The position numbers and the translations under genes were made by a program. Positions 1 to 64,000 of a stretch of 64,000 nucleotides of DNA are shown piece after piece (within the stretch, counting starts at the first letter, position 1; the number at the start of each line of letters is the position of its first letter). This DNA is from a virus. The notes beneath the pieces are model-generated. The model worked only from the letters and a program-made list of their open reading frames with translations. It was not told where the DNA came from and searched no databases. The stretch lies in the IMG/VR virus record IMGVR_UViG_3300033233_000015, positions 1-64,000 of that record; one strand, given 5' to 3'.

Positions 1-366
1 TACCTGCGGGATGAAGAGATTCGGAGCTGCAACGAGCATCGCGTACGGATTCACGGGTGCGTTCGACAAGGGCAAATACACAGCGAAGTGCACCACCCTC
101 ATCTTGCTCATCTGCCCGATGATCTCGCCGACGTGAACTTGTCGATCCTTCACTCCATGGAGCGGACCGTAATCGTAGGTCGTGCCATCGAACGCGTGGA
201 GACGAACCGTTCGCGTGAGCGCATCGTTGTACACGTGGCCCTCGTCGACCGCGACGACGGGTGCACCTTCGTCGGCGCAGATAGCGATCCACTTGCCATT
301 CCACTCGTCGGAGAAGCCGGGCACGGTCTCGGTGGAGGTCGTTGCGACGGGAAAAACGCGGAGCAC
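1..366 (-). CDS. Degenerate M23-like (LytM) peptidase domain protein, partial
   Basis: The frame is open from a GTG at 366 to the window edge, giving 122 residues with the C-terminus missing. The end of the visible part has the beta-sheet pattern of M23 domains: an AVDEGHVY strand, then GTTYDYG, GEIIGQMS and VVHFAVY in the places where lysostaphin-like enzymes have the Y.H, G..V..Gq.iG and H.HFev segments. The first metal-binding HxxxD is not visible, so the domain may be catalytically dead. It starts 9 nt after the DUF192 gene on the same strand, so the two are probably cotranscribed. The start codon is an inference because no clear ribosome site precedes it. Confidence 0.6.
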   Translation of the reverse strand, partial: MLRVFPVATTSTETVPGFSDEWNGKWIAICADEGAPVVAVDEGHVYNDALTRTVRLHAFDGTTYDYGPLHGVKDRQVHVGEIIGQMSKMRVVHFAVYLPLSNAPVNPYAMLVAAPNLFIPQV

Positions 367-375
367 TCGTCGAGC

Positions 376-744
376 TTACCCGAGTGGCGTAGCGATCTCG
401 ACTACGCGTTGCCCGACACGGATGTCGTACATGCGAACGAAGCCGGCGTTCACCTCGAGCGCGTAACGCGATGGTCGCTCGATGCGTCGGAGCATCATGT
501 CGTGCGGTTGCATGTTCTCGAGGATGCCAACGATGACGAAGTCCTTGTCTAGGAAGATGATGTCGAGCGGGATGTACGTCTCGTACATCCAGAATGCGCG
601 ATCGGTGTCCGAGTTGAACACGAAGAGCATCCCGTGGTTCCACGGTAGTGAGGATCGATGTGAGAGACCTTTCGCATGCTCAACTGGTGTGCGTGCGAGC
701 TCGGCGGTGATCTCGAACGCGTTGAGGAGAAGATGCACGATCAC
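376..744 (-). CDS. DUF192 family protein
   Basis: This 122-residue protein matches DUF192 throughout: AKGLSHR (24-30), a GMLFVF strand (38-43), FWMYETYIPLDIIFLD (51-66) and YALEVNAG (94-101). DUF192 proteins are small beta-rich proteins, often exported or surface associated, with no proven reaction. No signal peptide is obvious, only a short hydrophobic N-terminus. It overlaps the end of the upstream M15 peptidase gene by 4 nt, so it belongs to the same minus-strand unit of envelope-related genes. Confidence 0.85.
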   Translation of the reverse strand: MIVHLLLNAFEITAELARTPVEHAKGLSHRSSLPWNHGMLFVFNSDTDRAFWMYETYIPLDIIFLDKDFVIVGILENMQPHDMMLRRIERPSRYALEVNAGFVRMYDIRVGQRVVEIATPLG

Positions 745-1619
745 GAGAAGAGACTCGGATCGCCGAGGTACTCAAAATGCATCGTATCTCTCAAGCTTGA
801 ATCGCGACCGAGCCAGTAGAAACCGTATCGTTCGAAGGCGTGCACCCAGCACTCCGGCATCGCCATGCGTGAGTACGGGCCGGTGTCCGGCTGAGCACAA
901 ATCGGATCTTGTGCCCAGTGCCCGACGCATCCGCAACACGGGTTCAACGCCGGATCGATGTCGATCGCGATGCCGTAGACGTGATTGGAGACCTCGAAGT
1001 TGTGGTACGTGTTCGCCATGCGCAAGCCGGAGTACGCCTTGGGCTGGTACGGCGTCGCTGTGCAGTCTCTCTTGATGGCAGCTTCGACGCACTTGAGCGC
1101 GGGAATGATCCGACGGTTGAGCGTCACCGGAAGTCCGAAGAACGTGGTCTGCACCGCGTAGTACGAGGGCGGGTGTGCGTTGAGTGCCGAATCTCCAAAG
1201 CCGGGGAAGTACCCGTAGTTCTGTGTCCGGTAGTTCACGGCCTGCGTGAACATCGCTGGGTCCTTCAAGTAGTTCGCTCGGATGAGGAACGGTTGGGGAG
1301 ATTGCTCAGGACATCCAGCCAACGATGACGATGCAGCAGAAGCCTTCTTCGACGAGAAGAGTGCAAGGGCCACCGTCGCCAACGCAACACCACCGCCAAC
1401 AAGGAGTGCTGTCTTGGACGGTTTCGAGAGTGGGTTGCGTGCGAGCGCGAGATCAGGTTGGAGCTTGTAGCCTTCGTACTTGAGCGCATGCTCGACGCTG
1501 TAGCTGTGGTTGGCGTGGATGTACACCCACACCTCTTGCTCTGTGCCACGCAGCACAATCTTGCCGTCTCGCGACAGCACGTATCTGCCGGTCGGAGAAG
1601 AAATGTACGGGTAGCGCAT
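741..1619 (-). CDS. Membrane-anchored M15-family peptidase (D-Ala-D-Ala carboxypeptidase/VanY-like)
   Basis: The 292-residue protein ends in an M15 domain. SNHVYGIAIDID carries the zinc ligands His213 and Asp220, and MHFE near the C-terminus gives the third ligand His281 with Glu283. Members cut peptidoglycan peptides. A transmembrane helix lies at about 69-88, directly after an ARNPLSKP motif that recurs in other proteins of this window. The domain has several extra cysteines (CCGC, CWV). The start at 1619 was chosen because its ATG overlaps the upstream stop by 1 nt (TGATG); the frame is open further upstream but that part is Arg-rich antisense of the neighbour. Likely role: wall cleavage during entry or lysis. 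Confidence 0.8.
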   Translation of the reverse strand: MRYPYISSPTGRYVLSRDGKIVLRGTEQEVWVYIHANHSYSVEHALKYEGYKLQPDLALARNPLSKPSKTALLVGGGVALATVALALFSSKKASAASSSLAGCPEQSPQPFLIRANYLKDPAMFTQAVNYRTQNYGYFPGFGDSALNAHPPSYYAVQTTFFGLPVTLNRRIIPALKCVEAAIKRDCTATPYQPKAYSGLRMANTYHNFEVSNHVYGIAIDIDPALNPCCGCVGHWAQDPICAQPDTGPYSRMAMPECWVHAFERYGFYWLGRDSSLRDTMHFEYLGDPSLFS

Positions 1620-2587
1620 CACAACATCCTTGCTGCGATACCGACGGCCAGAAGACCGACGCCGGTGATGATCGCGGCCACGGCTGCTGCACGCGCGGAG
1701 TTTCGGCTCAAAGGATTGGGCGTAGCTTCGAGCCACTGCCGGCCTTCTGGTGTCAAAGCAAAGACGTTGACGAAGCCTCTGCCGATAGAGAGCACTTGAT
1801 GGCGAACGAACACGACGTAGCCGAACTTCTGTAGACGCATGATGGTTTGCTGCGCGCGTCGTCTCGTTGTGTCGGACACCTCGGTGCCGCGTTGTGCCGC
1901 CAACTGTTGTGCGAGGTCTGTTGTCGTGAACTCGCTCACAGGACCCATCATCTTGATGGCTTCACGCCACGCTTGCATCGTGCGTTCGAACTGCGGCATC
2001 ACTTGTACAACCGACGGAAGTGCTTCGAGCTCTACCCAGCGACGACCTTCTGCCGTCAACTTGAAGTACCCGCGCCGACCTTGGCCGAGTCCGCTCGGAC
2101 GCGTGGCGACGAATCGAATGTAGCCGCGACGCTCGAGGTCGCGCACAACACGTCCGGCTTGCATGACGCTCATCGAGAGCTTCTGTGCGAGCTGCTTCGT
2201 GGTGAAATGAGGTTTCTGCGAAAGCTCTCGAATCGCTCGATGCACTGCTTCGAGCTTGCCGCGAAGCATGCCCTTGAACTGCGACCTCAACCCGGATGGC
2301 AGAGCGAGCACTGTAGGTCCAGCAGGAAGAGCGAGCACAGGCTTGGGTGCAGGAAGTTGCGGCGCCATCCGCGAAGATCGCCAGATGTCCTCGATGATCT
2401 TCTTGCCGATGAGCACCGCTTGCGCTGGACCAGGCAGGTTGCAGATGATCTTGCCTTGAGCGTCAGGGTAGACGCGCGCGATCTCTCGCACGTCAAGACA
2501 CCAAGAGATGCGTTCGCGGTCAAACCAGATCGCGAACGGGACGTCCCGATGTTTGTAGTTGGCCAGCGTCCCCGGAACCGCAGACAT
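1619..2587 (-). CDS. Tandem winged-helix protein with C-terminal membrane anchor
   Basis: A 322-residue protein with two winged-helix-like units (about 110-175 and 205-285). Each has the pattern ttkqLAqkL, then a recognition-helix region, then RRGYIRFV or KFGYVVFV, and ends in a LTaEGRrWvE strand. The last 35 residues hold an NPLSRN motif followed by a hydrophobic helix (about 300-318) and a short basic tail. DNA binding combined with a C-terminal anchor is unusual. No homologue is recognised with certainty. It overlaps the M15 gene by 1 nt. Confidence 0.65.
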   Translation of the reverse strand: MSAVPGTLANYKHRDVPFAIWFDRERISWCLDVREIARVYPDAQGKIICNLPGPAQAVLIGKKIIEDIWRSSRMAPQLPAPKPVLALPAGPTVLALPSGLRSQFKGMLRGKLEAVHRAIRELSQKPHFTTKQLAQKLSMSVMQAGRVVRDLERRGYIRFVATRPSGLGQGRRGYFKLTAEGRRWVELEALPSVVQVMPQFERTMQAWREAIKMMGPVSEFTTTDLAQQLAAQRGTEVSDTTRRRAQQTIMRLQKFGYVVFVRHQVLSIGRGFVNVFALTPEGRQWLEATPNPLSRNSARAAAVAAIITGVGLLAVGIAARML

Positions 2588-2590
2588 GGA

Positions 2591-3514
2591 TCAACCAGGG
2601 AAGTAGCGTGCGATGACGTTCGCTGTCTTCACAGCCGGAACCATCGGCGCGTGGTTGTAGTACGCGTGGATGTCCTTTCGATACACGTCGAGCGCTCGAT
2701 TGGCTTTCGCATCCGTGAAGTTGTGGCGGTAGACGAGCGCATCGAAGACGTCGTCGAAGTAGTGACGACGGCCGTAGTAGCTGCGTCCGGCGCTTGAACG
2801 AGGATTCTTACTCGTGCCGAGCGCCGTCCTCACGAGTTCACCACCACTCGCGATGTTGAGTGCTTCGGTGATCTCATCGTCAGGCATATTCATGCTCTTG
2901 AGGAACGCGATCTTGCTTCCGATGGCACCTGGTGCGTCACGCAGAATGAAGACTGCACGCTCGATACGACCCTCGCGCGTCGTGGCTGGGTGCTTGTACT
3001 CCGGCTTCTGAAGACGCGGATTCGGATCTCCTCGATGGTGCTTGTCCATCCACCCGCGAGGATGGAATCGAGCGGGAGCTCCGCAGATGCCACAAATGCG
3101 TTGCTGGTTGGTACCTGGGCGCACCGTCTGTTGATAGACGTGCTGTCGGTACCGCGTGCACTCGACGTCGTACTCACCCGGAGGAACGAGTCCGCGAGGG
3201 TTCTCCGTCATCTTGCGCGGGTGATCGATGGTGTGGGTGTGAGGTGCCAGATCGTGAACGAACTCGAGATCGGCGCCGATGTGCCAGTTGCCGCGCTTTT
3301 GAAAGAGCTTGCTGACGTAGTACCCACCGCTCACGGGCCCCTGGTAGATGCGAAATGTTGGACCGCCGCCCGAGATGTACGTGAACCCTCTCGATTTTGC
3401 TTCTTGGATCGCAGCGTCGTACGAATCCCAATCGCGCACCATCGGGTTCTCCTGAAGACCCTCGTAAGGGTCTGCCCAACTACATCCCGAGCAGGTCCAC
3501 GGGTTCGCGTTCAT
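2591..3514 (-). CDS. Unknown protein with Cys pairs and a domain shared with the RadC-like protein
   Basis: A 307-residue protein of unknown function. Residues about 27-75 (DSYDAAIQEAKSRGFTYISG, later KRGNWHIGAD) resemble a stretch of the RadC-like protein at 58981-60123, which suggests a shared domain. A single CGICG zinc-ribbon-like pair lies near the middle. ENP and KNP dipeptide motifs occur three times. The start at 3514 gives an ATGA overlap with the upstream gene; the frame continues upstream only as an Arg-rich antisense of an acidic tract. Confidence 0.6.
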   Translation of the reverse strand: MNANPWTCSGCSWADPYEGLQENPMVRDWDSYDAAIQEAKSRGFTYISGGGPTFRIYQGPVSGGYYVSKLFQKRGNWHIGADLEFVHDLAPHTHTIDHPRKMTENPRGLVPPGEYDVECTRYRQHVYQQTVRPGTNQQRICGICGAPARFHPRGWMDKHHRGDPNPRLQKPEYKHPATTREGRIERAVFILRDAPGAIGSKIAFLKSMNMPDDEITEALNIASGGELVRTALGTSKNPRSSAGRSYYGRRHYFDDVFDALVYRHNFTDAKANRALDVYRKDIHAYYNHAPMVPAVKTANVIARYFPG

Positions 3515-3804
3515 TCGCACGCCTCTTCTTCCTCTTCGTCCTCCTCGTCTTCGAACTCTTCTTCCTCGTCTTCGTATTCTTCTTCCTCGGGCGCAGAGCA
3601 TGGACCGACCTCGGCGCACTCGATCTCGAGATCGTAGCGATCCTCGGCCATGCCCGCGATCTCTTCCATGCAGCCGAGCATGTCCGAGACGTAGATCTGA
3701 ACCTGATGCGGGTTGTTGGCGGTGAGGGCCTTGTTCAAGCCCACCAAGTCCTCACGGACACGCCGCATGAACGCACGAATTTCGCCCTTGGTCGGCTTGC
3801 TCAT
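3511..3804 (-). CDS. Small protein with acidic C-terminal tail
   Basis: A 97-residue protein. The first 65 residues look helical, and the last 30 are almost all Glu and Asp, a tail like those of DNA-mimic or chaperone-like proteins. The function is unknown. The ATG at 3804 lies 8 nt behind a TAGGAT box, so it may be the leaderless first gene of the unit running down to position 1. Confidence 0.65.
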   Translation of the reverse strand: MSKPTKGEIRAFMRRVREDLVGLNKALTANNPHQVQIYVSDMLGCMEEIAGMAEDRYDLEIECAEVGPCSAPEEEEYEDEEEEFEDEEDEEEEEACE

Positions 3805-3812
3805 CGTGAACC

Positions 3813-3818
3813 ATCCTA
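3813..3818 (-). promoter_or_regulatory. Candidate -10 box of a leaderless promoter
   Basis: TAGGAT on the minus strand lies 8 nt before the ATG at 3804, with CTGACG (four of six matches to TTGACA) 17 nt further upstream at 3836-3841. The spacing would put the transcript start at or next to the ATG. Other starts in the window show the same layout. Confidence 0.45.
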
Positions 3819-3842
3819 CCCCTGTTTGAATCGAGCGTCAGC

Positions 3843-4877
3843 CTACGTAAACTCGACGAAACCCGCGCGATCCACGATGTAGAACCGACCGCCTTTTTGG
3901 ACGATGTCTCCGACGCTCATGCTTGTGTGCTGAAGCCCGCGTGACGAGATGAAACCACGAGCCTCGCCGTGAGGGCTCCAGTTCTCACCCTGCATCATGC
4001 CAAAAATGGCTTCGAGATACGTTTCGGCGACTCGACCGATGCACACATGTGTCTTCTCGAGTGCTGCCGGGTCCGGCATCAGGTTCTTCTTCTTGAGCCA
4101 CTCGACGCCCATGTTGCCGTCGCCAAAGAACTCAGTACGCGCATACCAGATGCGCGTCGAACCAAGTGCGTAGGCGCCGACAGGTGTAGTTGCCCCGAAT
4201 TGAGTTTGGCCGTGGCCAGCCCACGCAGAACTCACGATCCTTTGAAGCTCTCCGTCTGCGCAGTCAGGAACTAGCCGCAAGACACCACCTTTCCCACGAA
4301 TCACGCGACGTGGGTTGGGTGAACGTCCTGGAAAGTCGGGCGGCGGCGCGTACTCCTGTTCGTGAATCAACCGTTGGCGTTCGTGCTTCGCGATCTGAAG
4401 TGCAAGCTCTTCGCGGATGGCCAGCGGGATGTACTGCTGAACGACGTCCTGCGCCGGCGACTGGCGATAGAACGTCGAGAGTGGCTTCCCCAAGATGAGC
4501 TCGTGCACGTACATTGCTGCGCCAAGATTCACCCACTCGATCCACAAATACGGCGCGAGGCGTGCGTCGTACGCGCGAGGATCAGCGAGGACGCGCTTCT
4601 TCAGATCGTAGAGCTCGCGGGTGTTGTCGATGTAGATCCAGAGATCATCGATCGCGTGCTCCTTGTCCCCGCCCCACCAATCCGACGGGTTCCGCGCCAT
4701 CCGGTACTCAGCAGGGAAGCTCCGGTAGCAGCCCTCGCAGACCGGCCCGATGTAAAGAATGCGGAAGTCGTCGAGCGCGTCGTTCGGACACGGTTTCCAT
4801 GCACGCGTATCGAGCGTGTCGCGCGAGCCGTCCGCGTGCGGCATCTTGCAAACAAGGCTCTCACAGTTGCAGCGCAT
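3843..4877 (-). CDS. Unknown 344-residue protein with N-terminal cysteine cluster
   Basis: The protein starts with a Cys-rich stretch (CNCESLVC, then CPN and CEGCY) that could bind zinc. The middle is helical, and the C-terminus looks like a small SH3-like barrel (VGDIVQKGGRFYIVD). It contains ARNPSDW and SPNPRRV motifs of the recurring NP type. The family is not recognised. Its ATG directly abuts the conserved 20-bp leader element at 4878-4897. Confidence 0.6.
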   Translation of the reverse strand: MRCNCESLVCKMPHADGSRDTLDTRAWKPCPNDALDDFRILYIGPVCEGCYRSFPAEYRMARNPSDWWGGDKEHAIDDLWIYIDNTRELYDLKKRVLADPRAYDARLAPYLWIEWVNLGAAMYVHELILGKPLSTFYRQSPAQDVVQQYIPLAIREELALQIAKHERQRLIHEQEYAPPPDFPGRSPNPRRVIRGKGGVLRLVPDCADGELQRIVSSAWAGHGQTQFGATTPVGAYALGSTRIWYARTEFFGDGNMGVEWLKKKNLMPDPAALEKTHVCIGRVAETYLEAIFGMMQGENWSPHGEARGFISSRGLQHTSMSVGDIVQKGGRFYIVDRAGFVEFT

Positions 4878-4897
4878 CCTTCGTGGCTCCCTTGTCG
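4878..4897 (-). promoter_or_regulatory. Conserved leader element, copy A
   Basis: The minus-strand sequence CGACAAGGGAGCCACGAAGG touches the ATG at 4877. It contains a ribosome-site-like AAGGGAG but is conserved well beyond that. Other copies are at 7478-7497, 15556-15575 and 16684-16700. Confidence 0.65.
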
Positions 4898-4929
4898 GTC
4901 ACGACCAGTGTACGCTAACCCACACGCCG

Positions 4930-5712
4930 ATGAACCCGTTCCTTCCTTCGTGGATCTTCCAACAGCAGTACAAAGAAAGGGAAGCAGCACGCAAGCGAAT
5001 GCTTGCGACGCCGTCGGAGCCGTGGACACCGGACATCAAGTGGAAGCCGGTCTTGCACATCCAGGTCGAGAGCTACCGCTGGTTCGTGCGTGATCTTTTC
5101 CCCGAAGCCACTGAGGTGCTGCCGGGTGAAGATTTCGCTCGTCATAAGTGCATGGTGCTCTCGCCGTCCGGTCGCTTCTGCTACGCGAAGAAGATCCTGC
5201 CTCCGAACGGCATGCTCGCAACGTTGTCGGGTCGCAAGCATGGGCACGTATTCTTCGACGCACCGGTGATGATCCCGATGCTCTTCGAACGCAAGCAATC
5301 AGGAGAACGGTTCTACGATTTCCCGGAAGAGCCGTGGATGAGCCTCACACCGATGGAGCTCTTCTCGCTTCGTCCCGGCACGAAGCTGACGAAGGGCCAC
5401 ACGGTTATCGCTGGGCTCGGGCTCGGTCACCAGCTCATCGAAGTCAGCCATCGCCCAACTGTTCGCGCGATCACGCTCGTCGAGAAAAATCCTGAGCTTG
5501 TGAGTTGGCTTCTTCCGCGAATCCGAACGCACATGGACCCGCGTGTGCCGCTTCGTGTGATCGTAGGAAGCGCTTACGACATCGTGCCGCAGCTCACCGC
5601 TGACGTTGCACTCATCGACATCTTCCCGCGCTACGGTGGCAACCGAGAGACCTGGCGTTACAAGACGCGCGGATGTCCCGCCATCGGCCGAGTTTGGGTG
5701 TGGGGTGGGTGA
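4930..5712 (+). CDS. Class I SAM-dependent methyltransferase-like protein (spermidine synthase-like fold)
   Basis: A 260-residue protein. Its C-terminal half has the Rossmann pattern of SAM-dependent methyltransferases and polyamine synthases: TVIAGLGLGHQLIEV (158-172, motif I), then ITLVEKNPE (181-189, acidic residue closing strand 2) and VALIDIF (226-232, motif IV). The N-terminal half is not recognised. The substrate cannot be inferred. It is transcribed away from the 3843-4877 gene; a TACGCT box lies 13 nt before the ATG. The C-terminus is Gly- and Trp-rich (WVWGG) and may be slightly short for the fold. Confidence 0.6.
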   Translation: MNPFLPSWIFQQQYKEREAARKRMLATPSEPWTPDIKWKPVLHIQVESYRWFVRDLFPEATEVLPGEDFARHKCMVLSPSGRFCYAKKILPPNGMLATLSGRKHGHVFFDAPVMIPMLFERKQSGERFYDFPEEPWMSLTPMELFSLRPGTKLTKGHTVIAGLGLGHQLIEVSHRPTVRAITLVEKNPELVSWLLPRIRTHMDPRVPLRVIVGSAYDIVPQLTADVALIDIFPRYGGNRETWRYKTRGCPAIGRVWVWGG

Positions 5713-5734
5713 GGACAGCAGGGCCGTGACCAGG

Positions 5735-5740
5735 TAGAGT
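5735..5740 (+). promoter_or_regulatory. Candidate -10 box (TAGAGT) of a leaderless promoter
   Basis: TAGAGT ends 7 nt before the ATG at 5748 and no Shine-Dalgarno sequence is visible. This matches the spacing of the other TAnnnT boxes in the window. Confidence 0.4.
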
Positions 5741-5747
5741 CGTTCGT

Positions 5748-7472
5748 ATGGTCGGTCCGCATACCTATCGCGTGCAGCCAGGGGATACTCCGACGCGCAT
5801 CGCGATCCAGTTCACGCGCTGCCCGAAGTGCGCACGCGATCTCGTGCTCGTGAACCCGCAGAAGCGACATGTCATGCTGCCGAACGGCTTTCTCACGTTC
5901 ACCGATCTTCGGGTCGGTGAGGAATTGAGGCTGCCGAACAAGTGGTTCGACGGCACGAACAAGCTCGAAGACAAGAGCGCGTGGCCGTGGCCGCCAGGCT
6001 GGGACGAACATTGGATCGATCAGCCGTTGGTTGGTCTTGGAGACGTCGCCTCCGATCTCGCTGCTTCACCGGAGTGGGCTGACATCCTGAAACAGCTCAA
6101 GGCGGAAGGTGTTGATCCTGCGACTCCTGCTGGAAAACTCATCGTCGACACAGCGCAACAGACCTTCGTCACGCAGTTCACCAGCCTGACTTCCAACTCG
6201 CTCGGCGTGGATATCGGAACAGCTAAAGTTGCTGCGAAGCAATTCGTTCTCGCCGGACAGACCATTGCTGGAGCAGTGACGAACATCAACGGCATCATCG
6301 AAGCGTCGAAGAGCGGTGTACCTCCGCAACAAGTTGCTCTGATGTTCACAGGAACGCTCATCGGACTCGCAGCAGCCGGAGGTTTGATCGTGCCCGGTGT
6401 CGGCGCTGCGATCATGCTTGGCGTCGGGTTCCTGCTCAAGGCGTTGCCTTGGGGCGATAAGCCAGCAGGCACACTCATCTGCGGGACAGATGAGAACGGG
6501 ATGCACGTCGTCGATCCGAAATTCGTCATCGGATGTGTCGCAGTAACAGGCTGCGACGGCCAGCACCCTACGCCTTGTCAGATTCAACCTGGCAGCTCAC
6601 TGTGGCGACATTTTCCGGTTCCGAGTTCTGACCCAAATTCCCCCGATGCCGGTTGGTTTGAACCCTTCGGTGCACCATCGGTGTTCTGGCCACCCGCCGC
6701 TCCAATTTATTGGTCTGCGTGGACGAACAAATCTGTGTTTGCGCGTCCGATCGATGTCGCGTTTCCAGAGTACCGACAGCTCGAGTGCGAGCTTGCAAAC
6801 TCGTACGCGTTGCCGGGCATCTCGCTCAAAGACATCGGCTTTCTTCGAGGCGCAGCCGTCATCGCGTTCCTGTCGGCGTTCTTCGCCGCGTGGAGAATGA
6901 ACAAAGAGTACGCGCTCAACGGCCTCAAACCGCGAGAAGACTGGGAAGTTCTTCTTCACACGTTGCGTGTGTGGAATCGAGCACACGAGCCTGGTGACGG
7001 ATTCGATTTCGAGCAGTCAACATCAACGCCGATCGGAGCAACATCCCGTGACGATTGTACGTACGTGCAGAGCACGTACGCGTCGATGCTCGTCAACAAA
7101 GCTGTGGGCGGTGCTAGCGGTACGGCTTACCAAGACGATGTCGTAGGTGGAAAGCTGCATCTCAACACGGGGAATCAAAAGACGACGAAGTTCATCGTCC
7201 CTCCAGGTCCGACCCTCGCACGCTCGCGTATCGATCTTGTTGCAGCACAAAGCGCGTCAACGTCGATGAGCACGACGAGCAAAGTGCTCATCGGTACCGC
7301 CATCGCAGTCGGACTCGGCGCACTCTCGCTCGAAGCGTACGCGCGCATGCACCACATGACCTTCGGTCAGAGCGCGAAGCATGTCTGGTCAGGTGTCACG
7401 AGCAAGTTCCACCGCACTCCTCGCATGGGTGGGCGTCCAATGCGTGCGCTTCCGCGTTCGCGTCGTCGGTAG
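5748..7472 (+). CDS. Multi-domain membrane protein with N-terminal LysM-like CPKC domain
   Basis: A 574-residue protein. Residues about 5-65 form a LysM-like module (YRVQPGDTP..IAIQF, then VNPQK and GEELRLPNKW) with a CPKC insert in the helix region. Close paralogues are at 13361-13636 and 62828-63385. LysM modules bind N-acetylglucosamine polymers; the CPKC pair could bind metal or be redox active. A Gly/Ala-rich hydrophobic segment lies at about 205-240, a second at about 365-382 and a third at about 512-530, and the tail is strongly basic. A virion or envelope-spanning role is likely but not proven. Confidence 0.65.
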   Translation: MVGPHTYRVQPGDTPTRIAIQFTRCPKCARDLVLVNPQKRHVMLPNGFLTFTDLRVGEELRLPNKWFDGTNKLEDKSAWPWPPGWDEHWIDQPLVGLGDVASDLAASPEWADILKQLKAEGVDPATPAGKLIVDTAQQTFVTQFTSLTSNSLGVDIGTAKVAAKQFVLAGQTIAGAVTNINGIIEASKSGVPPQQVALMFTGTLIGLAAAGGLIVPGVGAAIMLGVGFLLKALPWGDKPAGTLICGTDENGMHVVDPKFVIGCVAVTGCDGQHPTPCQIQPGSSLWRHFPVPSSDPNSPDAGWFEPFGAPSVFWPPAAPIYWSAWTNKSVFARPIDVAFPEYRQLECELANSYALPGISLKDIGFLRGAAVIAFLSAFFAAWRMNKEYALNGLKPREDWEVLLHTLRVWNRAHEPGDGFDFEQSTSTPIGATSRDDCTYVQSTYASMLVNKAVGGASGTAYQDDVVGGKLHLNTGNQKTTKFIVPPGPTLARSRIDLVAAQSASTSMSTTSKVLIGTAIAVGLGALSLEAYARMHHMTFGQSAKHVWSGVTSKFHRTPRMGGRPMRALPRSRRR

Positions 7473-7477
7473 CGGAC

Positions 7478-7497
7478 CGACAAGGGAGCCACGAAGG
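7478..7497 (+). promoter_or_regulatory. Conserved leader element, copy B
   Basis: The same 20-mer as copy A (CGACAAGGGAGCCACGAAGG); its last G is the first base of the GTG start at 7497. The AAGGGAG core sits about 8 nt before the start codon, a good ribosome-site distance. Confidence 0.65.
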
Positions 7498-8126
7498 TGA
7501 ACGTTGTTCCGCTCTTCAGGAACCCGAAGCGTGACCCTTTCAAGGTGCTCGAGGCGCTGGCGCGCGTTTCGTGGGACGTCTTCAGTCAGTGCTACAAGCC
7601 GGACTGCTGCATCGCTGCGACCAAAGTAGGGATCGAAGCGCTCAAACCGTTCGGGATCGCAGGCAGACCGATGCCGACACGCACGATGGCAGCCAACGCG
7701 GCGTACTGGCTCTACGTGGAAGGCAAGGTTCCTGAACCCGACTCGACTGCACGCGTCCTCATTATCGATGACACGTGCGACGACGGTACGGGGTACCCGG
7801 GCCACCTCGTCATCGTCGGCAAGGTGAAGGGCATCCCATTTCTCTTGGATCTGTCGGCTGTGCAGCTCGATCGACCTCACAAGGAGATCCACGTCCCGCC
7901 CGAAGGACTCCTCATCTTTTTGCCGCCGACGTTCGAGTTCAAGGGCACGTGGGCTGTTCCCGTCATCAATCCCCGAGGCGGTGCGATCCTCTACGCTCCT
8001 CATCCGAACCCACCGGATTACACGACGGCGTCGGACTGGTATCTTCGAACACCGTGGCACCACGCGACTTTTACGCGAATGCGTGATGAGCTGATCGAAG
8101 CCACGCGACAGGAGCTCGGTGAGTAA
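7497..8126 (+). CDS. Putative transglutaminase-like (papain-fold) protein
   Basis: A 209-residue protein. The order Cys (CCIAATKVG, about 37-45), a GYPGHLVIVG strand with His (about 100) and a FLLDLSA strand with Asp (about 116) suits the Cys-His-Asp triad of transglutaminase-like folds. The later AVQLDRPHKEI segment is also seen in such bacterial proteins. The assignment is from pattern memory and is not certain. It precedes the GHKL ATPase gene and overlaps it by 8 nt, so the two are probably translated together. Its start is set by the conserved leader element. Confidence 0.45.
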   Translation: MNVVPLFRNPKRDPFKVLEALARVSWDVFSQCYKPDCCIAATKVGIEALKPFGIAGRPMPTRTMAANAAYWLYVEGKVPEPDSTARVLIIDDTCDDGTGYPGHLVIVGKVKGIPFLLDLSAVQLDRPHKEIHVPPEGLLIFLPPTFEFKGTWAVPVINPRGGAILYAPHPNPPDYTTASDWYLRTPWHHATFTRMRDELIEATRQELGE

Positions 8127-9909
8127 CGTGGAAACTGCAACCATTCTCGAGACCCACCAGGATGCATCCGAAGCCAAGCCAGGGCTCTACGTCGTGCACT
8201 CGGGAAGCCCGGCTTACTTTCCGGTGATGGGGTTCATCGAGGAGGGTCACGCGAAGCTTGTCGGCGAGTTCTACGACGATCGAGGACGTGTTGTGACCGT
8301 GGATGTTACGTCCAAGCCGGCGGTGTACATCGCGAACCCCGAGCCGACGAAGCACATGATCTCGATCGGGCCGGAGTTCTTCATCACGGCCCTCAAGGAC
8401 TACACCGATTGGCCCATCAAGTGGTGGCGCGAAGCCGTGCAGAACGCTGTCGACGCCGGCGGGACGAACATCACGCTCGGATCGGTCAAGCACGAGGACG
8501 GTACCGTCACAGTCTTCTGTGACGACGACGGCAGTGGCATGGACGAGGACACCATCATCAACAAGTTCCTCGTCCTCGGTGCGACGACCAAGATTGGAGC
8601 GAGTGGAGCTGCGGGCGGGTTCGGCAAAGCCAAGGAGCTCCTCCTCTTGCCTTGGGTTGCGTGGCGTATTCACTCACGCGACACGCTCATCCAAGGCGCA
8701 GGCATCGACTACACGCTCATTCGCACAGCATTTCGCCAAGGAACACGGCTCGAAGTCGTGATGCCGCCCGACAAGACCACCGACGGCGCCATCGCGCTCG
8801 GTTTTCTCCAGAAGTGCTACCTGCCGAACGTGAACTTCACGGTCAACGGTGTACCAGCTCGAGCTGATCTCGCGGGTGGCAACGTCATCGACAGCGTACC
8901 GGACAAGGCAGAGATCTACTTCATCCCCGCGAACGACAAGCAGTCGTATCTCTACGTTCGTACGCGTGGTCTCTACATGTTCTCGAGCTACGTCGGACCC
9001 ATCCCGGGATTTCTTGTCGCAGAGCTTCTCGCGCCTTCGATCGAGATCCTGACGGCCAACCGTGACGGGTTCCGTGATCGGTACGTGGCCATGGCGGTGG
9101 ATCGCCTCGGTGAGCGCATCGCGAAGGACAACATAAGCGCTCTTCGCGCCGGTAAGGGCCTTATCCGCAAGAAGTACGAAGGCACGGGCAAGTTTCGCTC
9201 GCGTGAACGAGCTTCTGAACTTCTCGAGCGCATCGGGCCCTACAGCTCGGGGCTTCTCAAGGAGCAGGACGCGCAGACCATCGTGGCTACGATCGGTGAC
9301 TACGCGCGTCGGGAAGAAGCAACACTAGCGTCACTTCCGTCGGCGCCTGTTGCAGCGGCCATGCTCGATCAGAAATTCCTTGGCCCGAACCACCTCGAAG
9401 CTGCGATCAAGCAGCTCGTGTGGGAGCCAGACTTCTACCTGATGAACGACATCGAGGGCTACTTCGTCCCGAAGAAGTTTTTCCCGGAGACGATGACGCC
9501 AACTGTTCTCAAGCTCGCCAAGGTGTGGGCCGAGCTCTGTCGCTACGTCCTCATGCAGCTCGGCACCGATCGTCGCTTCGGTGTGGGCTTCATCTTCTCT
9601 GAGGAGGTGGCTGCCGCAGCCGTGGAAGAGGAAGGACGTGATGAACGTGTCGAGCCATGGCTAATGGTCAACCCGTTCAAGGACATGCACAAGCGTGATG
9701 AGATGTGGCGCACAACCGATGCCGATCTCAAGTGGCTCTACGCGGCTGCGATCCACGAATCAACACACATCGCCGATCGCATCAGCTACCACGACGAGAG
9801 CTTTGCTGCGGCGCTCACGCGCAACGTGGCCAAGTGTGCGGACGGGTATCGCAAGATCAAGCAGATCGCTGGAGGCATCCGCATGCGTGGCGCACCGGAG
9901 CTCGACTGA
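8119..9909 (+). CDS. GHKL-type ATPase fused to an HExxH metalloprotease-like domain
   Basis: A 596-residue protein. The N-terminal half has the GHKL (Hsp90/histidine kinase/MutL) boxes: REAVQNAVDAGG (104-115, N box with Asn109), DDDGSGMD (135-142, G1) and GGFGK (166-170, G2). The C-terminus has HESTH (546-550) and a further His at 558 in YHDESF, the HExxH...H layout of zincins such as SprT-like proteins. Phage rIIA-like proteins also carry GHKL domains, but this fusion is not one I can name. The GTG start overlaps the upstream stop and is preceded by CAGGAG. Confidence 0.75.
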   Translation: MSNVETATILETHQDASEAKPGLYVVHSGSPAYFPVMGFIEEGHAKLVGEFYDDRGRVVTVDVTSKPAVYIANPEPTKHMISIGPEFFITALKDYTDWPIKWWREAVQNAVDAGGTNITLGSVKHEDGTVTVFCDDDGSGMDEDTIINKFLVLGATTKIGASGAAGGFGKAKELLLLPWVAWRIHSRDTLIQGAGIDYTLIRTAFRQGTRLEVVMPPDKTTDGAIALGFLQKCYLPNVNFTVNGVPARADLAGGNVIDSVPDKAEIYFIPANDKQSYLYVRTRGLYMFSSYVGPIPGFLVAELLAPSIEILTANRDGFRDRYVAMAVDRLGERIAKDNISALRAGKGLIRKKYEGTGKFRSRERASELLERIGPYSSGLLKEQDAQTIVATIGDYARREEATLASLPSAPVAAAMLDQKFLGPNHLEAAIKQLVWEPDFYLMNDIEGYFVPKKFFPETMTPTVLKLAKVWAELCRYVLMQLGTDRRFGVGFIFSEEVAAAAVEEEGRDERVEPWLMVNPFKDMHKRDEMWRTTDADLKWLYAAAIHESTHIADRISYHDESFAAALTRNVAKCADGYRKIKQIAGGIRMRGAPELD

Positions 9910-11345
9910 TGGGCTGGGCGCTCACCAACACTGTCAGTAGCGGGCATCGCTACCGCTTCGTTGTTCAGCAGCCGACAACGGTGGGCGGTGCGTGGGGCGA
10001 TGTTCAGAGTGCGCTGCAAACGGACTGGGGCTTCGGCTACGTCGGCAACGATGTCACTCTCCAGCAAGTCGGTTCGAGCAATCTGTGGGTAGGAGAAGCC
10101 ATCCCGAACTCCGGGGTGGGATGGACACCAGCAACGGTTGCTGCGCAGTCGCAGAGCGTGAAGAACGGCTTCACGTACCTCGCGATAGCCGTGCAAGCGC
10201 GCGACGACCTCACGAGGCTTGTTCACAAGGGATCGACCTACAGCTTCGACGTTCGTGTGCCTTCGGCGTGGACCGTCAGCCAGGTGATGACCTACTTGCA
10301 AGGCAAAGGCTGGAACGTCGCGTCGGTCGTTCCAACCTCTGATGCCGTCAGCCTTCTTGCGGGTAGGGTCAACAGCATCGCGAAGACGATCGCGTTTGCG
10401 ATCACGGGCACGTGGAACGGCGCCGACAAGACGTCTATCGCGGATTCGGATGGAACGATCAGCTACGGGATCTTCTCGAGCCAAGCGCCGGTCTCCATCG
10501 CGGGTACGACACCGGCGGTAGGAGCAGCATCCTCTAGCAATGCGACGCCGTGGCTCATCGCTCTCGGGCTCGTAGGCGTAGCGGGGCTTGGTCTCTTCGC
10601 CTTCACTCGTAGCAAGGCGAAACAGAATCCGTCTTCGCCGATCTACTTCGACGATCTGCCACTCGAGGAGCGTCAACGACACGCACAATTGTGGCGCGCG
10701 TCGATCGCGAAACTTCGCGAGTTGTCGTACCCGTTCCAAGCAACGTTCGACGGCGAGCGCGTCACTGTGCTCGGTCGCGTACGAGATTTCGAGCCCTACA
10801 CAAGTCATCCATGCCAGCAAGCTGAAGCTACCGACGAATCGATGATGGTTCGTGGATCGGATGGCAATAAGTTCATCGTCTTCGGCCACAGCTTGTTTGT
10901 CGGCGACCAACGCCTCGTGTACCAATCCGGCTACCGTCGCCGTCCTGTAGTTGATCCTTTGGGACTAGGGTGGAAAGAGAATCCTATCGGCGTCTTCATC
11001 TACGACCTCGACGCGCTCGACAAGCTCGCGGAGCTCGAAGGTGCACACTGGCTCGAAGACGACCGTCGCATGTGGCAGCAGTACCGCAGCGGAAACACGG
11101 CGCACGCGTTTCAATTCGCGTGGTGGCACACGCACAAGCCAGGTGTCCTCGAGCCACAAGATCTTCCGTACTGGAAAGAGTATTTCGCTGGTGACATGGG
11201 CATCGAGCTCGGCGTCATCTACGGCGACGGTGGCTACGCGCGCTTCGCAGTGACCGACGAAGGTGAAATCGTGCTCGAAGGCAACACGACGCGTGCGGAG
11301 AAGATCGAACGCGCTGCCCAGCTTGGGTTTCGAGTTGTGCGATGA
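9909..11345 (+). CDS. Single-span membrane protein with repeated beta modules
   Basis: A 478-residue protein. Two similar N-terminal modules (HRYRFVVQ... and STYSFDV...MTYLQGKGWNVASV) are followed by a transmembrane helix at about 214-234 and a QNPSSP motif, then a soluble C-terminal half with YDLDALDKLAELE. A related GWN module appears at the end of the 11699-13351 protein. No family is recognised. The ATG overlaps the upstream TGA by 1 nt. Confidence 0.6.
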   Translation: MGWALTNTVSSGHRYRFVVQQPTTVGGAWGDVQSALQTDWGFGYVGNDVTLQQVGSSNLWVGEAIPNSGVGWTPATVAAQSQSVKNGFTYLAIAVQARDDLTRLVHKGSTYSFDVRVPSAWTVSQVMTYLQGKGWNVASVVPTSDAVSLLAGRVNSIAKTIAFAITGTWNGADKTSIADSDGTISYGIFSSQAPVSIAGTTPAVGAASSSNATPWLIALGLVGVAGLGLFAFTRSKAKQNPSSPIYFDDLPLEERQRHAQLWRASIAKLRELSYPFQATFDGERVTVLGRVRDFEPYTSHPCQQAEATDESMMVRGSDGNKFIVFGHSLFVGDQRLVYQSGYRRRPVVDPLGLGWKENPIGVFIYDLDALDKLAELEGAHWLEDDRRMWQQYRSGNTAHAFQFAWWHTHKPGVLEPQDLPYWKEYFAGDMGIELGVIYGDGGYARFAVTDEGEIVLEGNTTRAEKIERAAQLGFRVVR

Positions 11346-11689
11346 GCGATTCCAGTTCTTCCGGCTTTGGTGAGGTCATCGCGCTCACTCTCGGCGTCTC
11401 GGCAGCCGGACTCGCTGCGTGGTGGCTCGTCATGAAGGCTCCGCGCATCCTGGCTGCGCGTCGCGCAGAGCTCAACTCGCCGCCGCGAGGAACAGTTCGA
11501 ACGTTCGCCGAGGACACTATATTCAAGAAGTGCTCGTGCGGTCGCGCGTACACGAAGGCACAGTGGAAAAAGCTGCCGTTCGTCGGGTACCAGAAGTACG
11601 AATGGGGCGAGGTTCAGGAGCTACGCAACTGCGTCTGCGGCTCAACGATGGTCGTCGTGATCATCGAGGGCGACCGTGACTTGATGTAG
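11342..11689 (+). CDS. Small membrane protein with zinc-ribbon-like CxC pairs
   Basis: A 115-residue protein with an N-terminal transmembrane helix (about 10-30) and a soluble tail holding KKCSCG and NCVCG pairs about 35 residues apart, which could bind one zinc ion. The function is unknown. It overlaps the previous gene by 4 nt (ATGA). Confidence 0.6.
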   Translation: MSDSSSSGFGEVIALTLGVSAAGLAAWWLVMKAPRILAARRAELNSPPRGTVRTFAEDTIFKKCSCGRAYTKAQWKKLPFVGYQKYEWGEVQELRNCVCGSTMVVVIIEGDRDLM

Positions 11690-11692
11690 GCT
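11687..11692 (+). promoter_or_regulatory. Candidate -10 box (TAGGCT) of a leaderless promoter
   Basis: TAGGCT ends 6 nt before the ATG at 11699. Identical boxes at identical distance precede 16976 and 57964. No Shine-Dalgarno sequence is seen. Confidence 0.5.
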
Positions 11693-11698
11693 TGGCGC

Positions 11699-13351
11699 AT
11701 GACCGCCGATCAGGCTTCCATCCTCGCAGCAGGTCTCGGTCACGGCCGCCTTCACGCGTACGTCAAGAGCGGACGGATCGTGTTTACGGGCGGTCAGAGT
11801 GATCACTCGCTAGACATCGCAGCTTCTACCGAAGCACGCGTCCGTGCGCATTGGGACGGCTACGTCGAAAATAACGCTAAGTTTCTAGCCTCATCGGCAG
11901 CCATCGAACGGTTGCGTGCACGCGTCGAGCGTGAAGCCAAACGCTTGCGGGACAAAGAGTGGAGCTTGCCCGATGCCATGCGTGCGGCGCGTGTGAAGGC
12001 AGCTTTCGACACGTTCGACGATGTGTACTGGCGGCTTGAGGCCGTTCCAGACGAGGATCTATACGACGACAGCCACATCGACGATCCGCAAGAGAAGAAA
12101 AACTTGTGGAATCGCATCGAGAGCGAAGGTGTGTGGGGTATCAAATCGTCTTGGCGTCTGAGCGAAGACCCTGTTTACGATCCACCGAGCTCGAAGCACC
12201 ACGGGAAGCTCATCATGAGCGCGAAGTGGGAGGAAGCAGACGCTACGTGGGGCTTCGTTGGAGATGAATGGAAGGACTCAGGTTACGACACCGATCTCAG
12301 ACGTGCTGCAATGCACGCGTTTCTGGAAGCAGCCGGCGCTATTCCACTCACTCAAGTACCCGAAGATGCACTCGCTGATTTTTGGTTCGCTGTCGAGATC
12401 GCGCGCTTCGCGACGCGTTCAGATGCAGCGGTTCAAGAAGCGGACGCCAAGGGCATTATCCTTCTGTCTGTCGGCGGCGCTGTGCCCAAGTCTTCGTCTG
12501 TGCCGCCACCGATAGTTCCAACACGTGCGCCGCACTTCGCATCGAAGCACACGTTTCAGATCCGCCAGGACGTGTACGCTGGATGGAACGTCCTGCGCTT
12601 CGAGCAACCTCCGTTTGGGCCGGCTCAAGTAGAGAGGATGACGTCGCAGCTCGAGCCTCGCAAAGAAGCGCTCAACGTCGCCAAGAGCTACGCGCTCGAT
12701 CTCGCGCAACGCATGCAACCGAACCCGAACGCGATCCGTGTGCTCGATGAGCAAGGTGTGTGCGTCTACGCCGTGAAATCGACGGCTGCCGGACCACTCG
12801 AAGTGCCATGCCCTCCATCCGATCTCGATCGACCGGCTGTGCCGCGTCAGTACAACCCTCGATCGAATCCGCTCTCGCGCAACGCACAGACTGCTATCAC
12901 GATCAGTCTAGTGTTGGGAGGTTTCGGTGCTGTCGTGTGGCTGCTTCGCAGGCATTACAATGCGCCAGTAGCATCGGCGTCGATTCCATCGACTCCATCA
13001 GCACTGCCAAAGCACACAAGCAACGATTGCAGGCCCGACGACTGGTTGAGCGGTGCGTGGCAAGCTCTTGATTCTGACATCGTGACGCTGCAACACGGCA
13101 AGCTTTACTGGTTTGAAGTCTTCGATCGTAACGGCACACTCTCACAAGCCACCATCCGAAATGTTCTCACCGCAGGTGGTTGGAACATCCGAACAGGACC
13201 AACCTCACGCCCCGGTTTCCTGACCAAGCTCGAGTGGGTGGTCACAGCATTCTGGACCGGACCCACAACAACGACAGCGCGATACACGGACCTGACAAAC
13301 TTGGGCTTGGAGACCAACTACGGCAGCTTCTACCTCTGCATCTACTCCTGA
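11699..13351 (+). CDS. Large membrane protein with NPNA-RVLDE motif and GWN module
   Basis: A 550-residue protein. A long soluble N-terminal part is followed by PNPNAIRVLDEQGVCVYAV (from about 338), a motif shared with the 14242-15063 protein. Then come SNPLSRN (about 389) and a transmembrane helix (about 397-416). The last 110 residues hold a GWNIRTG module related to the 9909-11345 protein. The family is unknown; a virion or envelope role is inferred from the neighbours. Confidence 0.6.
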   Translation: MTADQASILAAGLGHGRLHAYVKSGRIVFTGGQSDHSLDIAASTEARVRAHWDGYVENNAKFLASSAAIERLRARVEREAKRLRDKEWSLPDAMRAARVKAAFDTFDDVYWRLEAVPDEDLYDDSHIDDPQEKKNLWNRIESEGVWGIKSSWRLSEDPVYDPPSSKHHGKLIMSAKWEEADATWGFVGDEWKDSGYDTDLRRAAMHAFLEAAGAIPLTQVPEDALADFWFAVEIARFATRSDAAVQEADAKGIILLSVGGAVPKSSSVPPPIVPTRAPHFASKHTFQIRQDVYAGWNVLRFEQPPFGPAQVERMTSQLEPRKEALNVAKSYALDLAQRMQPNPNAIRVLDEQGVCVYAVKSTAAGPLEVPCPPSDLDRPAVPRQYNPRSNPLSRNAQTAITISLVLGGFGAVVWLLRRHYNAPVASASIPSTPSALPKHTSNDCRPDDWLSGAWQALDSDIVTLQHGKLYWFEVFDRNGTLSQATIRNVLTAGGWNIRTGPTSRPGFLTKLEWVVTAFWTGPTTTTARYTDLTNLGLETNYGSFYLCIYS

Positions 13352-13360
13352 GAGGAATCC

Positions 13361-13636
13361 ATGCGCCAACATCGCGTTCGAGCCGGTGACTCTCCCGTCG
13401 AGATCGCCATCCAGTACACAGGCTGTCCGAAGTGCGCACGTGATCTCGTGCTTGTGAACCCGCAGAAGGCTCGCGTGACGTATCCGAACGGCTTCATCAC
13501 GTTCCGTGAGCTCTACGATGGCGAAGTGCTCAACCTGCCGAACAAGTGGTTCGACGGCACGAACTTCGACGAGGACAAGAGTTCATGGCCATGGCCACCG
13601 GGTTGGGATGAAAACTGGCAGCAGCACCGTCGCTAG
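13361..13636 (+). CDS. LysM-like CPKC-domain protein, single domain
   Basis: A 91-residue protein that is almost only the LysM-like module: VRAGDSPVEIAIQYTGCPKC, then VNPQK, GEVLNLPNKW and a WPWPPGWDE tail that matches the 5748-7472 protein closely. It probably binds glycan; the CPKC pair may coordinate a metal. A GAGAGGAA ribosome site precedes the ATG, so unlike its paralogues it is not leaderless. Confidence 0.65.
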   Translation: MRQHRVRAGDSPVEIAIQYTGCPKCARDLVLVNPQKARVTYPNGFITFRELYDGEVLNLPNKWFDGTNFDEDKSSWPWPPGWDENWQQHRR

Positions 13637-13637
13637 C

Positions 13638-14240
13638 GTGCGCCCTTGGGACGTCCTTGGATCTACTGTGCGGCTCTACCACGGGTCGTACCTCGGCAAC
13701 GCTTCGTCGCTGCTCGAGAAAGGCGTCGTCCCACGCCGACAACTCATCGACTGCGACAGGTTCGTCGACGGTGTGCTCAACGATTACGGTGTCACGCGCG
13801 CTGATCTGCCGGCCTGGACGTGGGGCTACGCACTCGAGCGCTGCCAAGACACGGCCAAGGTGGTGTACCTCTCCGCCGACTACACATACGCGCTCGGCAA
13901 CAGCTTGGCTGGCTTCGAAGCCGAGGACAGCCTTCGTCACATCATCGCGAAGGAGCTCGGACTACCAGGCTACATCCCACCCGACAGAGACAGCGTGATG
14001 TGCGCCGTCGATGTCCCAACGCGCGTTCTCTTCAGTCCTGATGTCGAAACCGGATCGTACGGCATCGAGCGAGAGGAGATCTTCTTCCACTGCCTCACGG
14101 AGACGCCGCGCATCTTCAAGGATACCGATCACATTCTTCGCACGATGTTCCGCGTCGTGACCTTCCACAAGATCCCAGCGAACTGGATCAAATCTTGTTG
14201 GTCCGCGAAGCGACCTGAGTTCTTCAGGCCGAAGCGCTAG
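13638..14240 (+). CDS. Putative ADP-ribosyltransferase-fold protein
   Basis: A 200-residue protein. RLYHGSYLGNASSLLEKGV near the N-terminus, VVYLSADYTYALG in the middle and an EEIFFHC strand later resemble the H-Y-E layout of KptA/PARP-like ADP-ribosyltransferase folds, where the first strand carries YHGT. If so, it would transfer ADP-ribose to a host or viral target. The GTG start at 13638 lies one base after the upstream stop. It converges with the next gene on the minus strand with a 1-nt gap. The family call is tentative. Confidence 0.5.
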   Translation: MRPWDVLGSTVRLYHGSYLGNASSLLEKGVVPRRQLIDCDRFVDGVLNDYGVTRADLPAWTWGYALERCQDTAKVVYLSADYTYALGNSLAGFEAEDSLRHIIAKELGLPGYIPPDRDSVMCAVDVPTRVLFSPDVETGSYGIEREEIFFHCLTETPRIFKDTDHILRTMFRVVTFHKIPANWIKSCWSAKRPEFFRPKR

Positions 14241-14241
14241 A

Positions 14242-15063
14242 TCACGTGCACGGGATCTCGGTCCACCACGGTACGGATCGACCGGCGAGTTTGCCCCATC
14301 GAGGATCGCTGGAACCTGTTCTCCATGTGGGCTGCACAGCATAGAGACACGCTCCACGTTCATCGAGCACACGCACCGCGTTCGGATTGTTCAACTGCCG
14401 ACTGGCGATGTACTGCGCGTGGTGCATTGCCCACTCAAGTGCCTGCCCGCGTGATCCGAACGCGAACTGCACCTTCGAGTGTGCAGGTTTTCCTGTGTAG
14501 AACGGATCATCGATCGTCGAGTTGCGCACGAGCTCGACAACGAGCCATCGACCAGAGCGTTTGTCCTGCACGAGCTTGTACTCGTAGACAGGGAAGCTTG
14601 CACTCGTCGGCGTGTATGGATTGCGTACCGGACGCGTGCGGATCGTCGGCTTGTTTCTGTCGACTTGTGCTTCTACGTAGCCACGCCGATAGCCTTCGTA
14701 CCAGATGGTCACGAGTCGCAGATCAGGTGATGACCGTTCGATCTGGAAATCAGCGGGGTTCTCGTTGAGGCGTCCGTTGCGCCCAGCTTCGTATCCACGA
14801 TGATAGGCGTGCTGGATGACGTCGAGAGCGATGGGTGTACTGTTCCACGTGTAGATCCACGAACCGCGTCGACGTTGTGCATCTCCGAGCCACGTCACGA
14901 ACCGCACGTTCGACGAGTTCGTTGGGTTCTTGTGCTGGAGCTTGTCGAAAGCGTTGGCCGCAACCCACACCACAGCCACTCCAGCAGCGAACGATCCGGT
15001 AACAGCAAGCAGAACTGTCCAAGCAGGCCACGGATCACTCGGCGGCAGCGTCAAGTCGCTCAT
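14242..15063 (-). CDS. Membrane protein with NPNA-RVLDE motif
   Basis: A 273-residue protein with an N-terminal transmembrane helix at about 15-38. A soluble part carries KNPTN, NENPADF and RNPYTP motifs. The C-terminal NNPNAVRVLDERGACLYAV (from 225) is closely related to the 11699-13351 protein. The function is unknown. Its ATG at 15063 follows GAGGGGTGATC, a ribosome site that overlaps the upstream stop. Confidence 0.6.
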   Translation of the reverse strand: MSDLTLPPSDPWPAWTVLLAVTGSFAAGVAVVWVAANAFDKLQHKNPTNSSNVRFVTWLGDAQRRRGSWIYTWNSTPIALDVIQHAYHRGYEAGRNGRLNENPADFQIERSSPDLRLVTIWYEGYRRGYVEAQVDRNKPTIRTRPVRNPYTPTSASFPVYEYKLVQDKRSGRWLVVELVRNSTIDDPFYTGKPAHSKVQFAFGSRGQALEWAMHHAQYIASRQLNNPNAVRVLDERGACLYAVQPTWRTGSSDPRWGKLAGRSVPWWTEIPCT

Positions 15064-15065
15064 GA

Positions 15066-15509
15066 TCACCCCTCGTGGAGCGCGATACCTGCTGCAAGCC
15101 GTCGATTCATCACGCCGAGGCGTCGTGCAGCCACACGCGGCGAGACCATCGGGAACCATCCGACGACGGCTTCGTCGAAGTCATCCACGATGATGAGTGC
15201 GTCCTCGATGTCGAACCCGAAGTTCACGAGATCGCTGACGATGAACGCAACGTAGCGACTCAATTTGAAGAGCGACCGCGTCGGCTTCTGCATCGGTACG
15301 CGCGACTGGAACATCTTGAGGAACTCTTGCGCGAGCTGTTTACTCGGCGTGCCCTCGATCCATTCGTCGAAGATGAATTGTCCGTAGCCGTCGATGATCT
15401 GCTGAACCTGAGTGGTAGGCAGTCCTTGGCTCTCGAGCTGTCTCACGACTTTGTTCACGTACTCCACGATGTCCGTGAGCGTGTATTCCTCGTCACCAAA
15501 GACCGACAT
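15066..15509 (-). CDS. Unknown 147-residue helical protein
   Basis: The protein looks all-helical, with alternating acidic and hydrophobic segments (YTLTDIVEYVNKVVRQLE, ALIIVDDFDEAV). No family is recognised. The ATG at 15509 was chosen because GAGGGAG lies 6 nt upstream; a GTG 15 nt earlier is possible. Leader element copy C lies about 50 nt upstream. Confidence 0.55.
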   Translation of the reverse strand: MSVFGDEEYTLTDIVEYVNKVVRQLESQGLPTTQVQQIIDGYGQFIFDEWIEGTPSKQLAQEFLKMFQSRVPMQKPTRSLFKLSRYVAFIVSDLVNFGFDIEDALIIVDDFDEAVVGWFPMVSPRVAARRLGVMNRRLAAGIALHEG

Positions 15510-15555
15510 GGACAACTCCCTCACCAGGTCAGGTGCAACGAAGGCTAAAGCTACA

Positions 15556-15575
15556 CCTTCGTGGCTCCCTTGTCG
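15556..15575 (-). promoter_or_regulatory. Conserved leader element, copy C, with hairpin
   Basis: The minus-strand sequence is identical to copy A, but here it is followed by GTG-TAG, so no protein starts directly behind it. CGAAGG at its end can pair with CCTTCG 11 nt further on. The next gene starts about 50 nt downstream. Confidence 0.55.
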
Positions 15576-15584
15576 TTCCTAGCG

Positions 15585-16175
15585 TCAGCTTCGAATAGCC
15601 TGCCAGATTTGCTGTGCCCAGCCGCTATACGACGATGGGTGAACTCCATCACTCGACAGCGGCACTGTTGCTGCCGGTACAACATCGACGCCAAGTGATT
15701 CGATGAGTGCGCGCACGCCAATCATCGGGTGCGCAGGCATGATCGGCGGTTGTACCCACACGATGCGTGCGCCGGTTGCGCGCAGACGATCGCGGAACTG
15801 CTCGTACGGACCACGTGGCGGCGCTGGTGAGTAGCCAAGATCGTTGGTGCCGAGCACGACGATTATGAGGGTTGGCGCGTAGGCTTCGAGCCAATCGGCC
15901 CACCTGTTGTCCACCCACTGCTTGACGGTAGTTCCTGCTTTTGCTTCGTAGCGAAAGCGCGCCAACATGCCGCTGTCACTCTGCGTAACGAGCTTCTGGA
16001 GATGCGGTGCGAGACCCACGGCGAGACTGTCGCCGATGAGCGCGACACGCATGGGAACAACAGTTGTACTCGTTGAAGGCTCACCGCTCTTTCGTGCGAG
16101 TAGGTAGCCGAGAAAGATGACGATCCCGCTTGCCGTACCGAGAAGCGCTGCGCGGCGAACGGTTCGCGACATCAT
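15585..16175 (-). CDS. Membrane-anchored SGNH/GDSL hydrolase
   Basis: A 196-residue protein with all four SGNH blocks: GDSLAVG (48-54, nucleophile Ser50), AKAGTTV (Gly81), GTND (109-112, Asn111) and DGVHPS with Asp176 and His179. An N-terminal helix (about 9-28) probably anchors it or directs export. SGNH enzymes are esterases or deacetylases; near peptidases and LysM-like proteins, a glycan or wall substrate is plausible. The start overlaps the upstream stop (ATGA). Confidence 0.85.
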   Translation of the reverse strand: MMSRTVRRAALLGTASGIVIFLGYLLARKSGEPSTSTTVVPMRVALIGDSLAVGLAPHLQKLVTQSDSGMLARFRYEAKAGTTVKQWVDNRWADWLEAYAPTLIIVVLGTNDLGYSPAPPRGPYEQFRDRLRATGARIVWVQPPIMPAHPMIGVRALIESLGVDVVPAATVPLSSDGVHPSSYSGWAQQIWQAIRS

Positions 16176-16648
16176 GGCTTGCGTTGCTTGTAGAAATTCT
16201 TGACCGACTCGACGACAGCGTGCGGGTTGATGCCGTTGACGAAGATCTCCCAGCGATCTTCCACTTCGTCCTTGTCGTTACGCGGTACCCACACTTGATC
16301 GGTGAAATTGAACGGCGCAAACCCGCCAATGATGGCGCCACTGTAGTGAGCGGTGTCGAGCAGGAATGACACGCCGCCCTTTTCACCGTCACGGTGCTCC
16401 GAAAGCGCGATGTGGATCGAGACGTCGACGAGATCCGTGTCACCTGTCGTGCGTGCACCCGCCTCTGCGGCTGGCGGATAGACGTTGAGCTCCCAAGTAG
16501 GCTCTGCGTCATGATGATCGAACGGTCCTTCGACCATGAAGTCTTGTGCTTGGAACGCTTCGCCGATGCTTGTGAGCAGCCGAACGATCTTGGGCTCGTA
16601 CTTGTGTACCAGCTTGTCGACGCGGTCCTTGTCTTCGATGTACGTCAT
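16172..16648 (-). CDS. Unknown 158-residue protein
   Basis: A soluble alpha/beta protein without recognised motifs. It has GFAPFNFTDQVW and EIFVNGINPHAVV near the C-terminus. GAGG lies 7 nt before the ATG at 16648, which decides the start. It is transcribed divergently from the 16701 gene across a 52-bp gap that holds leader element copy D. Confidence 0.55.
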   Translation of the reverse strand: MTYIEDKDRVDKLVHKYEPKIVRLLTSIGEAFQAQDFMVEGPFDHHDAEPTWELNVYPPAAEAGARTTGDTDLVDVSIHIALSEHRDGEKGGVSFLLDTAHYSGAIIGGFAPFNFTDQVWVPRNDKDEVEDRWEIFVNGINPHAVVESVKNFYKQRKP

Positions 16649-16683
16649 GGTGCCTCGTGCTTCGTGGAGAGTATCATCGAGTT

Positions 16684-16700
16684 CGACAAGGGAGCCACGA
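16684..16700 (+). promoter_or_regulatory. Conserved leader element, copy D
   Basis: CGACAAGGGAGCCACGA is directly followed by the ATG at 16701. It is identical to the first 17 bases of copies A to C. A TATCAT box lies about 30 nt upstream of the ATG. Confidence 0.6.
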
Positions 16701-16946
16701 ATGGACGCCCTGCATCTAGTTGAGGAACTTGTCACCCGTGAGGCTCGCGGTAGTGCAAAGCTGCCTCATATTTTCTGCGATACGCGCGCAGCGTACGAGA
16801 GCGAAGAAGAGTTTCAAGCATTCATCGCGAGCATGTGTGAAGCCGCGACGGAGCGCGGCTTTTATGCACGCATCGTTGCATCGTACATCTGCGACGATGG
16901 TGATCTATGGGATGTCGCGATCCATCTCGATCGACTTCTCGCTTGA
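16701..16946 (+). CDS. Small unknown protein (81 aa)
   Basis: An acidic alpha/beta protein with no recognised motif. Its start is fixed by leader element copy D. It is a single small gene between a divergent neighbour and the TAGGCT promoter of the next gene. Confidence 0.5.
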   Translation: MDALHLVEELVTREARGSAKLPHIFCDTRAAYESEEEFQAFIASMCEAATERGFYARIVASYICDDGDLWDVAIHLDRLLA

Positions 16947-16969
16947 CTTACCAAACTTGGTGATAGGCT
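16943..16969 (+). promoter_or_regulatory. Candidate leaderless promoter (TTGACT to TAGGCT)
   Basis: TTGACT at 16943-16948 and TAGGCT at 16964-16969 are 15 nt apart. TAGGCT ends 6 nt before the ATG at 16976. The -35 overlaps the stop codon of the upstream gene. Confidence 0.55.
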
Positions 16970-16975
16970 CGTTGC

Positions 16976-17599
16976 ATGCACAGCGCTCTCGCTCACGTCG
17001 CGCACGATCCGATCAGCCCCTTCACCTTCGACTACCGAGGCACCAAGACGGTGATCTCGAAGGCTAGAGGACGCTGGTGTTACGGGCACAGTGGCGGTCG
17101 TGGGAAACGATGCGCACCGACGTTTCGCCAAGCCGTCATCTTGGCCAAGCATGCCGTCGATGCACGTCACCAGTACGGCCACGAGAATCCTGCCACTCCA
17201 GCCACGGAGAACTCGGGCGGAGGAGGCGTCCTTCTCGCTCTCGTCGCAGCAGCTCTCGCCGGTGGCGGCGTGTACCTCTACATGAGGCACAACGCGAACA
17301 CGGCAGCCATCACCGATCCCGCGCAGATCATCATGGCGAAGATCAACCTCGAGCAGGTAGCCGGGAACCCCAGTCTTCACTTCACGTACAAGCGCGATCA
17401 ACCGATGACGTCTGCGACGCCGGCGTTCGCACAGGGCCTCTCACAATTTCAGGTCGCATTCAATCGCTTGGTGACGCCGGACAAGCTTGCTGATCTTCAG
17501 AAAGATTTGGGCCAGGCGAAGTTGCCTGCGTTTCCGCTTCGCACTGACGGCGTGCTCGATCGACCGACGTTCGACTGGCTCATCTACGCGCAGGGCTAG
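16976..17599 (+). CDS. Single-span membrane protein with HENPATP motif
   Basis: A 207-residue protein. The N-terminal 70 residues are basic with WCYGHSGGRGKRC. Then come HENPATPATEN and a Gly-flanked transmembrane helix (about 82-102). The C-terminal 90 residues (LSQFQVAFNRLV, LRTDGVLDRPTFDWLIY) resemble the end of a peptidoglycan-binding-1-like repeat, which is only a suggestion. The start follows the TAGGCT box. Confidence 0.55.
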   Translation: MHSALAHVAHDPISPFTFDYRGTKTVISKARGRWCYGHSGGRGKRCAPTFRQAVILAKHAVDARHQYGHENPATPATENSGGGGVLLALVAAALAGGGVYLYMRHNANTAAITDPAQIIMAKINLEQVAGNPSLHFTYKRDQPMTSATPAFAQGLSQFQVAFNRLVTPDKLADLQKDLGQAKLPAFPLRTDGVLDRPTFDWLIYAQG

Positions 17600-17602
17600 T
17601 TC

Positions 17603-18250
17603 GTGAAGTCGTCACCGACAGCGAGCTTCGCGGCAGCTACCTATCCGCTTCCTCCTAACCGTGCCGGCATTGCCGGCAACCATCAGGAGGGATCGCTTAT
17701 TATCGGTGGGCAACCGACGATTCAGATTGCAGTAGCCGATCCCCCTTTCGACCTCATGGGCGTTGTCATTTCTCCCTTGGGGCTTGGCGATTTTTTCGCC
17801 GAGGTCGCCGCGTATTTCTACGCGAACTTCGGCCAGGCGTCGGCAGCTCGGTTTCAGCTCATCGGGATTCAGGGCGGGCTCACAATCAATGGCGCCGATC
17901 CGGCCGTCGGATTTTACCAGGCGCAACCGGATGGTGGGAATCCGCCGATTCAGCCCATCGTTCTTGGCGCAACGACGCGGATTTTGCTCGATACGGGTGG
18001 GCATCTTCCCGCCCCGACCTTCCCGCTCGTAGAGTCGATCAGCATGGCGGCGCTTCCGGCTTTCAACGAGACACGCAGTTTCGCTCCCGTAGGTTCGCCG
18101 CCTGTTGCCAACCAAAATAACTTCCCCGTCGCAAACGGCAAGGTGTGGTTCGGGCTTCGAATCGTCTCCGTTACTGGAACGGACATCGTATTTGGGCCCA
18201 GCCCCATCGACGGTCCCATCGGGACGATCTTCGCGCAGGAGATTGGTTAG
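17603..18250 (+). CDS. Unknown beta-rich protein, possible virion protein
   Basis: A 215-residue protein without charged clusters, rich in Pro, Gly and beta-branched residues (IIGGQPTIQIAVADPPFDLM, TRILLDTGGHLP). This composition is common in virion surface proteins. No family is recognised. It uses a GTG start 3 nt after the upstream stop. Confidence 0.5.
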   Translation: MKSSPTASFAAATYPLPPNRAGIAGNHQEGSLIIGGQPTIQIAVADPPFDLMGVVISPLGLGDFFAEVAAYFYANFGQASAARFQLIGIQGGLTINGADPAVGFYQAQPDGGNPPIQPIVLGATTRILLDTGGHLPAPTFPLVESISMAALPAFNETRSFAPVGSPPVANQNNFPVANGKVWFGLRIVSVTGTDIVFGPSPIDGPIGTIFAQEIG

Positions 18251-18286
18251 ATGGTCGACACGACAGACACTCCCGCGTAACGGTTG

Positions 18287-18502
18287 ATGGCAGCTCATCG
18301 AACTTCCATGGAGCACACGAGCACTGCTCTACTTCTCCTCGAGTGGGACAACAACCAATGTCGTCTCTGCGGCGGAACGCGTCCGAACCACGAGATCGGT
18401 TGCGTCATCGATCACGCGCTCGCTGAACGTGGTCTCGACACGCAGAAGAACCGCGACAGCGCGCGAAAACTCATCGAGCTGACGCCGCCAATCGTTCGCT
18501 GA
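18287..18502 (+). CDS. Small zinc-ribbon-like protein
   Basis: About 71 residues with CRLCGG and a later GCVIDHALAERG, a layout seen in many small phage proteins that pair CxxC with a His/Cys. The start may be the ATG at 18287 or the one at 18308. The function is unknown. Confidence 0.45.
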   Translation: MAAHRTSMEHTSTALLLLEWDNNQCRLCGGTRPNHEIGCVIDHALAERGLDTQKNRDSARKLIELTPPIVR

Positions 18503-18529
18503 TACCATCAAGGCACACGAAGGCGAGTC

Positions 18530-19141
18530 ATGAGCAAGAAGAAGAAATACAACCCGGAGAAGAGAACCTGGCGCGGTAAGTCCTACAAGAAGGGTGGGAA
18601 GCGTGTGCGGGACATCCGTACGAAGCTTCAAGCCAAAAGCATCAGCGAGGACTTCCACCATCGCGAAACACTCTCATTCAACTCGCTCGAGCTCTTCGAG
18701 AACCCGATCCTCTTCGAGAACCCCATCTCGGATGGAGCCAAGATGGCGATCGGAGCGGGTGTAGTCGCAGCGCTCGGTCTCGGAGCGTACTTTCTGTTCA
18801 AGCCCGCGACGGCTGCATCACCTTCGACTTCGGCGTCAACGACACCCTCATCGAGGCCGCTTGCCGAACCTGTGCATGATCGCGCTGAGCCACCGCCTCC
18901 TCCTTCTATCGTTGGTGGTTCGATCAACGATCGGTACATCTACGCCGCTGTGCAGATGTGGAACGGTACTACTTGGCAGCCCGTCGAAGAGGGTTGGATG
19001 CTGACATCGCACGCCCGCGCGATTCAGAGCAGCGTCGGCCATGCATTCTGGTTGTACTGGGACTTCTGGCGACCAGCACCCGTCAACGATTGGCACAGCG
19101 TCAAGACGCCGCCGGATGGACAACTCGACATCGCCATCTAG
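18530..19141 (+). CDS. Single-span membrane protein with doubled FENP motif
   Basis: A 203-residue protein. A very basic N-terminus (MSKKKKYNPEK) is followed by LFENPILFENPISDG (about 55-69), a transmembrane helix (about 72-90), a Ser/Thr/Pro linker and a C-terminal domain with MWNGTTWQPVEEGWMLTS. The family is unknown. Its stop TAG overlaps that of the convergent minus-strand gene in the palindrome CTAG. Confidence 0.55.
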   Translation: MSKKKKYNPEKRTWRGKSYKKGGKRVRDIRTKLQAKSISEDFHHRETLSFNSLELFENPILFENPISDGAKMAIGAGVVAALGLGAYFLFKPATAASPSTSASTTPSSRPLAEPVHDRAEPPPPPSIVGGSINDRYIYAAVQMWNGTTWQPVEEGWMLTSHARAIQSSVGHAFWLYWDFWRPAPVNDWHSVKTPPDGQLDIAI

Positions 19142-19317
19142 TTCACTTCTCCGTGCTTATGAGCGTGCCGTAGCAGCGTACGCATGTACTGCGAAGCAGT
19201 GACACCGGCTGCTTCCGACAGGTCGCGTAGCCACGACACCTCGTCAGGCGTCATCCGAATACGGAGCGTGAACGTCTTAGGTGCAGGACGCACAAAGAGT
19301 CCGTTCTTTTTCTTCAC
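19138..19317 (-). CDS. Ribbon-helix-helix DNA-binding protein
   Basis: A 59-residue protein read from a GTG. FTLRIRMTPDEVSWLRDLSE and an ASQYMRTLLRHA helix fit the strand-helix-helix pattern of Arc/CopG-type regulators. It is the last gene of the long minus-strand train and could regulate it. The start overlaps the upstream stop as GTGA. Its stop codon shares the palindrome CTAG with the convergent plus-strand gene. Confidence 0.65.
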   Translation of the reverse strand: MKKKNGLFVRPAPKTFTLRIRMTPDEVSWLRDLSEAAGVTASQYMRTLLRHAHKHGEVN

Positions 19318-19646
19318 GACGGTTCCTCTGCATCAGGCGGAATGCTTCCCGGTGCATCGAAGATCGATTTGCGGTCGAGCCAACGATGTCCAATCCACTC
19401 GCCTTCTTTCGACATCCATTTTTGTAGGCACGATCCTTCATGCCCGTGCGTTCGATCGCAGCGCGCACCGCTGTAGCGCTTGAGGCACTGCACCTCTGGA
19501 CTTTCTGCCCACCGATCGCAACCGTCTTCGCCGTCTTTCACGCCAAAGAGACCGCAGTTGCGACACGCGATCTGAACATCGGGGTCCACACCGTTCGGTG
19601 GGCGGACACGCGCCTCTTCAGGCGTCGGAACAGAGTGCTTTTTCAC
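19314..19646 (-). CDS. Small Cys-rich protein (110 aa)
   Basis: It has several Cys/His pairs: CRNCG, CDRW, and CDRTHGHEGSC followed by Leu and Gln. The last resembles a small phage zinc motif. The function is unknown. It is coupled on both sides by 4-nt overlaps. Confidence 0.6.
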   Translation of the reverse strand: MKKHSVPTPEEARVRPPNGVDPDVQIACRNCGLFGVKDGEDGCDRWAESPEVQCLKRYSGARCDRTHGHEGSCLQKWMSKEGEWIGHRWLDRKSIFDAPGSIPPDAEEPS

Positions 19647-20089
19647 GGAGCACTCCGCCCAGCATCGGCGTGGAGGATGCGGTCGCGCACGAACCGAAGC
19701 GCAATGGCCGTCGCTTGTGCCGCCGGCGTATCGGGGTTCTCGAGGATGAACGACCGCGCCTCCGCATCACACCACTTCGCGATGGCCTCGCGCTCGCGCT
19801 CCACGCGGTGCTTCGCGAACAGTTGGACGCAATTCTGGCCTGGATTCTCCATGACGAGCGCTTCGAGGTTCATTCCCGCTTCGCGGGCGCGCTTGAAGAG
19901 TGGCAGGATGTACTCGCGTTCGTAGGTCTTCCATTTCTCGGTGGCTTCGCGCAGAGACAATTCGAGCTTGTCGCGCTGATCGAGCAGGCACCACCCACAC
20001 ACGGAGATCGTTCCTCCGTTCACCGAGTCGCTGTCGACGACGACTTGCGGTCTCTTGCACGTCCGACACGGCTCGAGCGACGGATTCAC
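19643..20089 (-). CDS. Zinc-ribbon protein with helical tail (148 aa)
   Basis: CRTCKRP near the N-terminus and CGWCLLDQ about 27 residues later form a four-Cys ribbon. The rest is a long charged helix with MENPGQN and LENPDTP motifs. A GTG start overlaps the upstream stop (GTGA); the frame is open further upstream but that part is an Arg-rich shadow. Confidence 0.6.
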   Translation of the reverse strand: MNPSLEPCRTCKRPQVVVDSDSVNGGTISVCGWCLLDQRDKLELSLREATEKWKTYEREYILPLFKRAREAGMNLEALVMENPGQNCVQLFAKHRVEREREAIAKWCDAEARSFILENPDTPAAQATAIALRFVRDRILHADAGRSAP

Positions 20090-20238
20090 GCGCTCTCCTC
20101 GGACTTGACGAGCTCGAACATGACGAAGCCGTCGTGGATTTTGTCGTCGTCCTTGAGCTCGAGGCCGTGTTTCTTCAACTCTGCGTTCACCTTCTCGATG
20201 ATGTCTTCGGGGTGATCGTCGTATTCGATGCGGATCAT
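20086..20238 (-). CDS. Small acidic protein (50 aa)
   Basis: An acidic peptide (IRIEYDDHPEDIIEKVNAEL) with a predicted helix and a C-terminal strand. There is no known family. Coupling to the next gene (GTGA) supports it as real. Confidence 0.5.
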   Translation of the reverse strand: MIRIEYDDHPEDIIEKVNAELKKHGLELKDDDKIHDGFVMFELVKSEESA

Positions 20239-20277
20239 GTGACGATGGTCTCTTTCTCGGCCTTCTTCGCGGTCTTC

Positions 20278-20475
20278 TCAGCATTCCGCCACGGTCATCC
20301 CGTCGTACGGATACTCCGAGCCTCGGTCGCGATCCTGTTGAAGCCAGAGCTCCAAACGGATCGCGCGCTCGCGGGCTCGAAAGGAGGTGCCGCGAACTTT
20401 CGTCGCGACGTCGAAGTGTTTGGATCCCATGCCCCATGAACCATCGGCAGCGGATCGCTCTGACAGTTTGCCCAT
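20278..20475 (-). CDS. Small unknown protein (65 aa)
   Basis: A basic N-terminal half (MGKLSERSAADGSW) is followed by a helix (RARERAIRLELWLQQD) and an acidic C-terminus. The start could also be the ATG at 20430. It is separated by gaps from both neighbours, unlike most genes in this train. Confidence 0.4.
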   Translation of the reverse strand: MGKLSERSAADGSWGMGSKHFDVATKVRGTSFRARERAIRLELWLQQDRDRGSEYPYDGMTVAEC

Positions 20476-20644
20476 ACCCCGACGACGCCCGTCCGACCCC
20501 TTTCTGATCGGAAATCGTCGAAATCGACATCCGACGGCGAGCGGGGATGCACATCTCCCCCGCATCCGTCCGTACGTCTGTCGCGTACGGTTCGGCGGCG
20601 TAGATGCATATGTCACCGCATCCATTCACTCGTGACAATCGTCT
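20476..20644. other. Gap without a supported gene
   Basis: About 170 bp between the VRR-NUC gene and the 65-residue gene. Frames here are open, but the products are Arg-rich and look like chance. No strong hairpin or promoter was seen. Confidence 0.4.
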
Positions 20645-20989
20645 TCACCTGAGTCTCCCGAGCTCGTCGCACCATCGCGCGATCGTCGTTTCGGTGCTCT
20701 CGTCCTTGCCCGCTCGCAGGACGACGTGCGCGATGCTCCACTCGATGCACCATGCCTGCCACGCGAACTGCTCGTCGGACAGACGCCCCGTCGCGGTCTT
20801 CAGTTCGATCTCGATGTGTCGGCCGCCGCGGCAGATGCCCCAAAGATCGCATTGGCCAGCCACGCCGAACGTCACCTTTCGCTTTCCGAAGCGCGCGACA
20901 CCGACGTTGCGGCGGAACAATCTGAGATCGGGTAGCAGGCGAGGGGCGGCGAGAAGGAGCGCTGCTTGAAGTTGAGATTCAAGAGACAT
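20645..20989 (-). CDS. VRR-NUC domain nuclease
   Basis: A 114-residue protein, the normal length for the phage form. It has FRRNVG (25-30), GVAGQCDLWG (42-51, Asp48), IEIELKTATGRLSDEQ (59-74, with the ExK pair Glu62-Leu-Lys64 and Gln74) and HVVLRAG, the full VRR-NUC core. The family cuts structured DNA and is common in phage replication modules. It overlaps the end of the HNH gene by 11 nt. Confidence 0.88.
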   Translation of the reverse strand: MSLESQLQAALLLAAPRLLPDLRLFRRNVGVARFGKRKVTFGVAGQCDLWGICRGGRHIEIELKTATGRLSDEQFAWQAWCIEWSIAHVVLRAGKDESTETTIARWCDELGRLR

Positions 20990-21572
20990 GCTTCCACGTC
21001 TTTCGCGAGCACATGACGCTGATGACTGGCGGAGCCACTCCGTATTCGTCGGCGATCGATGTTTGCAGTTCTCCCGCTTCGACGCGCGCGCGAATCGAAC
21101 GCACGGCGCCGTCGTTGATCAGCTTCTTGATCCGGTTGCCAGAGATGAGACGCACGAGAGTCGATCGGACGTAGCCTCTGCACGATCTCGACTTCGATGC
21201 CATGTCCTTCATGTTGTCATCGTTCGTCCCGAGGAAGAGGTGTCGAGGACTGAAGCACGGACGTACGTCGCATTTGTGCAGAACGAAGAGTCCGTCGGGG
21301 ACGTCACCGTGCACAACCTGCCACGCGAATCGGTGAAGGAGGATCTTCTTTCCGCCGATCGTGACTCTCGTGTGCCCGGTTCGTAACGGGCTAAACGGTG
21401 AGAGGAGGCATTCGTCGCTATCGTGCGCCAGGATGATCGACTTCAGGAGATCGATTCGCGATCGGTTTCTGAAGATCGCGGAGCACGACATGGAGCAGAA
21501 GATCCGATCGCCGCGAACGCGAACGCTGTCGAAGAAATAGCAGCCGCACTCCTTGCACATGAACTGCGTCAT
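20979..21572 (-). CDS. HNH endonuclease with zinc ribbon and C-terminal helix-turn-helix
   Basis: A 197-residue protein. CKECGCYFF and CSMSC form an N-terminal zinc ribbon. HRFAWQVVHGDVPDGLFVLH, then CDVRPC and HLFLGTNDDNMKDM are the HNH_3 core. The C-terminus (ADEYGVAPPVISVM) looks like a helix-turn-helix. The layout is the same as the 27340-27855 protein. It is probably a free-standing homing endonuclease. An alternative ATG at 21593 overlaps the helicase stop. Confidence 0.8.
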   Translation of the reverse strand: MTQFMCKECGCYFFDSVRVRGDRIFCSMSCSAIFRNRSRIDLLKSIILAHDSDECLLSPFSPLRTGHTRVTIGGKKILLHRFAWQVVHGDVPDGLFVLHKCDVRPCFSPRHLFLGTNDDNMKDMASKSRSCRGYVRSTLVRLISGNRIKKLINDGAVRSIRARVEAGELQTSIADEYGVAPPVISVMCSRKTWKHVS

Positions 21573-21589
21573 CGGCGTGGATCGACCTC

Positions 21590-23863
21590 TCATCGGAAGA
21601 TGACCAACTTGTCGGAGCTGCGCGTCACGGCCGTGTAGATCCATCGCGTTCGTTTCTCGACGGGCATCCGATGTACCCCGTCGAGCACGACGGCGACCTT
21701 CTCGGCCTGGCTCCCCTGCATCTTGTGGCACGTGAGCGCGTAGCCGTAGTCGTAGAGATCACCGAGAGACGCCAGCGGCGCGACGCCGAGCTCGCTCGCG
21801 CGGTCGAAGTCGATCGTCTTCTCGGCGTAGAACTGAAGACCGCTCATCTCGACGTCTCTCGTCAGGCCGTCTTCGGGGAAGCTCACTTGGCATGTCCACT
21901 TCGGGCGCTTCTCGTTGTCGTCGTGACCGACGTCGCTCGCGATGATGCCGCGCATGCCGTTGAAGATGGGCGGCTTGTTCTTGAGACAGATGACGGCGTC
22001 GCCCTTCTGCGGCGGTAGATCGCTCGAGCCGAAGATCGCGTGACGCGCGCTGCGGTTGATCGTCGCTCGAGTTCGGTTCGTCCAGCAAATGACGACCATC
22101 GAGAGCATGTCATCGCGACCCGGCACGAAGCTCTTCGCCACGAAGTCGCCGAGCCCTCGATCGCTCACCATCCACACGTGCTTGTCGTCGCAGAAGCGCG
22201 TGTGCACGTCGCCGTTCTCTCGGACGTACTTGCTGAGCGCGATGATGGGGTTCGACTCGGCCTGCCGATGAATCTTCTCGAGGCGGATATCGGGGTGGCG
22301 CATGAGAGATCCCGATCCGCGTACGGGCTCTAGCTGGCCGTGATCGCCGACCGCCAAGATCGGCACGTCGTAGCGAAGCATCGACTCGAGCATCTCGTCG
22401 CTCACCATCGACGCCTCGTCGACGACGATGAGCTTGTACTGTCTGTCGAGCTCCTGACGACGGATGAACCTCGCGTTGTCACACACGCGGCAGCGACCCT
22501 CCTTGCGCGGCTTCGGAGGAGGAGGATCGCAGCCGAGGCAGGGACCGAGGTCGACGCGATCGGCGAGTTCCGCGGAGTTCTCGTCAAGCCGATCGATCGC
22601 GGGAAGCGCGCGGCAGTTGAGGTTGATCCTGCGGTGTCCGTAGATCACTTCCTTCGGCATGCACTCGGGGCACGGCCTGTAGATGAGCCCATGGATCGTG
22701 CCGCAGTAGGGGAGCGACACGGGGAGTCGTTCGCCCGCCTCGTCGTAGACGGCGATGTCCGTAGTCGTCGTGACGCCGTGCTCCTTCAACTTGCGGCCGA
22801 GCACGCTCGACGCCTTGCCCGTGAACGCGCAGAACGCGAGCGGCTGCGGCAGCTCGTGCGCCAGCACCGACACTACGGTCGTCTTGCCCGTGTTGTGAAC
22901 GATGATGCCGTTGGCGACGAAGTTGTTGGCCGGTGGCTCCATCTGAACGTCGTAGGTCGCCTCTTCGCCCATCTTGCGAACGCGAATCACCTTCACGGCG
23001 CGGGTAAATTCTTTGTGGAAGTGTTTGTGGGATTCCTTTCCGTGGATGCGTGCGTGTTCGGCGTGTGGCAGCACCGACAGGTTGCTGATGTCGTCGTTGA
23101 GCGTGTCTTCGTCGATGTGATGAACGTTCATGCCCTTAGGCAGATACTTGAACGACTTCGATGCCCCCGCGTTGTGCTTGAGCGCGTGCACGAACTCTTC
23201 GTAAGAGACGTTGTTCATGGTCGCCTCCACGACCAATTTGGCGCGAGCGACACGCACGTAGTCGTACGCGACGCCGTTACACAAGACGCGCTTGCGTGAT
23301 CCGATGGGGTGGTAGCGAGTGTTGATGATCACGCGCGGCGGACGCATGTCTAGCGACCGTCGACCCGCCCCATTTCCGGCGAGCATTGCTCCTTGCGCGA
23401 GCACCTTGTCCCCCACGCTGAGCGATTCGGCCTGCACGAATTCTCCGCCAGGCGTCGCGACAGGGTGGTCTCCCGTCAGTACCAGATGCCTGCCGTTGCT
23501 GAAGTCGACGCGCATCACTGGTTTCACGCCGGAGGCCAACACCGCTACGACTCTATTGCGCGAGATGGTTCCGTCGGACCAGAGAGAGTGAAGATGCGTC
23601 GGCATCGTCAGATCGATCCATCGACCAGCGCCGCGTTGCCCGTCCACCCTGAATCCGTTGAACTTCAAGTAGAGGTCGCGGAGGCTGATAGGACGACTGC
23701 TTACGCGAGACCCGCGGCTGTACCGAACGACCGTGTCTCCAGACAGGCACCCCGCATAGCCCGCGAACGTGAGCGCCTGCTTCGTCTCCGTGCCTCGATG
23801 GAGCCACGTCAGGATGCCCGAGTACGCTTCGCGCTGGTCAGGGCTGAGGTCGTTCTTGTTCAT
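21590..23863 (-). CDS. Dda/RecD-like SF1 helicase interrupted by an intein
   Basis: 757 residues, of which 286 (39-324) are an intein that splits the Walker A loop: GYAG before it and TGKTT after it. The joined 471-residue helicase has LIVVDEASMV (motif II), ILAVGDHGQLEPV (III), WTNRTRATIN (IV), LTCHKMQGSQ (V) and YTAVTRSSDKLVI (VI), as in 5'-3' Dda/RecD-like helicases. An extra Cys-rich insert (CPEC, CLGC, CRVC) lies between motifs Ia and II. Without splicing the enzyme cannot bind ATP. The ATG at 23863 gives an ATGA overlap with the upstream gene. Confidence 0.9.
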   Translation of the reverse strand: MNKNDLSPDQREAYSGILTWLHRGTETKQALTFAGYAGCLSGDTVVRYSRGSRVSSRPISLRDLYLKFNGFRVDGQRGAGRWIDLTMPTHLHSLWSDGTISRNRVVAVLASGVKPVMRVDFSNGRHLVLTGDHPVATPGGEFVQAESLSVGDKVLAQGAMLAGNGAGRRSLDMRPPRVIINTRYHPIGSRKRVLCNGVAYDYVRVARAKLVVEATMNNVSYEEFVHALKHNAGASKSFKYLPKGMNVHHIDEDTLNDDISNLSVLPHAEHARIHGKESHKHFHKEFTRAVKVIRVRKMGEEATYDVQMEPPANNFVANGIIVHNTGKTTVVSVLAHELPQPLAFCAFTGKASSVLGRKLKEHGVTTTTDIAVYDEAGERLPVSLPYCGTIHGLIYRPCPECMPKEVIYGHRRINLNCRALPAIDRLDENSAELADRVDLGPCLGCDPPPPKPRKEGRCRVCDNARFIRRQELDRQYKLIVVDEASMVSDEMLESMLRYDVPILAVGDHGQLEPVRGSGSLMRHPDIRLEKIHRQAESNPIIALSKYVRENGDVHTRFCDDKHVWMVSDRGLGDFVAKSFVPGRDDMLSMVVICWTNRTRATINRSARHAIFGSSDLPPQKGDAVICLKNKPPIFNGMRGIIASDVGHDDNEKRPKWTCQVSFPEDGLTRDVEMSGLQFYAEKTIDFDRASELGVAPLASLGDLYDYGYALTCHKMQGSQAEKVAVVLDGVHRMPVEKRTRWIYTAVTRSSDKLVIFR
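22892..23749 (-). other. Intein with in-frame HNH homing endonuclease, in the helicase P-loop
   Basis: 286 codons. It begins with CLSGDT (block A), has GDHPV (block B) and ends with NNFVANGIIVHN followed by Thr (blocks F and G). The inner HNH domain reads GMNVHHIDEDTLNDDISNLS with a later EHARIH. The site, G-x-x-G/T-G-K-T, is a well-known intein hot spot in ATPases. Removal leaves an uninterrupted P-loop. Confidence 0.9.
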
Positions 23864-24039
23864 CGCGGCGACGTGATCGGAACGAAGATGTCGCACGCGC
23901 ACGGTTTGCCGTCGTCACGGGTGCCGGAGCACGACGGCTTGGACAAATCCTCGATCTGAGGCGATGGAGGATTCGAGAACACCAGTGATCGGTGAACATC
24001 TCGCATGTGACCGCATCGACACCTATCGTCTTTTTTCAT
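23860..24039 (-). CDS. Small Cys/His-rich zinc protein (59 aa)
   Basis: CRCGHMRDVH at the start and CSGT, CACDIF near the end give the phage-typical CxCGHxxxxH...CxC..F pattern, also seen in the 34005-34508 protein. It includes FSNPPSP. The function is unknown. ATGA overlaps on both sides. Confidence 0.6.
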   Translation of the reverse strand: MKKDDRCRCGHMRDVHRSLVFSNPPSPQIEDLSKPSCSGTRDDGKPCACDIFVPITSPR

Positions 24040-24248
24040 TTCGTTCCTCCGTGCGGTGACGATCCGACGACGTCGACGACGTTCCACGCAAGGCCGCTCG
24101 GTGTGAGTTCTAGATCGGGCGCGCACCTCGGGCAGTGCCAAGCGACAGTGGGGATTCGAGACGCAGCGAGATCGGACTCGATGCGCTCGAGATCGCGCGC
24201 GTCGGGATCGCATCCGCAGGTCTCGCAGGTCCACTTCTTGTGATTCAT
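24036..24248 (-). CDS. Small zinc-ribbon protein (70 aa)
   Basis: CETCGCD and a later CPRCAPD form a four-Cys ribbon, followed by a short strand-rich tail. There is no family. It is coupled to neighbours by ATGA overlaps. Confidence 0.6.
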   Translation of the reverse strand: MNHKKWTCETCGCDPDARDLERIESDLAASRIPTVAWHCPRCAPDLELTPSGLAWNVVDVVGSSPHGGTK

Positions 24249-24463
24249 CGGTATGTCCTCCCCTGCTTCCCGCTGACGTGAACGCATCCGTGCCTAAGCC
24301 ACGAGAGCCACGCCCCCATGATCGACATCGCTTCGCGCTGCGCGGCCTCGATCAAATGCTGCTGGAGGCGCTTCGGCGCGCAGCCGCAGACACGAATCGT
24401 GCGACCCAGGATGGTCGTCGACACGATCGGTGAACCGTCGGGTTGCAAGTGCATGTCGATCAC
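24245..24463 (-). CDS. Small unknown protein (72 aa)
   Basis: An N-terminal strand pair is followed by CGCAPKRLQQHLIEAAQREA and a helix. A GTG start overlaps the upstream stop (GTGA). No family is recognised. Confidence 0.5.
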   Translation of the reverse strand: MIDMHLQPDGSPIVSTTILGRTIRVCGCAPKRLQQHLIEAAQREAMSIMGAWLSWLRHGCVHVSGKQGRTYR

Positions 24464-25191
24464 GAACCGATGCCGACGATGCCGACGTTGTCCTTGATCT
24501 CCAGGCTCTCGAACGCGAGGTCGCTGATCGCGTGTCCCCACACGCCATACTGCTTGTGCTTCTTGTAGACAGCCTTGTACGCGCGCGCGAGCTGCCAGAG
24601 CAGGTAGCCGACAGACATCTGCTCGCGCTTGTTGCACGTGTACGGCTTGATCGTCACGCGAGCCACCTTGCTCAGCGGGTACGTGAGATCGAACGTGTAC
24701 GTCCTCGTCGGGAGATAGCTCTCGGTCGTCGCGAACGCTCCGCGACGGCGGCGACGGCTCTTGCCGAGCCGCGCTCCGCTAATGAGAGACCACTGCTCGG
24801 GCTTGAGCGTCGCAGCCGTCTCGACGTCTACGAAGAGCGAGAGATCGACCTCGCGCTGCGCGTCGTGCGAGGCACGCATGTCGGAGATGCGAAACATGCC
24901 GCGAGGCAGTTTTCGCTTGTGTTTGACGCTCGGTGGTGGCGGCGTCGGGATGCGTTTGATCTCCGTCGCGGGCTTCCTGCGACGGAACGTCATCGGCGGA
25001 GGAGTCGCCTTCGCAGGCAGGCCCTTGTGGACGACACGAATCGGCTTGCCGACCTCGACGAGCTCCACCATCTCGATCTCGGGTTCGGGGATCGTGTATG
25101 TCGGTTTCGCGCGCATCCACGCCGGCATTGGTCCGCGCGACGGCGGCCAGTTCATGAGACCGATCACCCTCTTCTTCGCTTTTTTTTTCAT
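24460..25191 (-). CDS. Unknown basic protein (243 aa)
   Basis: It begins MKKKAKKR and has a Pro-rich linker (PTPPPPSVKHK). The C-terminal half has ESLEIKDNVGIVGIGS and strand-helix segments. No motif is recognised. A strong GGAGGAATCGAC ribosome site decides the start. Confidence 0.55.
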   Translation of the reverse strand: MKKKAKKRVIGLMNWPPSRGPMPAWMRAKPTYTIPEPEIEMVELVEVGKPIRVVHKGLPAKATPPPMTFRRRKPATEIKRIPTPPPPSVKHKRKLPRGMFRISDMRASHDAQREVDLSLFVDVETAATLKPEQWSLISGARLGKSRRRRRGAFATTESYLPTRTYTFDLTYPLSKVARVTIKPYTCNKREQMSVGYLLWQLARAYKAVYKKHKQYGVWGHAISDLAFESLEIKDNVGIVGIGS

Positions 25192-25574
25192 GTCGATTCC
25201 TCCATCCGCTTCATCCGCCTCGCCTCGTGCCCTCGCCTCCCGTTCGCTCTCGAGTCCACGCAGTACGTGCAGAACATCGGGTGATTGCACCCGACGCGCC
25301 ACTCGCGAGGTCGTCCGCACGTGCTGCACATCGCGATGCCGATCGCGTCATCCACCGCAGCGCCGACGAAGGCCGCAGCGGAGGTGATCAGCGGAACACC
25401 GCCAGCGGTCCACTTCGGCGCGAGCCGAACAGGGCTCTTCCTCCCTCGGTAGACGCTCCACGCGCGAGCTTCGGGGGCGCGGCTCTCATACAGGAAGGAG
25501 AGGGGGCTACCCTTCGCTCCGAGGTGCTGCGCCTCTTCGAAGAGCTCGAGGATCTCGTCACGGAGGTGGCTCAC
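25188..25574 (-). CDS. Protein with C-terminal zinc ribbon (128 aa)
   Basis: CSTCGRPREW and CNHPMFCTYC near the C-terminus form a ribbon. The N-terminal part is helical (LRDEILELFEEAQHLGAK). A GTG overlaps the upstream stop (GTGA). The function is unknown. Confidence 0.55.
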   Translation of the reverse strand: MSHLRDEILELFEEAQHLGAKGSPLSFLYESRAPEARAWSVYRGRKSPVRLAPKWTAGGVPLITSAAAFVGAAVDDAIGIAMCSTCGRPREWRVGCNHPMFCTYCVDSRANGRRGHEARRMKRMEEST

Positions 25575-25678
25575 AAGAAGATGACGACGCGCCCGCGCAT
25601 CGCCCTCGCGAAGAGGCATGCATCGTCGTGCATGCGATACGGCATCGAGCAGAACGCGCAGCGGCGAAACCACCTCAT
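25571..25678 (-). CDS. Very small zinc-finger-like peptide (35 aa)
   Basis: CAFCSMPYRMHDDACLFA gives a CxxC...H...C pattern in 35 residues. The start overlaps the upstream stop by 1 nt (TGATG) and the end overlaps the next start (GTGA), which supports a real gene. Confidence 0.5.
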   Translation of the reverse strand: MRWFRRCAFCSMPYRMHDDACLFARAMRGRVVIFL

Positions 25679-26103
25679 CACGACCTCTTTTTCTGATCGG
25701 CGACCCACGCGACAACGGATCGATGAAGGTTCTCTCTGTGCGAGCTCGTCAGGTGCCAGGCGATCTGGCCTCCGATGTGCCACTCGAAGACGAAGAGCGC
25801 GATGGCGGTCGCGCGCTGTTCGATCTTCTCGCCTAGCGTCACGCACGCGGAGAAGATCGGGTTCGGATCGCGGAAGATCGCACTCGCGCGTGCGCGCGTC
25901 TCGCCACGCAGCATCGACGCCGACGTAACGGTGGAACCCCACTCCTCGAGCAGCTTGCAGACGTCGGGACGCTGGCCGTTCGAGGCGTACATCGCTTCGT
26001 TCTGACCTCGAAGGACGATGAAGAAGGCGAAGCCGAGACCGCCGAGCGATTCGTCGAGGGTCTTGGCGAGATCGCGTAGCGCGCTTTCGGTGGTGTCGCT
26101 CAT
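25678..26103 (-). CDS. Unknown protein (141 aa)
   Basis: An alpha/beta protein with FAFFIVLRGQ and IALFVFEWHIGGQIAWHLT segments and no charged catalytic pattern. The family is unknown. ATGA overlap with the RNA ligase gene. Confidence 0.5.
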   Translation of the reverse strand: MSDTTESALRDLAKTLDESLGGLGFAFFIVLRGQNEAMYASNGQRPDVCKLLEEWGSTVTSASMLRGETRARASAIFRDPNPIFSACVTLGEKIEQRATAIALFVFEWHIGGQIAWHLTSSHRENLHRSVVAWVADQKKRS

Positions 26104-27047
26104 CGCAAGAGGAAGCCTTCACCGTGGAGCTTGAAGAGGATGCGTCCCGCTTCGAGATCGTGGCGCTCCTTCACGGGGCGGACGACGAAGCCCTCGCGCA
26201 CGTGCGGCGCGAGCGTCGACTTGCCTTCAGCATGCAGGCGCAGTTCTCCGTCCCACGGACCACGGAAGAGAACAGGGACAGTGGGGACGCCGAGTTTCTC
26301 CGCCAACGCGAAGAAGTCGTCCGCGTCAAGCCAGCATCGCGTCTTCACATCGATCGCATCGAAGAGGCGCAAGCCGACATCGCCCGTCGAGACACCGTAC
26401 GGAAATCCGCCGGTGTACCCGTGCGTCTCGCCGTAGATACCGATGTTGGGATGCTCAGCGAGCTTCTCCGTCAAGCTGTACTTGCGCGCCGCCATCCACC
26501 ACTTCGACGAGGGCACGTCGAGCTTGAAGCGCGTGCGAGATCCGACCCACAAGCGTGTACCGTCGTGAACGTAGCGCGCGTTCTCGCCGTGGAGTTTCTC
26601 GGTGAGCACGACCTCCTCACCGAGGACGAGCTTGTCGGGGTAGCGACGCAGGCCCTCGACGTCGTACACCGGCAGCAGCCCCGGATCGCGTTCGTCGCCG
26701 CCGCCTTCCTTCTCCTCGGGCGGTTCGTACTTCGTGATCGATAGCGCGGCGGCAACGTCGTCGCCCTCGGACATGCCGACGTCAGCCCTCGTGAGGAGCC
26801 CCATCGAGAAGACGCCGCGGAGTCTCTTCGCGCGGATGCGGCGGTGATCGCCGAGGAACGCGAAGCGAAGATCGTTCGGCGCCACAACGGCGTCGACTGG
26901 CACGTACACCGCGAGATCGCCTTCGGCGAAGTCGCCGGTGCGGATGATGATCGGGTAACCGCGCACGCTTGTTATCGATAGACTGTCGGCGTTCGGATGC
27001 TTCGTCAGTGCGCCAACGCGCACCACTTCAACGTGAAATTCGCTCAT
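26100..27047 (-). CDS. RNA ligase, Rnl5 (DraRnl)-like
   Basis: A 315-residue protein. An N-terminal OB-like domain (AEGDLAVYVPVDAVV) is followed by a nucleotidyltransferase core: EKLHGENAR (motif I, Lys151 receives AMP), LRLFDAI (IIIa), EGFVVRP (IV) and LFKLHG (V). The OB domain in front is typical of the Deinococcus RnlB/DraRnl group, which seals nicks with a 3'-OH RNA. In phages such ligases repair cleaved RNA or join RNA to DNA. GGAGG before ATG 27047 sets the start. Confidence 0.85.
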   Translation of the reverse strand: MSEFHVEVVRVGALTKHPNADSLSITSVRGYPIIIRTGDFAEGDLAVYVPVDAVVAPNDLRFAFLGDHRRIRAKRLRGVFSMGLLTRADVGMSEGDDVAAALSITKYEPPEEKEGGGDERDPGLLPVYDVEGLRRYPDKLVLGEEVVLTEKLHGENARYVHDGTRLWVGSRTRFKLDVPSSKWWMAARKYSLTEKLAEHPNIGIYGETHGYTGGFPYGVSTGDVGLRLFDAIDVKTRCWLDADDFFALAEKLGVPTVPVLFRGPWDGELRLHAEGKSTLAPHVREGFVVRPVKERHDLEAGRILFKLHGEGFLLR

Positions 27048-27343
27048 GTCGATGCCTCCTTCAAGACCCACGTCTCGCCGGTTACTTCTGCCTGGTACTT
27101 CGCGCACTCCTCGCAGAGCTCCGCGTTGACGACGCCGAAGATGACATCGCGCTTGGCGTGCGTCGCCTTACGAAAGCAGCCGGCCTTGCACGGGTGGAGC
27201 CTCGCTTCGAGGCTCTCGATGCGCGACTGAAGGGTCGCAGAGCGAAGCGCCTCTGCGTCAAGCTGCGCGCGTAGGCGCACGATGCAGAATTGATCACCGC
27301 CGCGCTGGCCGTGCGGGCACGGAGGTATCGCGTCTTCGGTCAT
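27044..27343 (-). CDS. Cys-rich small protein (99 aa)
   Basis: Three Cys groups (CPHG near the start, PCKAGCF in the middle, CEECAKY near the end) flank a short coiled coil. It is probably a zinc protein of unknown role. ATGA overlaps at both ends. Confidence 0.55.
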   Translation of the reverse strand: MTEDAIPPCPHGQRGGDQFCIVRLRAQLDAEALRSATLQSRIESLEARLHPCKAGCFRKATHAKRDVIFGVVNAELCEECAKYQAEVTGETWVLKEAST

Positions 27344-27855
27344 AGGTGCCCCCATGTCCTGCCGGAGTGGATCGACTTGATGCACGACTTGCTGACGCCG
27401 AACTTCTTCGCAATCGAGATTTTCGTGTCGCCCCGAGCGAGAGCCTCTCTGATTCGCTCGACCTGGAGATCCGTCAGCTTGGATGTCGGGCAACGCTCAC
27501 CGGGCGGTGTCTTCCAGGTCTTGCCGCGACCCTTGGTCCACATGTCCTTGTTGTTGTCGTCTAGCGTCCCGAGAAACAAATGCTTCGGGTTGGTGCACCT
27601 CCGATTGTCGCACTTGTGCAGGACGCACATCCCGTCAGGAATTGGACCCACGAAGACGGTGTACGAAAAACGGTGCGCCAGCATCTTCTTCCAGCCGAAC
27701 GACACGCATGCGTAGCCGTTCGCCTGAAGGCTGCCGATCCAATCCCAACATCCGCTTGGATGCTTGACGGCCCTGCGCTCAAACGCTTCGAGTCTCGACC
27801 GGGGCTTTGGCAGCGGGCGACCGCAGGCTCCGCAAAGGATCTTGAGTTTTTTCAC
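27340..27855 (-). CDS. HNH endonuclease (HNH_3 type)
   Basis: A 171-residue protein. A CGACGRPLP ribbon is followed by a GCWDWIGSLQANGYA strand pair, HRFSYTVFVGPIPDGMCVLH, CDNRRC, NPKHLFLG and a C-terminal helix-turn-helix (SIAKKFGVSKSCIKSIHSGR). This is the standard domain order of phage homing HNH_3 nucleases. It sits between the DEAH helicase and a small gene with 4-nt overlaps, so insertion did not break the coupling. Confidence 0.85.
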   Translation of the reverse strand: MKKLKILCGACGRPLPKPRSRLEAFERRAVKHPSGCWDWIGSLQANGYACVSFGWKKMLAHRFSYTVFVGPIPDGMCVLHKCDNRRCTNPKHLFLGTLDDNNKDMWTKGRGKTWKTPPGERCPTSKLTDLQVERIREALARGDTKISIAKKFGVSKSCIKSIHSGRTWGHL

Positions 27856-29564
27856 CCGATGCCCTCTTTCTTCAAATACGAAGAGAAGCCGTTATCGTCG
27901 GTCTCTTCGGACGGCTCCTCGTATGCGTCCCCTCGAGCAGCCTCGAGCGCACCCTGGACGAGCTCCGCAGCCCTGGTGAGTGCGACCTCGCGCTCCTCTG
28001 CCTCAACGGCCTTTGCGTCTTGCGCTTCCTTGCGCGTGATGCGCGACTCGTACGCCGCGATCCACTTCGCGTCGCTGGCGAACGACGCCTTGGTCTCTTC
28101 GCTCCACGCCCACGGAGGCCACGCGCCGTAGTGATCCTTGAATTTTGCGCCCGCAAAGCCGGGACGAAATCCCTTGCGCCGAGCGAGCTTCACCATGTCG
28201 TCGAAGAACGCTCGGCGCATGTCTTCGGTCGCGGTGCTGCGTTTGACGAGCTCGGCGCTAGTCTCTGCGACGCGCTTCTCTTCGTGGACGTGCTTGAACT
28301 CGAAACCGCAGTACGGGCAGATCGTGCGGCTCGGCTCGACGTACGCGAAGCACCCTTTGCAGATTTTCATCTTCATCGGTGAGGGCCGACGGGGACGGTC
28401 GGTCAACTCCCAATGCAAATCTTCGTGCGGGAATCCATGCTTGTCGATGTTTTGGGCATGATCTAGCAAGAGCGGAGCGACGCTAGGGTGCTTGAGGCAC
28501 CCCGACGGGCAGCCCGGATGCCAGGGACGAAGAACTCGCCCGACGCTCTGGCGGTAGAGCACTAGCGACTGCGTCGGCCGCGCGTGGACGACACACTTTG
28601 CCGATGGAACGTCCACGCCTTCCAAAAAAATATTGCAATTGCTCACCGCTTCGAGCTCGCCCTCGCCGAGCGCCTTGACGATTCGGCGCCGCTCGCCTTC
28701 GGCGGTCGTGCCGTCCACGTGCGCGACGCGCACACCGGCCGCCCCGAAGCGCGCGCAGATGTCGAGCGAGTGCGCGATGCTCGTCGCGAAGATGAACGTG
28801 CGCCGACGCGCTCCCTCGGTGTACCCGCCGCCCGCCTTCGGATAGAGGTGCGCCAGCTTCAGCCAATGCTCGACGAGATTTCCGACGAGCTCCTGCTTGC
28901 GCATCACCTCGCCGAGCTCGCCCTCGTCGTAGTCGCCAGCGATGACGCGAACGCTCGAGAGATCGGGTGAGACAGGTGTGGAGTAGCAGTCGGGAACGGC
29001 AATGAAGCCACCGCGGATCAGTTCCGAGTACGTCGAAACGACTTCGAGGCAGTCGAAGACGCTGCCTAATGGCTTGCCGTCGAGGCGCGCGGGCGTCGCG
29101 GTGAAGCCGATGATGATGGCGTCTTTGAAATGCTCAAGCAGGGCCAGGTACGAGTCCGACAGAGATCGATGAGCTTCGTCGATCAGGACGAGTCCGGCGT
29201 TGGGCTTCTTGCGGCGCGCGAGCGTCTGGATCGAAGCGATCTGCGTCGAGGCGTCGGGGTTCGTGCGATCGTCGTCGCCGCGCATGACACCGATGTTCGT
29301 GATGCCGAGCCGAGTCAGTTGATCGGCGCACTGATCGATGAGCTCTAGACGGTGGCAGACGAAGAGTACGGGCACCGACGACGTGCGGATGATGCTGGCC
29401 GCCAGCAACATCTTTCCGGATCCGGTGGGCGAGACTAGAAGAATTTTTTTCTTGCCGTCGCGCACGAGATTACGAAGCGACTGGATGGCGCGCGACTGGT
29501 AGGGCCGAAGATCGGTCGGCTTCACGTCCAGCAACGCGGATCGATCAAAGAGCGGCATGGTCAT
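27852..29564 (-). CDS. DEAH-box SF2 helicase
   Basis: A 570-residue protein: SPTGSGK (45-51, Walker A), VLFVCHRLEL (Ia), LIDEAHRS (128-135, DEAH), FTATPAR (154-160, III) and RQSVGRVLRPW (VI) near 370. After the helicase core a four-Cys ribbon (CKGCFAYVE...CPYCGF) and a helical, acidic tail follow. The layout resembles phage UvsW/RecQ-like DNA-remodelling helicases of the type III restriction helicase group. ATGA overlap with the endonuclease VII gene suggests joint use in resolving recombination intermediates. Confidence 0.88.
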   Translation of the reverse strand: MTMPLFDRSALLDVKPTDLRPYQSRAIQSLRNLVRDGKKKILLVSPTGSGKMLLAASIIRTSSVPVLFVCHRLELIDQCADQLTRLGITNIGVMRGDDDRTNPDASTQIASIQTLARRKKPNAGLVLIDEAHRSLSDSYLALLEHFKDAIIIGFTATPARLDGKPLGSVFDCLEVVSTYSELIRGGFIAVPDCYSTPVSPDLSSVRVIAGDYDEGELGEVMRKQELVGNLVEHWLKLAHLYPKAGGGYTEGARRRTFIFATSIAHSLDICARFGAAGVRVAHVDGTTAEGERRRIVKALGEGELEAVSNCNIFLEGVDVPSAKCVVHARPTQSLVLYRQSVGRVLRPWHPGCPSGCLKHPSVAPLLLDHAQNIDKHGFPHEDLHWELTDRPRRPSPMKMKICKGCFAYVEPSRTICPYCGFEFKHVHEEKRVAETSAELVKRSTATEDMRRAFFDDMVKLARRKGFRPGFAGAKFKDHYGAWPPWAWSEETKASFASDAKWIAAYESRITRKEAQDAKAVEAEEREVALTRAAELVQGALEAARGDAYEEPSEETDDNGFSSYLKKEGIG

Positions 29565-30004
29565 GCGTGACGCTCCAGGTATAAGACCGCAGCGCGAACC
29601 AACCCGAGGTCGTCCTTCAGAAATCCGATCGCAGAATTGCACTGACCGCAGAGCGCACCGCGCACCTTCCCTGAGAGGTGGCAGTGATCGATGTGAAGCG
29701 GCTTCGATTTCGTTCCGTGTTTGCCGCAGATGCCGCATTCGCTAGCCCGAAGCGAAACGACCAATTCTCGGCTTATCCCGTGCTGCCAAGCGACCTGGCT
29801 TTCTGGATATTTGCGCTTGTATTCGAGACTGGCCTTCCTCTTTTTTGATGGGTCTCGTGCGTACTTGATCCGATCCAGTTCGCGGTACTTCTCTGCGTTC
29901 TTTGCTCGAAATTTGCGAGCGTACTCCTTCACGTGTTCTCGGTTCTTGTTGCGCCATTCGCGCATGTACGCTGAGTGCGACCGCTTCTCTTCTTCGGATC
30001 TCAT
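29561..30004 (-). CDS. Recombination endonuclease VII
   Basis: A 147-residue protein. CGICG (90-94), HIDHCHLSGKVRGALC (104-119) and CNSAIGFLKDD are the zinc-binding His-Me core of T4 endonuclease VII-type Holliday junction resolvases. The N-terminal 70 residues are highly charged and helical, which is common in phage versions. The ATG at 30004 overlaps the upstream stop. Confidence 0.88.
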   Translation of the reverse strand: MRSEEEKRSHSAYMREWRNKNREHVKEYARKFRAKNAEKYRELDRIKYARDPSKKRKASLEYKRKYPESQVAWQHGISRELVVSLRASECGICGKHGTKSKPLHIDHCHLSGKVRGALCGQCNSAIGFLKDDLGLVRAAVLYLERHA

Positions 30005-30222
30005 CGACGACCCCACCGCGCCCGCGCCGCCTTGCGCGCGATGCGACGACGCTGGCGACGTTTCGCCTGGTCGTAGTTCGCGAGAACGATGGCGGCGTCG
30101 ATCATGTCGGTGGACGACGGACCGAGGAATCCCAAGAAGAAGTTGAAGGCGATGTTCGTCTCTTCTTCGGCACGCTTCTTCTTCAGCGCGCGCATCGCGC
30201 GTTTGGCGTCTCGGAGTCTCAT
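30001..30222 (-). CDS. Small basic protein (73 aa)
   Basis: Very basic ends (MRLRDAKRAMRALKKKR, and an RRQRRRIARKAARARWGRR tail) flank a hydrophobic middle (FNFFLGFLGPSS). It may bind nucleic acid. There is no family. Confidence 0.5.
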   Translation of the reverse strand: MRLRDAKRAMRALKKKRAEEETNIAFNFFLGFLGPSSTDMIDAAIVLANYDQAKRRQRRRIARKAARARWGRR

Positions 30223-30497
30223 TCTTTCGCCTCCCGCGCGAGCTGCGCGCGCGTGACTTCGTCGCGAAGCGCCGTGACCAGTCGGGCGCGAAGCGAGCGG
30301 TGGGTGCGACTCTCGTATTCGAGCGCGTATCCGTCGATCAGCGAAATCAGTTCTTGCGCCTCAGCGTAGTCGAGCGCGAACGTGAACTCTCTTCGCGGAG
30401 ATGGCGTGTCGCACACGCGGCAGTGCGTGAGCCACTCCTTCGCGGCGCCGTTGAAGATGCCGCAGGCGCAGGTCCATCCGGGGATGTCGAGGCTCAT
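30219..30497 (-). CDS. Zinc-ribbon protein, RanBP2-like (92 aa)
   Basis: WTCACGIFNG followed by HCRVCDTP resembles the W-C-x-C-N-C-x-x-C layout of RanBP2-type fingers, with one residue fewer in the first pair. The tail is helical. The ATG at 30497 was chosen for its 4-nt overlap; an earlier ATG at 30581 adds more cysteines (CVQCDGCG) and is possible. Confidence 0.5.
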   Translation of the reverse strand: MSLDIPGWTCACGIFNGAAKEWLTHCRVCDTPSPRREFTFALDYAEAQELISLIDGYALEYESRTHRSLRARLVTALRDEVTRAQLAREAKE

Positions 30498-30838
30498 GTG
30501 GGGTCGACCGATCTCGATAGATCCACATCCATCACACTGCACACACTGAGGTGACGACCATCTCTCGATAGTACGATCCACCGAGCGTGCGGCGAGGAAG
30601 GGGGTTGACTCACCCGATCGATTACCTGCTGAATCAGATCGTTCGGATCATCTCGAAGTGTAGTTCTAAGATCGGAGATGAATTGGTCGCGCGGTATGGC
30701 GTACACCCTTGACTCGTCTCCTTCTCGAGTAGCGGAGATGAGGTAGTCCAATTTTGGAGAACTGAGACGCAGCCCTCGCATCAGCGCGATCAGCGCGGGA
30801 GATATCTCTTCCAGATAGACGTTGTCTTCGGCGCTCAT
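30494..30838 (-). CDS. Unknown protein (114 aa)
   Basis: An acidic helical N-terminus is followed by ARWIVLSRDGRHLSVCSV. No motif is recognised. ATGA overlaps at both ends. Confidence 0.5.
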   Translation of the reverse strand: MSAEDNVYLEEISPALIALMRGLRLSSPKLDYLISATREGDESRVYAIPRDQFISDLRTTLRDDPNDLIQQVIDRVSQPPSSPHARWIVLSRDGRHLSVCSVMDVDLSRSVDPT

Positions 30839-31101
30839 CGCGGCTTCGCTTTCTTGAGCGCGGTGATCGCCTGTTCGTGGATCTCGAAATGAGCCGCGGA
30901 CGCCGCGCTCAGCGTGTCGCCACGCACGTACCGCTCGAGCGCGCGATAGAGCTCGGGAGCAGCCCTCATGAGGTCGGCGCGATCCTTCGACACGCTCATC
31001 GACATCCAGTCTTCAGGCTGCGGGCCGAATCGAAGAACCACGATGTTGTCGCTCTCGCACTGCTGCGAGAGCGTCCACGTCTCTTCGGTCGGATGCTTCA
31101 C
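30835..31101 (-). CDS. Unknown protein (88 aa)
   Basis: It contains APELYRALERYVRGD and HEQAITALKKA, a pattern common in small phage proteins with the DLMRAAPELY core. The function is unknown. Confidence 0.55.
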   Translation of the reverse strand: MKHPTEETWTLSQQCESDNIVVLRFGPQPEDWMSMSVSKDRADLMRAAPELYRALERYVRGDTLSAASAAHFEIHEQAITALKKAKPR

Positions 31102-31355
31102 GGAGACCTCCGCAGCGCTTCTTCCACCTCTTCATCCGAAACCGGCGCGGACAAGTACCCCTGGCCGTCGAACACGCAGACGACCTCCCACGGGATCCAC
31201 GATTCGTCTTCTTGCCTGACCTCGATGAAGACGCGGTCCCCCGTCTTCATGCGCACGAACTCGTGCGCGTACGCATCGGGCGCGACCCATCGATCGTCCG
31301 CATCGACGATCTCCTCGGTCTCTGGCTCGCGCCATTTTCGGCACACGATCGTCAT
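31098..31355 (-). CDS. Unknown acidic protein (85 aa)
   Basis: A strand-rich acidic protein (DRVFIEVRQEDESWIPWEVV). No family is recognised. ATGA overlaps at both ends. Confidence 0.5.
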   Translation of the reverse strand: MTIVCRKWREPETEEIVDADDRWVAPDAYAHEFVRMKTGDRVFIEVRQEDESWIPWEVVCVFDGQGYLSAPVSDEEVEEALRRSP

Positions 31356-31609
31356 TGGAGAGCCCCCTCACGATCGTCGACGATGTTGGCCTGCTGCCAC
31401 TCGTGCGCGCACGTCGCCGAGCAGCAGGTGACGATGATCGTTCGATCGCTCGTGCGGCCAACAGCGAAGAGCCACGCGCCAGGGAGGCAGAGGAAGTTCG
31501 GCTTGACGCCAGTCGAGACGCCGCCGTCCCTTTGGCACTGCGCGCACGTCATGGTGTGACCGATCGGCATCGGCACGACGATGCTGCTCGCCTTTTTCTT
31601 GGCCTTCAT
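31352..31609 (-). CDS. Small zinc-ribbon-like protein (85 aa)
   Basis: CAQCQRDGG and CCSATCAHEW form a probable zinc ribbon. A basic MKAKKK start sits in an ATGA overlap. The function is unknown. Confidence 0.5.
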   Translation of the reverse strand: MKAKKKASSIVVPMPIGHTMTCAQCQRDGGVSTGVKPNFLCLPGAWLFAVGRTSDRTIIVTCCSATCAHEWQQANIVDDREGALQ

Positions 31610-32088
31610 GCTTCGGGTGCCTCCCCGACATCGGTTGCCAAGAGCAGCGTGCGGACGTCGTCGCGCAGGAGTTCGACCATCCCAAGGCACGCGCGCGCGA
31701 CGCGACGACGCGGGTGCCCGTCGGGCAGTTCGTGGATCTCCCGCAGCAGCGACTCGGTGCGACGCTCGAAGATCGCGAGCAAGTCGGCTTCGGTGATCGT
31801 CGAGCGTCTCACTTTGAGCTCACTTTTGAAGTGAGCGCCTGAACCTCCGAGCCCCATGTCGAGAATGTGGAGCTCTCGATCCGTGAACTCGGGCGTCTCG
31901 ATGTTTCCCGAGCTCGGGGGTGAATCGTTGATCTCCTGCTCGATGATCTCGACGCGCCCGTCGGGCCACCGTATGGCAGGGAGCATCGTCGATGTGCCGT
32001 CGTCCTCGGTGCGCAGGACCTCGCCGCGTTCGCCGTGTTCGCCGCGAAGGTAAGTAAGATTCGTGATCGGTAGAAAAACCTCTTTCAT
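31606..32088 (-). CDS. Unknown protein (160 aa)
   Basis: A strand-rich N-terminal half is followed by a helical half (ADLLAIFERRTESLLREIHE). There are no motifs. ATGA overlaps on both sides. Confidence 0.5.
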   Translation of the reverse strand: MKEVFLPITNLTYLRGEHGERGEVLRTEDDGTSTMLPAIRWPDGRVEIIEQEINDSPPSSGNIETPEFTDRELHILDMGLGGSGAHFKSELKVRRSTITEADLLAIFERRTESLLREIHELPDGHPRRRVARACLGMVELLRDDVRTLLLATDVGEAPEA

Positions 32089-32336
32089 CGCGCACGCCGA
32101 GACTTGAGGACCAAGGGCGGATCGGCCTGCTTCGTCTGCTCTCTGAGTCGCCTCGCCTGCTCCTCGTTCGCGGTGCGAAGAACATGGATCTCGGACTTCA
32201 ACCGATCCACCGACGATGATTTCATCATCTCGTCGGTCAACTTCTGCTCGAGTTCTTCCGCCTGCTTCTCGCTGCGTTGGAGCTGCTCGCAGAGCACCTC
32301 GATGAGAGCGACGGCCGCGCGTTCGAGCTTCGTCAT
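32085..32336 (-). CDS. Coiled-coil protein (83 aa)
   Basis: A nearly continuous heptad pattern runs over residues 10-70 (QLQRSEKQAEELEQKL, IHVLRTANEEQARRLREQ), then a basic tail. The partner is unknown. Confidence 0.55.
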   Translation of the reverse strand: MTKLERAAVALIEVLCEQLQRSEKQAEELEQKLTDEMMKSSSVDRLKSEIHVLRTANEEQARRLREQTKQADPPLVLKSRRAR

Positions 32337-32617
32337 TTCGGATCCGATTCGGGTTCGCCGCCGTAGTAGACGCGCGTACTGGCCAACGCTTCGTGGTCCT
32401 GCCACATGACTTCCTCAAGCTCGCTGCGCGAGTTGCCGATCTCGTGAAGCGCGCGCGAGAGCGCCTTTTCTGCACGTTTCTGCCGTTTGCTTCGGCTTGA
32501 GTTCGCCACCTCGATGAAGAGGGTTTGGATCTCGTTCCGCATGGTCCGCAACAGTCGACCGATCTGCTCATGTCGCTCGAACGGTATCGTCGGATGCTTC
32601 ATCTTTCTGGTGGCCAT
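32333..32617 (-). CDS. Helical protein (94 aa)
   Basis: A helical basic protein (GRLLRTMRNEIQTLFIEVAN) with no motif. The start overlaps the stop of the ribbon-helix-helix gene by 1 nt (TGATG). Confidence 0.5.
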   Translation of the reverse strand: MATRKMKHPTIPFERHEQIGRLLRTMRNEIQTLFIEVANSSRSKRQKRAEKALSRALHEIGNSRSELEEVMWQDHEALASTRVYYGGEPESDPK

Positions 32618-32796
32618 CAGCGTTTTCTCTTCCCGTTCGAGTCGAGCCCGCGCTCGACGAGCAGCCGAACGACGTCGCTCATGCTCGGCTCGATGCCCGT
32701 CAGGCTCAGGATTTCCTGCTGACGTTTGAGAATCCGATCGTGGAGCGTTTTGGAGATGCGGGCGGCGATTTGCACGTCTTGGTTTTCGGTTGTCAC
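32617..32796 (-). CDS. Ribbon-helix-helix DNA-binding protein, first gene of the minus-strand train
   Basis: 59 residues from GTG 32796. QDVQIAARISKTLHDRILKR followed by MSDVVRLLVERGL matches the Arc/CopG strand-helix-helix. The GTG lies 7 nt behind a TAGTAT box with a TTGTCA -35, so the transcript is probably leaderless. A TTG at 32832 would extend the frame but lies inside the -35. Its position suggests self-control of both divergent operons. Confidence 0.65.
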   Translation of the reverse strand: MTTENQDVQIAARISKTLHDRILKRQQEILSLTGIEPSMSDVVRLLVERGLDSNGKRKR

Positions 32797-32803
32797 GCAT
32801 TCG

Positions 32804-32832
32804 ATACTAGCGGATCGTTTCAAAGTTGACAA
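32804..32832 (-). promoter_or_regulatory. Sigma70-type promoter for the minus-strand operon
   Basis: The minus strand reads TTGTCA at 32832-32827, a 17-nt spacer and TAGTAT at 32809-32804, then 7 nt to the GTG at 32796. The -35 overlaps the -35 of the plus-strand promoter. Confidence 0.7.
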
Positions 32833-32853
32833 CAGGAACAGAGAGCGTAGTGT
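32826..32853 (+). promoter_or_regulatory. Sigma70-type promoter for the plus-strand operon
   Basis: A perfect TTGACA at 32826-32831, a 16-nt spacer and TAGTGT at 32848-32853. The expected start near 32860 gives a leader of about 35 nt with a GAGGAGGAGG ribosome site before ATG 32897. Confidence 0.7.
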
Positions 32854-32896
32854 CGCGCGTTAGAGAGTTGGTTGGTGGCTGAGGAGGAGGATGTTC

Positions 32897-33595
32897 ATGA
32901 GCGATGCGATTCGCATTCGTAGGGCGTGTATTCTCGACACGGAGACGACGGCGCTGGATCCCGCCCAAGCGCAGTGCATCGAGGTGGCCGTCTGCCTCTA
33001 CGACCTCGAGCACGCGCAACCGATCTCGAGTTTCGCGAGTCTGATCCGCATCGACGGGAACGACGAGTGGGGCATGCCCGCGAATCCCGCTGAGCACATC
33101 AACGGCATCAAGCCCGCGATGTTGAAGGATGCGCGACCCGCCGACGAGGTATGGCGTGCGGTGAAGTGGATGATCGCGTCGGCGGACGTCATCGTCGCGC
33201 ATCGCGCGGAGTTCGATCGCAAGTTCGTCCCCGATTTTCAGAAGCCTTGGGCTTGTTCGAAGATCGACATCCAGTGGCCCGACCGCGCGCGTGGCGACTC
33301 ACTCGTGCAGCTTGCGCTCGGCCTCGGACTCGGCGTTGCGAGCGCGCATCGGGCGATGGCCGACGTCGACACGCTCGCGCGCATCTTCACGCGCGTCGCC
33401 GAGAAGGGGCACTCGCTCGAGGCGATGCTCGTGCGAGCCATGCGTCCGAAGGTGAAGTACGTCTCGCTCGCGCCGTTCGAGGAGCGAGAGATCGTCAAGT
33501 CGCACGGCTTCCTTTGGGAACCGTCTGCGAAGGAGTGGTATCGCTTCATGCCGCCCGAAGACGTCGGCGAGCTCCCGTTCAAGGTGCGGACGTGA
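32897..33595 (+). CDS. DnaQ-like 3'-5' exonuclease
   Basis: A 232-residue protein. ILDTETTALD (12-21, Asp14 and Glu16), a central helix and HRAMADVDT near 152-160 form the DEDDh exonuclease site. The C-terminal part (FEEREIVKSHGFLWEPSAKE, then WYRFMPPEDV) is a small domain often found behind phage DnaQ-like cores. It is the first gene of the plus-strand operon. ATG 32897 fits the ribosome site better than ATG 32891, which is too close to it. Confidence 0.85.
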   Translation: MSDAIRIRRACILDTETTALDPAQAQCIEVAVCLYDLEHAQPISSFASLIRIDGNDEWGMPANPAEHINGIKPAMLKDARPADEVWRAVKWMIASADVIVAHRAEFDRKFVPDFQKPWACSKIDIQWPDRARGDSLVQLALGLGLGVASAHRAMADVDTLARIFTRVAEKGHSLEAMLVRAMRPKVKYVSLAPFEEREIVKSHGFLWEPSAKEWYRFMPPEDVGELPFKVRT

Positions 33596-34008
33596 GCGCG
33601 CATATTGGAACGGTCGGCACGCAGGGTTATCGCTTCAGCGTGCGCGTCTCGGCATCGACGGGCGGCGTCGAGGTGGCGGAGGTGTTCGGCGACGATCGCG
33701 ATCGGGATGACGTTCGCCTCGATCCGATCCAGGCCCGAAACCTCGCCGCGCTTCTCGTGCGGGCGTCGGAAGAGGTTGAGCGGATGCGTGCTCCTGCGGA
33801 TCGGGAACGGTCACGGATAAGAGTCGGCGATGCTCTGCTCGGAATGCGCGTGCGTTTGGACGGGGAGAAAGGCGAGGGCGAGATCGTTCAAATTCACTTC
33901 GGCGCCGTCGAAGTCGATTGGGGAGATGGCCGCATCACCACGGTGAAGCAAAATTCGGTAGGGAACCTTGGGGGACTGCTGCGCTCAGCGGTGAGGTCGC
34001 GCCAATGA
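33592..34008 (+). CDS. Unknown protein (138 aa)
   Basis: A beta-rich protein with VEVDWGDGRITTVKQNSVGN near the C-terminus, which resembles an SH3-like barrel. A GTG overlaps the upstream stop (GTGA). No family is recognised. Confidence 0.5.
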   Translation: MSAHIGTVGTQGYRFSVRVSASTGGVEVAEVFGDDRDRDDVRLDPIQARNLAALLVRASEEVERMRAPADRERSRIRVGDALLGMRVRLDGEKGEGEIVQIHFGAVEVDWGDGRITTVKQNSVGNLGGLLRSAVRSRQ

Positions 34009-34508
34009 TCTCGCCCAAGTGCGCGAATCCATCGACGTGCGAGATTCATGGACCGCACTGCGAGTGCGGCCATCCGTACGCGCGCCACGGGTTGTCACCC
34101 GTCGGGCGGCGTGACGTGCACTCCAAGTGCGCCGACTGCGACTGCGTGAAGGTTCTTCCCGTTTCCGTGGTCGTCGTCGAGACCGACGAAAGCCGCGCGC
34201 GTCGTCAAGCCTTCCTCGACGCGCAGCCACCGATTCACGTCGAAGAACTCGATGTCGATCACGCAGCGCATCTCGTTACGAAGGCCGAGAAACTCGCGAA
34301 GACATTCCTGAACGCGCTCTCGCCGTCTTTCGACACAAGCGACAACAGGCTCGCGCTCGTTCGACTTCTGCTCGAGTTCGCGCGCGACGAGCGCGTCCGC
34401 ATGGCCGATCTGCTCGACGCTCGCGCCGCTCGAGAGCGAGCGAGCGGAGATGACATGAGTGACCCGCAGGGCATTGCGAATTGGATTCGCGACGGAGGGA
34501 ACCCGTGA
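34005..34508 (+). CDS. Protein with N-terminal CxCGH zinc motif (167 aa)
   Basis: CEIHGPHCECGHPYARHG and CADCDC form a Cys/His-rich start similar to the 23860-24039 protein; the rest is helical. The function is unknown. ATGA overlap. Confidence 0.55.
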   Translation: MISPKCANPSTCEIHGPHCECGHPYARHGLSPVGRRDVHSKCADCDCVKVLPVSVVVVETDESRARRQAFLDAQPPIHVEELDVDHAAHLVTKAEKLAKTFLNALSPSFDTSDNRLALVRLLLEFARDERVRMADLLDARAARERASGDDMSDPQGIANWIRDGGNP

Positions 34509-34843
34509 AGCGCGAGACCGTCACGTACGAGTGCGATGCCTGCAAGAAGGCGATCGAGTGCTCCCCTGGAAAACTGGAAGAGCAGACCGGGGGAGAGTGG
34601 CGCATCTTGCGCGTTCACGTCTCTAGGATGAACGGACAGACGGTGTCTGAGGGACACGGCCACGCCTGCTCGAGCGTGTGCGCCGAAAAAGTGGTCGCGT
34701 CGCTGGCGATGGCGAAAAGAGGGAAGAGCACCCCTGACAAGCAGACGCCGGCGTCCATCAAGCAGTGGATCACCGATCAGAGGGTGGCTCAGGAGAAGCG
34801 ATCGAATCGACGGACGCGCACGAAGAAGGGGGCCGCACGATGA
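34505..34843 (+). CDS. Zinc-ribbon protein (112 aa)
   Basis: CDACKKAIECS and a later CSSVCAEK form a four-Cys ribbon, and the tail is very basic (RRTRTKKGAAR). A GTG start overlaps the upstream stop. The function is unknown. Confidence 0.55.
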   Translation: MKRETVTYECDACKKAIECSPGKLEEQTGGEWRILRVHVSRMNGQTVSEGHGHACSSVCAEKVVASLAMAKRGKSTPDKQTPASIKQWITDQRVAQEKRSNRRTRTKKGAAR

Positions 34844-35181
34844 GCGATTGGGAACCAGAAGAGTACGCGGACGATCCGAAGGTCAACGCGATGCTCAACA
34901 TTGCTGCTGGCATTTTCGCCCTTGCGCGCGCGACCGACGGTCTTCTGTACGCGCTGAAATACAGCAAGGGAGAAGGCATGAGTGTCGCGGAAGCGATCGA
35001 GGTCGGCGCGAAAAACATCGCAGAAGCGATTCAACTCAGCGATCCCGAACCTGTCGAACCCGTAGACGTCGATCCAATCGTTGAGGCGATTTCTGACATG
35101 AAGATCGAACTGTCGACGGAACTGTCGCGCCTGTCGGCGGAACTGTCGGAAGCGATCTCCAAGTCATCGGACGAGCGATGA
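34840..35181 (+). CDS. Acidic helical protein (113 aa)
   Basis: Acidic, with a helix repeat near the end (ELSTELSRLSAELSEAIS) that may form a coiled coil. No family is recognised. ATGA overlaps. Confidence 0.5.
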   Translation: MSDWEPEEYADDPKVNAMLNIAAGIFALARATDGLLYALKYSKGEGMSVAEAIEVGAKNIAEAIQLSDPEPVEPVDVDPIVEAISDMKIELSTELSRLSAELSEAISKSSDER

Positions 35182-36266
35182 CCTCGCGCGTCTATCTTTG
35201 GGAGACAAAAACTACGTCTGAGGACATTTCGAACGGGTCGACGTTTTTTCTGAGAACCATTCTCGATCCGCAGCTCTCTCTCTACATACCCGCGCTGCGC
35301 ACGATGGGATTCGACCCGATCGGCGCCATCTACGACGTGCTACGCAAGCCGGGACAGTTGCCGTCGAACATTCCGCTCAAGGATGCGGACGGAGTGAAGA
35401 TCGTCTTCGACGCAGCAGGCCGGCGCGCGCGCACCAAGGACGGCAAGAAGTGGCGTGAGACGGGCGGCGACGGTCTCTTCTTGCAGACGCGACCCGAGAC
35501 TCCTGAGGAGTACGGCAAGCGTTGTCTCGGCGCCATCGCTGAGGATCCGAATAGGTACTACGCGCGGGCGAAGGTCGTGCGGCTCGAGGCCGACGAGCGC
35601 GAGGCTGCGGCGGACGTGTGGAACACGGCCACGCAGATGCGCGACGCGCGAAGACTGAAGGTGTTTGCGCGGAATCCTGATGCGTGCATGTCTTGGTCTC
35701 GTGAGTGCGACTACTTGCGCGTCTGCGCTGGGCAGGCCGACATCATGGATCCGATTCTGTTCAGGAACGAGGAGGCGCACGTCGAGTTGAAGTTGGAGAA
35801 CGAAGAGAGCGGAACCAATCTGCTCACGCAGAGCGCGATGCGTTCGTACCGTTCGTGCCCGCGCAAGTTCTACTATCGCTACGAGCTTCGTCAGCGACCG
35901 CTCAGCAAAGCGGAGGCGCTGACCACTGGCAACTCGGTACACGAGGCGCTCGACGTCTTCCGTCGCACCTGTTCGCTCGATGCGGCGCTGGTGGCGCTCA
36001 CGACCGACGATCTCTACGTGCGCGCGAAGGAGGCGGCGATGCTCGTCGGCTACGCCGCGCGCTGGCCGACTCCGCGAGGCGTCATCGCAATCGAAAAGCA
36101 GTTCCGCATCCCGCTCATCAACCCCGCTACCTGCGCACCGAGCAAGACGTTCGAACTTGGCGGAAAGGTCGACGCGATCGTTGAGGAGGAGGCCGCGCTC
36201 GCGTCGCTTGAACCGAGTTTGGAGTACGTGCTCGAAGGTTCGTTGAAGGAGGAGGCTGTTCCGTGA
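35178..36266 (+). CDS. Circularly permuted PD-(D/E)XK (RecB-family) nuclease
   Basis: A 362-residue protein whose two halves are in reverse order compared with the common phage PD-(D/E)XK family. It starts with the usual C-terminal half: WETKTTSEDIS (Glu9 and Lys11), DPQLSLY, IYDVLRKP, RTKDGKKWRETG, TRPETPEEYG, and RNPDACMS with a Cys pair. Only then follows the usual N-terminal half: LTQSAMRSYRSCPRKFYYRY, a GNSVHEALD helix, and GGKVDAIVEE with the catalytic Asp332 30 residues before the stop. The cut is between the active-site Asp and the ExK. It is directly followed (GTGA) by an HNH gene. It could be active through permutation or dimer swapping. Confidence 0.85.
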   Translation: MTSRVYLWETKTTSEDISNGSTFFLRTILDPQLSLYIPALRTMGFDPIGAIYDVLRKPGQLPSNIPLKDADGVKIVFDAAGRRARTKDGKKWRETGGDGLFLQTRPETPEEYGKRCLGAIAEDPNRYYARAKVVRLEADEREAAADVWNTATQMRDARRLKVFARNPDACMSWSRECDYLRVCAGQADIMDPILFRNEEAHVELKLENEESGTNLLTQSAMRSYRSCPRKFYYRYELRQRPLSKAEALTTGNSVHEALDVFRRTCSLDAALVALTTDDLYVRAKEAAMLVGYAARWPTPRGVIAIEKQFRIPLINPATCAPSKTFELGGKVDAIVEEEAALASLEPSLEYVLEGSLKEEAVP

Positions 36267-36814
36267 GCTACGGCGGAACGCATCGACGCAACGATCTGAC
36301 TGGCGAAGTCTTTGGACGCTGGACTGTCGTTCGTCGCGTTGAGAATCGCCAGAGGCCGAGCGGAGTGATGGCGATGTACGAATGCCTATGTGTCTGCGGC
36401 GTCGTGAAGACGGTCCTCGCTCAAACGCTTCGATCCAGCAGTTCGCGCTCGTGCGGGTGTTTGCTGAAAGACGTCGCGGCGGAAATGTGCCGCGCACGAT
36501 CGACGCACGGTCATTCGCGCGGTGGAAAATTGACGCCGACGTTTCGTTCGTGGATTTCAATGCATGACCGCGTCCGATCAAATAATCCGAACAGCAAGCC
36601 GTATTACAAGGATCTTGGCATTCGCGTCTGCGACCGTTGGTCCGACTTCGAGAATTTCTTGAAAGACATGGGCGACAGGCCGTCGCTTCTCCATTCGCTC
36701 GATCGGTTCCCGAATGGCGATGGCAACTACGAGCCAGGCAATGTGCGTTGGGCGACCAGCGTGGAGCAGACCTTCAATCGCAAGAAGAGGAAACTTCCGA
36801 AAGGATCAACATGA
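36263..36814 (+). CDS. HNH/AP2-like homing endonuclease
   Basis: A 183-residue protein. FGRWTVVRRVE, CLCVCG, SCGCL, a basic helix with THGHSRGGK, YYKDLGIRVCDRW, FENFLKDMGDRPS, SLDRFPNGDGNYEPGNVRWA and Q.FNRK together form the common phage HNH type with the NVRWAT ending. It lies exactly at the end of the permuted nuclease and before the Sak4-like gene, joined by 4-nt overlaps. Confidence 0.82.
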   Translation: MSYGGTHRRNDLTGEVFGRWTVVRRVENRQRPSGVMAMYECLCVCGVVKTVLAQTLRSSSSRSCGCLLKDVAAEMCRARSTHGHSRGGKLTPTFRSWISMHDRVRSNNPNSKPYYKDLGIRVCDRWSDFENFLKDMGDRPSLLHSLDRFPNGDGNYEPGNVRWATSVEQTFNRKKRKLPKGST

Positions 36815-37716
36815 TCGATCTGAAACGAATCACCGAAGGCAAGCAACAGCGCGAGCCGCGCGTCCTGATCTACTCCGCCGACGGCGTCGGTAAGACGCGA
36901 TTCGCGGCGGGTGCGCCCGATCCGTTCTTCATTGACGTCAATCGAGGCAGCTTCCAGTACGACGTCAAGCGCGTCGTGCCGGAGACGTGGAGCGAAGTGC
37001 TCGAATGGGTCGGCGCCGTCGAGCGCGGCGACATCAAGTGCAAGACGCTCGTCATCGACTCGATCAGTGACCTCGAGCACATCGGCAACGCGGAATTTTT
37101 TCCAAACACGACCATCGACAAATGGGACGGCGGATATGGACGCGGAACGGGCTACGCGGTGACGCGCTGGCGCGAGTTCGTCTCCGCCCTTGAGCGCGTT
37201 TGGAACGCCGGCAAGTCGATAGTCCTGATCGGCCACATGCAGGTGAAGCGGTTCGACGACCCGACCGGAGTCGGTTACGAGCGGTATCAGATCGCTGCTC
37301 GCGAACAACTCGCAGGTCTCCTTCGTCAATGGGTAGACTTCGTTCTCTTCGCGAATCTCGAGGTCGCGCAGCAGAAGGTCGGCGGCGACGTCAAGATGGT
37401 GACGAACGGCACGCGATGGATCCACACGCAGCGATCCCCCGCCTTCGACGCCAAGAGTCGAGGCACGACGCTCTTCCCCGAGAAGGTGCTCCTGTCGTGG
37501 GACGAGTTCGCCAAGGCGCGCGCGGCCGACACTGCGCGCGCGGAGGAGTTGAAGCGAGAGATCGAGTCGATGCTCAAAGAGATCGGCGACAAGAAGCTCG
37601 ACGAGATCGTCAAGGAGTACCTGCGCGCGAACCCCGGCATGGTGGTCGAGGCGCGCAACCGCGTGGCGTCGAAGTTGGAAGAGAAGAGAGCGAGTTCGAA
37701 GGAGAACGACAAATGA
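36811..37716 (+). CDS. Sak4-like RecA-fold ATPase (AAA_24 type)
   Basis: A 301-residue protein. YSADGVGKT (21-29) is Walker A and TLVIDSIS (about 78-85) is Walker B. SIVLIGHMQVKRF and a long helical Lys/Glu tail follow. Phage Sak4-type proteins load on single-stranded DNA and promote annealing. The next gene is a single-strand binding protein, the usual partner. ATGA overlaps. Confidence 0.82.
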   Translation: MIDLKRITEGKQQREPRVLIYSADGVGKTRFAAGAPDPFFIDVNRGSFQYDVKRVVPETWSEVLEWVGAVERGDIKCKTLVIDSISDLEHIGNAEFFPNTTIDKWDGGYGRGTGYAVTRWREFVSALERVWNAGKSIVLIGHMQVKRFDDPTGVGYERYQIAAREQLAGLLRQWVDFVLFANLEVAQQKVGGDVKMVTNGTRWIHTQRSPAFDAKSRGTTLFPEKVLLSWDEFAKARAADTARAEELKREIESMLKEIGDKKLDEIVKEYLRANPGMVVEARNRVASKLEEKRASSKENDK

Positions 37717-38231
37717 TCAGTCCGGGGAATTACAAGGCCAAGGCAGTCAAGAGCAGCGTGCAGTTCGGCGAGACCGAGCGAGGCAATCTCCAGATCGCGG
37801 TCGATCTGGACATCAAGAACGAGAAGGGGGAGTCGCTCGGCACGATGACGACGTTCCTCTTCTTCACCGACGCCTCGCAGAGCTACTCGTACGAGCGACT
37901 GCGCGCGCTCGGGTGGCAGGGCAAAGGTCCCGAAGAGGTCGACAACATGGAGGGCATCGACGCGAACGAGGTCGAAGTTCGCGTCACGCAGCCAGAGTCG
38001 TACAAGGCGCCCGACGGCACGATGAAGATGGGACAGAGCAAGGTCGAGATCACGACGGGTGCCGGAAAGGTCGTGCTCGCGAAGACGGTCGACGCCTCGA
38101 CGTTCAAGGCTCGATTGAAAGCGCTCGGCGGCGGCGGTGCAGCTCCGTCGGGCGGCAGCAGCGGCGGAGCAGCGGCGCCGCCGTTCATCTTCAACACGAT
38201 CGAGGCGGACGAGCCGTGGTGGAGGGGCTGA
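37713..38231 (+). CDS. Single-strand DNA-binding-like protein (OB fold, DUF669-like)
   Basis: A 172-residue protein. The N-terminal 140 residues are strand-rich (GNYKAKAVKSSVQFGETERG, MTTFLFFTDAS), then a Gly/Ser-rich linker and an acidic aromatic tip (DEPWW) as in bacterial SSB tails. It follows the Sak4-like gene, as expected. The family call is by pattern. Confidence 0.65.
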   Translation: MISPGNYKAKAVKSSVQFGETERGNLQIAVDLDIKNEKGESLGTMTTFLFFTDASQSYSYERLRALGWQGKGPEEVDNMEGIDANEVEVRVTQPESYKAPDGTMKMGQSKVEITTGAGKVVLAKTVDASTFKARLKALGGGGAAPSGGSSGGAAAPPFIFNTIEADEPWWRG

Positions 38232-38656
38232 AGCAGTGCTTCAAGTGCGGCAAGCATTTGCCGAGACAGGCGTTCTACCGTCATTCAAAGATGGCGGACG
38301 GCCTTCTCGGCAAATGCAAGTCGTGCACGAAAAACGACGCAATCAACCATCGGATGAAGAATCCGGAGCGTATGCGTGAATCCGAACGTGCCCGAAGACA
38401 GACGCCGAAGCGACGCGCGTGGGCGAAGCAATACGAGAACACTCCGGCTAGAAAACGAATCTCGTTTGCCCACCACAAGGTGTGTCAGGCGATCATCGAC
38501 GGAAAACTGGTCAAGAAGCCCTGCGAAGTATGCGGAGACAAGGCCAATGCTCATCACGATGACTACAGCAAGCCGCTCGACGTTCGATGGTTGTGCACCA
38601 CTCACCACGTAGAGCATCACCGAATGATGAGGAAAAAGGCAGAGGACGCAGGGTAG
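38219..38656 (+). CDS. Zinc-ribbon/HNH-like protein (145 aa)
   Basis: CFKCGKHLPRQAFYRHSK and GLLGKCKSCTKN form an N-terminal ribbon. PCEVCGDKANAHHDDYSKPL and WLCTTHHVEHH form a His-rich C-terminal zinc or HNH-like domain, common in phages. The GTG start (38219 or 38216) overlaps the upstream gene by about 13 nt. It may be a mobile nuclease or an RNA or DNA binder. Confidence 0.65.
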   Translation: MEGLKQCFKCGKHLPRQAFYRHSKMADGLLGKCKSCTKNDAINHRMKNPERMRESERARRQTPKRRAWAKQYENTPARKRISFAHHKVCQAIIDGKLVKKPCEVCGDKANAHHDDYSKPLDVRWLCTTHHVEHHRMMRKKAEDAG

Positions 38657-38713
38657 GGATCGGCGGTTGAGGGCCGCGCATCGGGTGAAGCAAAGGAGAA
38701 GCGCAGGATCGAG

Positions 38714-38868
38714 GAGGTCGATTCGTTTTTCGATAAGACCTCGGTAGGCCGCGCGCTTCGAGGAACGTACGGAGATCAAATCTCCCGCAGAGACCCAAGG
38801 TAGCCACTCGGGCTCACGCATCCAGAGGCGCGCAAGCCTCGAACGCCCGGTGCTCGGCTGCTCAGCCG
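38714..38868 (+). ncRNA. Candidate structured non-coding RNA (five hairpins)
   Basis: The 240-bp gap 38657-38896 has no gene but five inverted repeats in a row: GAGGTC with GACCTC (38714/38737), GGAGA with TCTCC (38771/38781), AGCC with GGCT (38802/38811), GAGGC with GCCTC (38825/38836) and CGGCT with AGCCG (38855/38864). It does not fold as a tRNA. It could be a small RNA, a leader of the next gene or a replication site. Confidence 0.4.
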
Positions 38869-38896
38869 CCGATCCCAACACGACACGGAGGAAGAC

Positions 38897-39253
38897 ATGG
38901 ACGAGATCGAATTGAAGAAGGTCTGCGACGAAATCTTGGTGATCTCGGACTTCCTGAACGCGACGACCGAGGAGACTAACGAGCGCAACGAGGACAACTC
39001 GTACGTCGCCGAGAAGAATCCGACCGATCCGATCCGAGAGCCCGGTGAGCAGTTCGACATCCGTGTTCAGCGCGAACACGGCAAGGCGTGGCAGGCACGG
39101 GTGACGCGATCGGTTCGCCAACGGAACGCCGTAGTTGTCACCGTCGCACGCGGTCTTGTGTCCCTCAGTCCAGCAGCGGCGCTCCTGTCGCTGCTCGACG
39201 TACTGAAGGTGGATCTTCGTCACCGTCGGGATGCGGCGGCGAGGTTCATCTAA
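38897..39253 (+). CDS. Unknown protein (118 aa)
   Basis: An acidic helical N-terminus (LKKVCDEILVISDFLNATTE) is followed by a strand pair and a hydrophobic helix (ALLSLLDVLKV). A clear GGAGGAAGAC ribosome site. No family is recognised. A 131-bp gap follows without a supported gene. Confidence 0.5.
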   Translation: MDEIELKKVCDEILVISDFLNATTEETNERNEDNSYVAEKNPTDPIREPGEQFDIRVQREHGKAWQARVTRSVRQRNAVVVTVARGLVSLSPAAALLSLLDVLKVDLRHRRDAAARFI

Positions 39254-39384
39254 GAGTCTCGGGGAGCGTCTTCCTTTCGTTCCTTTCGGAAGTCGCTACG
39301 AGCATCGACGCGCGGCCGATGCCCCGATGATCCGTGCACCTGTCGCCGTGGCGTGGCACGGCAATTTCGACTTCGGAGAGGGCG

Positions 39385-39930
39385 ATGTCAAAGAAACGCG
39401 CGTACTGCTCCCACTGCAAGCACGATGATCACAAGGGCCGCAAGTGCGGCTACGGTGAGGGCATCGGTACGACCGTCGCGGTGTGCGTCTGCGAGACCGA
39501 CAAGCGAGGCCGAGTCGTCACGCCCGCGAGCGTGGAGTTCGTGAATCGCGAGACGCTCTTCGCGAAGGCGCTCGACGATGCGGCGAAGGCCGCCCACGCG
39601 ATGGGCGACGCGCTTGCGCGCGCGCACGAGGATGCTCGTCGCGAAGGGATCGAACGAGCTGTCTTCGGAGATCGCGAATGCACTGGCGGGGGGATCGTGA
39701 AGACCAGCGACCGTAAAACGCAGCGAGATCATCAGATCGAGATCAAGCTCAGCGCCAGTGAACGCCTTCTCTTCAAGGCGGTCACGAAACGACGCGGCTT
39801 CCGAAACATTTCGGAGATGGTTCGATACGTCGTACGCGCGTACGAGGAGGACACCCGCGAGGGGCGACCAGTCTGCACGGGGCAACTCGTTCACGACGCA
39901 TTCAATTCTTGCCCGGTGCACGACGCATGA
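39385..39930 (+). CDS. Cys-rich N-terminus plus ribbon-helix-helix-like C-terminus (181 aa)
   Basis: CSHCKHDDHKGRKC and CVCETD make a zinc-like start. Residues about 112-160 (DHQIEIKLSASERLLFKAVT, then ISEMVRYVVRAYEED) look like a strand-helix-helix DNA-binding unit. The fusion suggests a regulator. GGAGAGG precedes the ATG. Confidence 0.55.
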   Translation: MSKKRAYCSHCKHDDHKGRKCGYGEGIGTTVAVCVCETDKRGRVVTPASVEFVNRETLFAKALDDAAKAAHAMGDALARAHEDARREGIERAVFGDRECTGGGIVKTSDRKTQRDHQIEIKLSASERLLFKAVTKRRGFRNISEMVRYVVRAYEEDTREGRPVCTGQLVHDAFNSCPVHDA

Positions 39931-40445
39931 CGACGATGCCTCTCTTGCCCGGCGTCAGCGGCACCGCTCGCTTCAGCGAGGACGGTCGCTACCGCTACAT
40001 GCTCCGTCGCTGGTGGCAGGGCGGTGGCCGTGCCGCCATCTTCATCGGTCTCAACCCGAGCAAGGCGGGCTCGGACGTAGACGATCTCACGATCCGCAAG
40101 TGCATCGGCTTCGCGACCACTTGGGGATGCAGCGAGATCGTCATGCTGAACCTCTTCGGTCTCATCGCGACGGATCCCGAGGAGCTCTTCACCTCGCTCG
40201 ATCCGGTCGGTCGAGAGAACGAGTATTGGGTCGACCAGACGCTCGCGCTGTACGGCGACGACGCCAAATTGATCGCCGCGTGGGGCGCGCATCCGATGGC
40301 GGAGACGCGCGGCTGCAAGCTCGAGTACGCGCTTCGGCCGCGCAAGATGATGTGCCTCGGTAAGACCAAGGACGGATCACCGCGGCACCCGTCACGAATC
40401 GCGTACGCGACTGCGCTCGAGCCGTTTCGCGGAGGTTCGCTTTGA
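39927..40445 (+). CDS. DUF1643 protein
   Basis: A 172-residue protein with the full DUF1643 pattern: YRYMLRRWW, AIFIGLNPSKAGSDVDDLTI, WGCSEIVMLNLFGL, ATDPEEL, VGRENEYWV, LIAAWG, CLGKTKDGSPRHPSR. The family is common in phages and mobile elements, and its activity is unknown. ATGA overlap. Confidence 0.85.
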   Translation: MTTMPLLPGVSGTARFSEDGRYRYMLRRWWQGGGRAAIFIGLNPSKAGSDVDDLTIRKCIGFATTWGCSEIVMLNLFGLIATDPEELFTSLDPVGRENEYWVDQTLALYGDDAKLIAAWGAHPMAETRGCKLEYALRPRKMMCLGKTKDGSPRHPSRIAYATALEPFRGGSL

Positions 40446-40768
40446 GTCGCAGAAAGCAGTGCGCGAAGTGCCCGTGGCGCGTGGATGTCGATCCGAACGA
40501 CATCCCGAACGGCTACTCGCGCGAGCTTCACGCGGGGCTCGCGTGCACGATCGCGGAGCCAGGCGCGATTCGCGTCGGTGCTCTTCGCATGATGGCGTGC
40601 CACGAGTCGAAGGTCGGCAAAGAGAAACCGTGCGTCGGATGGCTCGCGAACCAACTCGGTCCAGGGAACAACATCGCGCTTCGCATCTGCGCGCTGCGCG
40701 ACAAGAGCCTTGCGAACTTCCGTCTCGTGGGTGAGCAGCACGAGCGGTTCGAGGACACGTTGCCATGA
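40442..40768 (+). CDS. DUF6283-like zinc protein (108 aa)
   Basis: CAKCPWR at the start, IPNGYSR, MACHESK, PCVGWLANQLGPGNNIALRI: a conserved phage family pattern that I match to DUF6283. Cys and His residues probably bind zinc. A TTG start is inferred from the TTGA overlap and the GGAGG 8 nt upstream. Confidence 0.65.
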   Translation: MSRRKQCAKCPWRVDVDPNDIPNGYSRELHAGLACTIAEPGAIRVGALRMMACHESKVGKEKPCVGWLANQLGPGNNIALRICALRDKSLANFRLVGEQHERFEDTLP

Positions 40769-41007
40769 GCGTCAGCGACGAGAAGAAGACATACGCCGCC
40801 GACATCCTCGACGAACTTCGGAGTGGGGGTCGGGACGTCGCGGGCGTTGTCGTCATCGTGGTCACCGAGCACGGCAGCGATCTGCGTGTGTCGGTTGCCG
40901 ACGGGTTTTCTAAGAATCTTGTGCTCGACAGCGCGCAGGAGACGATCGCTTCGATTCCGCGCGAGCGCTGGAAGATCGAAGTGGAGATCAAGGGGTACGG
41001 GGTATGA
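40765..41007 (+). CDS. Unknown protein (80 aa)
   Basis: A compact alpha/beta protein (GVVVIVVTEHGSDLRVSVAD). No family is recognised. ATGA overlaps at both ends. Confidence 0.5.
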   Translation: MSVSDEKKTYAADILDELRSGGRDVAGVVVIVVTEHGSDLRVSVADGFSKNLVLDSAQETIASIPRERWKIEVEIKGYGV

Positions 41008-41246
41008 AAATATCGACCGTTGGGAATGGCCAAGCAAGATGGATGTCCACGCGAACCGCTGTACGCGAGACGCTCTACGAGGCGAAACGATCCATGACGA
41101 TCGAGGAGTTGGTGGAAGAGACGGAGGGAGCAGCATCGACCATTCGTAGTCACCTCGCTGATCTCGTATGGGACGGGCGTGTTGTTCGGATCGAAGATCA
41201 CCCCGTTCGTTACATTCATTCGTTTTGGGCCAAACAACGCACATGA
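41004..41246 (+). CDS. Small winged-helix protein (80 aa)
   Basis: MTIEELVEETEGAASTIRSH followed by LADLVWDGRVVRIED and a final strand fits a winged helix. It may regulate nearby genes. ATGA overlaps. Confidence 0.6.
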   Translation: MKISTVGNGQARWMSTRTAVRETLYEAKRSMTIEELVEETEGAASTIRSHLADLVWDGRVVRIEDHPVRYIHSFWAKQRT

Positions 41247-41659
41247 AAGCCCTATCCCTCCGCCAGCCGTGGGCCGCGCTCGTCGTGCACTTCGGCAAGC
41301 ACATCGAGAATCGGCGCTGGAACACCTCGTTCCGTGGCGAGTTCCTCATCCACGCGGCCAAGGGCATGACGAATCGCGAGTTCGAGGAAGCGATGGACTT
41401 CGCGTTTGAGTTGATCGGCGACAAGTGCCCGACCGAAGCGCAGCTCCGATCGATGCTCATGTTCGGTGGCATCGTCGGTCGCGCGAATCTTGTCGATGTG
41501 ATTCCCCCGCGATCGATGTTCTATCCGTCGGGCGTCGAGCGCGGGTGGCACATGCCCGAGCAGTACGGCTTCGTCCTCGAGAGCGTCGCGCCGCTGACGT
41601 TCGAACCGATGCGCGGCGAGCTCGGGTTCTTCGAGGTTCGGAAGGTGGCCAATGTCTGA
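41243..41659 (+). CDS. ASCH-domain protein
   Basis: A 138-residue protein: MKALSLRQPWAALVVHFGK, IENRRWNTSFRGEFLIHAAK and a GELGFFEV end are typical of ASCH domains, which bind RNA or modified nucleosides. The neighbourhood of DNA-modification genes fits a nucleotide-related role. It overlaps the methyltransferase gene by 8 nt. Confidence 0.8.
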   Translation: MKALSLRQPWAALVVHFGKHIENRRWNTSFRGEFLIHAAKGMTNREFEEAMDFAFELIGDKCPTEAQLRSMLMFGGIVGRANLVDVIPPRSMFYPSGVERGWHMPEQYGFVLESVAPLTFEPMRGELGFFEVRKVANV

Positions 41660-44270
41660 CTACCGCATCCTCCAAGGCGACGCGCTCGAGCGTCTTCGCG
41701 AACTGCCGTCCGACTCGTTCGACGCGATGCTCTGCGATCCGCCGGCCGGAATTTCGTTCATGAACAAAAAGTGGGATGGCGATAAGGGCGGACGCGATCA
41801 GTGGATCGCGTGGCTCGCCGACGTCATGCGCGAGGCGAGGCGATGTTTGAAGCCTGGCGCGTACGCGCTCGTGTGGGCGCTTCCCCGCACGTCGCACTGG
41901 ACCGCGATGGCGATCGAGAACGCGGGCTTCGAGGTGCGCGATGTCGTCACGCATGTCTTCGGGTGTCTGAGCGATGACACCGAAATACTGCTCGATTCAG
42001 GGTGGACCCGCTACCGTAATATCGACGAAGGTGATCTCGCACTTTGCTACGATGCGGAGCATGACGAGTTCCGATGGCAGCGCGTCGAGGAAGTCGTCTC
42101 CTACGCCTACGCGGATACCGCCTTCCGTATTCGCTCGGATCGTACAGACCAGCTCGTCTCCCGCGAGCACCGCTGCCTCGTTGAACGAGATGGAGGCTAC
42201 GCTTTCGCGCGAGCAGACTCACTGGAACGCGAAGCGCGTGTACCCGTTCTGGAAGACGTGCACGAACTGCTCGCAGCCCTTCCCGTGCCATACGAGGGAA
42301 CAGGCGGTTCGGAACGCATCGTGTGCGGGGTGTCACGGATCGCTCATCTCGAAGGCGAAAAAGGGTGTCTACCGAACGCCCGCAGCGACATGCCTGCATT
42401 GTCGCAAGACGTTCCGTCGTCATCGAGGTCAGCCGACATCGCGCGCGAAATACTGCACCAAAAAATGTTGGGGAGCTGCACGGTCAGCGGACCCGAAGTT
42501 CGCGGCGAAGATGCGGAAGATCGGGGCATTGGGTCGGTCGGGATGGACGGCCGCGAGCGCGGACTCGTATCGGGAGAAGATGAGCGGAGCGAAGAATCCG
42601 GCCTGGCGGGGCGGAGTCACTTTCAAGCGGAACAAGGGGAACTACATCGGGCCGAAGTACGTGAGATGTCCGAAGGTGTTCGCCAAGATGTCGCGCAAGG
42701 ACGGCTACGTGATGGAGCATCGACTAGTCGTCGCTCAGCAGATCGGTCGCTCGCTGACGCGCACGGAGTCAGTGCACCACGAAGACCACAACACGCGGAA
42801 CAACTCACCATCGAACCTTCTGCTCTTCGCGACGAACCGAGATCACAAGCTGTACGAGGCGCACGGTTCACCCGCACCGATCTGGCGACTGTAGAGCCCG
42901 TTCTGTACGAGGGCATCGTCTGGTGCGTTCGGGTGCCGACGGGGGCGTTCGTCGCGCGTCGTAACGGCAAGGCGTTCGTCACGGGTAATTCTGGTTTCCC
43001 GAAGTCGCTCGATCTGTCGAAAGCGATCGACGCGCACTTCGGCGCCGAGCGCGAGGTCGTCGGCACGCGAACGCTGACGGGCAACGCAGCGGTCTCGACG
43101 AAGGAGAAGGGCGGCACGTACGGTGTGCAAGTCGGCACCGCGCCGGCGAAAGAGGTCGATGTGACGACGGCGGCGACGCCAGAGGCCGCTGCGTACGACG
43201 GCTACGGCACGGCGCTGAAGCCCGCCTCCGAGCACTGGATCCTCGCGCGCAAGCCGCTCGAGGGGACGTACGCGGAGAACGCGTTGAAGTGGGGGACGGG
43301 AGGGATCGCGATCGATGCGTGCCGCATCGGATACGCCAGCGAGGGCGATCAAGCAGCAGCAGCGCAACGAGCGTGCCACGATCAGAACGCGGGTCGCACG
43401 GCCTACGGCGACTTCAACAACGGCGCAGCGTCGCTGCCTGGCTACTTCGAGAAGCAGGCGCTCGGCCGATGGCCCGCGAACCTCATGCTGTCGCACGCGG
43501 ACGGGTGCGAGCGGACCGGCTCGTCGACGTCGATACGATCCGTACCGCGCGGCGTCTCGGTGCGAAATAACAAGAACGCGATCTACGGCCCTGGCCTCGG
43601 CGGTCGGCCGGAAAAGGTCGAAGAGGTCGAAGAGGTCGAAGAGGTCGAAGAGGTCTTCTCGTGCGTCTCGGGATGCCCTGTCAAGCTCCTCGACGAACAG
43701 AGCGGCGATCGTCCCGGCATGTCCGGCGGCGGCGCGCACCACTCGGAGTACGAGGGCGGCATGTTCGGCGCGATCGACTCGACGTCGACGGCGCGCGCGG
43801 ACACGGGCGGCGCGTCGCGCTTCTTCTACGTCGCCAAGGCCAGCCGCTTCGAGCGCGAGCTCGGATGCGAACATCTTCCGAAGAAGTCGGCGGGCGAGAT
43901 GGTCGATCGCGAGGACGAGAGCGACGGTATGAAGAGCCCACGCGCTGGCGCGGGCCGCACGGGCGGAGCGCGCAACCATCACCCCACGATCAAGAGCGTC
44001 GCGCTCGCGACGTACCTGGCAAAGCTCATCAAGCCGCCGAAGTCCGCGAGGCTGCTCAATCCGTTTGCCGGATCGGGCACCGAGGGCATCGGCGCGATGC
44101 GCGCGGGCTTCGACGAGATCGTCTGCATCGAACTAGAGCCCGAGTACGTCGCCATCGCCGAAGCTCGCTTCGCGCGATGGTCGGAGATCCCCACGCACGT
44201 CAACCCGCAGGAGTCCAAACCCGCGAAGGTGGACGAGCGGCAGGCGTCGCTCTTCGGAGGTTCGCGATGA
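41652..44270 (+). CDS. DNA methyltransferase (beta class, N4/N6) with an intein
   Basis: 872 residues. The extein has CDPPAGISFM (28-37, catalytic DPPx motif) and, in the C-terminal part, LLNPFAGSGTEGIG (FxGxG SAM motif): the order of beta-class N6-adenine or N4-cytosine methyltransferases. Residues 105-446 are an intein between THVFG and SGFPKSLD, a conserved spot near the active site. A tract of KVEEVEEVEEVEEV comes from a 9-bp repeat. The target site cannot be read from the sequence. Confidence 0.9.
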   Translation: MSDYRILQGDALERLRELPSDSFDAMLCDPPAGISFMNKKWDGDKGGRDQWIAWLADVMREARRCLKPGAYALVWALPRTSHWTAMAIENAGFEVRDVVTHVFGCLSDDTEILLDSGWTRYRNIDEGDLALCYDAEHDEFRWQRVEEVVSYAYADTAFRIRSDRTDQLVSREHRCLVERDGGYAFARADSLEREARVPVLEDVHELLAALPVPYEGTGGSERIVCGVSRIAHLEGEKGCLPNARSDMPALSQDVPSSSRSADIAREILHQKMLGSCTVSGPEVRGEDAEDRGIGSVGMDGRERGLVSGEDERSEESGLAGRSHFQAEQGELHRAEVREMSEGVRQDVAQGRLRDGASTSRRSADRSLADAHGVSAPRRPQHAEQLTIEPSALRDEPRSQAVRGARFTRTDLATVEPVLYEGIVWCVRVPTGAFVARRNGKAFVTGNSGFPKSLDLSKAIDAHFGAEREVVGTRTLTGNAAVSTKEKGGTYGVQVGTAPAKEVDVTTAATPEAAAYDGYGTALKPASEHWILARKPLEGTYAENALKWGTGGIAIDACRIGYASEGDQAAAAQRACHDQNAGRTAYGDFNNGAASLPGYFEKQALGRWPANLMLSHADGCERTGSSTSIRSVPRGVSVRNNKNAIYGPGLGGRPEKVEEVEEVEEVEEVFSCVSGCPVKLLDEQSGDRPGMSGGGAHHSEYEGGMFGAIDSTSTARADTGGASRFFYVAKASRFERELGCEHLPKKSAGEMVDREDESDGMKSPRAGAGRTGGARNHHPTIKSVALATYLAKLIKPPKSARLLNPFAGSGTEGIGAMRAGFDEIVCIELEPEYVAIAEARFARWSEIPTHVNPQESKPAKVDERQASLFGGSR
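41964..42989 (+). other. Intein in the DNA methyltransferase, with out-of-frame HNH gene inside
   Basis: 342 codons from CLSDDTEILLDSGW (block A) through REHRCLVERDGGYAFARADS (block B) to GAFVARRNGKAFVTGN followed by Ser (blocks F and G). About 200 codons between blocks B and F have no intein or endonuclease features in this frame; the HNH domain is instead encoded in the +1 frame (42190-42894). The frame stays open throughout, so splicing is still possible. Confidence 0.85.
42190..42894 (+). CDS. HNH homing endonuclease nested out of frame in the intein
   Basis: About 234 residues in the +1 frame relative to the methyltransferase. Three Cys pairs (CTNCSQPF, CAGC, CLHC followed by CTKKC) precede a NPAWRGG segment, GYVMEHRLVVAQQIGR and SVHHEDHNTRNNSPSNLLLF, the HNH core of common phage nucleases. 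It ends with a TAG just before intein block F. Start candidates are ATG 42190 or GTG 42237; neither has a strong ribosome site, so frameshifting from the intein is also possible. Confidence 0.75.
   Translation: MEATLSREQTHWNAKRVYPFWKTCTNCSQPFPCHTREQAVRNASCAGCHGSLISKAKKGVYRTPAATCLHCRKTFRRHRGQPTSRAKYCTKKCWGAARSADPKFAAKMRKIGALGRSGWTAASADSYREKMSGAKNPAWRGGVTFKRNKGNYIGPKYVRCPKVFAKMSRKDGYVMEHRLVVAQQIGRSLTRTESVHHEDHNTRNNSPSNLLLFATNRDHKLYEAHGSPAPIWRL
43614..43658 (+). repeat. 9-bp tandem repeat in the methyltransferase gene
   Basis: Four copies of (G/A)AGGTCGAA followed by a partial copy GAGGTCTTC, encoding a Val-Glu-Glu repeat. The copy number could vary without shifting the frame. Confidence 0.75.
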
Positions 44271-44686
44271 CCGACCAGCGCCCCAAAGTGGTGACCGACC
44301 AGCCCGCCACCCGCACCTACAACGAGATCACTCCGTCGATGCGCGCGTTCATCGGGACGCGCGAGGTGCTTCGCCGCATCGGCTACAGAGCCGACGATCT
44401 CTACTGCATGACGGCGCGCAGCGCGAAGCTGCGCGGCGCGATCAGCGCGTTCTGCGTTCTGAGGACGCAGGGCAAGGAGTTCTCGGTCGAGCTCGGAGCC
44501 ATCGACAGCGAGCCGAAGTTCGCCGACGAGTACAAGATCATCGCGTACGTCGTCAACGCGGGCGGGATCCCGAAGCCCGATCTCGATCGCATGTATAACG
44601 AGTGCGAGGCGCGACAGAACGTCGTCGATCTGGTGATGGCGATTCAGGCAAAGGGGATCCTTCTCCCGAGCGAGATGCTTCGATGA
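44267..44686 (+). CDS. Unknown protein (139 aa)
   Basis: An alpha/beta protein with GKEFSVELGAIDSEPKFADE and a helical end. No family is recognised. GGAGG precedes the ATGA overlap. Confidence 0.5.
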   Translation: MTDQRPKVVTDQPATRTYNEITPSMRAFIGTREVLRRIGYRADDLYCMTARSAKLRGAISAFCVLRTQGKEFSVELGAIDSEPKFADEYKIIAYVVNAGGIPKPDLDRMYNECEARQNVVDLVMAIQAKGILLPSEMLR

Positions 44687-45186
44687 AGTCGCCGTGGACC
44701 ATCTCGTGGAGAGCGGACCCGCGCGCGCGTGCGATCGCCGACCGCCACTACAACAGACAGAACCCTGGCTCACCGCAGTTCGTGCCGCCTGGAAAGCCGC
44801 TCGTTCTTCTGACCGACGACGCGCGCGCGCTCTGGATCTCGCACTGGCCGATCGCCGAGTACGTGAAGCACGAGTGGGCGGGCGCGTGGATGTGCACCTG
44901 CTTCCGAAACGAAGCGCGCGAGGTCTACCTGTCGAGCGATCTCATTCGCGCTGCGGTGGCGGCGACGATCGCGGAGTGGGGCACACCTCCCGAGCTCGGG
45001 ATGGTGACGTTCGTCGATCCCGAGAAGACGCACAAGAAGCGCGATCCGGGTCGCTGCTTTCGGAAAGCGGGCTTCCGCGTCGTCGGCCGCACCAAGGACA
45101 AGAACCTCGTCGCGTTGCAACTCTTGCCGTCGGAGATGCCCGAACCACTCGCGCCTCTCTCGACGCAGATCGGACTATTCGCATGA
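44683..45186 (+). CDS. Possible GNAT-fold (Mom-like) phage protein
   Basis: A 167-residue protein of a widespread phage and actinobacterial family: ADRHYNRQ, PQFVPPGKPLVLLT, WISHWPIAE, WAGAWMCTCFRNE, GMVTFVDPEK, KRDPGRCFRKAGF and VALQLLPSEMP. The strand-helix order and the FRKAGF end suit a GNAT fold, as in the Mom DNA-modifying enzyme; this is an inference. It lies just before QueC and DpdA, which supports a link with DNA modification. Confidence 0.5.
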   Translation: MKSPWTISWRADPRARAIADRHYNRQNPGSPQFVPPGKPLVLLTDDARALWISHWPIAEYVKHEWAGAWMCTCFRNEAREVYLSSDLIRAAVAATIAEWGTPPELGMVTFVDPEKTHKKRDPGRCFRKAGFRVVGRTKDKNLVALQLLPSEMPEPLAPLSTQIGLFA

Positions 45187-45362
45187 TGACGCCCGAACAG
45201 AACCGAGATCGAATCCTGGCGCGGATCGACGCGATCATGAACCAACCGTACAAGGCTCCCGAGCGCATCAAGTCGGAGCTCTACGCCTTCATGATCGAAG
45301 AGTTCCGCGCGTGCTCGGAAGCGACGCTGCGGGCGGTTCGTGACGGGAAGGTCAAGCCGTGA
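45183..45362 (+). CDS. Small helical protein (59 aa)
   Basis: A helical protein (RDRILARIDAIMNQP, RIKSELYAFMIEEF). No family is recognised. ATGA and GTGA overlaps with its neighbours. Confidence 0.5.
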   Translation: MMTPEQNRDRILARIDAIMNQPYKAPERIKSELYAFMIEEFRACSEATLRAVRDGKVKP

Positions 45363-46036
45363 ACAATCCGAACGCGGTCGTTCTTCTCTCGGGAGGCATG
45401 GACTCGGTGGCGGCGCTCTATTGGGCGCGGACGCGGTACGACCGCGTCTTCGCCGTGTCGTTCGACTATGGTCAGCCGAACCGCGACGCCGAACTGTACG
45501 TAGCGGGGACGTGCGCGAAGGGGCTCGACATCAAGTGGGATCGGCTCGTCCTGGCGGGGCTTCCTCGAGCGGGGCTCCTCGATCACATCGAGCCGCACAA
45601 CGACGCGAAACCGATCAACGCCGCGTTCGTGCCCGGCCGGAACCTCGTCTTCCTCACGCTGGCGGCGGGCCGTGCGACGTCTCTCTGCCCGAACGGCAAC
45701 ATCGATCTCGTCATCGGAGCGTGCGTCGACGACGCGCGCGGGTTCCCCGACTGCCGCGCGACGACGCTGGCGAAGCTCGGCGAGGCGCTGCGTGCGGGCA
45801 TGGCGAGGGAGATCCAAATCGTCTCGCCGTGGATCGATCGCACCAAGACGCAGATCCTCGACTCGCTCGACGGAGCTGCGCGTATCGCCGTCGCACGATC
45901 GTGGTCGTGCTACCGAGGCACGGGGCCGTGCGGCGAATGCTCGGCCTGCGTCGCACGCGCACGCGCGTTCGCCGCTGCGCATCTTCGCGATGAATCCTCG
46001 ATGCCCATCATGACGGGCGGGGACGGTGCGCGATGA
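45359..46036 (+). CDS. queC: 7-cyano-7-deazaguanine synthase
   Basis: A 225-residue protein with LLSGGMDSVAAL (PP-loop, 9-20), FDYGQ, FVPGRNLVFL, DDARGFPDCR, TKTQIL and the zinc motif SCY...CGECSAC: all QueC signatures. It converts 7-carboxy-7-deazaguanine to preQ0 with ATP and ammonia. Together with the following DpdA-like gene it points to 7-deazaguanine inserted into the viral DNA. A GTG start overlaps the upstream stop. Confidence 0.92.
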   Translation: MNNPNAVVLLSGGMDSVAALYWARTRYDRVFAVSFDYGQPNRDAELYVAGTCAKGLDIKWDRLVLAGLPRAGLLDHIEPHNDAKPINAAFVPGRNLVFLTLAAGRATSLCPNGNIDLVIGACVDDARGFPDCRATTLAKLGEALRAGMAREIQIVSPWIDRTKTQILDSLDGAARIAVARSWSCYRGTGPCGECSACVARARAFAAAHLRDESSMPIMTGGDGAR

Positions 46037-46758
46037 AGGCGTTCTTCGCGATCGGTGATGCGCACACGGGGATCAAGTTCCTGTCGGACAAGCGCGTCCT
46101 CTTCAGTTTCGCGTACGTCGGAACCAACTGGCTCCCGAATCACAAGCTCGCGGAGGTCTGCGCGGGCTCGCCTGAGGTGATGATCGATTCTGGCGTGTTC
46201 ACGGCCTGGAAGCAGGGGAAGACCATCGAGCTCGAAACGTACGTCGATTGGCTCAAGAACACCGCGCCAGCGTTTCGGTGGTGCATGGCGCTCGACGTCA
46301 TCACGGACGCGAAGGCGTCGCTCGCGCAGTGGCGCAAGATGATCTCCTCGGCGCCGACGCTCGCCTCCAGCATCGTGCCGGTGTGGCACGAAGGCGATCC
46401 GCTCGACATCCTCGACGAGTACGTCTCGCTCTCGGAGCTCGTCGCTCTCGGCCGCATCGAGGGTCGCCGATCGGAGCAGAAGACGTACGAGTTCTACGAC
46501 GCGGCGTTCAATGCCTACCCTGAGGGCAGGTTTCACGCGCTCGGTCAAGCGAACCCCGTGCACCTAGAGCCGTATCCGTTCGCGTCGTTCGACTCGACGG
46601 GATGGCAGCGCGACGCAGCGTACTCGAACGCGGCGAGGTGGCCGTTCAACCGCTGCTCGAAGGAGACGCGGCTTCGCGCGTACATCGAGGCCATCGAAAC
46701 GATCGAGCACAAGCCGCCGAAGCAGTTGAGCCTCGCGATGGGGAGGAGGACGGCGTGA
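46033..46758 (+). CDS. dpdA: DpdA-like DNA 7-deazaguanine transglycosylase (TGT paralogue)
   Basis: A 241-residue protein, the size of short phage DpdA forms. VMIDSGVFTAWKQG (Asp52), CMALDVITD, IVPVWHEGDPL, VALGRIEG, HALGQANP and ASFDSTGW with the probable nucleophile Asp187 follow the TGT barrel order. It would exchange guanine in DNA for a 7-deazaguanine. It follows queC with an ATGA overlap. Genes for the earlier pathway steps are not in the window, so precursors come from the host or from genes elsewhere. Confidence 0.8.
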   Translation: MKAFFAIGDAHTGIKFLSDKRVLFSFAYVGTNWLPNHKLAEVCAGSPEVMIDSGVFTAWKQGKTIELETYVDWLKNTAPAFRWCMALDVITDAKASLAQWRKMISSAPTLASSIVPVWHEGDPLDILDEYVSLSELVALGRIEGRRSEQKTYEFYDAAFNAYPEGRFHALGQANPVHLEPYPFASFDSTGWQRDAAYSNAARWPFNRCSKETRLRAYIEAIETIEHKPPKQLSLAMGRRTA

Positions 46759-47126
46759 GCAAGCACGAAGAACGCGCGCGGCGGGTGAACGCATCGACTT
46801 GTCCCGCTCAGGAGAGCAACGATCCGAAGGATTGCAACTGCGTCGAAACACTCGTTGCCGAGTTCGACGCGGTAGAGGCGGAGGCGAAGTCCGCCGAGCC
46901 TGGCGGAGTAGATCGCATCGTGCCGCTGTCGAACGGCGACATCGAAGTATGGAGCGACGGGCACGCGCATACTTACTCGCCGACCTCACGACTCGTCGCT
47001 GCTGAGGATGATGTAGCGCGGTTGCGAACTGCGCTGACGAACATGCTGGAGACGCAACTCTCGAAGTCGAGCGAGGGTGATCGGCATCGGGACCAGGCGC
47101 GCGACGTGATGAGGAGGACCGCGTGA
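46755..47126 (+). CDS. Unknown protein (123 aa)
   Basis: Charged, with CPAQESNDPKDCNC near the start and a helical end (LRTALTNMLETQLSK). A GTG start overlaps the dpdA stop with GGAGGA upstream. No family is recognised. Confidence 0.5.
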   Translation: MSKHEERARRVNASTCPAQESNDPKDCNCVETLVAEFDAVEAEAKSAEPGGVDRIVPLSNGDIEVWSDGHAHTYSPTSRLVAAEDDVARLRTALTNMLETQLSKSSEGDRHRDQARDVMRRTA

Positions 47127-47248
47127 AAGATCGAGTGAGAGGCGCGCTCGTCATCGCTCTCGTGGTCGCGTACTGCATCGCGATCATGCACGACTTCTAC
47201 TATCTGCGCACCGCGCGTCCGCACGAGATCGGGTGGTGTCTGCAATGA
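47123..47248 (+). CDS. Small membrane peptide (41 aa)
   Basis: A basic start followed by one transmembrane helix (GALVIALVVAYCIAIMH). GTGA overlap upstream and ATGA overlap downstream support it as real. The role is unknown. Confidence 0.5.
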   Translation: MKDRVRGALVIALVVAYCIAIMHDFYYLRTARPHEIGWCLQ

Positions 47249-47754
47249 TGATCATTGGCATCGGGGGCTTGACATCGTCGACCGTTCCGTGGCATTGGTG
47301 GTTGGTGCCGCGCGGAGCGAAGCCAAAAATCTACGACAAGGGTCTCGTTGCGCGCGTAACCGATTTGTACGCGGGTGGGATGACGCAGACCGAAGTGGCC
47401 GCTGCGGTCGGGCTCACGCAGAAGGTCGTGTGGAAGTTGATGCTTCGTCACGGAATCAAGGCGCGCGTCGCGGCGAAACGAGATCAGCGAGGTCCGAAAA
47501 ATTCCACATGGAAAGGTGGGCAGGCTCGATATGCAGCCCTGCATCTTCGGGTCGCGACCGTTCGCGGTAAGCCGAAGCGATGCGGGGACTGCGGGACCAC
47601 GAAGGCGAAACGATACGAGTGGGCAAACCTGACGGGTCGCTACGACGACGTGAACGATTACAGACGGCTATGCGTTTCCTGTCATCACAAGATGGACGGA
47701 ACCGTCCGCAACCTTGGGGCGCACACCAAGAGAAAGGGTACTCGCCCGAGATGA
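47245..47754 (+). CDS. HNH-like endonuclease with N-terminal helix-turn-helix (169 aa)
   Basis: YAGGMTQTEVAAAVGLTQ then KVVWKLMLRHGIK is a helix-turn-helix. GPKNSTWKGG, CGDCGTTKAKRYEWAN, YDDVNDYRRLCVSCHHKMDG is the common phage HNH/zinc C-terminus. The end overlaps the ATG of the cytosine methyltransferase (ATGATG at 47751), so it may be a mobile nuclease inserted beside the methyltransferase. Confidence 0.7.
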   Translation: MMIIGIGGLTSSTVPWHWWLVPRGAKPKIYDKGLVARVTDLYAGGMTQTEVAAAVGLTQKVVWKLMLRHGIKARVAAKRDQRGPKNSTWKGGQARYAALHLRVATVRGKPKRCGDCGTTKAKRYEWANLTGRYDDVNDYRRLCVSCHHKMDGTVRNLGAHTKRKGTRPR

Positions 47755-49152
47755 TGACGATTGGTTCATTGTTCTCGGGCATAAGTAGGCGGCCTCGAGT
47801 TGGGGCTTGAGCGCTCGGGCTTCGGCCCCGTCGTCTTCCAGTGCGAGATCGATCCGTTCTGCCGCAGCGTGCTCGCAAAGCACTGGCCCGACGCAAAGAG
47901 GTATGAGGATGTCCGATCCATTGACGAGTCCGCTCCACGAGTCGACGTCCTCTGCGGAGGATTCCCTTGCACGGACATCAGCGTCGCTGGAAGGGGAGCG
48001 GGACTCGAGGGAGAGCACTCCGGGCTCTGGTTCGAGTTCGCTCGCATCATTCGCGTTCTACGACCGCGGATCGTTGTTGCCGAAAACGTGGCAGCTCTCC
48101 TTGGTAGGGGAATCGATCGTATACTCGGAGACCTTTCCTCGCTCGGGTACGATGCGGAGTGGTCGACTCTACGAGCGAGCGACTTGGGCGCGCCGCACCT
48201 CAGGGATCGCGTCTTCATCATCGCGTGGAGGGTGGCCGACGCCGACGGCGAACGACTGGAAGGGGCCGAACCTCAGCGGGAGCGGGACGGCGAGCTCGAA
48301 CTCGCTGTCGACGAAGGTAGCGTTGTGGCCGACGCCGAACGCAGCGAGGGGGCAGACGCTCCCCGAGGAAGCGTCGGACACGGGAGCGATGCCCGACGGC
48401 TCGAAGCGTCAGTTCGGTCTTCGCGAAGCGGTGAAGCGATCGACATGGCCGACGCCACGAGCTCACGATGCGGAGTCGCCGGGCGGATTCGATCGAGCGA
48501 CGGAGGGCGGCCCGAGCTTGGCGACGGCGGTGCGATTGTGGCCGACGCCCGACGCTTCGATGGTGACGGGCGGTCGGACGCTGCCGTCGGACTGCTCGGA
48601 TACGGGGCGCATGCCCGACGGGACGAAGAGACAGATGGGGCTGCGCGAGGCGGTGAAGCGCTCGACGTGGCCGACGCCGACAGCGGGCGATGCGAAATCA
48701 TCGGGATCGAGGAACCTCGAAGGCTCGGATGCACATCAGGGGATCTCGCTGACGGATCTGGTGCTGCACGGAGGCTCGACGATCGGCCGCCGTGGGACGA
48801 CGACGTGGCCGACACCGAGCGCGACGCCGTACGGATCGAGTCAGAACGGGGTGAACAGCGACAGACCGAGTGCGGGGACTCCGTCGCTCGAGACGAGCGC
48901 GAAGAAGGAGGGCGGCGTCCTGAATCCGTCGTGGGTCGAGTGCCTGATGGGATTTCCGATCGGGTACACCGATGGCCTGCCGGTCCCGACGAAGAGCAGT
49001 ACGAGTGGGAGCCGCCGCGCGCGCTCCCCAAAGGCCGACACCCCAACCGAGCCGCACGACTGAAGGCGCTCGGCAACGCGGTCGTGCCGCAGCAGGGCGA
49101 GGTTGTCGGTCGAGAGGTGCATCGGATTCTTGCTGAGCGAGGTGTGATGTGA
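47751..49152 (+). CDS. C5-cytosine DNA methyltransferase, frameshifted near its start
   Basis: The ATG at 47751 opens MMTIGSLFSGI (the start of motif I) in one frame. After a 4-nt surplus AGTA (about 47784-47787) the frame changes, and GGLELGLERSGFG continues in the next frame, open to 49152. That frame has CGGFPCTDIS (catalytic Cys), VVAENVAALL, RDRVFIIAW, then several VADAxxxR units in the target-recognition region and LKALGNAVVPQ (motifs IX/X). A stop (TAA, 47782-47784) blocks simple read-through, so it is inactive, frameshifted in translation, restarted at TTG 47800, or carries a sequence error. Confidence 0.75.
47903..49063 (+). CDS. WPTP-repeat protein overlapping the cytosine methyltransferase in another frame
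   Basis: 386 residues in the +1 frame relative to the methyltransferase body. FAFYDRGSLLPKTWQLSL, FPRSGTMRSGRLYERATW, six WPTPxAxD-like units and LNPSWVECLMGFPIGYTDG follow the order of a phage protein family I know from other genomes. Each WPTP unit lies on the same bases as a VADA unit of the methyltransferase. ATG 47909 also fits AGAGG upstream. It may be a real overlapping gene or a shadow conserved through codon bias. Confidence 0.45.
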   Translation: MRMSDPLTSPLHESTSSAEDSLARTSASLEGERDSRESTPGSGSSSLASFAFYDRGSLLPKTWQLSLVGESIVYSETFPRSGTMRSGRLYERATWARRTSGIASSSSRGGWPTPTANDWKGPNLSGSGTASSNSLSTKVALWPTPNAARGQTLPEEASDTGAMPDGSKRQFGLREAVKRSTWPTPRAHDAESPGGFDRATEGGPSLATAVRLWPTPDASMVTGGRTLPSDCSDTGRMPDGTKRQMGLREAVKRSTWPTPTAGDAKSSGSRNLEGSDAHQGISLTDLVLHGGSTIGRRGTTTWPTPSATPYGSSQNGVNSDRPSAGTPSLETSAKKEGGVLNPSWVECLMGFPIGYTDGLPVPTKSSTSGSRRARSPKADTPTEPHD

Positions 49153-49541
49153 TCGCGCTGTTCAGGCGGGGCACCCTCAAGCTCGAAATGTATCTCGTGG
49201 ACGCCTTCGGAAATAGGCTTCCAACGAACCAAGGAATCGCCGTCGCTGGCTATTTCCCGAGTCTTCCGCCGACACCAGCGCCGACGGGGATCCCCGTCTT
49301 GTCGCCAGGCAGGCGTCTCTGCTCTGGCTGCCAGCAGGTTCGACCCCTCGCCGAGTTCGGTTACGGCGGTCACGACGGCCACGCGCGCGCCGCGCGATGC
49401 GCGTCGTGTCGCCGCGCGAATCCGTACGCTCGCATGGGTGAACGCGAGTGCGAACGATGTGGATGTCGAACCGACGCCGCTGGTGGCGTCTGTCGATTCT
49501 GTCAGGAACGAGAAGGTCAGAAGGAGAACGATCATGGATAA
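49149..49541 (+). CDS. Double zinc-ribbon protein (130 aa)
   Basis: CSGCQQVRPLAEFGYGGHDG with CASC, and CERCGC with CRFC, form two ribbons in the C-terminal half. A GTG overlaps the methyltransferase stop. The first type is common in phage proteins of unknown role. Confidence 0.55.
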   Translation: MIALFRRGTLKLEMYLVDAFGNRLPTNQGIAVAGYFPSLPPTPAPTGIPVLSPGRRLCSGCQQVRPLAEFGYGGHDGHARAARCASCRRANPYARMGERECERCGCRTDAAGGVCRFCQEREGQKENDHG

Positions 49542-49710
49542 GAAAGAGTTGTGGCTCAGGTTTGCGTGTGCGGCTTTGGCGAACCTCGAGACGGGAGACG
49601 ACATCGACGACGACGCGGAAGACGTCGCGAAGCTCGCCGACGCGATGGTCGAGGAGTACGAAGAGCGGTTCGCCACCCCCCGTCGGCGCCGCGGCAAAGA
49701 AGGAGACTGA
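49534..49710 (+). CDS. Small acidic protein (58 aa)
   Basis: LWLRFACAALANLE and an acidic helix, with a basic end. AGAAGGAGA is a strong ribosome site; it overlaps the previous gene by 8 nt. Confidence 0.5.
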   Translation: MDKKELWLRFACAALANLETGDDIDDDAEDVAKLADAMVEEYEERFATPRRRRGKEGD

Positions 49711-49713
49711 TCG

Positions 49714-49899
49714 ATGGCTCAGTTCTTCGTGCCGATCGACGTCGCGATCGAAGCTCGTGATCGCGAAGACGCCTTTCGTCAGGCGAGCAGCGTCCAAGCG
49801 CTCGTGAAGAACCCCTTCGTCCGAGGTCAACTCGAGAACGAGGGGGTTCAGGTCAAGAAGATCACCGTCTTCATGCCGCAAGAGAAACCGAGGGTGTGA
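49714..49899 (+). CDS. Small unknown protein (61 aa)
   Basis: A strand-helix-strand protein (MAQFFVPIDVAIEARDRED) preceded by GAAGGAGA. No family is recognised. Confidence 0.5.
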   Translation: MAQFFVPIDVAIEARDREDAFRQASSVQALVKNPFVRGQLENEGVQVKKITVFMPQEKPRV

Positions 49900-50765
49900 C
49901 CATGGGAACGAAAGATACTCGCGCGGCACACGGGGCTTCGGGCAAGAGGGACGTCCTCTTGTTCGATCCCGACGACTTGGTGCTCGTCACCGATCCGAGC
50001 CACCCGCTCTACCAGCCGTCGGTCAACGCTCCGCCCGAAGAGGCCGACGTGCTCAACATCATGCACTACGGCATCATCGAACCGATCGTCGTGCGCAAGA
50101 ATCCCGAGACGGGCGAGACCGAGGTCGTCGCGGGACGGACGCGAACCAAGGCGCTTCGCGAGGCGAACCGCCGCCTCAAGGCGCGAGGCGACAAGCCGCA
50201 CATGATGCCAGCCATCGCCAAGCGCGGTGAGATTTCGATGCTCGCGGGCGTCATGGTGAGCGAGAACGCCATCCGACGCACGTACTCCCCCATGGAGCGC
50301 GCGAACGAGATGAAGAAGCTCGCCGACATGAACTTCTCGGACGAGGACATCGCCGTCACGTTCGGGCTGAAATCGGTCACGAGCGTCAAGACGGCGATGG
50401 CGGTCCTCGACGCGACCAAGACGGTGCGTGACGCCGTCGACTCGGGCAAGGTCACGTTCGCGCAGGCCGCGAAGCTGGCGTCACTGCCGCCCGACGATCA
50501 GCGCGCGAAGATCGAGGAGATCGACAAGATCGGCGCCGTCAACGGCAAGCGCAACGGCAGCGCGCGACAGCGAGCTCAGTTCGTCAACGATGGCCCCGTC
50601 GCTCGCGGCAAGCGAGAAGTCGAGAAGAAACTCGAAGCGCTCAAGGGAGAAGACGTTCCCGCGAAACTCGACGCTCACCGAGTTCGGCACTGGCGAGAGG
50701 CGCTTGAGTGGTATCTCGGCGAGGAGAACGCGCTCTGTTCGGTGGTGGCGAGCGATGGCGACTAG
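49896..50765 (+). CDS. ParB/Srx-domain protein with helix-turn-helix
   Basis: A 289-residue protein. GIIEPIVVRKN (about 59-69) and VVAGRTRTKALREANRR are the ParB N-terminal core (the GERR-like motif appears as GRTR). MVSENAIRRTYSPMERANEM and SDEDIAVTFGLKSVTSVKTA are the central helix-turn-helix region. Phage versions may act in DNA partition or as nucleases. The GTG at 49896 overlaps upstream; ATG 49902 is also possible. Confidence 0.8.
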   Translation: MTMGTKDTRAAHGASGKRDVLLFDPDDLVLVTDPSHPLYQPSVNAPPEEADVLNIMHYGIIEPIVVRKNPETGETEVVAGRTRTKALREANRRLKARGDKPHMMPAIAKRGEISMLAGVMVSENAIRRTYSPMERANEMKKLADMNFSDEDIAVTFGLKSVTSVKTAMAVLDATKTVRDAVDSGKVTFAQAAKLASLPPDDQRAKIEEIDKIGAVNGKRNGSARQRAQFVNDGPVARGKREVEKKLEALKGEDVPAKLDAHRVRHWREALEWYLGEENALCSVVASDGD

Positions 50766-51138
50766 GCGCAAACCGTACGTCGCGCCGAAGATCGTCATCC
50801 TGCCGACGACGATGGTGGTTTCTCGTCCGCGCTGGAAGGAGTTCCTCTCTCGCATGGAGGGGAAAGAGGGCTGCAACTTCCGCGAGGATCCGAAGAAGCT
50901 AGAGACCCGCAAGGAGAGCGCGCGGTTCGGCAAGCCTCGGATCGTTTGGAACTGCGAGCACACCCTGAATATCGCCTCGCGACTGCTTCGAAAGATGGGC
51001 TTCGATGTCGAATCGTCGCTCACTTACTTCCGCAGCCGCGGCGGCTACTGCGACTGCGAAGTGCTCTTCAACGTGCCGCGTCGACGTCGTCGCGGGCGAC
51101 AGCGACGGCGCATTCGGAAGAAGGGATCACCGTCATGA
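50755..51138 (+). CDS. DUF2695-like protein (127 aa)
   Basis: CEHTLNIASRLLRKMGFDVE and RSRGGYCDCEVLFNV match the DUF2695 core, a small protein of unknown role. The tail is very basic (PRRRRRGRQRRRIRKKG). It overlaps the ParB-like stop by 11 nt. Confidence 0.65.
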   Translation: MATRRKPYVAPKIVILPTTMVVSRPRWKEFLSRMEGKEGCNFREDPKKLETRKESARFGKPRIVWNCEHTLNIASRLLRKMGFDVESSLTYFRSRGGYCDCEVLFNVPRRRRRGRQRRRIRKKGSPS

Positions 51139-51446
51139 CGCGGCACTTTTCGTTCTGGTGCGAGTCATGCCCGACGCGCGTTCTGGTGGAGACGGAGGTG
51201 TCCGCAGCTTCCTGCTATCCCGATCCTGAGTACGTGGGCGCGATGGACGGAGTGGCCACCGCACGTATCCGTCCGCCTGTAGAACACGATGACGGGCTTG
51301 AGATCGCTGATCTCTGCCCCGCGGACGGCGGGCAGCTGCACTGCCTCGACGAACTGATCGGTCGAGGCCTCATCCCGCATCACGACGACATCGACTCTCC
51401 GAATCTGCACGCAGGTTGGATCGAGAAAAGAAAGGCGAGTGCGTGA
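51135..51446 (+). CDS. Unknown Cys-containing protein (103 aa)
   Basis: FWCESCPTRVLVETEV at the start and LCPADGGQLHCLDELI later suggest a zinc ribbon. ATGA overlap. No family is recognised. Confidence 0.5.
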   Translation: MTRHFSFWCESCPTRVLVETEVSAASCYPDPEYVGAMDGVATARIRPPVEHDDGLEIADLCPADGGQLHCLDELIGRGLIPHHDDIDSPNLHAGWIEKRKASA

Positions 51447-51607
51447 ACTCGCGTCGCCCGTGCCCCGACTGCGGCGAACCGGTCGAGGTTCGCCGCTCGG
51501 AGTCGGAGGGGAACTATCCAGGCGCGATGGTGATCTTGGGCTTCGAGATCAAGTGCGGTCCCGAACACGAACGACGATGCCGATACTACAAGGAGAAGAC
51601 ATCATGA
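51443..51607 (+). CDS. Small zinc-ribbon protein (54 aa)
   Basis: CPDCGEPVEVRRSE with CGPEHERRC near the end forms a compact ribbon. A GTG overlaps the upstream stop. Confidence 0.5.
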   Translation: MNSRRPCPDCGEPVEVRRSESEGNYPGAMVILGFEIKCGPEHERRCRYYKEKTS

Positions 51608-51891
51608 GCGCTCGAGGCAAGGCAAGGAAGTTGGTCCGTCTCGCTACGGACAAGGGGACACCGGACAACGAAGCGATGGCCGCCGCGATGACGGCATGCA
51701 GGATCATCAACGAGAACGATCTGCTCGACGACGAAGGCGAGGGTGGTATCGGATCGATCATCAGCGGCGCTGGTCTCGACGAAGATCAGGTCGAAGCCGC
51801 CACATCGATCTTCAAGAAGCTCTCCGATCCCGAGTTCGTCTCGTCGGTGAAGAAGATCGCGCGTTCGCTCATGCGGGGGAGGCGGAGGTGA
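51604..51891 (+). CDS. Helical protein (95 aa), DUF2786-like start
   Basis: LVRLATDKGTPDNEAMAAAM followed by CRIINENDLL resembles the N-terminal unit of DUF2786 proteins (KIRALLALA..p..nEA..AA.~A). The C-terminus is helical. The role is unknown. ATGA overlap. Confidence 0.5.
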   Translation: MSARGKARKLVRLATDKGTPDNEAMAAAMTACRIINENDLLDDEGEGGIGSIISGAGLDEDQVEAATSIFKKLSDPEFVSSVKKIARSLMRGRRR

Positions 51892-52043
51892 ACCGCGACA
51901 CGCGACGACGTGCCGAGCGTCGCGCTGAAGGCGTCTGTATTCGGTGCGGCAAATGGGAGATCGCGCGCGAGCGATCACGATCACGGTGCGGCGACTGCCT
52001 CGAATACCAACGGACACGAAACGAGCGAGCGAGGAGACGATGA
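51888..52043 (+). CDS. Small zinc-ribbon protein (51 aa)
   Basis: CIRCGKWEIARERSRSRCGD with CLEY forms a ribbon between basic ends. GTGA and ATGA overlaps. Confidence 0.5.
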   Translation: MNRDTRRRAERRAEGVCIRCGKWEIARERSRSRCGDCLEYQRTRNERARRR

Positions 52044-52294
52044 GCTGGCACGCGCGATGGGGAAAACCCGATCCGTTCAAGAAGCCGGTCAAGGTCGGCG
52101 AGCGAATCGGACCATGGGAGGTGCTCGGCGAAGTTCGCGCGCACGCGCACTACGGTGTTCAAATCAAGGCGCGATGCATCGTCTGCGGGGTCACGCGCAT
52201 CCACGTTCAGACGCGCTTGCGGTACGCGGCGAAGAAGGCGAAGCGCGGTGGCGTCGCGCTCGGTCACAAGGGATGCGGAAAGACGAAGCGATGA
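52040..52294 (+). CDS. Small basic protein with CxxC (84 aa)
   Basis: GERIGPWEVLGEVRAHAHYG is followed by ARCIVCGVTRIHVQTRLR, similar to the N-terminal unit of phage HNH proteins of the RWTVL..C.CG kind. It may be a truncated homing nuclease arm. ATGA overlaps. Confidence 0.5.
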   Translation: MSWHARWGKPDPFKKPVKVGERIGPWEVLGEVRAHAHYGVQIKARCIVCGVTRIHVQTRLRYAAKKAKRGGVALGHKGCGKTKR

Positions 52295-52818
52295 TCTCCA
52301 CCACATGCATCGTGTGCGGCGGGTTCGCGACCGAGTGGTGTGCTCGGCTCGAGCATCGCGCGTTCGCGTCGAGCATCACGCCGAAGATGGAGCCGCACTG
52401 CCGCGAGCACGGGATGGTGAGATTCTTAGACGACTCGAAGCGTGTCGATTGGGCCGCGCGTCTCGCCGTCGTCAAGAGCGACTGGTATCGCGTGCTCAAG
52501 TTCTGCAGCATCGAGCCCGCCTTCAACGACTCGATGACGGATTCGCTCGCGGTCGAACGGTACATCAAGGAGCTTCAGATCGCCCTCGACCTCGCGGGCA
52601 CCGTCATGTGTCTCATGTGCACGCGCACCGATCACACGACAGCCGAGCACGAGCGGCTCGCGGAGATGAGCCCGCAGCCCTCTGGCGGCATCGAGGCGAT
52701 GCGCAAGGGCGAGTTGAAGAAACTTCGCAAGATCGCAGAGGCGGCCCGAGACGTCGTCGATTCGACGGAGGACGTCTTCGCCGAGCTCAACGAACTGCTC
52801 CGAGAGGCTGGCTACTAG
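52291..52818 (+). CDS. Unknown protein with several Cys pairs (175 aa)
   Basis: CIVCGGFATEWCARLEHRAF and VMCLMCTRTDHTTAEHER flank a helical middle. The last third is helical (LKKLRKIAEAARDVVDSTED). The function is unknown. Confidence 0.5.
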   Translation: MISTTCIVCGGFATEWCARLEHRAFASSITPKMEPHCREHGMVRFLDDSKRVDWAARLAVVKSDWYRVLKFCSIEPAFNDSMTDSLAVERYIKELQIALDLAGTVMCLMCTRTDHTTAEHERLAEMSPQPSGGIEAMRKGELKKLRKIAEAARDVVDSTEDVFAELNELLREAGY

Positions 52819-53051
52819 TGGGCGCCGTAGATATCTTCTCCGCGACGGAGCCGTGCGAGTATGAGGGCTCGCGCAAGGTGATCTCGCGCGACGGACACGC
52901 TTCACCGCTGCTCTGCGTCGCGCATGCGGAGGAGTGGTTCAAGAACGTGCCCGGCTGCACGCACATCGCGCGTCCGAGGCTCCTTCCGGGCGAGGGAGAA
53001 TCGCACCCCTGCCAAGCGAACTGGCCGTTCACGGGGGCTGTACCAGGATGA
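52818..53051 (+). CDS. Small Cys/His protein (77 aa)
   Basis: CEYEGSRKVISRDGHASPLL then CVAHAEEWF, typical of small phage proteins with C...C..H. A GTG start overlaps the previous stop by 1 nt. Confidence 0.45.
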   Translation: MGAVDIFSATEPCEYEGSRKVISRDGHASPLLCVAHAEEWFKNVPGCTHIARPRLLPGEGESHPCQANWPFTGAVPG

Positions 53052-53066
53052 AGAAAGGATCGGATC

Positions 53067-53276
53067 ATGACGCCTAGAGAATTGGGTGGAGCAATCACGC
53101 GCGCGGAGGACGTGTTCGTTTGGGTGGGGTACACCCGAGACAAGGGGGTGTTCATTCGCGTCCCGAAGCCGGCGGCGAGAGAGATTGTGGACGAGGCGAA
53201 AGCCGAAGAGGTGACGAACGTCGAGGCGCACGCCTCCGGCAACGAAGTCTTCATTGGCCATTCGCCGCCGTACTGA
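53067..53276 (+). CDS. Small unknown protein (69 aa)
   Basis: A strand-rich small protein (VFVWVGYTRDKGVFIRV) with AAREIVDEAKAEEV. A GAAAGGA ribosome site. No family is recognised. Confidence 0.5.
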   Translation: MTPRELGGAITRAEDVFVWVGYTRDKGVFIRVPKPAAREIVDEAKAEEVTNVEAHASGNEVFIGHSPPY

Positions 53277-54163
53277 TGCTCTCCCTACCTTCCGAACTCG
53301 CAGGTCTTCCGCTCGTCGCGTCCGTGAGCGGAGGCAAGGATTCGACGGCGCTCATCCTCGCGCTGCTCGAGGCGGGGCTCGTGACGCGCTACGTCTTCGC
53401 CGACACGGGATGGGAAGCGCCAGAGACGTACACGTACCTCGACACGCTCCGCACGAAGCTCGGGATCGTGATCGACGTAGTGGGCGTGCCAGGAGGGATG
53501 CTCGCCATCGCGACGAAGAAGGCGGGCTTCCCTCAGCGCAAGGGGCGGTGGTGCACCGAGAAGCTCAAGATGATTCCGATCCGCGAATACCACCGCGCGA
53601 TCGGCGCCGACGTCGTCAACGTGGTCGGCGTCCGCGCGGAAGAGAGCGCGAAGCGGGCGGCGATGTCGGAACTCGAGGACGACGCCGAATGGGGCGGGTG
53701 GGTGTGGAGACCGCTGCTTCGATGGAGCGTCGCGGAGGTGCTGGCGATCCACCATCGACACGGCGTCCCCGTGAACCCGCTCTACAAGCGCGGTCACAAC
53801 CGCGTCGGCTGCTACCCGTGCATCAACGCCGACAAGGAAGAGATCCGCCTCGTCGCCGAACACTCGCCCGAGCGCATCGACGAGATTCGGGCGCACGAGC
53901 TGGCGCAGAGCACCGAGCGCGCGCGCCGCAACACGAGCGGCGAAGGAAACTTCAAGCATCTGACCTCGACGTACTTCAGTGCGCGTGAGTCGCTCGGACC
54001 GCGCGGCATCGACGAGGTCGTGGAGTGGTCGCGCACCGACCACGGCGGCAAGCAGCTGCCGCTCCTCGCTTCCGTTCCGAGCGGCGGATGTATGCGATGG
54101 GGTCTCTGCGAACCGCCGACGACGGAAGGAGAAGGAGAAGACGATGCAGCACAAGGAAATTGA
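53276..54163 (+). CDS. PAPS-reductase-like (adenine nucleotide alpha-hydrolase) protein
   Basis: A 295-residue protein. SVSGGKDSTALIL (16-28, PP-loop), FADTGWE, KRGRWCTEKLKMIPI-like segments, VVGVRAEESAKRA, WRPLLRWSVAEVLAIH and GCYPCI are typical of phage PAPS-reductase-family proteins. The C-terminal Cys pair (CMRWGLC) may bind a cofactor. Phage members are not proven sulfate reducers; related DndC enzymes modify DNA with sulfur. TGATG overlap. Confidence 0.82.
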   Translation: MLSLPSELAGLPLVASVSGGKDSTALILALLEAGLVTRYVFADTGWEAPETYTYLDTLRTKLGIVIDVVGVPGGMLAIATKKAGFPQRKGRWCTEKLKMIPIREYHRAIGADVVNVVGVRAEESAKRAAMSELEDDAEWGGWVWRPLLRWSVAEVLAIHHRHGVPVNPLYKRGHNRVGCYPCINADKEEIRLVAEHSPERIDEIRAHELAQSTERARRNTSGEGNFKHLTSTYFSARESLGPRGIDEVVEWSRTDHGGKQLPLLASVPSGGCMRWGLCEPPTTEGEGEDDAAQGN

Positions 54164-54365
54164 CTCGATGCCTACGGGGGTGGCTCACCCCGACGGCCGC
54201 ACGTACAGCAACGCGACGCCCGACGACAAGAAGCCGATCGACAAGGACACCCCAAAGTGCGTCGGCTGCGGAAGCTGGCATGGGGGTGTAGGGGCAGAGC
54301 ATCTCTGCATGCAGGCGGAGATCCTCCGCCTACGAACGGAGAACCACGCACTGAGGCTGCGATGA
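54144..54365 (+). CDS. Small protein with CVGCGSWHGG (73 aa)
   Basis: CVGCGSWHGGVGAEHLC followed by a leucine-zipper-like end (AEILRLRTENHALRLR). It overlaps the previous gene by 20 nt; GAAGGAGAAG is upstream. The function is unknown. Confidence 0.5.
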   Translation: MQHKEIDSMPTGVAHPDGRTYSNATPDDKKPIDKDTPKCVGCGSWHGGVGAEHLCMQAEILRLRTENHALRLR

Positions 54366-54679
54366 CAGACGACGATCCGTTTTTCCCTACGACGATGACC
54401 ACCGCAGCGAAGGCCGATCTCGAGCTGCTCGATCGCATCCTCGATCCGCGAAACGATCCCGAACTGTCACCCGCCGAGCGGCGCGCGTTCCACGACATGC
54501 GGTGCACGATTCGCGCGGGAGACCAGGGCAGGCTCACCGCGAAACAAGCGGCGTGGGCGAACGAGGTCAATGCGCGGCTCAGGCCGATCGATCTCAGTAC
54601 GGTGCCTGGGCTGACGGGTCGCGTTCCAACGATGTCCGTGCTCGCGGCGCCGCTACCGAAAAGGCCACCCGGACGATGA
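54362..54679 (+). CDS. Unknown protein (105 aa)
   Basis: LLDRILDPRNDPELSPAERR and AKQAAWANEVNARL: helical, resembling small phage proteins with a LTxKQxxWA motif. ATGA overlaps. Confidence 0.5.
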   Translation: MTDDDPFFPTTMTTAAKADLELLDRILDPRNDPELSPAERRAFHDMRCTIRAGDQGRLTAKQAAWANEVNARLRPIDLSTVPGLTGRVPTMSVLAAPLPKRPPGR

Positions 54680-55008
54680 AAACGTGCGAGGTGTGCGGGT
54701 GCCAGGTTCCCGATCGCAGTCACCAGGACGCGACCGCGCGGACTTGCTCTCCGACGTGCGCGTCGACGCTGTTCAAGCGCGAACATCCCGACTGGTCTCG
54801 TCGTCTTCTCGTTGCGGACGAGGATCACCCGATGCTCGGGCTTCGGATAGTACGGCGCGAGCGTCCACTTCCCACCGAAGTAGGAGAAGAACGGCCTGAG
54901 CGGCGCGCTGAATCCGAAGCCGAGCTGTCGGGTTGGCTCTCTCATTGGTCGTCCTGCTTGCGGGACGAGTACGACGGACGTGGCGGCCGGCGGAGAGGCG
55001 AGGACGGC
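54676..55008 (+). pseudogene. Zinc-ribbon ORF start interrupted by an inverted adenine-methylase fragment
   Basis: CEVCGCQVPDRSHQ and CSPTCASTLFKREH begin a ribbon protein at ATG 54676. From about 54820 the plus frame (still open to 55230) only mirrors a minus-strand fragment of a Dam-like methylase. The ribbon protein is therefore probably truncated or fused to nonsense. Confidence 0.45.
54820..54945 (-). pseudogene. Fragment of a Dam-like DNA adenine methylase N-terminus
   Basis: The minus frame from ATG 54945 reads APLRPFFSYFGGKWTLAPYY followed by PKPEHRVIL, the classical start of Dam (PF.Y.GGK..l...y). The expected EPFxG motif after HRVI is missing and the frame continues without similarity. 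It is a remnant left by recombination or deletion. Confidence 0.65.
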
Positions 55009-55230
55009 ATGAACGAATGGGAAAAATTGCCAGCGGACACGTCTAAGACGTGCGGGTATTCCGAACTGCCGTTTCACGGCGGGACCATCGTGGTGTGGAC
55101 CTCGAACGAAGATGCTTCAGGTCGATGCGGTAAGAAGGCAACGACGGCACGCATCTCTAGATGCGGATGCGGCAGGCGCGACATGTCCACCTTCTGTTGC
55201 GACAAGCATCGGAAACACGCGGGTTCGTGA
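55009..55230 (+). CDS. Cys-rich small protein (73 aa)
   Basis: CGYSELPFHGGTIVVWTSNE, CGKKATTARISRCGCGRRD and FCCDKH. GAGAGGCGAGG precedes ATG 55009. The Cys pattern suggests zinc binding. The function is unknown. Confidence 0.5.
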   Translation: MNEWEKLPADTSKTCGYSELPFHGGTIVVWTSNEDASGRCGKKATTARISRCGCGRRDMSTFCCDKHRKHAGS

Positions 55231-55234
55231 TCCG

Positions 55235-55420
55235 ATGAGCAGGGGCGCCCAACGCGACGAGACGATCCTTCTCCAGCAGATGGTCGACGCCATCCGCGAG
55301 TCGCGAGGCCAACCTCCTCTCTACGCGACCGATCGCGAGACGTACCACGTGTACCCCGATCCAACCGCGAGCCGAGATTTTCTTCCGTCCGGCATGAAGC
55401 GCAGTCGCGTCTATCAGTGA
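55235..55420 (+). CDS. Small unknown protein (61 aa), last gene of the plus-strand train
   Basis: ETILLQQMVDAIRESRGQPP and TYHVYPDPTASRDF. No family is recognised. Its stop overlaps the convergent minus-strand peptide gene. Confidence 0.45.
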   Translation: MSRGAQRDETILLQQMVDAIRESRGQPPLYATDRETYHVYPDPTASRDFLPSGMKRSRVYQ

Positions 55421-55503
55421 CGAGCCCACACCCACGCGAGCGCGATGACGACCGCGATCGATCCCAAGATGACGATCGCGACGAGGACCACGCCCTCCTT
55501 CAC
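55414..55503 (-). CDS. Tiny membrane peptide (29 aa)
   Basis: VVLVAIVILGSIAVVIALAW is one transmembrane helix. A GTG overlaps the stop of the upstream minus-strand gene (GTGA), which supports translation. Confidence 0.45.
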   Translation of the reverse strand: MKEGVVLVAIVILGSIAVVIALAWVWARH

Positions 55504-56471
55504 GAGAAGGCTCGGCGGAAGAAGTCGACGACACCGCCCACGACAGCGCCAACGAGGGCGCCGACGGGACCTCCGATCGCAGCTCCGACCGCTACGCCTC
55601 CCGCGATGATCGCCACGTCGCTAGCGCCCGATCCTTTCGTAGCGACCATCGGCGAACGAAGACCTGCCGTGCACATCATGCCGACCTTCGTCTGCACAGC
55701 GACGCAGTTGTACGGCGCGATTCCTGGCTGACGACCGACGAGCAGTGGCTTGCCGTCATGAACCATGAGACCGCAGAGCTCGGGATCGCTCATCACATCG
55801 ACCGTGTCTCTTGGGGTGCCGTCCACGATGCAGTAGCGACTGAGGAGTCCCTGCGCGATCCCCACATAGTCGTCCTGATCGGTGCCGTGAAACGGGGGCC
55901 ACCAGTAGCCTTGGATGACTCCGATGCTCGGTTCGCTCACCGTCTTCGCGACCTTGACCCCGAGCCAGGTCGTCCCTCCGGGCTGCGGCACGTACTGGCC
56001 GTAGTTCTCGGCCTTGCCAGGATAGCTGGCGAGCTGGTTGTCGATGATCCACGGCTTGCCGGGACCGAAGAAGAGCCCACCCGAGTAGCCCGCCTTCACG
56101 AGCGCGTCGTCGAGCATCTTCGAGTTCGTTCGCATCGTCGAAACGAACATCATCTCGTTCGTCGTGAGATGCATCATTCCGAGCGTGATCGGCGTCACCG
56201 TCACCGCGCGTTGCATGTACGCGAGGTCCGAGAGACGCGCGGTGAGGAACGTGCACTCAAGGATGTCCGCCACCCGCTGCATGATGCGTGCGCCCATGCC
56301 CGGATAGAAGCCGTCGATCTTGATCGGCGTCGAGGTCACGTAGAACGTCGCGGTGTGGTTCTTGTACGAGCTCGTGATGGGCGTGAACGTGACCTGAGCC
56401 TGCCCGTTCTTCACGGCGTCGAGGACGAGAGCTTCGTAGGCGGGATCGCTTGCTGACTTGGGCCAGTTCAT
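55500..56471 (-). CDS. Unknown protein with Gly-zipper C-terminus (323 aa)
   Basis: The soluble part has AVTVTPITLGMMHLTTNEMM and VHDGKPLLVGRQPGIAPYNC, and the C-terminus is a Gly/Ala/Val-rich segment (GGVAVGAAIGGPVGALVGAV) like glycine-zipper membrane inserts. It may be a virion or membrane-active protein. ATGA overlap with the upstream gene. Confidence 0.5.
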   Translation of the reverse strand: MNWPKSASDPAYEALVLDAVKNGQAQVTFTPITSSYKNHTATFYVTSTPIKIDGFYPGMGARIMQRVADILECTFLTARLSDLAYMQRAVTVTPITLGMMHLTTNEMMFVSTMRTNSKMLDDALVKAGYSGGLFFGPGKPWIIDNQLASYPGKAENYGQYVPQPGGTTWLGVKVAKTVSEPSIGVIQGYWWPPFHGTDQDDYVGIAQGLLSRYCIVDGTPRDTVDVMSDPELCGLMVHDGKPLLVGRQPGIAPYNCVAVQTKVGMMCTAGLRSPMVATKGSGASDVAIIAGGVAVGAAIGGPVGALVGAVVGGVVDFFRRAFS

Positions 56472-56887
56472 TTTTGCATCAACTCCCATCCCGTAAACGC
56501 GAGGCCAGCACTGAGCGACACGATGGTGAGCACCGCAGCGGTCTTCGACAAGCTCGACATCTGCTGTACGGGCGGCGTCGGTTCTACGCCGCCCGTCGGA
56601 ACGTACGCGCCGCACGCGTGGAAGCATCCCTCAAGGGGGTTGCCCTGCCGATCGCGCGTCCATGTGTGCGGCTCGACGAGGAGAAGCGCGGTCACTCCGG
56701 GCAGAGGGAAGCTCTCGGTTACGCCGAGCGGAATCGCCAGATCGTTCGCCAGGGCGTTCGCTCGAGCGACGAGCGCTGCAGGGATGGGGCCGTCTTCGCC
56801 CTCATTCCAGTAGCGGTATCCGCTCGGAATGACTCCGCGCGGGCACTTGGCGGCGTAGCCCGCTCCTGCTCCGTACGAGACAGACAT
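56468..56887 (-). CDS. Protein with C-terminal transmembrane helix (139 aa)
   Basis: A soluble N-terminal domain with GYRYWNEGEDGPIPAALVAR and GCFHACGAYVP, then a C-terminal helix (AAVLTIVSLSAGLAFTGWEL). No family is recognised. Its ATG lies 8 nt behind a TACGCT box. Confidence 0.5.
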   Translation of the reverse strand: MSVSYGAGAGYAAKCPRGVIPSGYRYWNEGEDGPIPAALVARANALANDLAIPLGVTESFPLPGVTALLLVEPHTWTRDRQGNPLEGCFHACGAYVPTGGVEPTPPVQQMSSLSKTAAVLTIVSLSAGLAFTGWELMQK

Positions 56888-56895
56888 CGCTCAGG

Positions 56896-56905
56896 AGCGT
56901 AACAT
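56896..56905. promoter_or_regulatory. Overlapping divergent -10 boxes
   Basis: On the minus strand TACGCT (56901-56896) precedes the ATG at 56887 by 8 nt. On the plus strand TAACAT (56900-56905) precedes the ATG at 56913 by 7 nt. The boxes overlap by 2 bp, so the two promoters could not be used at once. Confidence 0.45.
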
Positions 56906-56912
56906 GCGGGGC

Positions 56913-57932
56913 ATGTACGTGCGCGACGGCTTCGAGGACGTGGCCTTCAACGGAAGGCGAGTCACGAGTCTCGGATACGGTCTCGGGTTCGATCTCAGCG
57001 ACGTGGGCGACGCGGTTATGGATGTTGTTGACGCCGCCATCGATGCGGTCGCGTACTTTGGAAAGCACCTCGACTCGGTTGCCGAAATTGCGATCGTGGC
57101 CGGTCTCGTGATGGCGACTGGCGGCGGGGTCTTGCTCGCGAAGGGCGCGGTAGGTGCCGCAACACTCATCGCGGTGGGTGGTGCGCTGAGTTCTGCGGGG
57201 TACGCGATCGATCGGTTGGAAAAACAGTACGGACCGCAAATCAAGGCCGCGATCGATTGGGCTCAGACGGGAACTCACTCCGCGACCGACGCGCTCCGCA
57301 AAGCGATGCACGACATGCCTCCGAAGGAGCAGGCCGATCTCATCGCGTCGCAGGACTACCGTATCGCGATCAATCTGCTCAACGACTACGGGGCTCACCC
57401 CGAACGCACTGCGGGAATGCCTGAGCCGACGTTTCGCGATCCGGATGTTGATGTGGCTGCGATCTTGAAGAAGGTCAGCGCGAACGAGCTGACGGGACGC
57501 GAAGCGTACGAAGCGTTCGCGAACAGCGGTCGCATGGCCGAGAGCGCGATCGAGCGTGCGAAGTGGGAGAACAGCCTTCGCTATTCACCGATCGGGGCGC
57601 TCATCCTCGCTGGCATCGCCGAGAACAGCAAGTCGGCTGTCGTGATGCTCGGCACGGCTCGAGATTTGGAGAACGCGGCAGCCGCACATCCATCCAACGA
57701 GTCGGAGCTCCTCGGTCTCGCGAAGACGTTGAGGGAACGTGCGAAGCAGACGGCTCGCGCTGCCGCTGGAGCGGGGGTCGCGAGCGCGGGGGTCGCGAGC
57801 ACGAGCGGCAAGAAAAAACTCGTCGTCGGCACCGTCGTCGCGGGCGGCGCTGCGGCGGGCGGGCTCGCGTGGTACGCGAGCAAGCACGGCCTCACGATGA
57901 TGCAGGCGCTTCGTCGGATCTTCGGTCATTGA
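56913..57932 (+). CDS. Membrane protein with shared GRxV N-terminal motif (339 aa)
   Basis: It starts MYVRDGFEDVAFNGRRVTSL; the GRxV motif is shared with the genes at 63367 and 63593. A Gly/Ala-rich hydrophobic segment (about 60-95), a helical middle, an Ala-rich region and a C-terminal hydrophobic stretch (VVGTVVAGGAAAGGLAWYA) follow. ATG 56913 fits the -10 box; ATG 56904 would lie inside it. A virion-membrane protein is plausible. Confidence 0.55.
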   Translation: MYVRDGFEDVAFNGRRVTSLGYGLGFDLSDVGDAVMDVVDAAIDAVAYFGKHLDSVAEIAIVAGLVMATGGGVLLAKGAVGAATLIAVGGALSSAGYAIDRLEKQYGPQIKAAIDWAQTGTHSATDALRKAMHDMPPKEQADLIASQDYRIAINLLNDYGAHPERTAGMPEPTFRDPDVDVAAILKKVSANELTGREAYEAFANSGRMAESAIERAKWENSLRYSPIGALILAGIAENSKSAVVMLGTARDLENAAAAHPSNESELLGLAKTLRERAKQTARAAAGAGVASAGVASTSGKKKLVVGTVVAGGAAAGGLAWYASKHGLTMMQALRRIFGH

Positions 57933-57951
57933 CGAGCGAGCGACTCACGCT

Positions 57952-57957
57952 TAGGCT
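57952..57957 (+). promoter_or_regulatory. Candidate -10 box (TAGGCT) of a leaderless promoter
   Basis: TAGGCT ends 6 nt before the GTG at 57964, the same layout as at 11687 and 16964. Confidence 0.5.
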
Positions 57958-57963
57958 ACTTCC

Positions 57964-58152
57964 GTGATCCCGAAGCTCACCGAGGTTTTCCACTTCAAGG
58001 CCACTCCCGAGCAGGCTCGCGCGATCAAGAGGATGGCCAAAGCCCGACGCATGCATGTCGGAGCGTGGCTCCGATCGGTCGTCGTCGCTGCGTCTGCTCC
58101 TCTCTCAAGCAACGGGTCGATGAATCTCGACACGCCGAGGCTACCGAAATGA
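57964..58152 (+). CDS. Small helix-rich DNA-binding-like protein (62 aa)
   Basis: VFHFKATPEQARAIKRMAKA then MHVGAWLRSVVVAA follows a strand-helix-helix order like ribbon-helix-helix repressors. Leaderless GTG start. It may regulate the following operon. Confidence 0.5.
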   Translation: MIPKLTEVFHFKATPEQARAIKRMAKARRMHVGAWLRSVVVAASAPLSSNGSMNLDTPRLPK

Positions 58153-58631
58153 GCTCGCCCCAGGATCAGATTCTCGGCTTCCAGCCGGAATCCAAGGTTT
58201 CGATCGACGCCCGGCATTGGGAGTCTCTCAAGCGCATCGTGTGGCGCATGAAGACGTCGTGGGGCTTCGTCGAGAGCGAGTGCCGCGACCTCATCGCTTC
58301 GTGCCAGCACGCTGAGGGATGTTTGGGAGCCGACGACATTCGAGAGCCGTGCCTGTCGTCGTGTCCCGACAGGCAGACCCGCCTCTCGGCGCTCGTCATC
58401 TACGCCAACGCGCGCGAGTTCATCTCCGTGAACGCGCCCAAGCCCACCTCGATCGAGGGCGGCGGATACATCCCGCCGACGCGTGAGTTCTTCGATCTCG
58501 TTCTGAGCGAGCTCGTCGTCGCGCACGCCGAGCTCGACGACATGAAGAAGTTGATTCAGGAATCGGGCGCGACTCTTCCGCCCACCGTCAGTCCGCCCGT
58601 CCTCCCCCCAAAATCGGAGCCTCAACCGTGA
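58149..58631 (+). CDS. Unknown protein (160 aa)
   Basis: A helical protein with a Cys cluster (CRDLIASCQHAEGC, then PCLSSC) and a Pro-rich tail. ATGA overlap. No family is recognised. Confidence 0.5.
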   Translation: MSSPQDQILGFQPESKVSIDARHWESLKRIVWRMKTSWGFVESECRDLIASCQHAEGCLGADDIREPCLSSCPDRQTRLSALVIYANAREFISVNAPKPTSIEGGGYIPPTREFFDLVLSELVVAHAELDDMKKLIQESGATLPPTVSPPVLPPKSEPQP

Positions 58632-58984
58632 ACATCGAGCTCGATCCGCAAGCCAACATCATCATCGCCCGCCTCATCGACATGCAGCGCACCGAGAGCG
58701 GCATCATCATGCCCGACACGCAGATCAAGGGCGTCACCGTCTTCGCGCTCGTCGAGCGAATCGGTCCCGACGTCAAGCGATGCAAGCCCGGCGATGTCAT
58801 CCTTCCTCGAGCGGTGGAGCACTGCTGGCTTCGGGGTGGTACATTCCATCGCGCGCTCATTCAGGACGAGCACGTCGTCGCGATCGTCAAGAACGGCTTC
58901 AACCGCGAGCACATGAAGTTCGTGGACGAGCGCATCGCGGCGGGCGACGACGGCGGTGGTAAAGAAAAGAGGCTGGTCACGTGA
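58628..58984 (+). CDS. GroES-like co-chaperonin
   Basis: A 118-residue protein. NIIIARLIDMQRTESGIIMP with D and T following, then VERIGPDVKRCKPGDVIL and HVVAIVKNG match the Cpn10 barrel with its mobile loop. Phage GroES-like proteins (T4 gp31 type) help the host GroEL fold capsid proteins. A GTG start overlaps the upstream stop. Confidence 0.75.
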   Translation: MNIELDPQANIIIARLIDMQRTESGIIMPDTQIKGVTVFALVERIGPDVKRCKPGDVILPRAVEHCWLRGGTFHRALIQDEHVVAIVKNGFNREHMKFVDERIAAGDDGGGKEKRLVT

Positions 58985-60123
58985 AACTCGAAGCGGTGTA
59001 CGAACGTCGCAGAGAAGTTCGCCGGCCACGCCGCGCAGCGTCGCCGTGCGGATGTGGATGCGCAGCGTCACCGCGAGGAGTCGTTCCGCCGCCAGCGCCG
59101 CGCGCGCGCGAGGTCCGACGAGAGGTTCGCGATTTCGGTTCGATGCTCGACGCGCTCGAGGCTGCGAAGGCTCAGGGCGCGACACATGCGCTGCAGAGCG
59201 GATACGCCGTCTACTTCCCGATCTCCGCTGCGGCGGGGTACGACCACTGCGCCATCTATCAGAGACTCGGCAAGTGGCACATCGAAGCGCCAGGCAAGAA
59301 GAGCAGAGGTCCGCTTCCCACGCTTGCGGTCCCGATCGGTGATCTGATCTTCTCTCTTCAAGGGCGCGGCGCGAGAGAGGCCGATCCGCCAGGCGGTCCA
59401 GTTCTGCGAGTCGGATCGACCATCGTTCTGCCCGCTGGACATCGCGTCGGTATGGGTCGTCTTCGCAAGGACACGACGGTTCGGATCGATCGAATCGAGA
59501 ACGACTCCGAGGGAGCCCCGATCTACGGGTTCTCTTGGATGGATGAGAGAGGCAAGGCCCGAAGCGGGTGGCTCTCGCAGAGCGAAGCGCTTCAATACGT
59601 TCGACGTGGCGGTTTCTCTCACGAGTCACCCTCGCGCGAGATCGAGTCGGAGTGCCGTCCGTACCTGAAGATCGAGCGCGACGAGAAGCGTTTCCGTGCG
59701 TGCCAAGCGATCGCCGATCGCATCGGGCCAATCGACTCGACCGAGAAGTCGTACGAGGTGCTTCGGCAGGCGGTTGGTCACGAACTCGCCGAGCGGTTCG
59801 GTGTGATGACGATGGACACGCACTTGAAGCTCCGCGACATCGCCGAGACCGGGGCAGGCGAGACGGACGCCGTGATGGCGCCGAAGGTGCCGACGCTTCA
59901 GGCCGCTCTCCTCTCGTCGCCGACGTACGCGATCATCTATCACGTGCATCCCGCCGCGAGCGAGAGGCCGAGCGATGCGGATGTCGAAGTGACCAAGGAC
60001 TTCGCGAAAGCGTTCGCGGAGGTCGGTGTGCCGCTACTCGATCACATCATCATCTCGACGGGATCGAAGAAGGGGCACTACTCGTTCGCCGAGTCGAAAC
60101 CGAAGACGCTTCAAGTGGAGTGA
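58981..60123 (+). CDS. RadC/JAB (JAMM)-domain protein with N-terminal shared domain
   Basis: 380 residues. The C-terminus has the JAMM zinc motif His321-x-His323 ... Ser331-x-x-Asp334 (HVHPAASERPSDAD), then VGVPLLDHIIIS and YSFAE, typical of RadC-like domains. The middle part (MLDALEAAKAQGATHALQSG, then RLGKWHIEA) is related to the 2591-3514 protein. The first 45 residues are Arg/Pro-rich and may not be natural protein; GTG 58981 was chosen for the GTGA overlap. Possible role: isopeptidase or DNA-linked protease. Confidence 0.75.
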   Translation: MKLEAVYERRREVRRPRRAASPCGCGCAASPRGVVPPPAPRAREVRREVRDFGSMLDALEAAKAQGATHALQSGYAVYFPISAAAGYDHCAIYQRLGKWHIEAPGKKSRGPLPTLAVPIGDLIFSLQGRGAREADPPGGPVLRVGSTIVLPAGHRVGMGRLRKDTTVRIDRIENDSEGAPIYGFSWMDERGKARSGWLSQSEALQYVRRGGFSHESPSREIESECRPYLKIERDEKRFRACQAIADRIGPIDSTEKSYEVLRQAVGHELAERFGVMTMDTHLKLRDIAETGAGETDAVMAPKVPTLQAALLSSPTYAIIYHVHPAASERPSDADVEVTKDFAKAFAEVGVPLLDHIIISTGSKKGHYSFAESKPKTLQVE

Positions 60124-60126
60124 TCG

Positions 60127-60573
60127 ATGTCGAACCAACAGCAGCAGCAGACCAAGACGCTCGAGATTCCGAAGGCCGAGTATCCGATCGTCAACAGGGT
60201 TATCACCGATCATCCGTTTCCGACGGAACCCGTACAGGGAGTGCCCGTCGATCCTCATCGCCCGGCAGCGCTGATCTGGAATCTAGGGTCACCGCATCCG
60301 ATCGTGAACAACCTCAAGATCGTGCGCATGTACGTGGTGCCCGGAATCAGTGCAGAGATTTACAGCGCGAGCGAGGACGGGAAAATGGGCGTGCGCAACG
60401 CGATCCCGTGGCCGCAAATTCGCGTCGTAGAAGAGGTGTGCGACGCCGAGTCGTTCGTCGCGGAGATTGTCGCGGCCGAGCGGGACGACGACGACGACGA
60501 CGATCCCGATCCCGAGCCTGCGCCCACTCCGCTCGTGGCTCTTCAACCAATGCCGAACGGTGGAGTTTCCTGA
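60127..60573 (+). CDS. Unknown protein with acidic repeat (148 aa)
   Basis: It starts MSNQQQQQ, has IWNLGSPHPIVNNLKIVRMY and an Asp tract (DDDDDDD) before a Pro-rich tail. GGAGTGA precedes the ATG. No family is recognised. Confidence 0.5.
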   Translation: MSNQQQQQTKTLEIPKAEYPIVNRVITDHPFPTEPVQGVPVDPHRPAALIWNLGSPHPIVNNLKIVRMYVVPGISAEIYSASEDGKMGVRNAIPWPQIRVVEEVCDAESFVAEIVAAERDDDDDDDPDPEPAPTPLVALQPMPNGGVS

Positions 60574-60911
60574 TGCCTCCCACGACCGCGACGCTCGTCT
60601 ATAGAGTGACGCCGACGAACGTCCTTCCGACCGCGACGATGCAGGCGAAGATGGCGGCAGTTCCGCTCTACGCAAGCGCGCTGACCGACCCGGTGCTCAA
60701 GACGCTGTTCGACTGCACGGTGGCATCCGATGCGACCGCGCCCGCAGGACCGAACATCGATCGCACCATCGTGCTCAACTTGGGCGCGGGGTTCTTCTCT
60801 CTCTTCCCGACCGCTGCCGATTGGGCAACGGCGTTCAACGATCTCTTCGGCAGAACGCTCGCTCTTCTTCTTCCGGCGCAGGTGAAGAGCCTTCCGGTGG
60901 TGTTCGCATGA
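60573..60911 (+). CDS. Unknown hydrophobic-rich protein (112 aa)
   Basis: LVYRVTPTNVLPTATMQAKM and IVLNLGAGFFSLFPTAADW: few charges, as in virion proteins. The ATG overlaps the previous stop by 1 nt (TGATG). No family is recognised. Confidence 0.5.
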   Translation: MPPTTATLVYRVTPTNVLPTATMQAKMAAVPLYASALTDPVLKTLFDCTVASDATAPAGPNIDRTIVLNLGAGFFSLFPTAADWATAFNDLFGRTLALLLPAQVKSLPVVFA

Positions 60912-62344
60912 GCGGTGACGGCAGACGTGACGGCAGACGACACCGCGGCGTGGCCGCTCCTCCCGAGCACGAAATCGTCGACGAACTCTCCGAAGAGATC
61001 GAGGACAACGGAGAGACGCGCGCGGTCGCAAACGAGGAGACCGTCAAGCGCGAAGGTGCGCTCAACGCGGAAGCGGTGCAAAGCAACCGCCGGCGGAAGT
61101 CCATCGAGAACAAGAAGAGGGGTGGTGCCGGGACAGTTCCCTGGAACGAGTCTCGAGCGCCGCTTCTCTACGACGACATCATCGCGCTCTACCCGCCGAA
61201 CACGTTGATGATCTACGTCGAGCGTCTCTCGGGCACGCTCGCGAGCTGGTACTTGTACGGACAGCCGAAGAGCGGTCACGAGCTCTATCAGGCGATCCTC
61301 AAGCAGTGTCACGGGCGAAAAGAGGAGACCGAGTACCGCGTCGTCTTCCGCGATGCGCAGCGGAAGTTCGAACGAGGCATCGGTCGGCTCACGCTTCCGT
61401 CGACGCTCGACGACGCTACGCTCCCCGTGCAGCCTCAGGGAATGGGGATGCCGAACGGCGTGCCGCCCGCGAACTACGGGCAGCAAAACGGCTACGGTCA
61501 GCCGAACGGATATCCGCCGCAACAGCCGCCGCAGAACAACGGCTACCCGCAACAGCAGCAGCCTCCGCCGCAGAACTATCCGCAGCAAGCACCGCAGTTC
61601 GCGCAGCAACCGATGCAGCCGATGCAGCCGCAGTACGCGGGTCACTCACCGCAGGAGACGCAGGTGCTCCTCGACATGCAGCGGCAGATCGCCGAGATGA
61701 GCGGGCGAGTGACCGCGTACCTGACGCAGCAACCGATGCAGACGCCGCCTCAGCAAGATCAGCATCGACCGATCTACGATCGGCCGTCGCCGCGCTACAA
61801 CGGAAGCGTCGTACCGCCCGCTCCTCAGCCTCCGCCGCAACAGGCCATGCAGCCTCCGCCGGGGATGTACCACGTCCCCGGATTCGGCTTCGTCCCCACC
61901 GCGAAGCTCATGGAAGCGATGGGAGTCGTCGGGCCTCAGCAGCAGCAGGCTCCAGCAGCTCCTCCGCAGCCCCCGAGGAACGCTGCCGACGAGTTCCGAA
62001 GCGCGATCGGTCTCATGACCACGGTCGCCGATGCCGCGCGCACCGTGCAGTCGATTTTCCCTAGCGCAGCAAGCGCGCCCGCGGCGCCGGCCGCTAGAGA
62101 AGACGACGATCTGCCGATGAAGACGATCAAGTACGGCGACTTCAACACGGTCGTGAACAAGGAAGACGGCAGCCTGCGGATTCCAGACACGATCGCCGCG
62201 AACGGCGAGAAGATCCTCGGTTGGATCGAGAAGCAGCGCAAAGACATCCAAGCCCAACGCCAGCAACCTCAGTCGATACCCGAGCAACCGCCTCAGAACG
62301 GCATGATGCCGATGCCGCAGTATCCCGGAGAACAGCAGCGATGA
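60908..62344 (+). CDS. Large Gln/Pro-rich protein (478 aa)
   Basis: A folded N-terminal part (about 75-165, with LLYDDIIALYPPNTLMIYVE and KKQRKFERG-like basic helices) is followed by 200 residues dominated by Gln, Pro, Gly, Asn and Met (PQQPPQNNGYPQQQQPPPQN). A short helix region near 360-400 and an acidic basic alternation end it. It may act as a scaffold or condensate-forming protein. ATGA overlap. Confidence 0.5.
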   Translation: MSGDGRRDGRRHRGVAAPPEHEIVDELSEEIEDNGETRAVANEETVKREGALNAEAVQSNRRRKSIENKKRGGAGTVPWNESRAPLLYDDIIALYPPNTLMIYVERLSGTLASWYLYGQPKSGHELYQAILKQCHGRKEETEYRVVFRDAQRKFERGIGRLTLPSTLDDATLPVQPQGMGMPNGVPPANYGQQNGYGQPNGYPPQQPPQNNGYPQQQQPPPQNYPQQAPQFAQQPMQPMQPQYAGHSPQETQVLLDMQRQIAEMSGRVTAYLTQQPMQTPPQQDQHRPIYDRPSPRYNGSVVPPAPQPPPQQAMQPPPGMYHVPGFGFVPTAKLMEAMGVVGPQQQQAPAAPPQPPRNAADEFRSAIGLMTTVADAARTVQSIFPSAASAPAAPAAREDDDLPMKTIKYGDFNTVVNKEDGSLRIPDTIAANGEKILGWIEKQRKDIQAQRQQPQSIPEQPPQNGMMPMPQYPGEQQR

Positions 62345-62796
62345 AGGCGAACGTCACGATCGAATTTACCGACGAGGAGTTGAAGGACTACGGGTGGGGT
62401 CTTCTCGTCCGCGGGATCCAGTCTCTCGGCAAGATCAAGGTGTTCGACGATCCGCAGTCGGTGAGCATGATCCAAGGCATGATCAACCAGCTCATCAACG
62501 GTGCGAACGCCGCGAGATCGGGTACGCGCGTCCCGCCCGCGTGGGGTCCTCAGCCACCGATCGGATACGGACCGATGCCCACGCAACAAGCGCGCGTCGT
62601 TCCGATTCAACCGCAGATCGTTCACGACAAGTGCTTCGTGATCGAGGAGACGCGTGCGAACGAAGCAGGAATCGGGTGTCACGTCTGCGCGTCGTTCAAC
62701 GCTGCGGGACGAACCGTGTGTCGTCACTGCGGTCACGAGCTCTGCTGCGATATCCCCGGTCCCGTGATCACTCCGCCACCGAAAACACAAATGTGA
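62341..62796 (+). CDS. Protein with C-terminal zinc ribbon (151 aa)
   Basis: An acidic helix start, a Pro-rich middle, then CHVCASFNAAGRTVCRHCGH and CC at the end. ATGA overlap. The function is unknown. Confidence 0.5.
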   Translation: MKANVTIEFTDEELKDYGWGLLVRGIQSLGKIKVFDDPQSVSMIQGMINQLINGANAARSGTRVPPAWGPQPPIGYGPMPTQQARVVPIQPQIVHDKCFVIEETRANEAGIGCHVCASFNAAGRTVCRHCGHELCCDIPGPVITPPPKTQM

Positions 62797-62815
62797 CGAC
62801 CGCGCGCGCATCGCG

Positions 62816-62821
62816 TACGAT
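62816..62821 (+). promoter_or_regulatory. Candidate -10 box (TACGAT) of a leaderless promoter
   Basis: TACGAT ends 6 nt before the ATG at 62828; TGTGAC lies 18 nt upstream at 62792-62797 as a possible -35. Confidence 0.45.
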
Positions 62822-62827
62822 GCGCTC

Positions 62828-63385
62828 ATGCGGGTCTACAACGTGCAGCCCGGCGACAGCCCGGCGTCGATCGCAATTTCGTACGCTGGATGCCCAAAAT
62901 GTTCGATCGATCTCGTCTCCGTGAATCCGCACAAGCCGACCGTTCGCTATCCGAACGGCTACGTGACGTTCAAGGATCTGCGCGCGGGTGAGCGGCTCTG
63001 GCTCCCCGACAAGTGGTTCAGCGGCGCGCTCGATGATTTGCCGAGCGAATATTTCGCATCGCTGCCGAGCGCCGACGGATTTCTGGCCGATCCACGGCCG
63101 AACCTGCCGCCGCCGCAAAAGGGGCCGTCCGGTCCTCCGGACTATCCGAAACCTCCTCCTCTGATCATCTCGCCCGTGGCACCGTATCGGCCGCCGCCCT
63201 TGGCGCCGGTGCCCGATCCGTCCAAGCAGAAGCCGCCGAACGCTGGTGGCGGAGGATCGGCGGGCGGCGGAACCCCAGGAGAGACGACGCCGTCGGAGTC
63301 GGGCATGAGCACCGGAGCGAAGGTCGCCATCGGATTCGCAGTCGCCGCAGCAGGAGGGTTCGCACTATGGACTTTGGCGAAGTAA
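62828..63385 (+). CDS. LysM-like CPKC-domain protein with C-terminal membrane helix
   Basis: A 185-residue protein. The N-terminal module (VQPGDSPASIAISYAGCPKC, VNPHK, GERLWLPDKW) matches the proteins at 5748 and 13361. A Pro-rich linker, a Gly-rich linker and a transmembrane helix (about 160-182) follow, so the module is held at a membrane or virion surface. Confidence 0.65.
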   Translation: MRVYNVQPGDSPASIAISYAGCPKCSIDLVSVNPHKPTVRYPNGYVTFKDLRAGERLWLPDKWFSGALDDLPSEYFASLPSADGFLADPRPNLPPPQKGPSGPPDYPKPPPLIISPVAPYRPPPLAPVPDPSKQKPPNAGGGGSAGGGTPGETTPSESGMSTGAKVAIGFAVAAAGGFALWTLAK

Positions 63386-63585
63386 GCATCCACGGTCGTT
63401 CGGTCGCCGAGCTCGGAATGCTCGGTGCTGACGTCAACGTCACGAACTGCCCCGCCTGCTCGTGCAGCGGGTATTTTTGGGCGGGCATGTTCCTCGGAGC
63501 GGGCACGCTCTACATCACGACCGCAGTGCTCGGCGCTGCTGCGATCTTCGGATCGACGGTCGCGTACAAGCGGATGAATCCGTGA
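63367..63585 (+). CDS. Small membrane protein with GRSV motif (72 aa)
   Basis: It starts with MDFGEVSIHGRSVAELG, then a Cys-rich piece (CPACSCSG) and a transmembrane region (AGMFLGAGTLYITTAVLGAA). A CAGGAGGG ribosome site. It overlaps the upstream gene by 19 nt. The N-terminal motif is shared with the genes at 56913 and 63593. Confidence 0.5.
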   Translation: MDFGEVSIHGRSVAELGMLGADVNVTNCPACSCSGYFWAGMFLGAGTLYITTAVLGAAAIFGSTVAYKRMNP

Positions 63586-63592
63586 GCTCGTG

Positions 63593-64000
63593 ATGGACTT
63601 CGGGAGCGAACTCTCTTTCGGTGGTCGTTCCGTCGAAGGATTCGGGCTCGGCACGTTTCTTCGCCAGCCGTCCGTCGAGGATCTTCGCAACCTCATCAAC
63701 GCCAAAGACTACGAGCTGAATCAAATCTACAAGCACTACATGGCCTTCTGGCAGATGTGGGAGACCGTAGATTTGCCGGCCAAGCTCGATTGGGCCAACG
63801 ACTGGAACGCGCTTCTCGCAAGATACAAGAAGGCAAAGGAGACCGCGCAGTGGGCGTTCGACAAGGCGGCGGGGCAGCCGTGGCCGGACTCGGTCATCCT
63901 GGCTCCCGACGAATGGAACACCGTGCTTCGAGCGCTGAGAAAAAATTGGGACGGCAAGACGGGGGGTACGCTGGAGAAGGGTGATGAGGCCGATCTCGAA
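63593..64000 (+). CDS. Protein with GRSV N-terminal motif, partial
   Basis: 136 residues to the window edge, with no stop. It starts MDFGSELSFGGRSVEGFGLG, then has helices (DLRNLINAKDYELNQIYKHY, WNALLARYKKAKETAQWAF). The start resembles the preceding gene. The family is unknown. Confidence 0.5.
   Translation, partial: MDFGSELSFGGRSVEGFGLGTFLRQPSVEDLRNLINAKDYELNQIYKHYMAFWQMWETVDLPAKLDWANDWNALLARYKKAKETAQWAFDKAAGQPWPDSVILAPDEWNTVLRALRKNWDGKTGGTLEKGDEADLE

Follow-up and report, generated by a model that had tools for sequence, protein, structure and literature searches.

A gene in the 64,000-nucleotide stretch of viral DNA analysed here (the window) very likely encodes a natural, working circular permutant of an Fe-S-type, RecB/AddB/Cas4-like PD-(D/E)XK nuclease, its function being predicted. 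Ordinary members of the family have three blocks in the order a-b-C (a, N-terminal helices; b, strand with the catalytic Asp; C, half with the ExK motif), whereas the window protein has the order C-a-b. Each block is present once, the native ends are joined, and the new ends are located in the hairpin between the Asp and ExK strands. This reading is based on block order, residue conservation, selection, nesting in trees and synteny, and on a predicted fold; from these we infer an Fe-S cluster, a single active site, an origin by duplication, and a role in end resection.

The ORF (362 aa) starts with an ATG that overlaps the stop codon of the upstream ORF (ATGA); its parts and neighbours are listed in Table 1. 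Block C carries E9xK11, Q32xxxY36, and Cys170/177/183; the joint leads from HVEL, where the native protein ends, to LLTQS, where it begins; block a carries Cys227 and G251xxxH255; the a/b linker is the site where relatives of order b-C-a are cut; block b carries Glu306 and GGKV-Asp332, the catalytic Asp strand. The new C-terminal tail, with AF2 pLDDT below 50 at residues 351-357 and 359-362, is a variable extra with an LE..LE.SL pattern in the window protein, L004, L046, and L045, and is absent in others.

Table 1 Coordinates of the permuted nuclease gene, its parts, its neighbours, and two differently cut relatives. Positions are those of the window unless a locus is named.
Feature	Position	Strand	Basis
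Permuted PD-(D/E)XK nuclease gene, order C-a-b	35178..36266	+	ORF, translation, profile matches, block order
Block C, residues 4-204, normally C-terminal half	35187..35789	+	Block HMM; motifs invariant across orders
Joint, residues 205-214	35790..35819	+	Joints compared in all C-a-b members
Block a, residues 215-260, normally N-terminus	35820..35957	+	Block HMM; invariant Cys, His
a/b linker with helix, residues 261-277	35958..36008	+	AF2 helix 267-272; b-C-a protein ends
Block b, residues 278-335	36009..36182	+	Block HMM; residue positions
New C-terminal tail, residues 336-362	36183..36263	+	Mostly low AF2 confidence
HNH endonuclease ORF, neighbour	36263..36814	+	phrog_374 E=7e-52
Sak4-like single-strand annealing protein gene	36811..37716	+	phrog_124 E=3e-37; AAA_24
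b-C-a form cut after linker helix	L006:332-1414, L245:2858-4075

The original prediction held that all blocks of the RecB-type phage nuclease are present in permuted order, with the new ends between the catalytic Asp and the ExK; block HMMs and swapped profile matches agree with this, the positions of Glu9, Lys11, and Asp332 (there misprinted as As332) were found as given in the translation, and the site of the new ends corresponds to a beta-hairpin turn in the ordinary form (strands 128-144 and 150-158 in the AF2 model of the ordinary relative L012). PHROG 1218 (exonuclease, E=5e-20) matches the window protein in two stretches, with profile positions 4-151 on residues 210-338; Pfam PF12705 (PDDEXK_1; E=1.5e-13, 51.8 bits against a cut-off of 22) has its first half, profile positions 2-135, on residues 216-338. 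Permuted relatives (L010, L006, and L245) likewise match PDDEXK_1 in two stretches, while the ordinary relatives L012 and L054, taken as controls, match it collinearly (3 to 246); the swap is thus no peculiarity of the profile. All motifs of the RecB/AddB/Cas4 branch were found (D332, E9/K11, upstream H255, Q32/Y36), in an order other than the linear His - Asp - ExK - QxxxY, since ExK and QxxxY precede His and Asp. Judged by the homology of both halves, the window protein is a member of the PD-(D/E)XK superfamily in its RecB/AddB/Cas4-like branch.

Relatives were collected from IMG/VR (five scans), GTDB genomes (one scan), and deposited phages, giving about 270 loci, many of them the same contigs overlapping; the scan with ordinary-order members used a narrowed alignment because the full set was too diverse. 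Profile HMMs of blocks a, b, and C sorted the 142 distinct complete members into 83 of order a-b-C, 44 of order b-C-a, and 15 of order C-a-b, the window included. The same order as in the window, to be sought in other phages according to the original prediction, thus recurs in 14 further distinct homologues, each a single ORF. These come from independent metagenomes, and the first five C-a-b members share 58-68% identity per half. An order shared by fifteen distinct sequences reflects neither chance nor an assembly error, and the case in which the halves are two neighbouring genes and the ORF a fusion artefact was not borne out. Only the oddity of the block order would suggest that the gene is misassembled, a pseudogene, or two neighbouring half-genes fused by chance; intact single ORFs on many independent contigs, low dN/dS, and conserved Sak4 and DnaQ neighbours make this explanation extremely improbable, and it was rejected on account of the first of these. 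In one bacterial MAG relative (L118:3785-4578) the C block is split across two reading frames, which probably reflects decay of this copy or a frameshift.

The C-a-b members are uniform in their construction: the start codon lies 6 to 8 residues before the ExK Glu in all members with an intact 5' end, the cut is the hairpin between the catalytic strands, and at the joint the native C-terminal HxEL is followed by 8-14 residues and then the native N-terminal LLTxS. The 44 members of order b-C-a represent a second natural permutation, cut in the a/b linker, which is also present in the deposited phages Tunturi_1 and Tunturi_2, where the gene is annotated plainly as exonuclease. The cut precedes the linker helix in most of the main b-C-a clade and in the Tunturi phages; the L006 and L245 proteins begin beyond the helix and have it at their C-terminus.

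Both halves of the C-a-b members are under purifying selection: dN/dS over the C-a-b protein was 0.04-0.29, and each half stayed below 0.4. Over the joint region values were mostly 0.01-0.35, reaching 0.85 in one short comparison, with the window, single values there being weak because the stretch is short. None of the residues D332, E9, K11, Q32, Y36, and H255 varies within the aligned C-a-b clade. As the cut falls within the catalytic motif, the permuted protein could be imagined to have lost nuclease activity and to serve another role, e.g., DNA binding or as a scaffold for Sak4; invariant catalytic residues together with purifying selection are not expected after loss of catalysis, and we regard this explanation as very unlikely.

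The AF2 model of the window protein is a single domain (pLDDT 93, pTM 0.86). Because ordinary relatives entered its alignment as fragments, about 13 C-a-b rows carry the information on how the halves pair; the row of the phage-record locus L041 was left out of the alignment for one structure prediction. The model of L012 (pLDDT 85.8, pTM 0.81) matches the folds of AdnA, ACE1 (a Cas4 family protein), AddB, RecE, and MGME1 at E<0.001, and that of Cas4 SSO0001 at 0.0015. With the permuted model, a sequential search of the PDB gave no match below 0.001 (best AddAB, 0.046), as expected from a permutation; against viral models, its named matches below 0.001 were PD-(D/E)XK nucleases. A sequence search for solved relatives with the alignment of ordinary members gave nothing significant. 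The permuted chain probably keeps the shape and active site of the ordinary enzyme; D332 is predicted to be co-located with E9/K11, on the strength of AF2 confidence scores and homology. With the native ends joined and the new ends in a hairpin turn, one monomer should assemble one active site. The same contacts would also serve in a domain-swapped dimer, in which the active site lies between chains and is built from the C half of one and the ab half of the other, and the shortness of the joint (8-14 residues) would suit such an arrangement. We consider it unlikely, as AF2 packs both halves of a single chain (pTM 0.86), and as three Cys just before the joint and one just after it would keep the halves of one chain close.

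These four Cys have the layout of an Fe-S type nuclease when put in ordinary order, with one in the N-terminal region (block a) and three at the end of C. All four are present without exception among the aligned members of the a-b-C, b-C-a, and C-a-b orders, and the three of block C are also invariant across a mixed alignment. The Fe-S clusters of AddB and Cas4 use a C-x2-C-x5-C spacing, and some ordinary members of the family have this spacing. From this pattern, the four Cys are probable ligands of a putative Fe-S cluster. Such a cluster, tying the native N- and C-terminal regions together, may explain why permutation is tolerated: with the native ends already tied, little should be lost when they are joined and the chain is opened at another loop.

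As for the origin of the window gene, the most likely course begins with a tandem duplication of an ancestral phage gene in a-b-C order; the duplicate would then have been trimmed to C-a-b as a start codon arose ahead of the ExK strand and a stop behind the Asp strand. The resulting chain would fold like the ordinary enzyme, its joint connecting native ends held by the four Cys ligands of the putative Fe-S cluster and its new ends at the hairpin turn that separates the catalytic Asp strand from the ExK strand. In the standard model, permutation arises through duplication (PMC3320104). That the gene was duplicated in tandem and then lost its outer halves had already been put forward; the joint, which keeps HxEL and then LLTxS, is consistent with this, the route itself being conjectural, and duplicated intermediates, sought among all loci, were not found.

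A maximum-likelihood tree was made for 114 members with their blocks re-ordered to a common order. The C-a-b sequences group as a single clade (100/100) inside the ordinary-order proteins, with the ordinary L054 as its sister (95/88), and the tree needs five order changes in all. The Pfam and PHROG profiles have the ordinary order, and the permuted clades are nested within a background of ordinary-order sequences; on these grounds a-b-C was taken as ancestral. A single clade for all b-C-a sequences was rejected (AU p=0.005), and trees of C only and of ab only both give the C-a-b clade and more than one origin of b-C-a; a common origin of all permuted forms was therefore discarded, C-a-b and b-C-a being separate in the trees. 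One clade of L006 and L245 was not rejected (p=0.064), so that two b-C-a events for L006/L007 and L245 are not firmly shown; they were counted as one, as they stand near each other in the ab-only tree. Tunturi/L182 was not counted separately because its branch is long and it may belong to the main b-C-a clade. On this conservative count, permutation occurred independently at least three times, giving rise to the main b-C-a clade, to the L006/L245 type, and to C-a-b. We give about even chances to the broader proposal that the Fe-S staple makes the start of the chain irrelevant and has thereby let the family be rewired repeatedly, in three or more events at two to three cut sites. In L006, the C part is nearest to L013 and the ab part to L199/L245, which suggests that this permuted gene also underwent recombination.

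To our knowledge, single catalytic domains are not often circularly permuted in nature, and a family that was permuted repeatedly and independently while its ordinary form stayed widespread is rarer still. In the literature searched, coverage of which was incomplete, no permuted RecB/Cas4-type nuclease was found; a 2012 survey of the PD-(D/E)XK superfamily reportedly may discuss permutations. With the nucleases of PHROG 1218 and PF12705 (RecB/AddB/Cas4-type), the window protein shares GxxxH, GGKxD, ExK, QxxxY, the four Cys, and a Sak4 neighbour; it differs from them in its order (C-a-b instead of a-b-C) and in having its chain ends between the catalytic Asp and the ExK. The exonucleases of the Tunturiibacter phages Tunturi_1 and Tunturi_2 (PP887698, PP885685) belong to the same family, are permuted, and are encoded shortly upstream of a Sak4-like gene, but are of the b-C-a form cut in the a/b linker. 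AddB, Cas4, and ACE1, Fe-S nucleases resembling the family in the L012 fold matches and in the Cys spacing of some ordinary members, have the ordinary order; unlike the window nuclease, AddB is part of a helicase-nuclease and Cas4 part of CRISPR adaptation. The closest known parallels are permuted DNA methyltransferases and Type I S subunits, DNA-acting enzymes with repeated natural circular permutation (PMC7824862, PMC3320104, PMC3874165), which have unrelated folds and are not nucleases of the PD-(D/E)XK superfamily. In the present nuclease family, one of the cuts (C-a-b) splits the catalytic motif itself, and the natural set of a-b-C, b-C-a, and C-a-b forms offers a test of whether a metal cluster that ties the ends makes a fold permutable. 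Since linear profiles detect permutants only piece by piece and a sequential fold search may not find them at all, similar permutants have probably been overlooked elsewhere.

Of 141 relatives, which cover all three orders, 138 have a Sak4-like gene no more than about 3 kb downstream, a linkage to an annealing protein as expected of a phage recombination exonuclease. Sak4 of phage HK620 anneals single strands, aided by its SSB (PMC5928155). Because the Sak4 gene is downstream of nearly all members, the nuclease would most likely be the end-resecting partner in a phage recombination module, providing single strands for Sak4. The differing block orders might alter docking of the enzyme with Sak4 or its SSB, or permit escape from an inhibitor. 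An HNH gene directly follows the nuclease gene, as noticed before, its ORF overlapping that of the nuclease by four bases; among C-a-b relatives, seven have a related HNH gene upstream and one has it downstream, and none was detected in the others. With its position varying in this way, the HNH gene is a neighbour only and not a part of the enzyme, and it was ruled out as a part or cause of the permutation.

The ORF after Sak4 (window positions 37719-38231, + strand) is conserved in many relatives and gave no PHROG match; it occupies the place of an annotated ssDNA-binding protein in the Tunturi phages. Two further ORFs of the window appear to be interrupted by inteins: an 872-aa DNA methyltransferase (41652-44270, + strand), with an intein-like insert from approximately CLSDDTEILLDSGW to AFVTGN and the host sequence restarting at SGFPKS; and a Dda-like helicase (21590-23902, - strand), with a probable HNH-bearing intein in the Walker A loop (junctions GYAG / CLSGDTVV...IIVHN / TGKTT).
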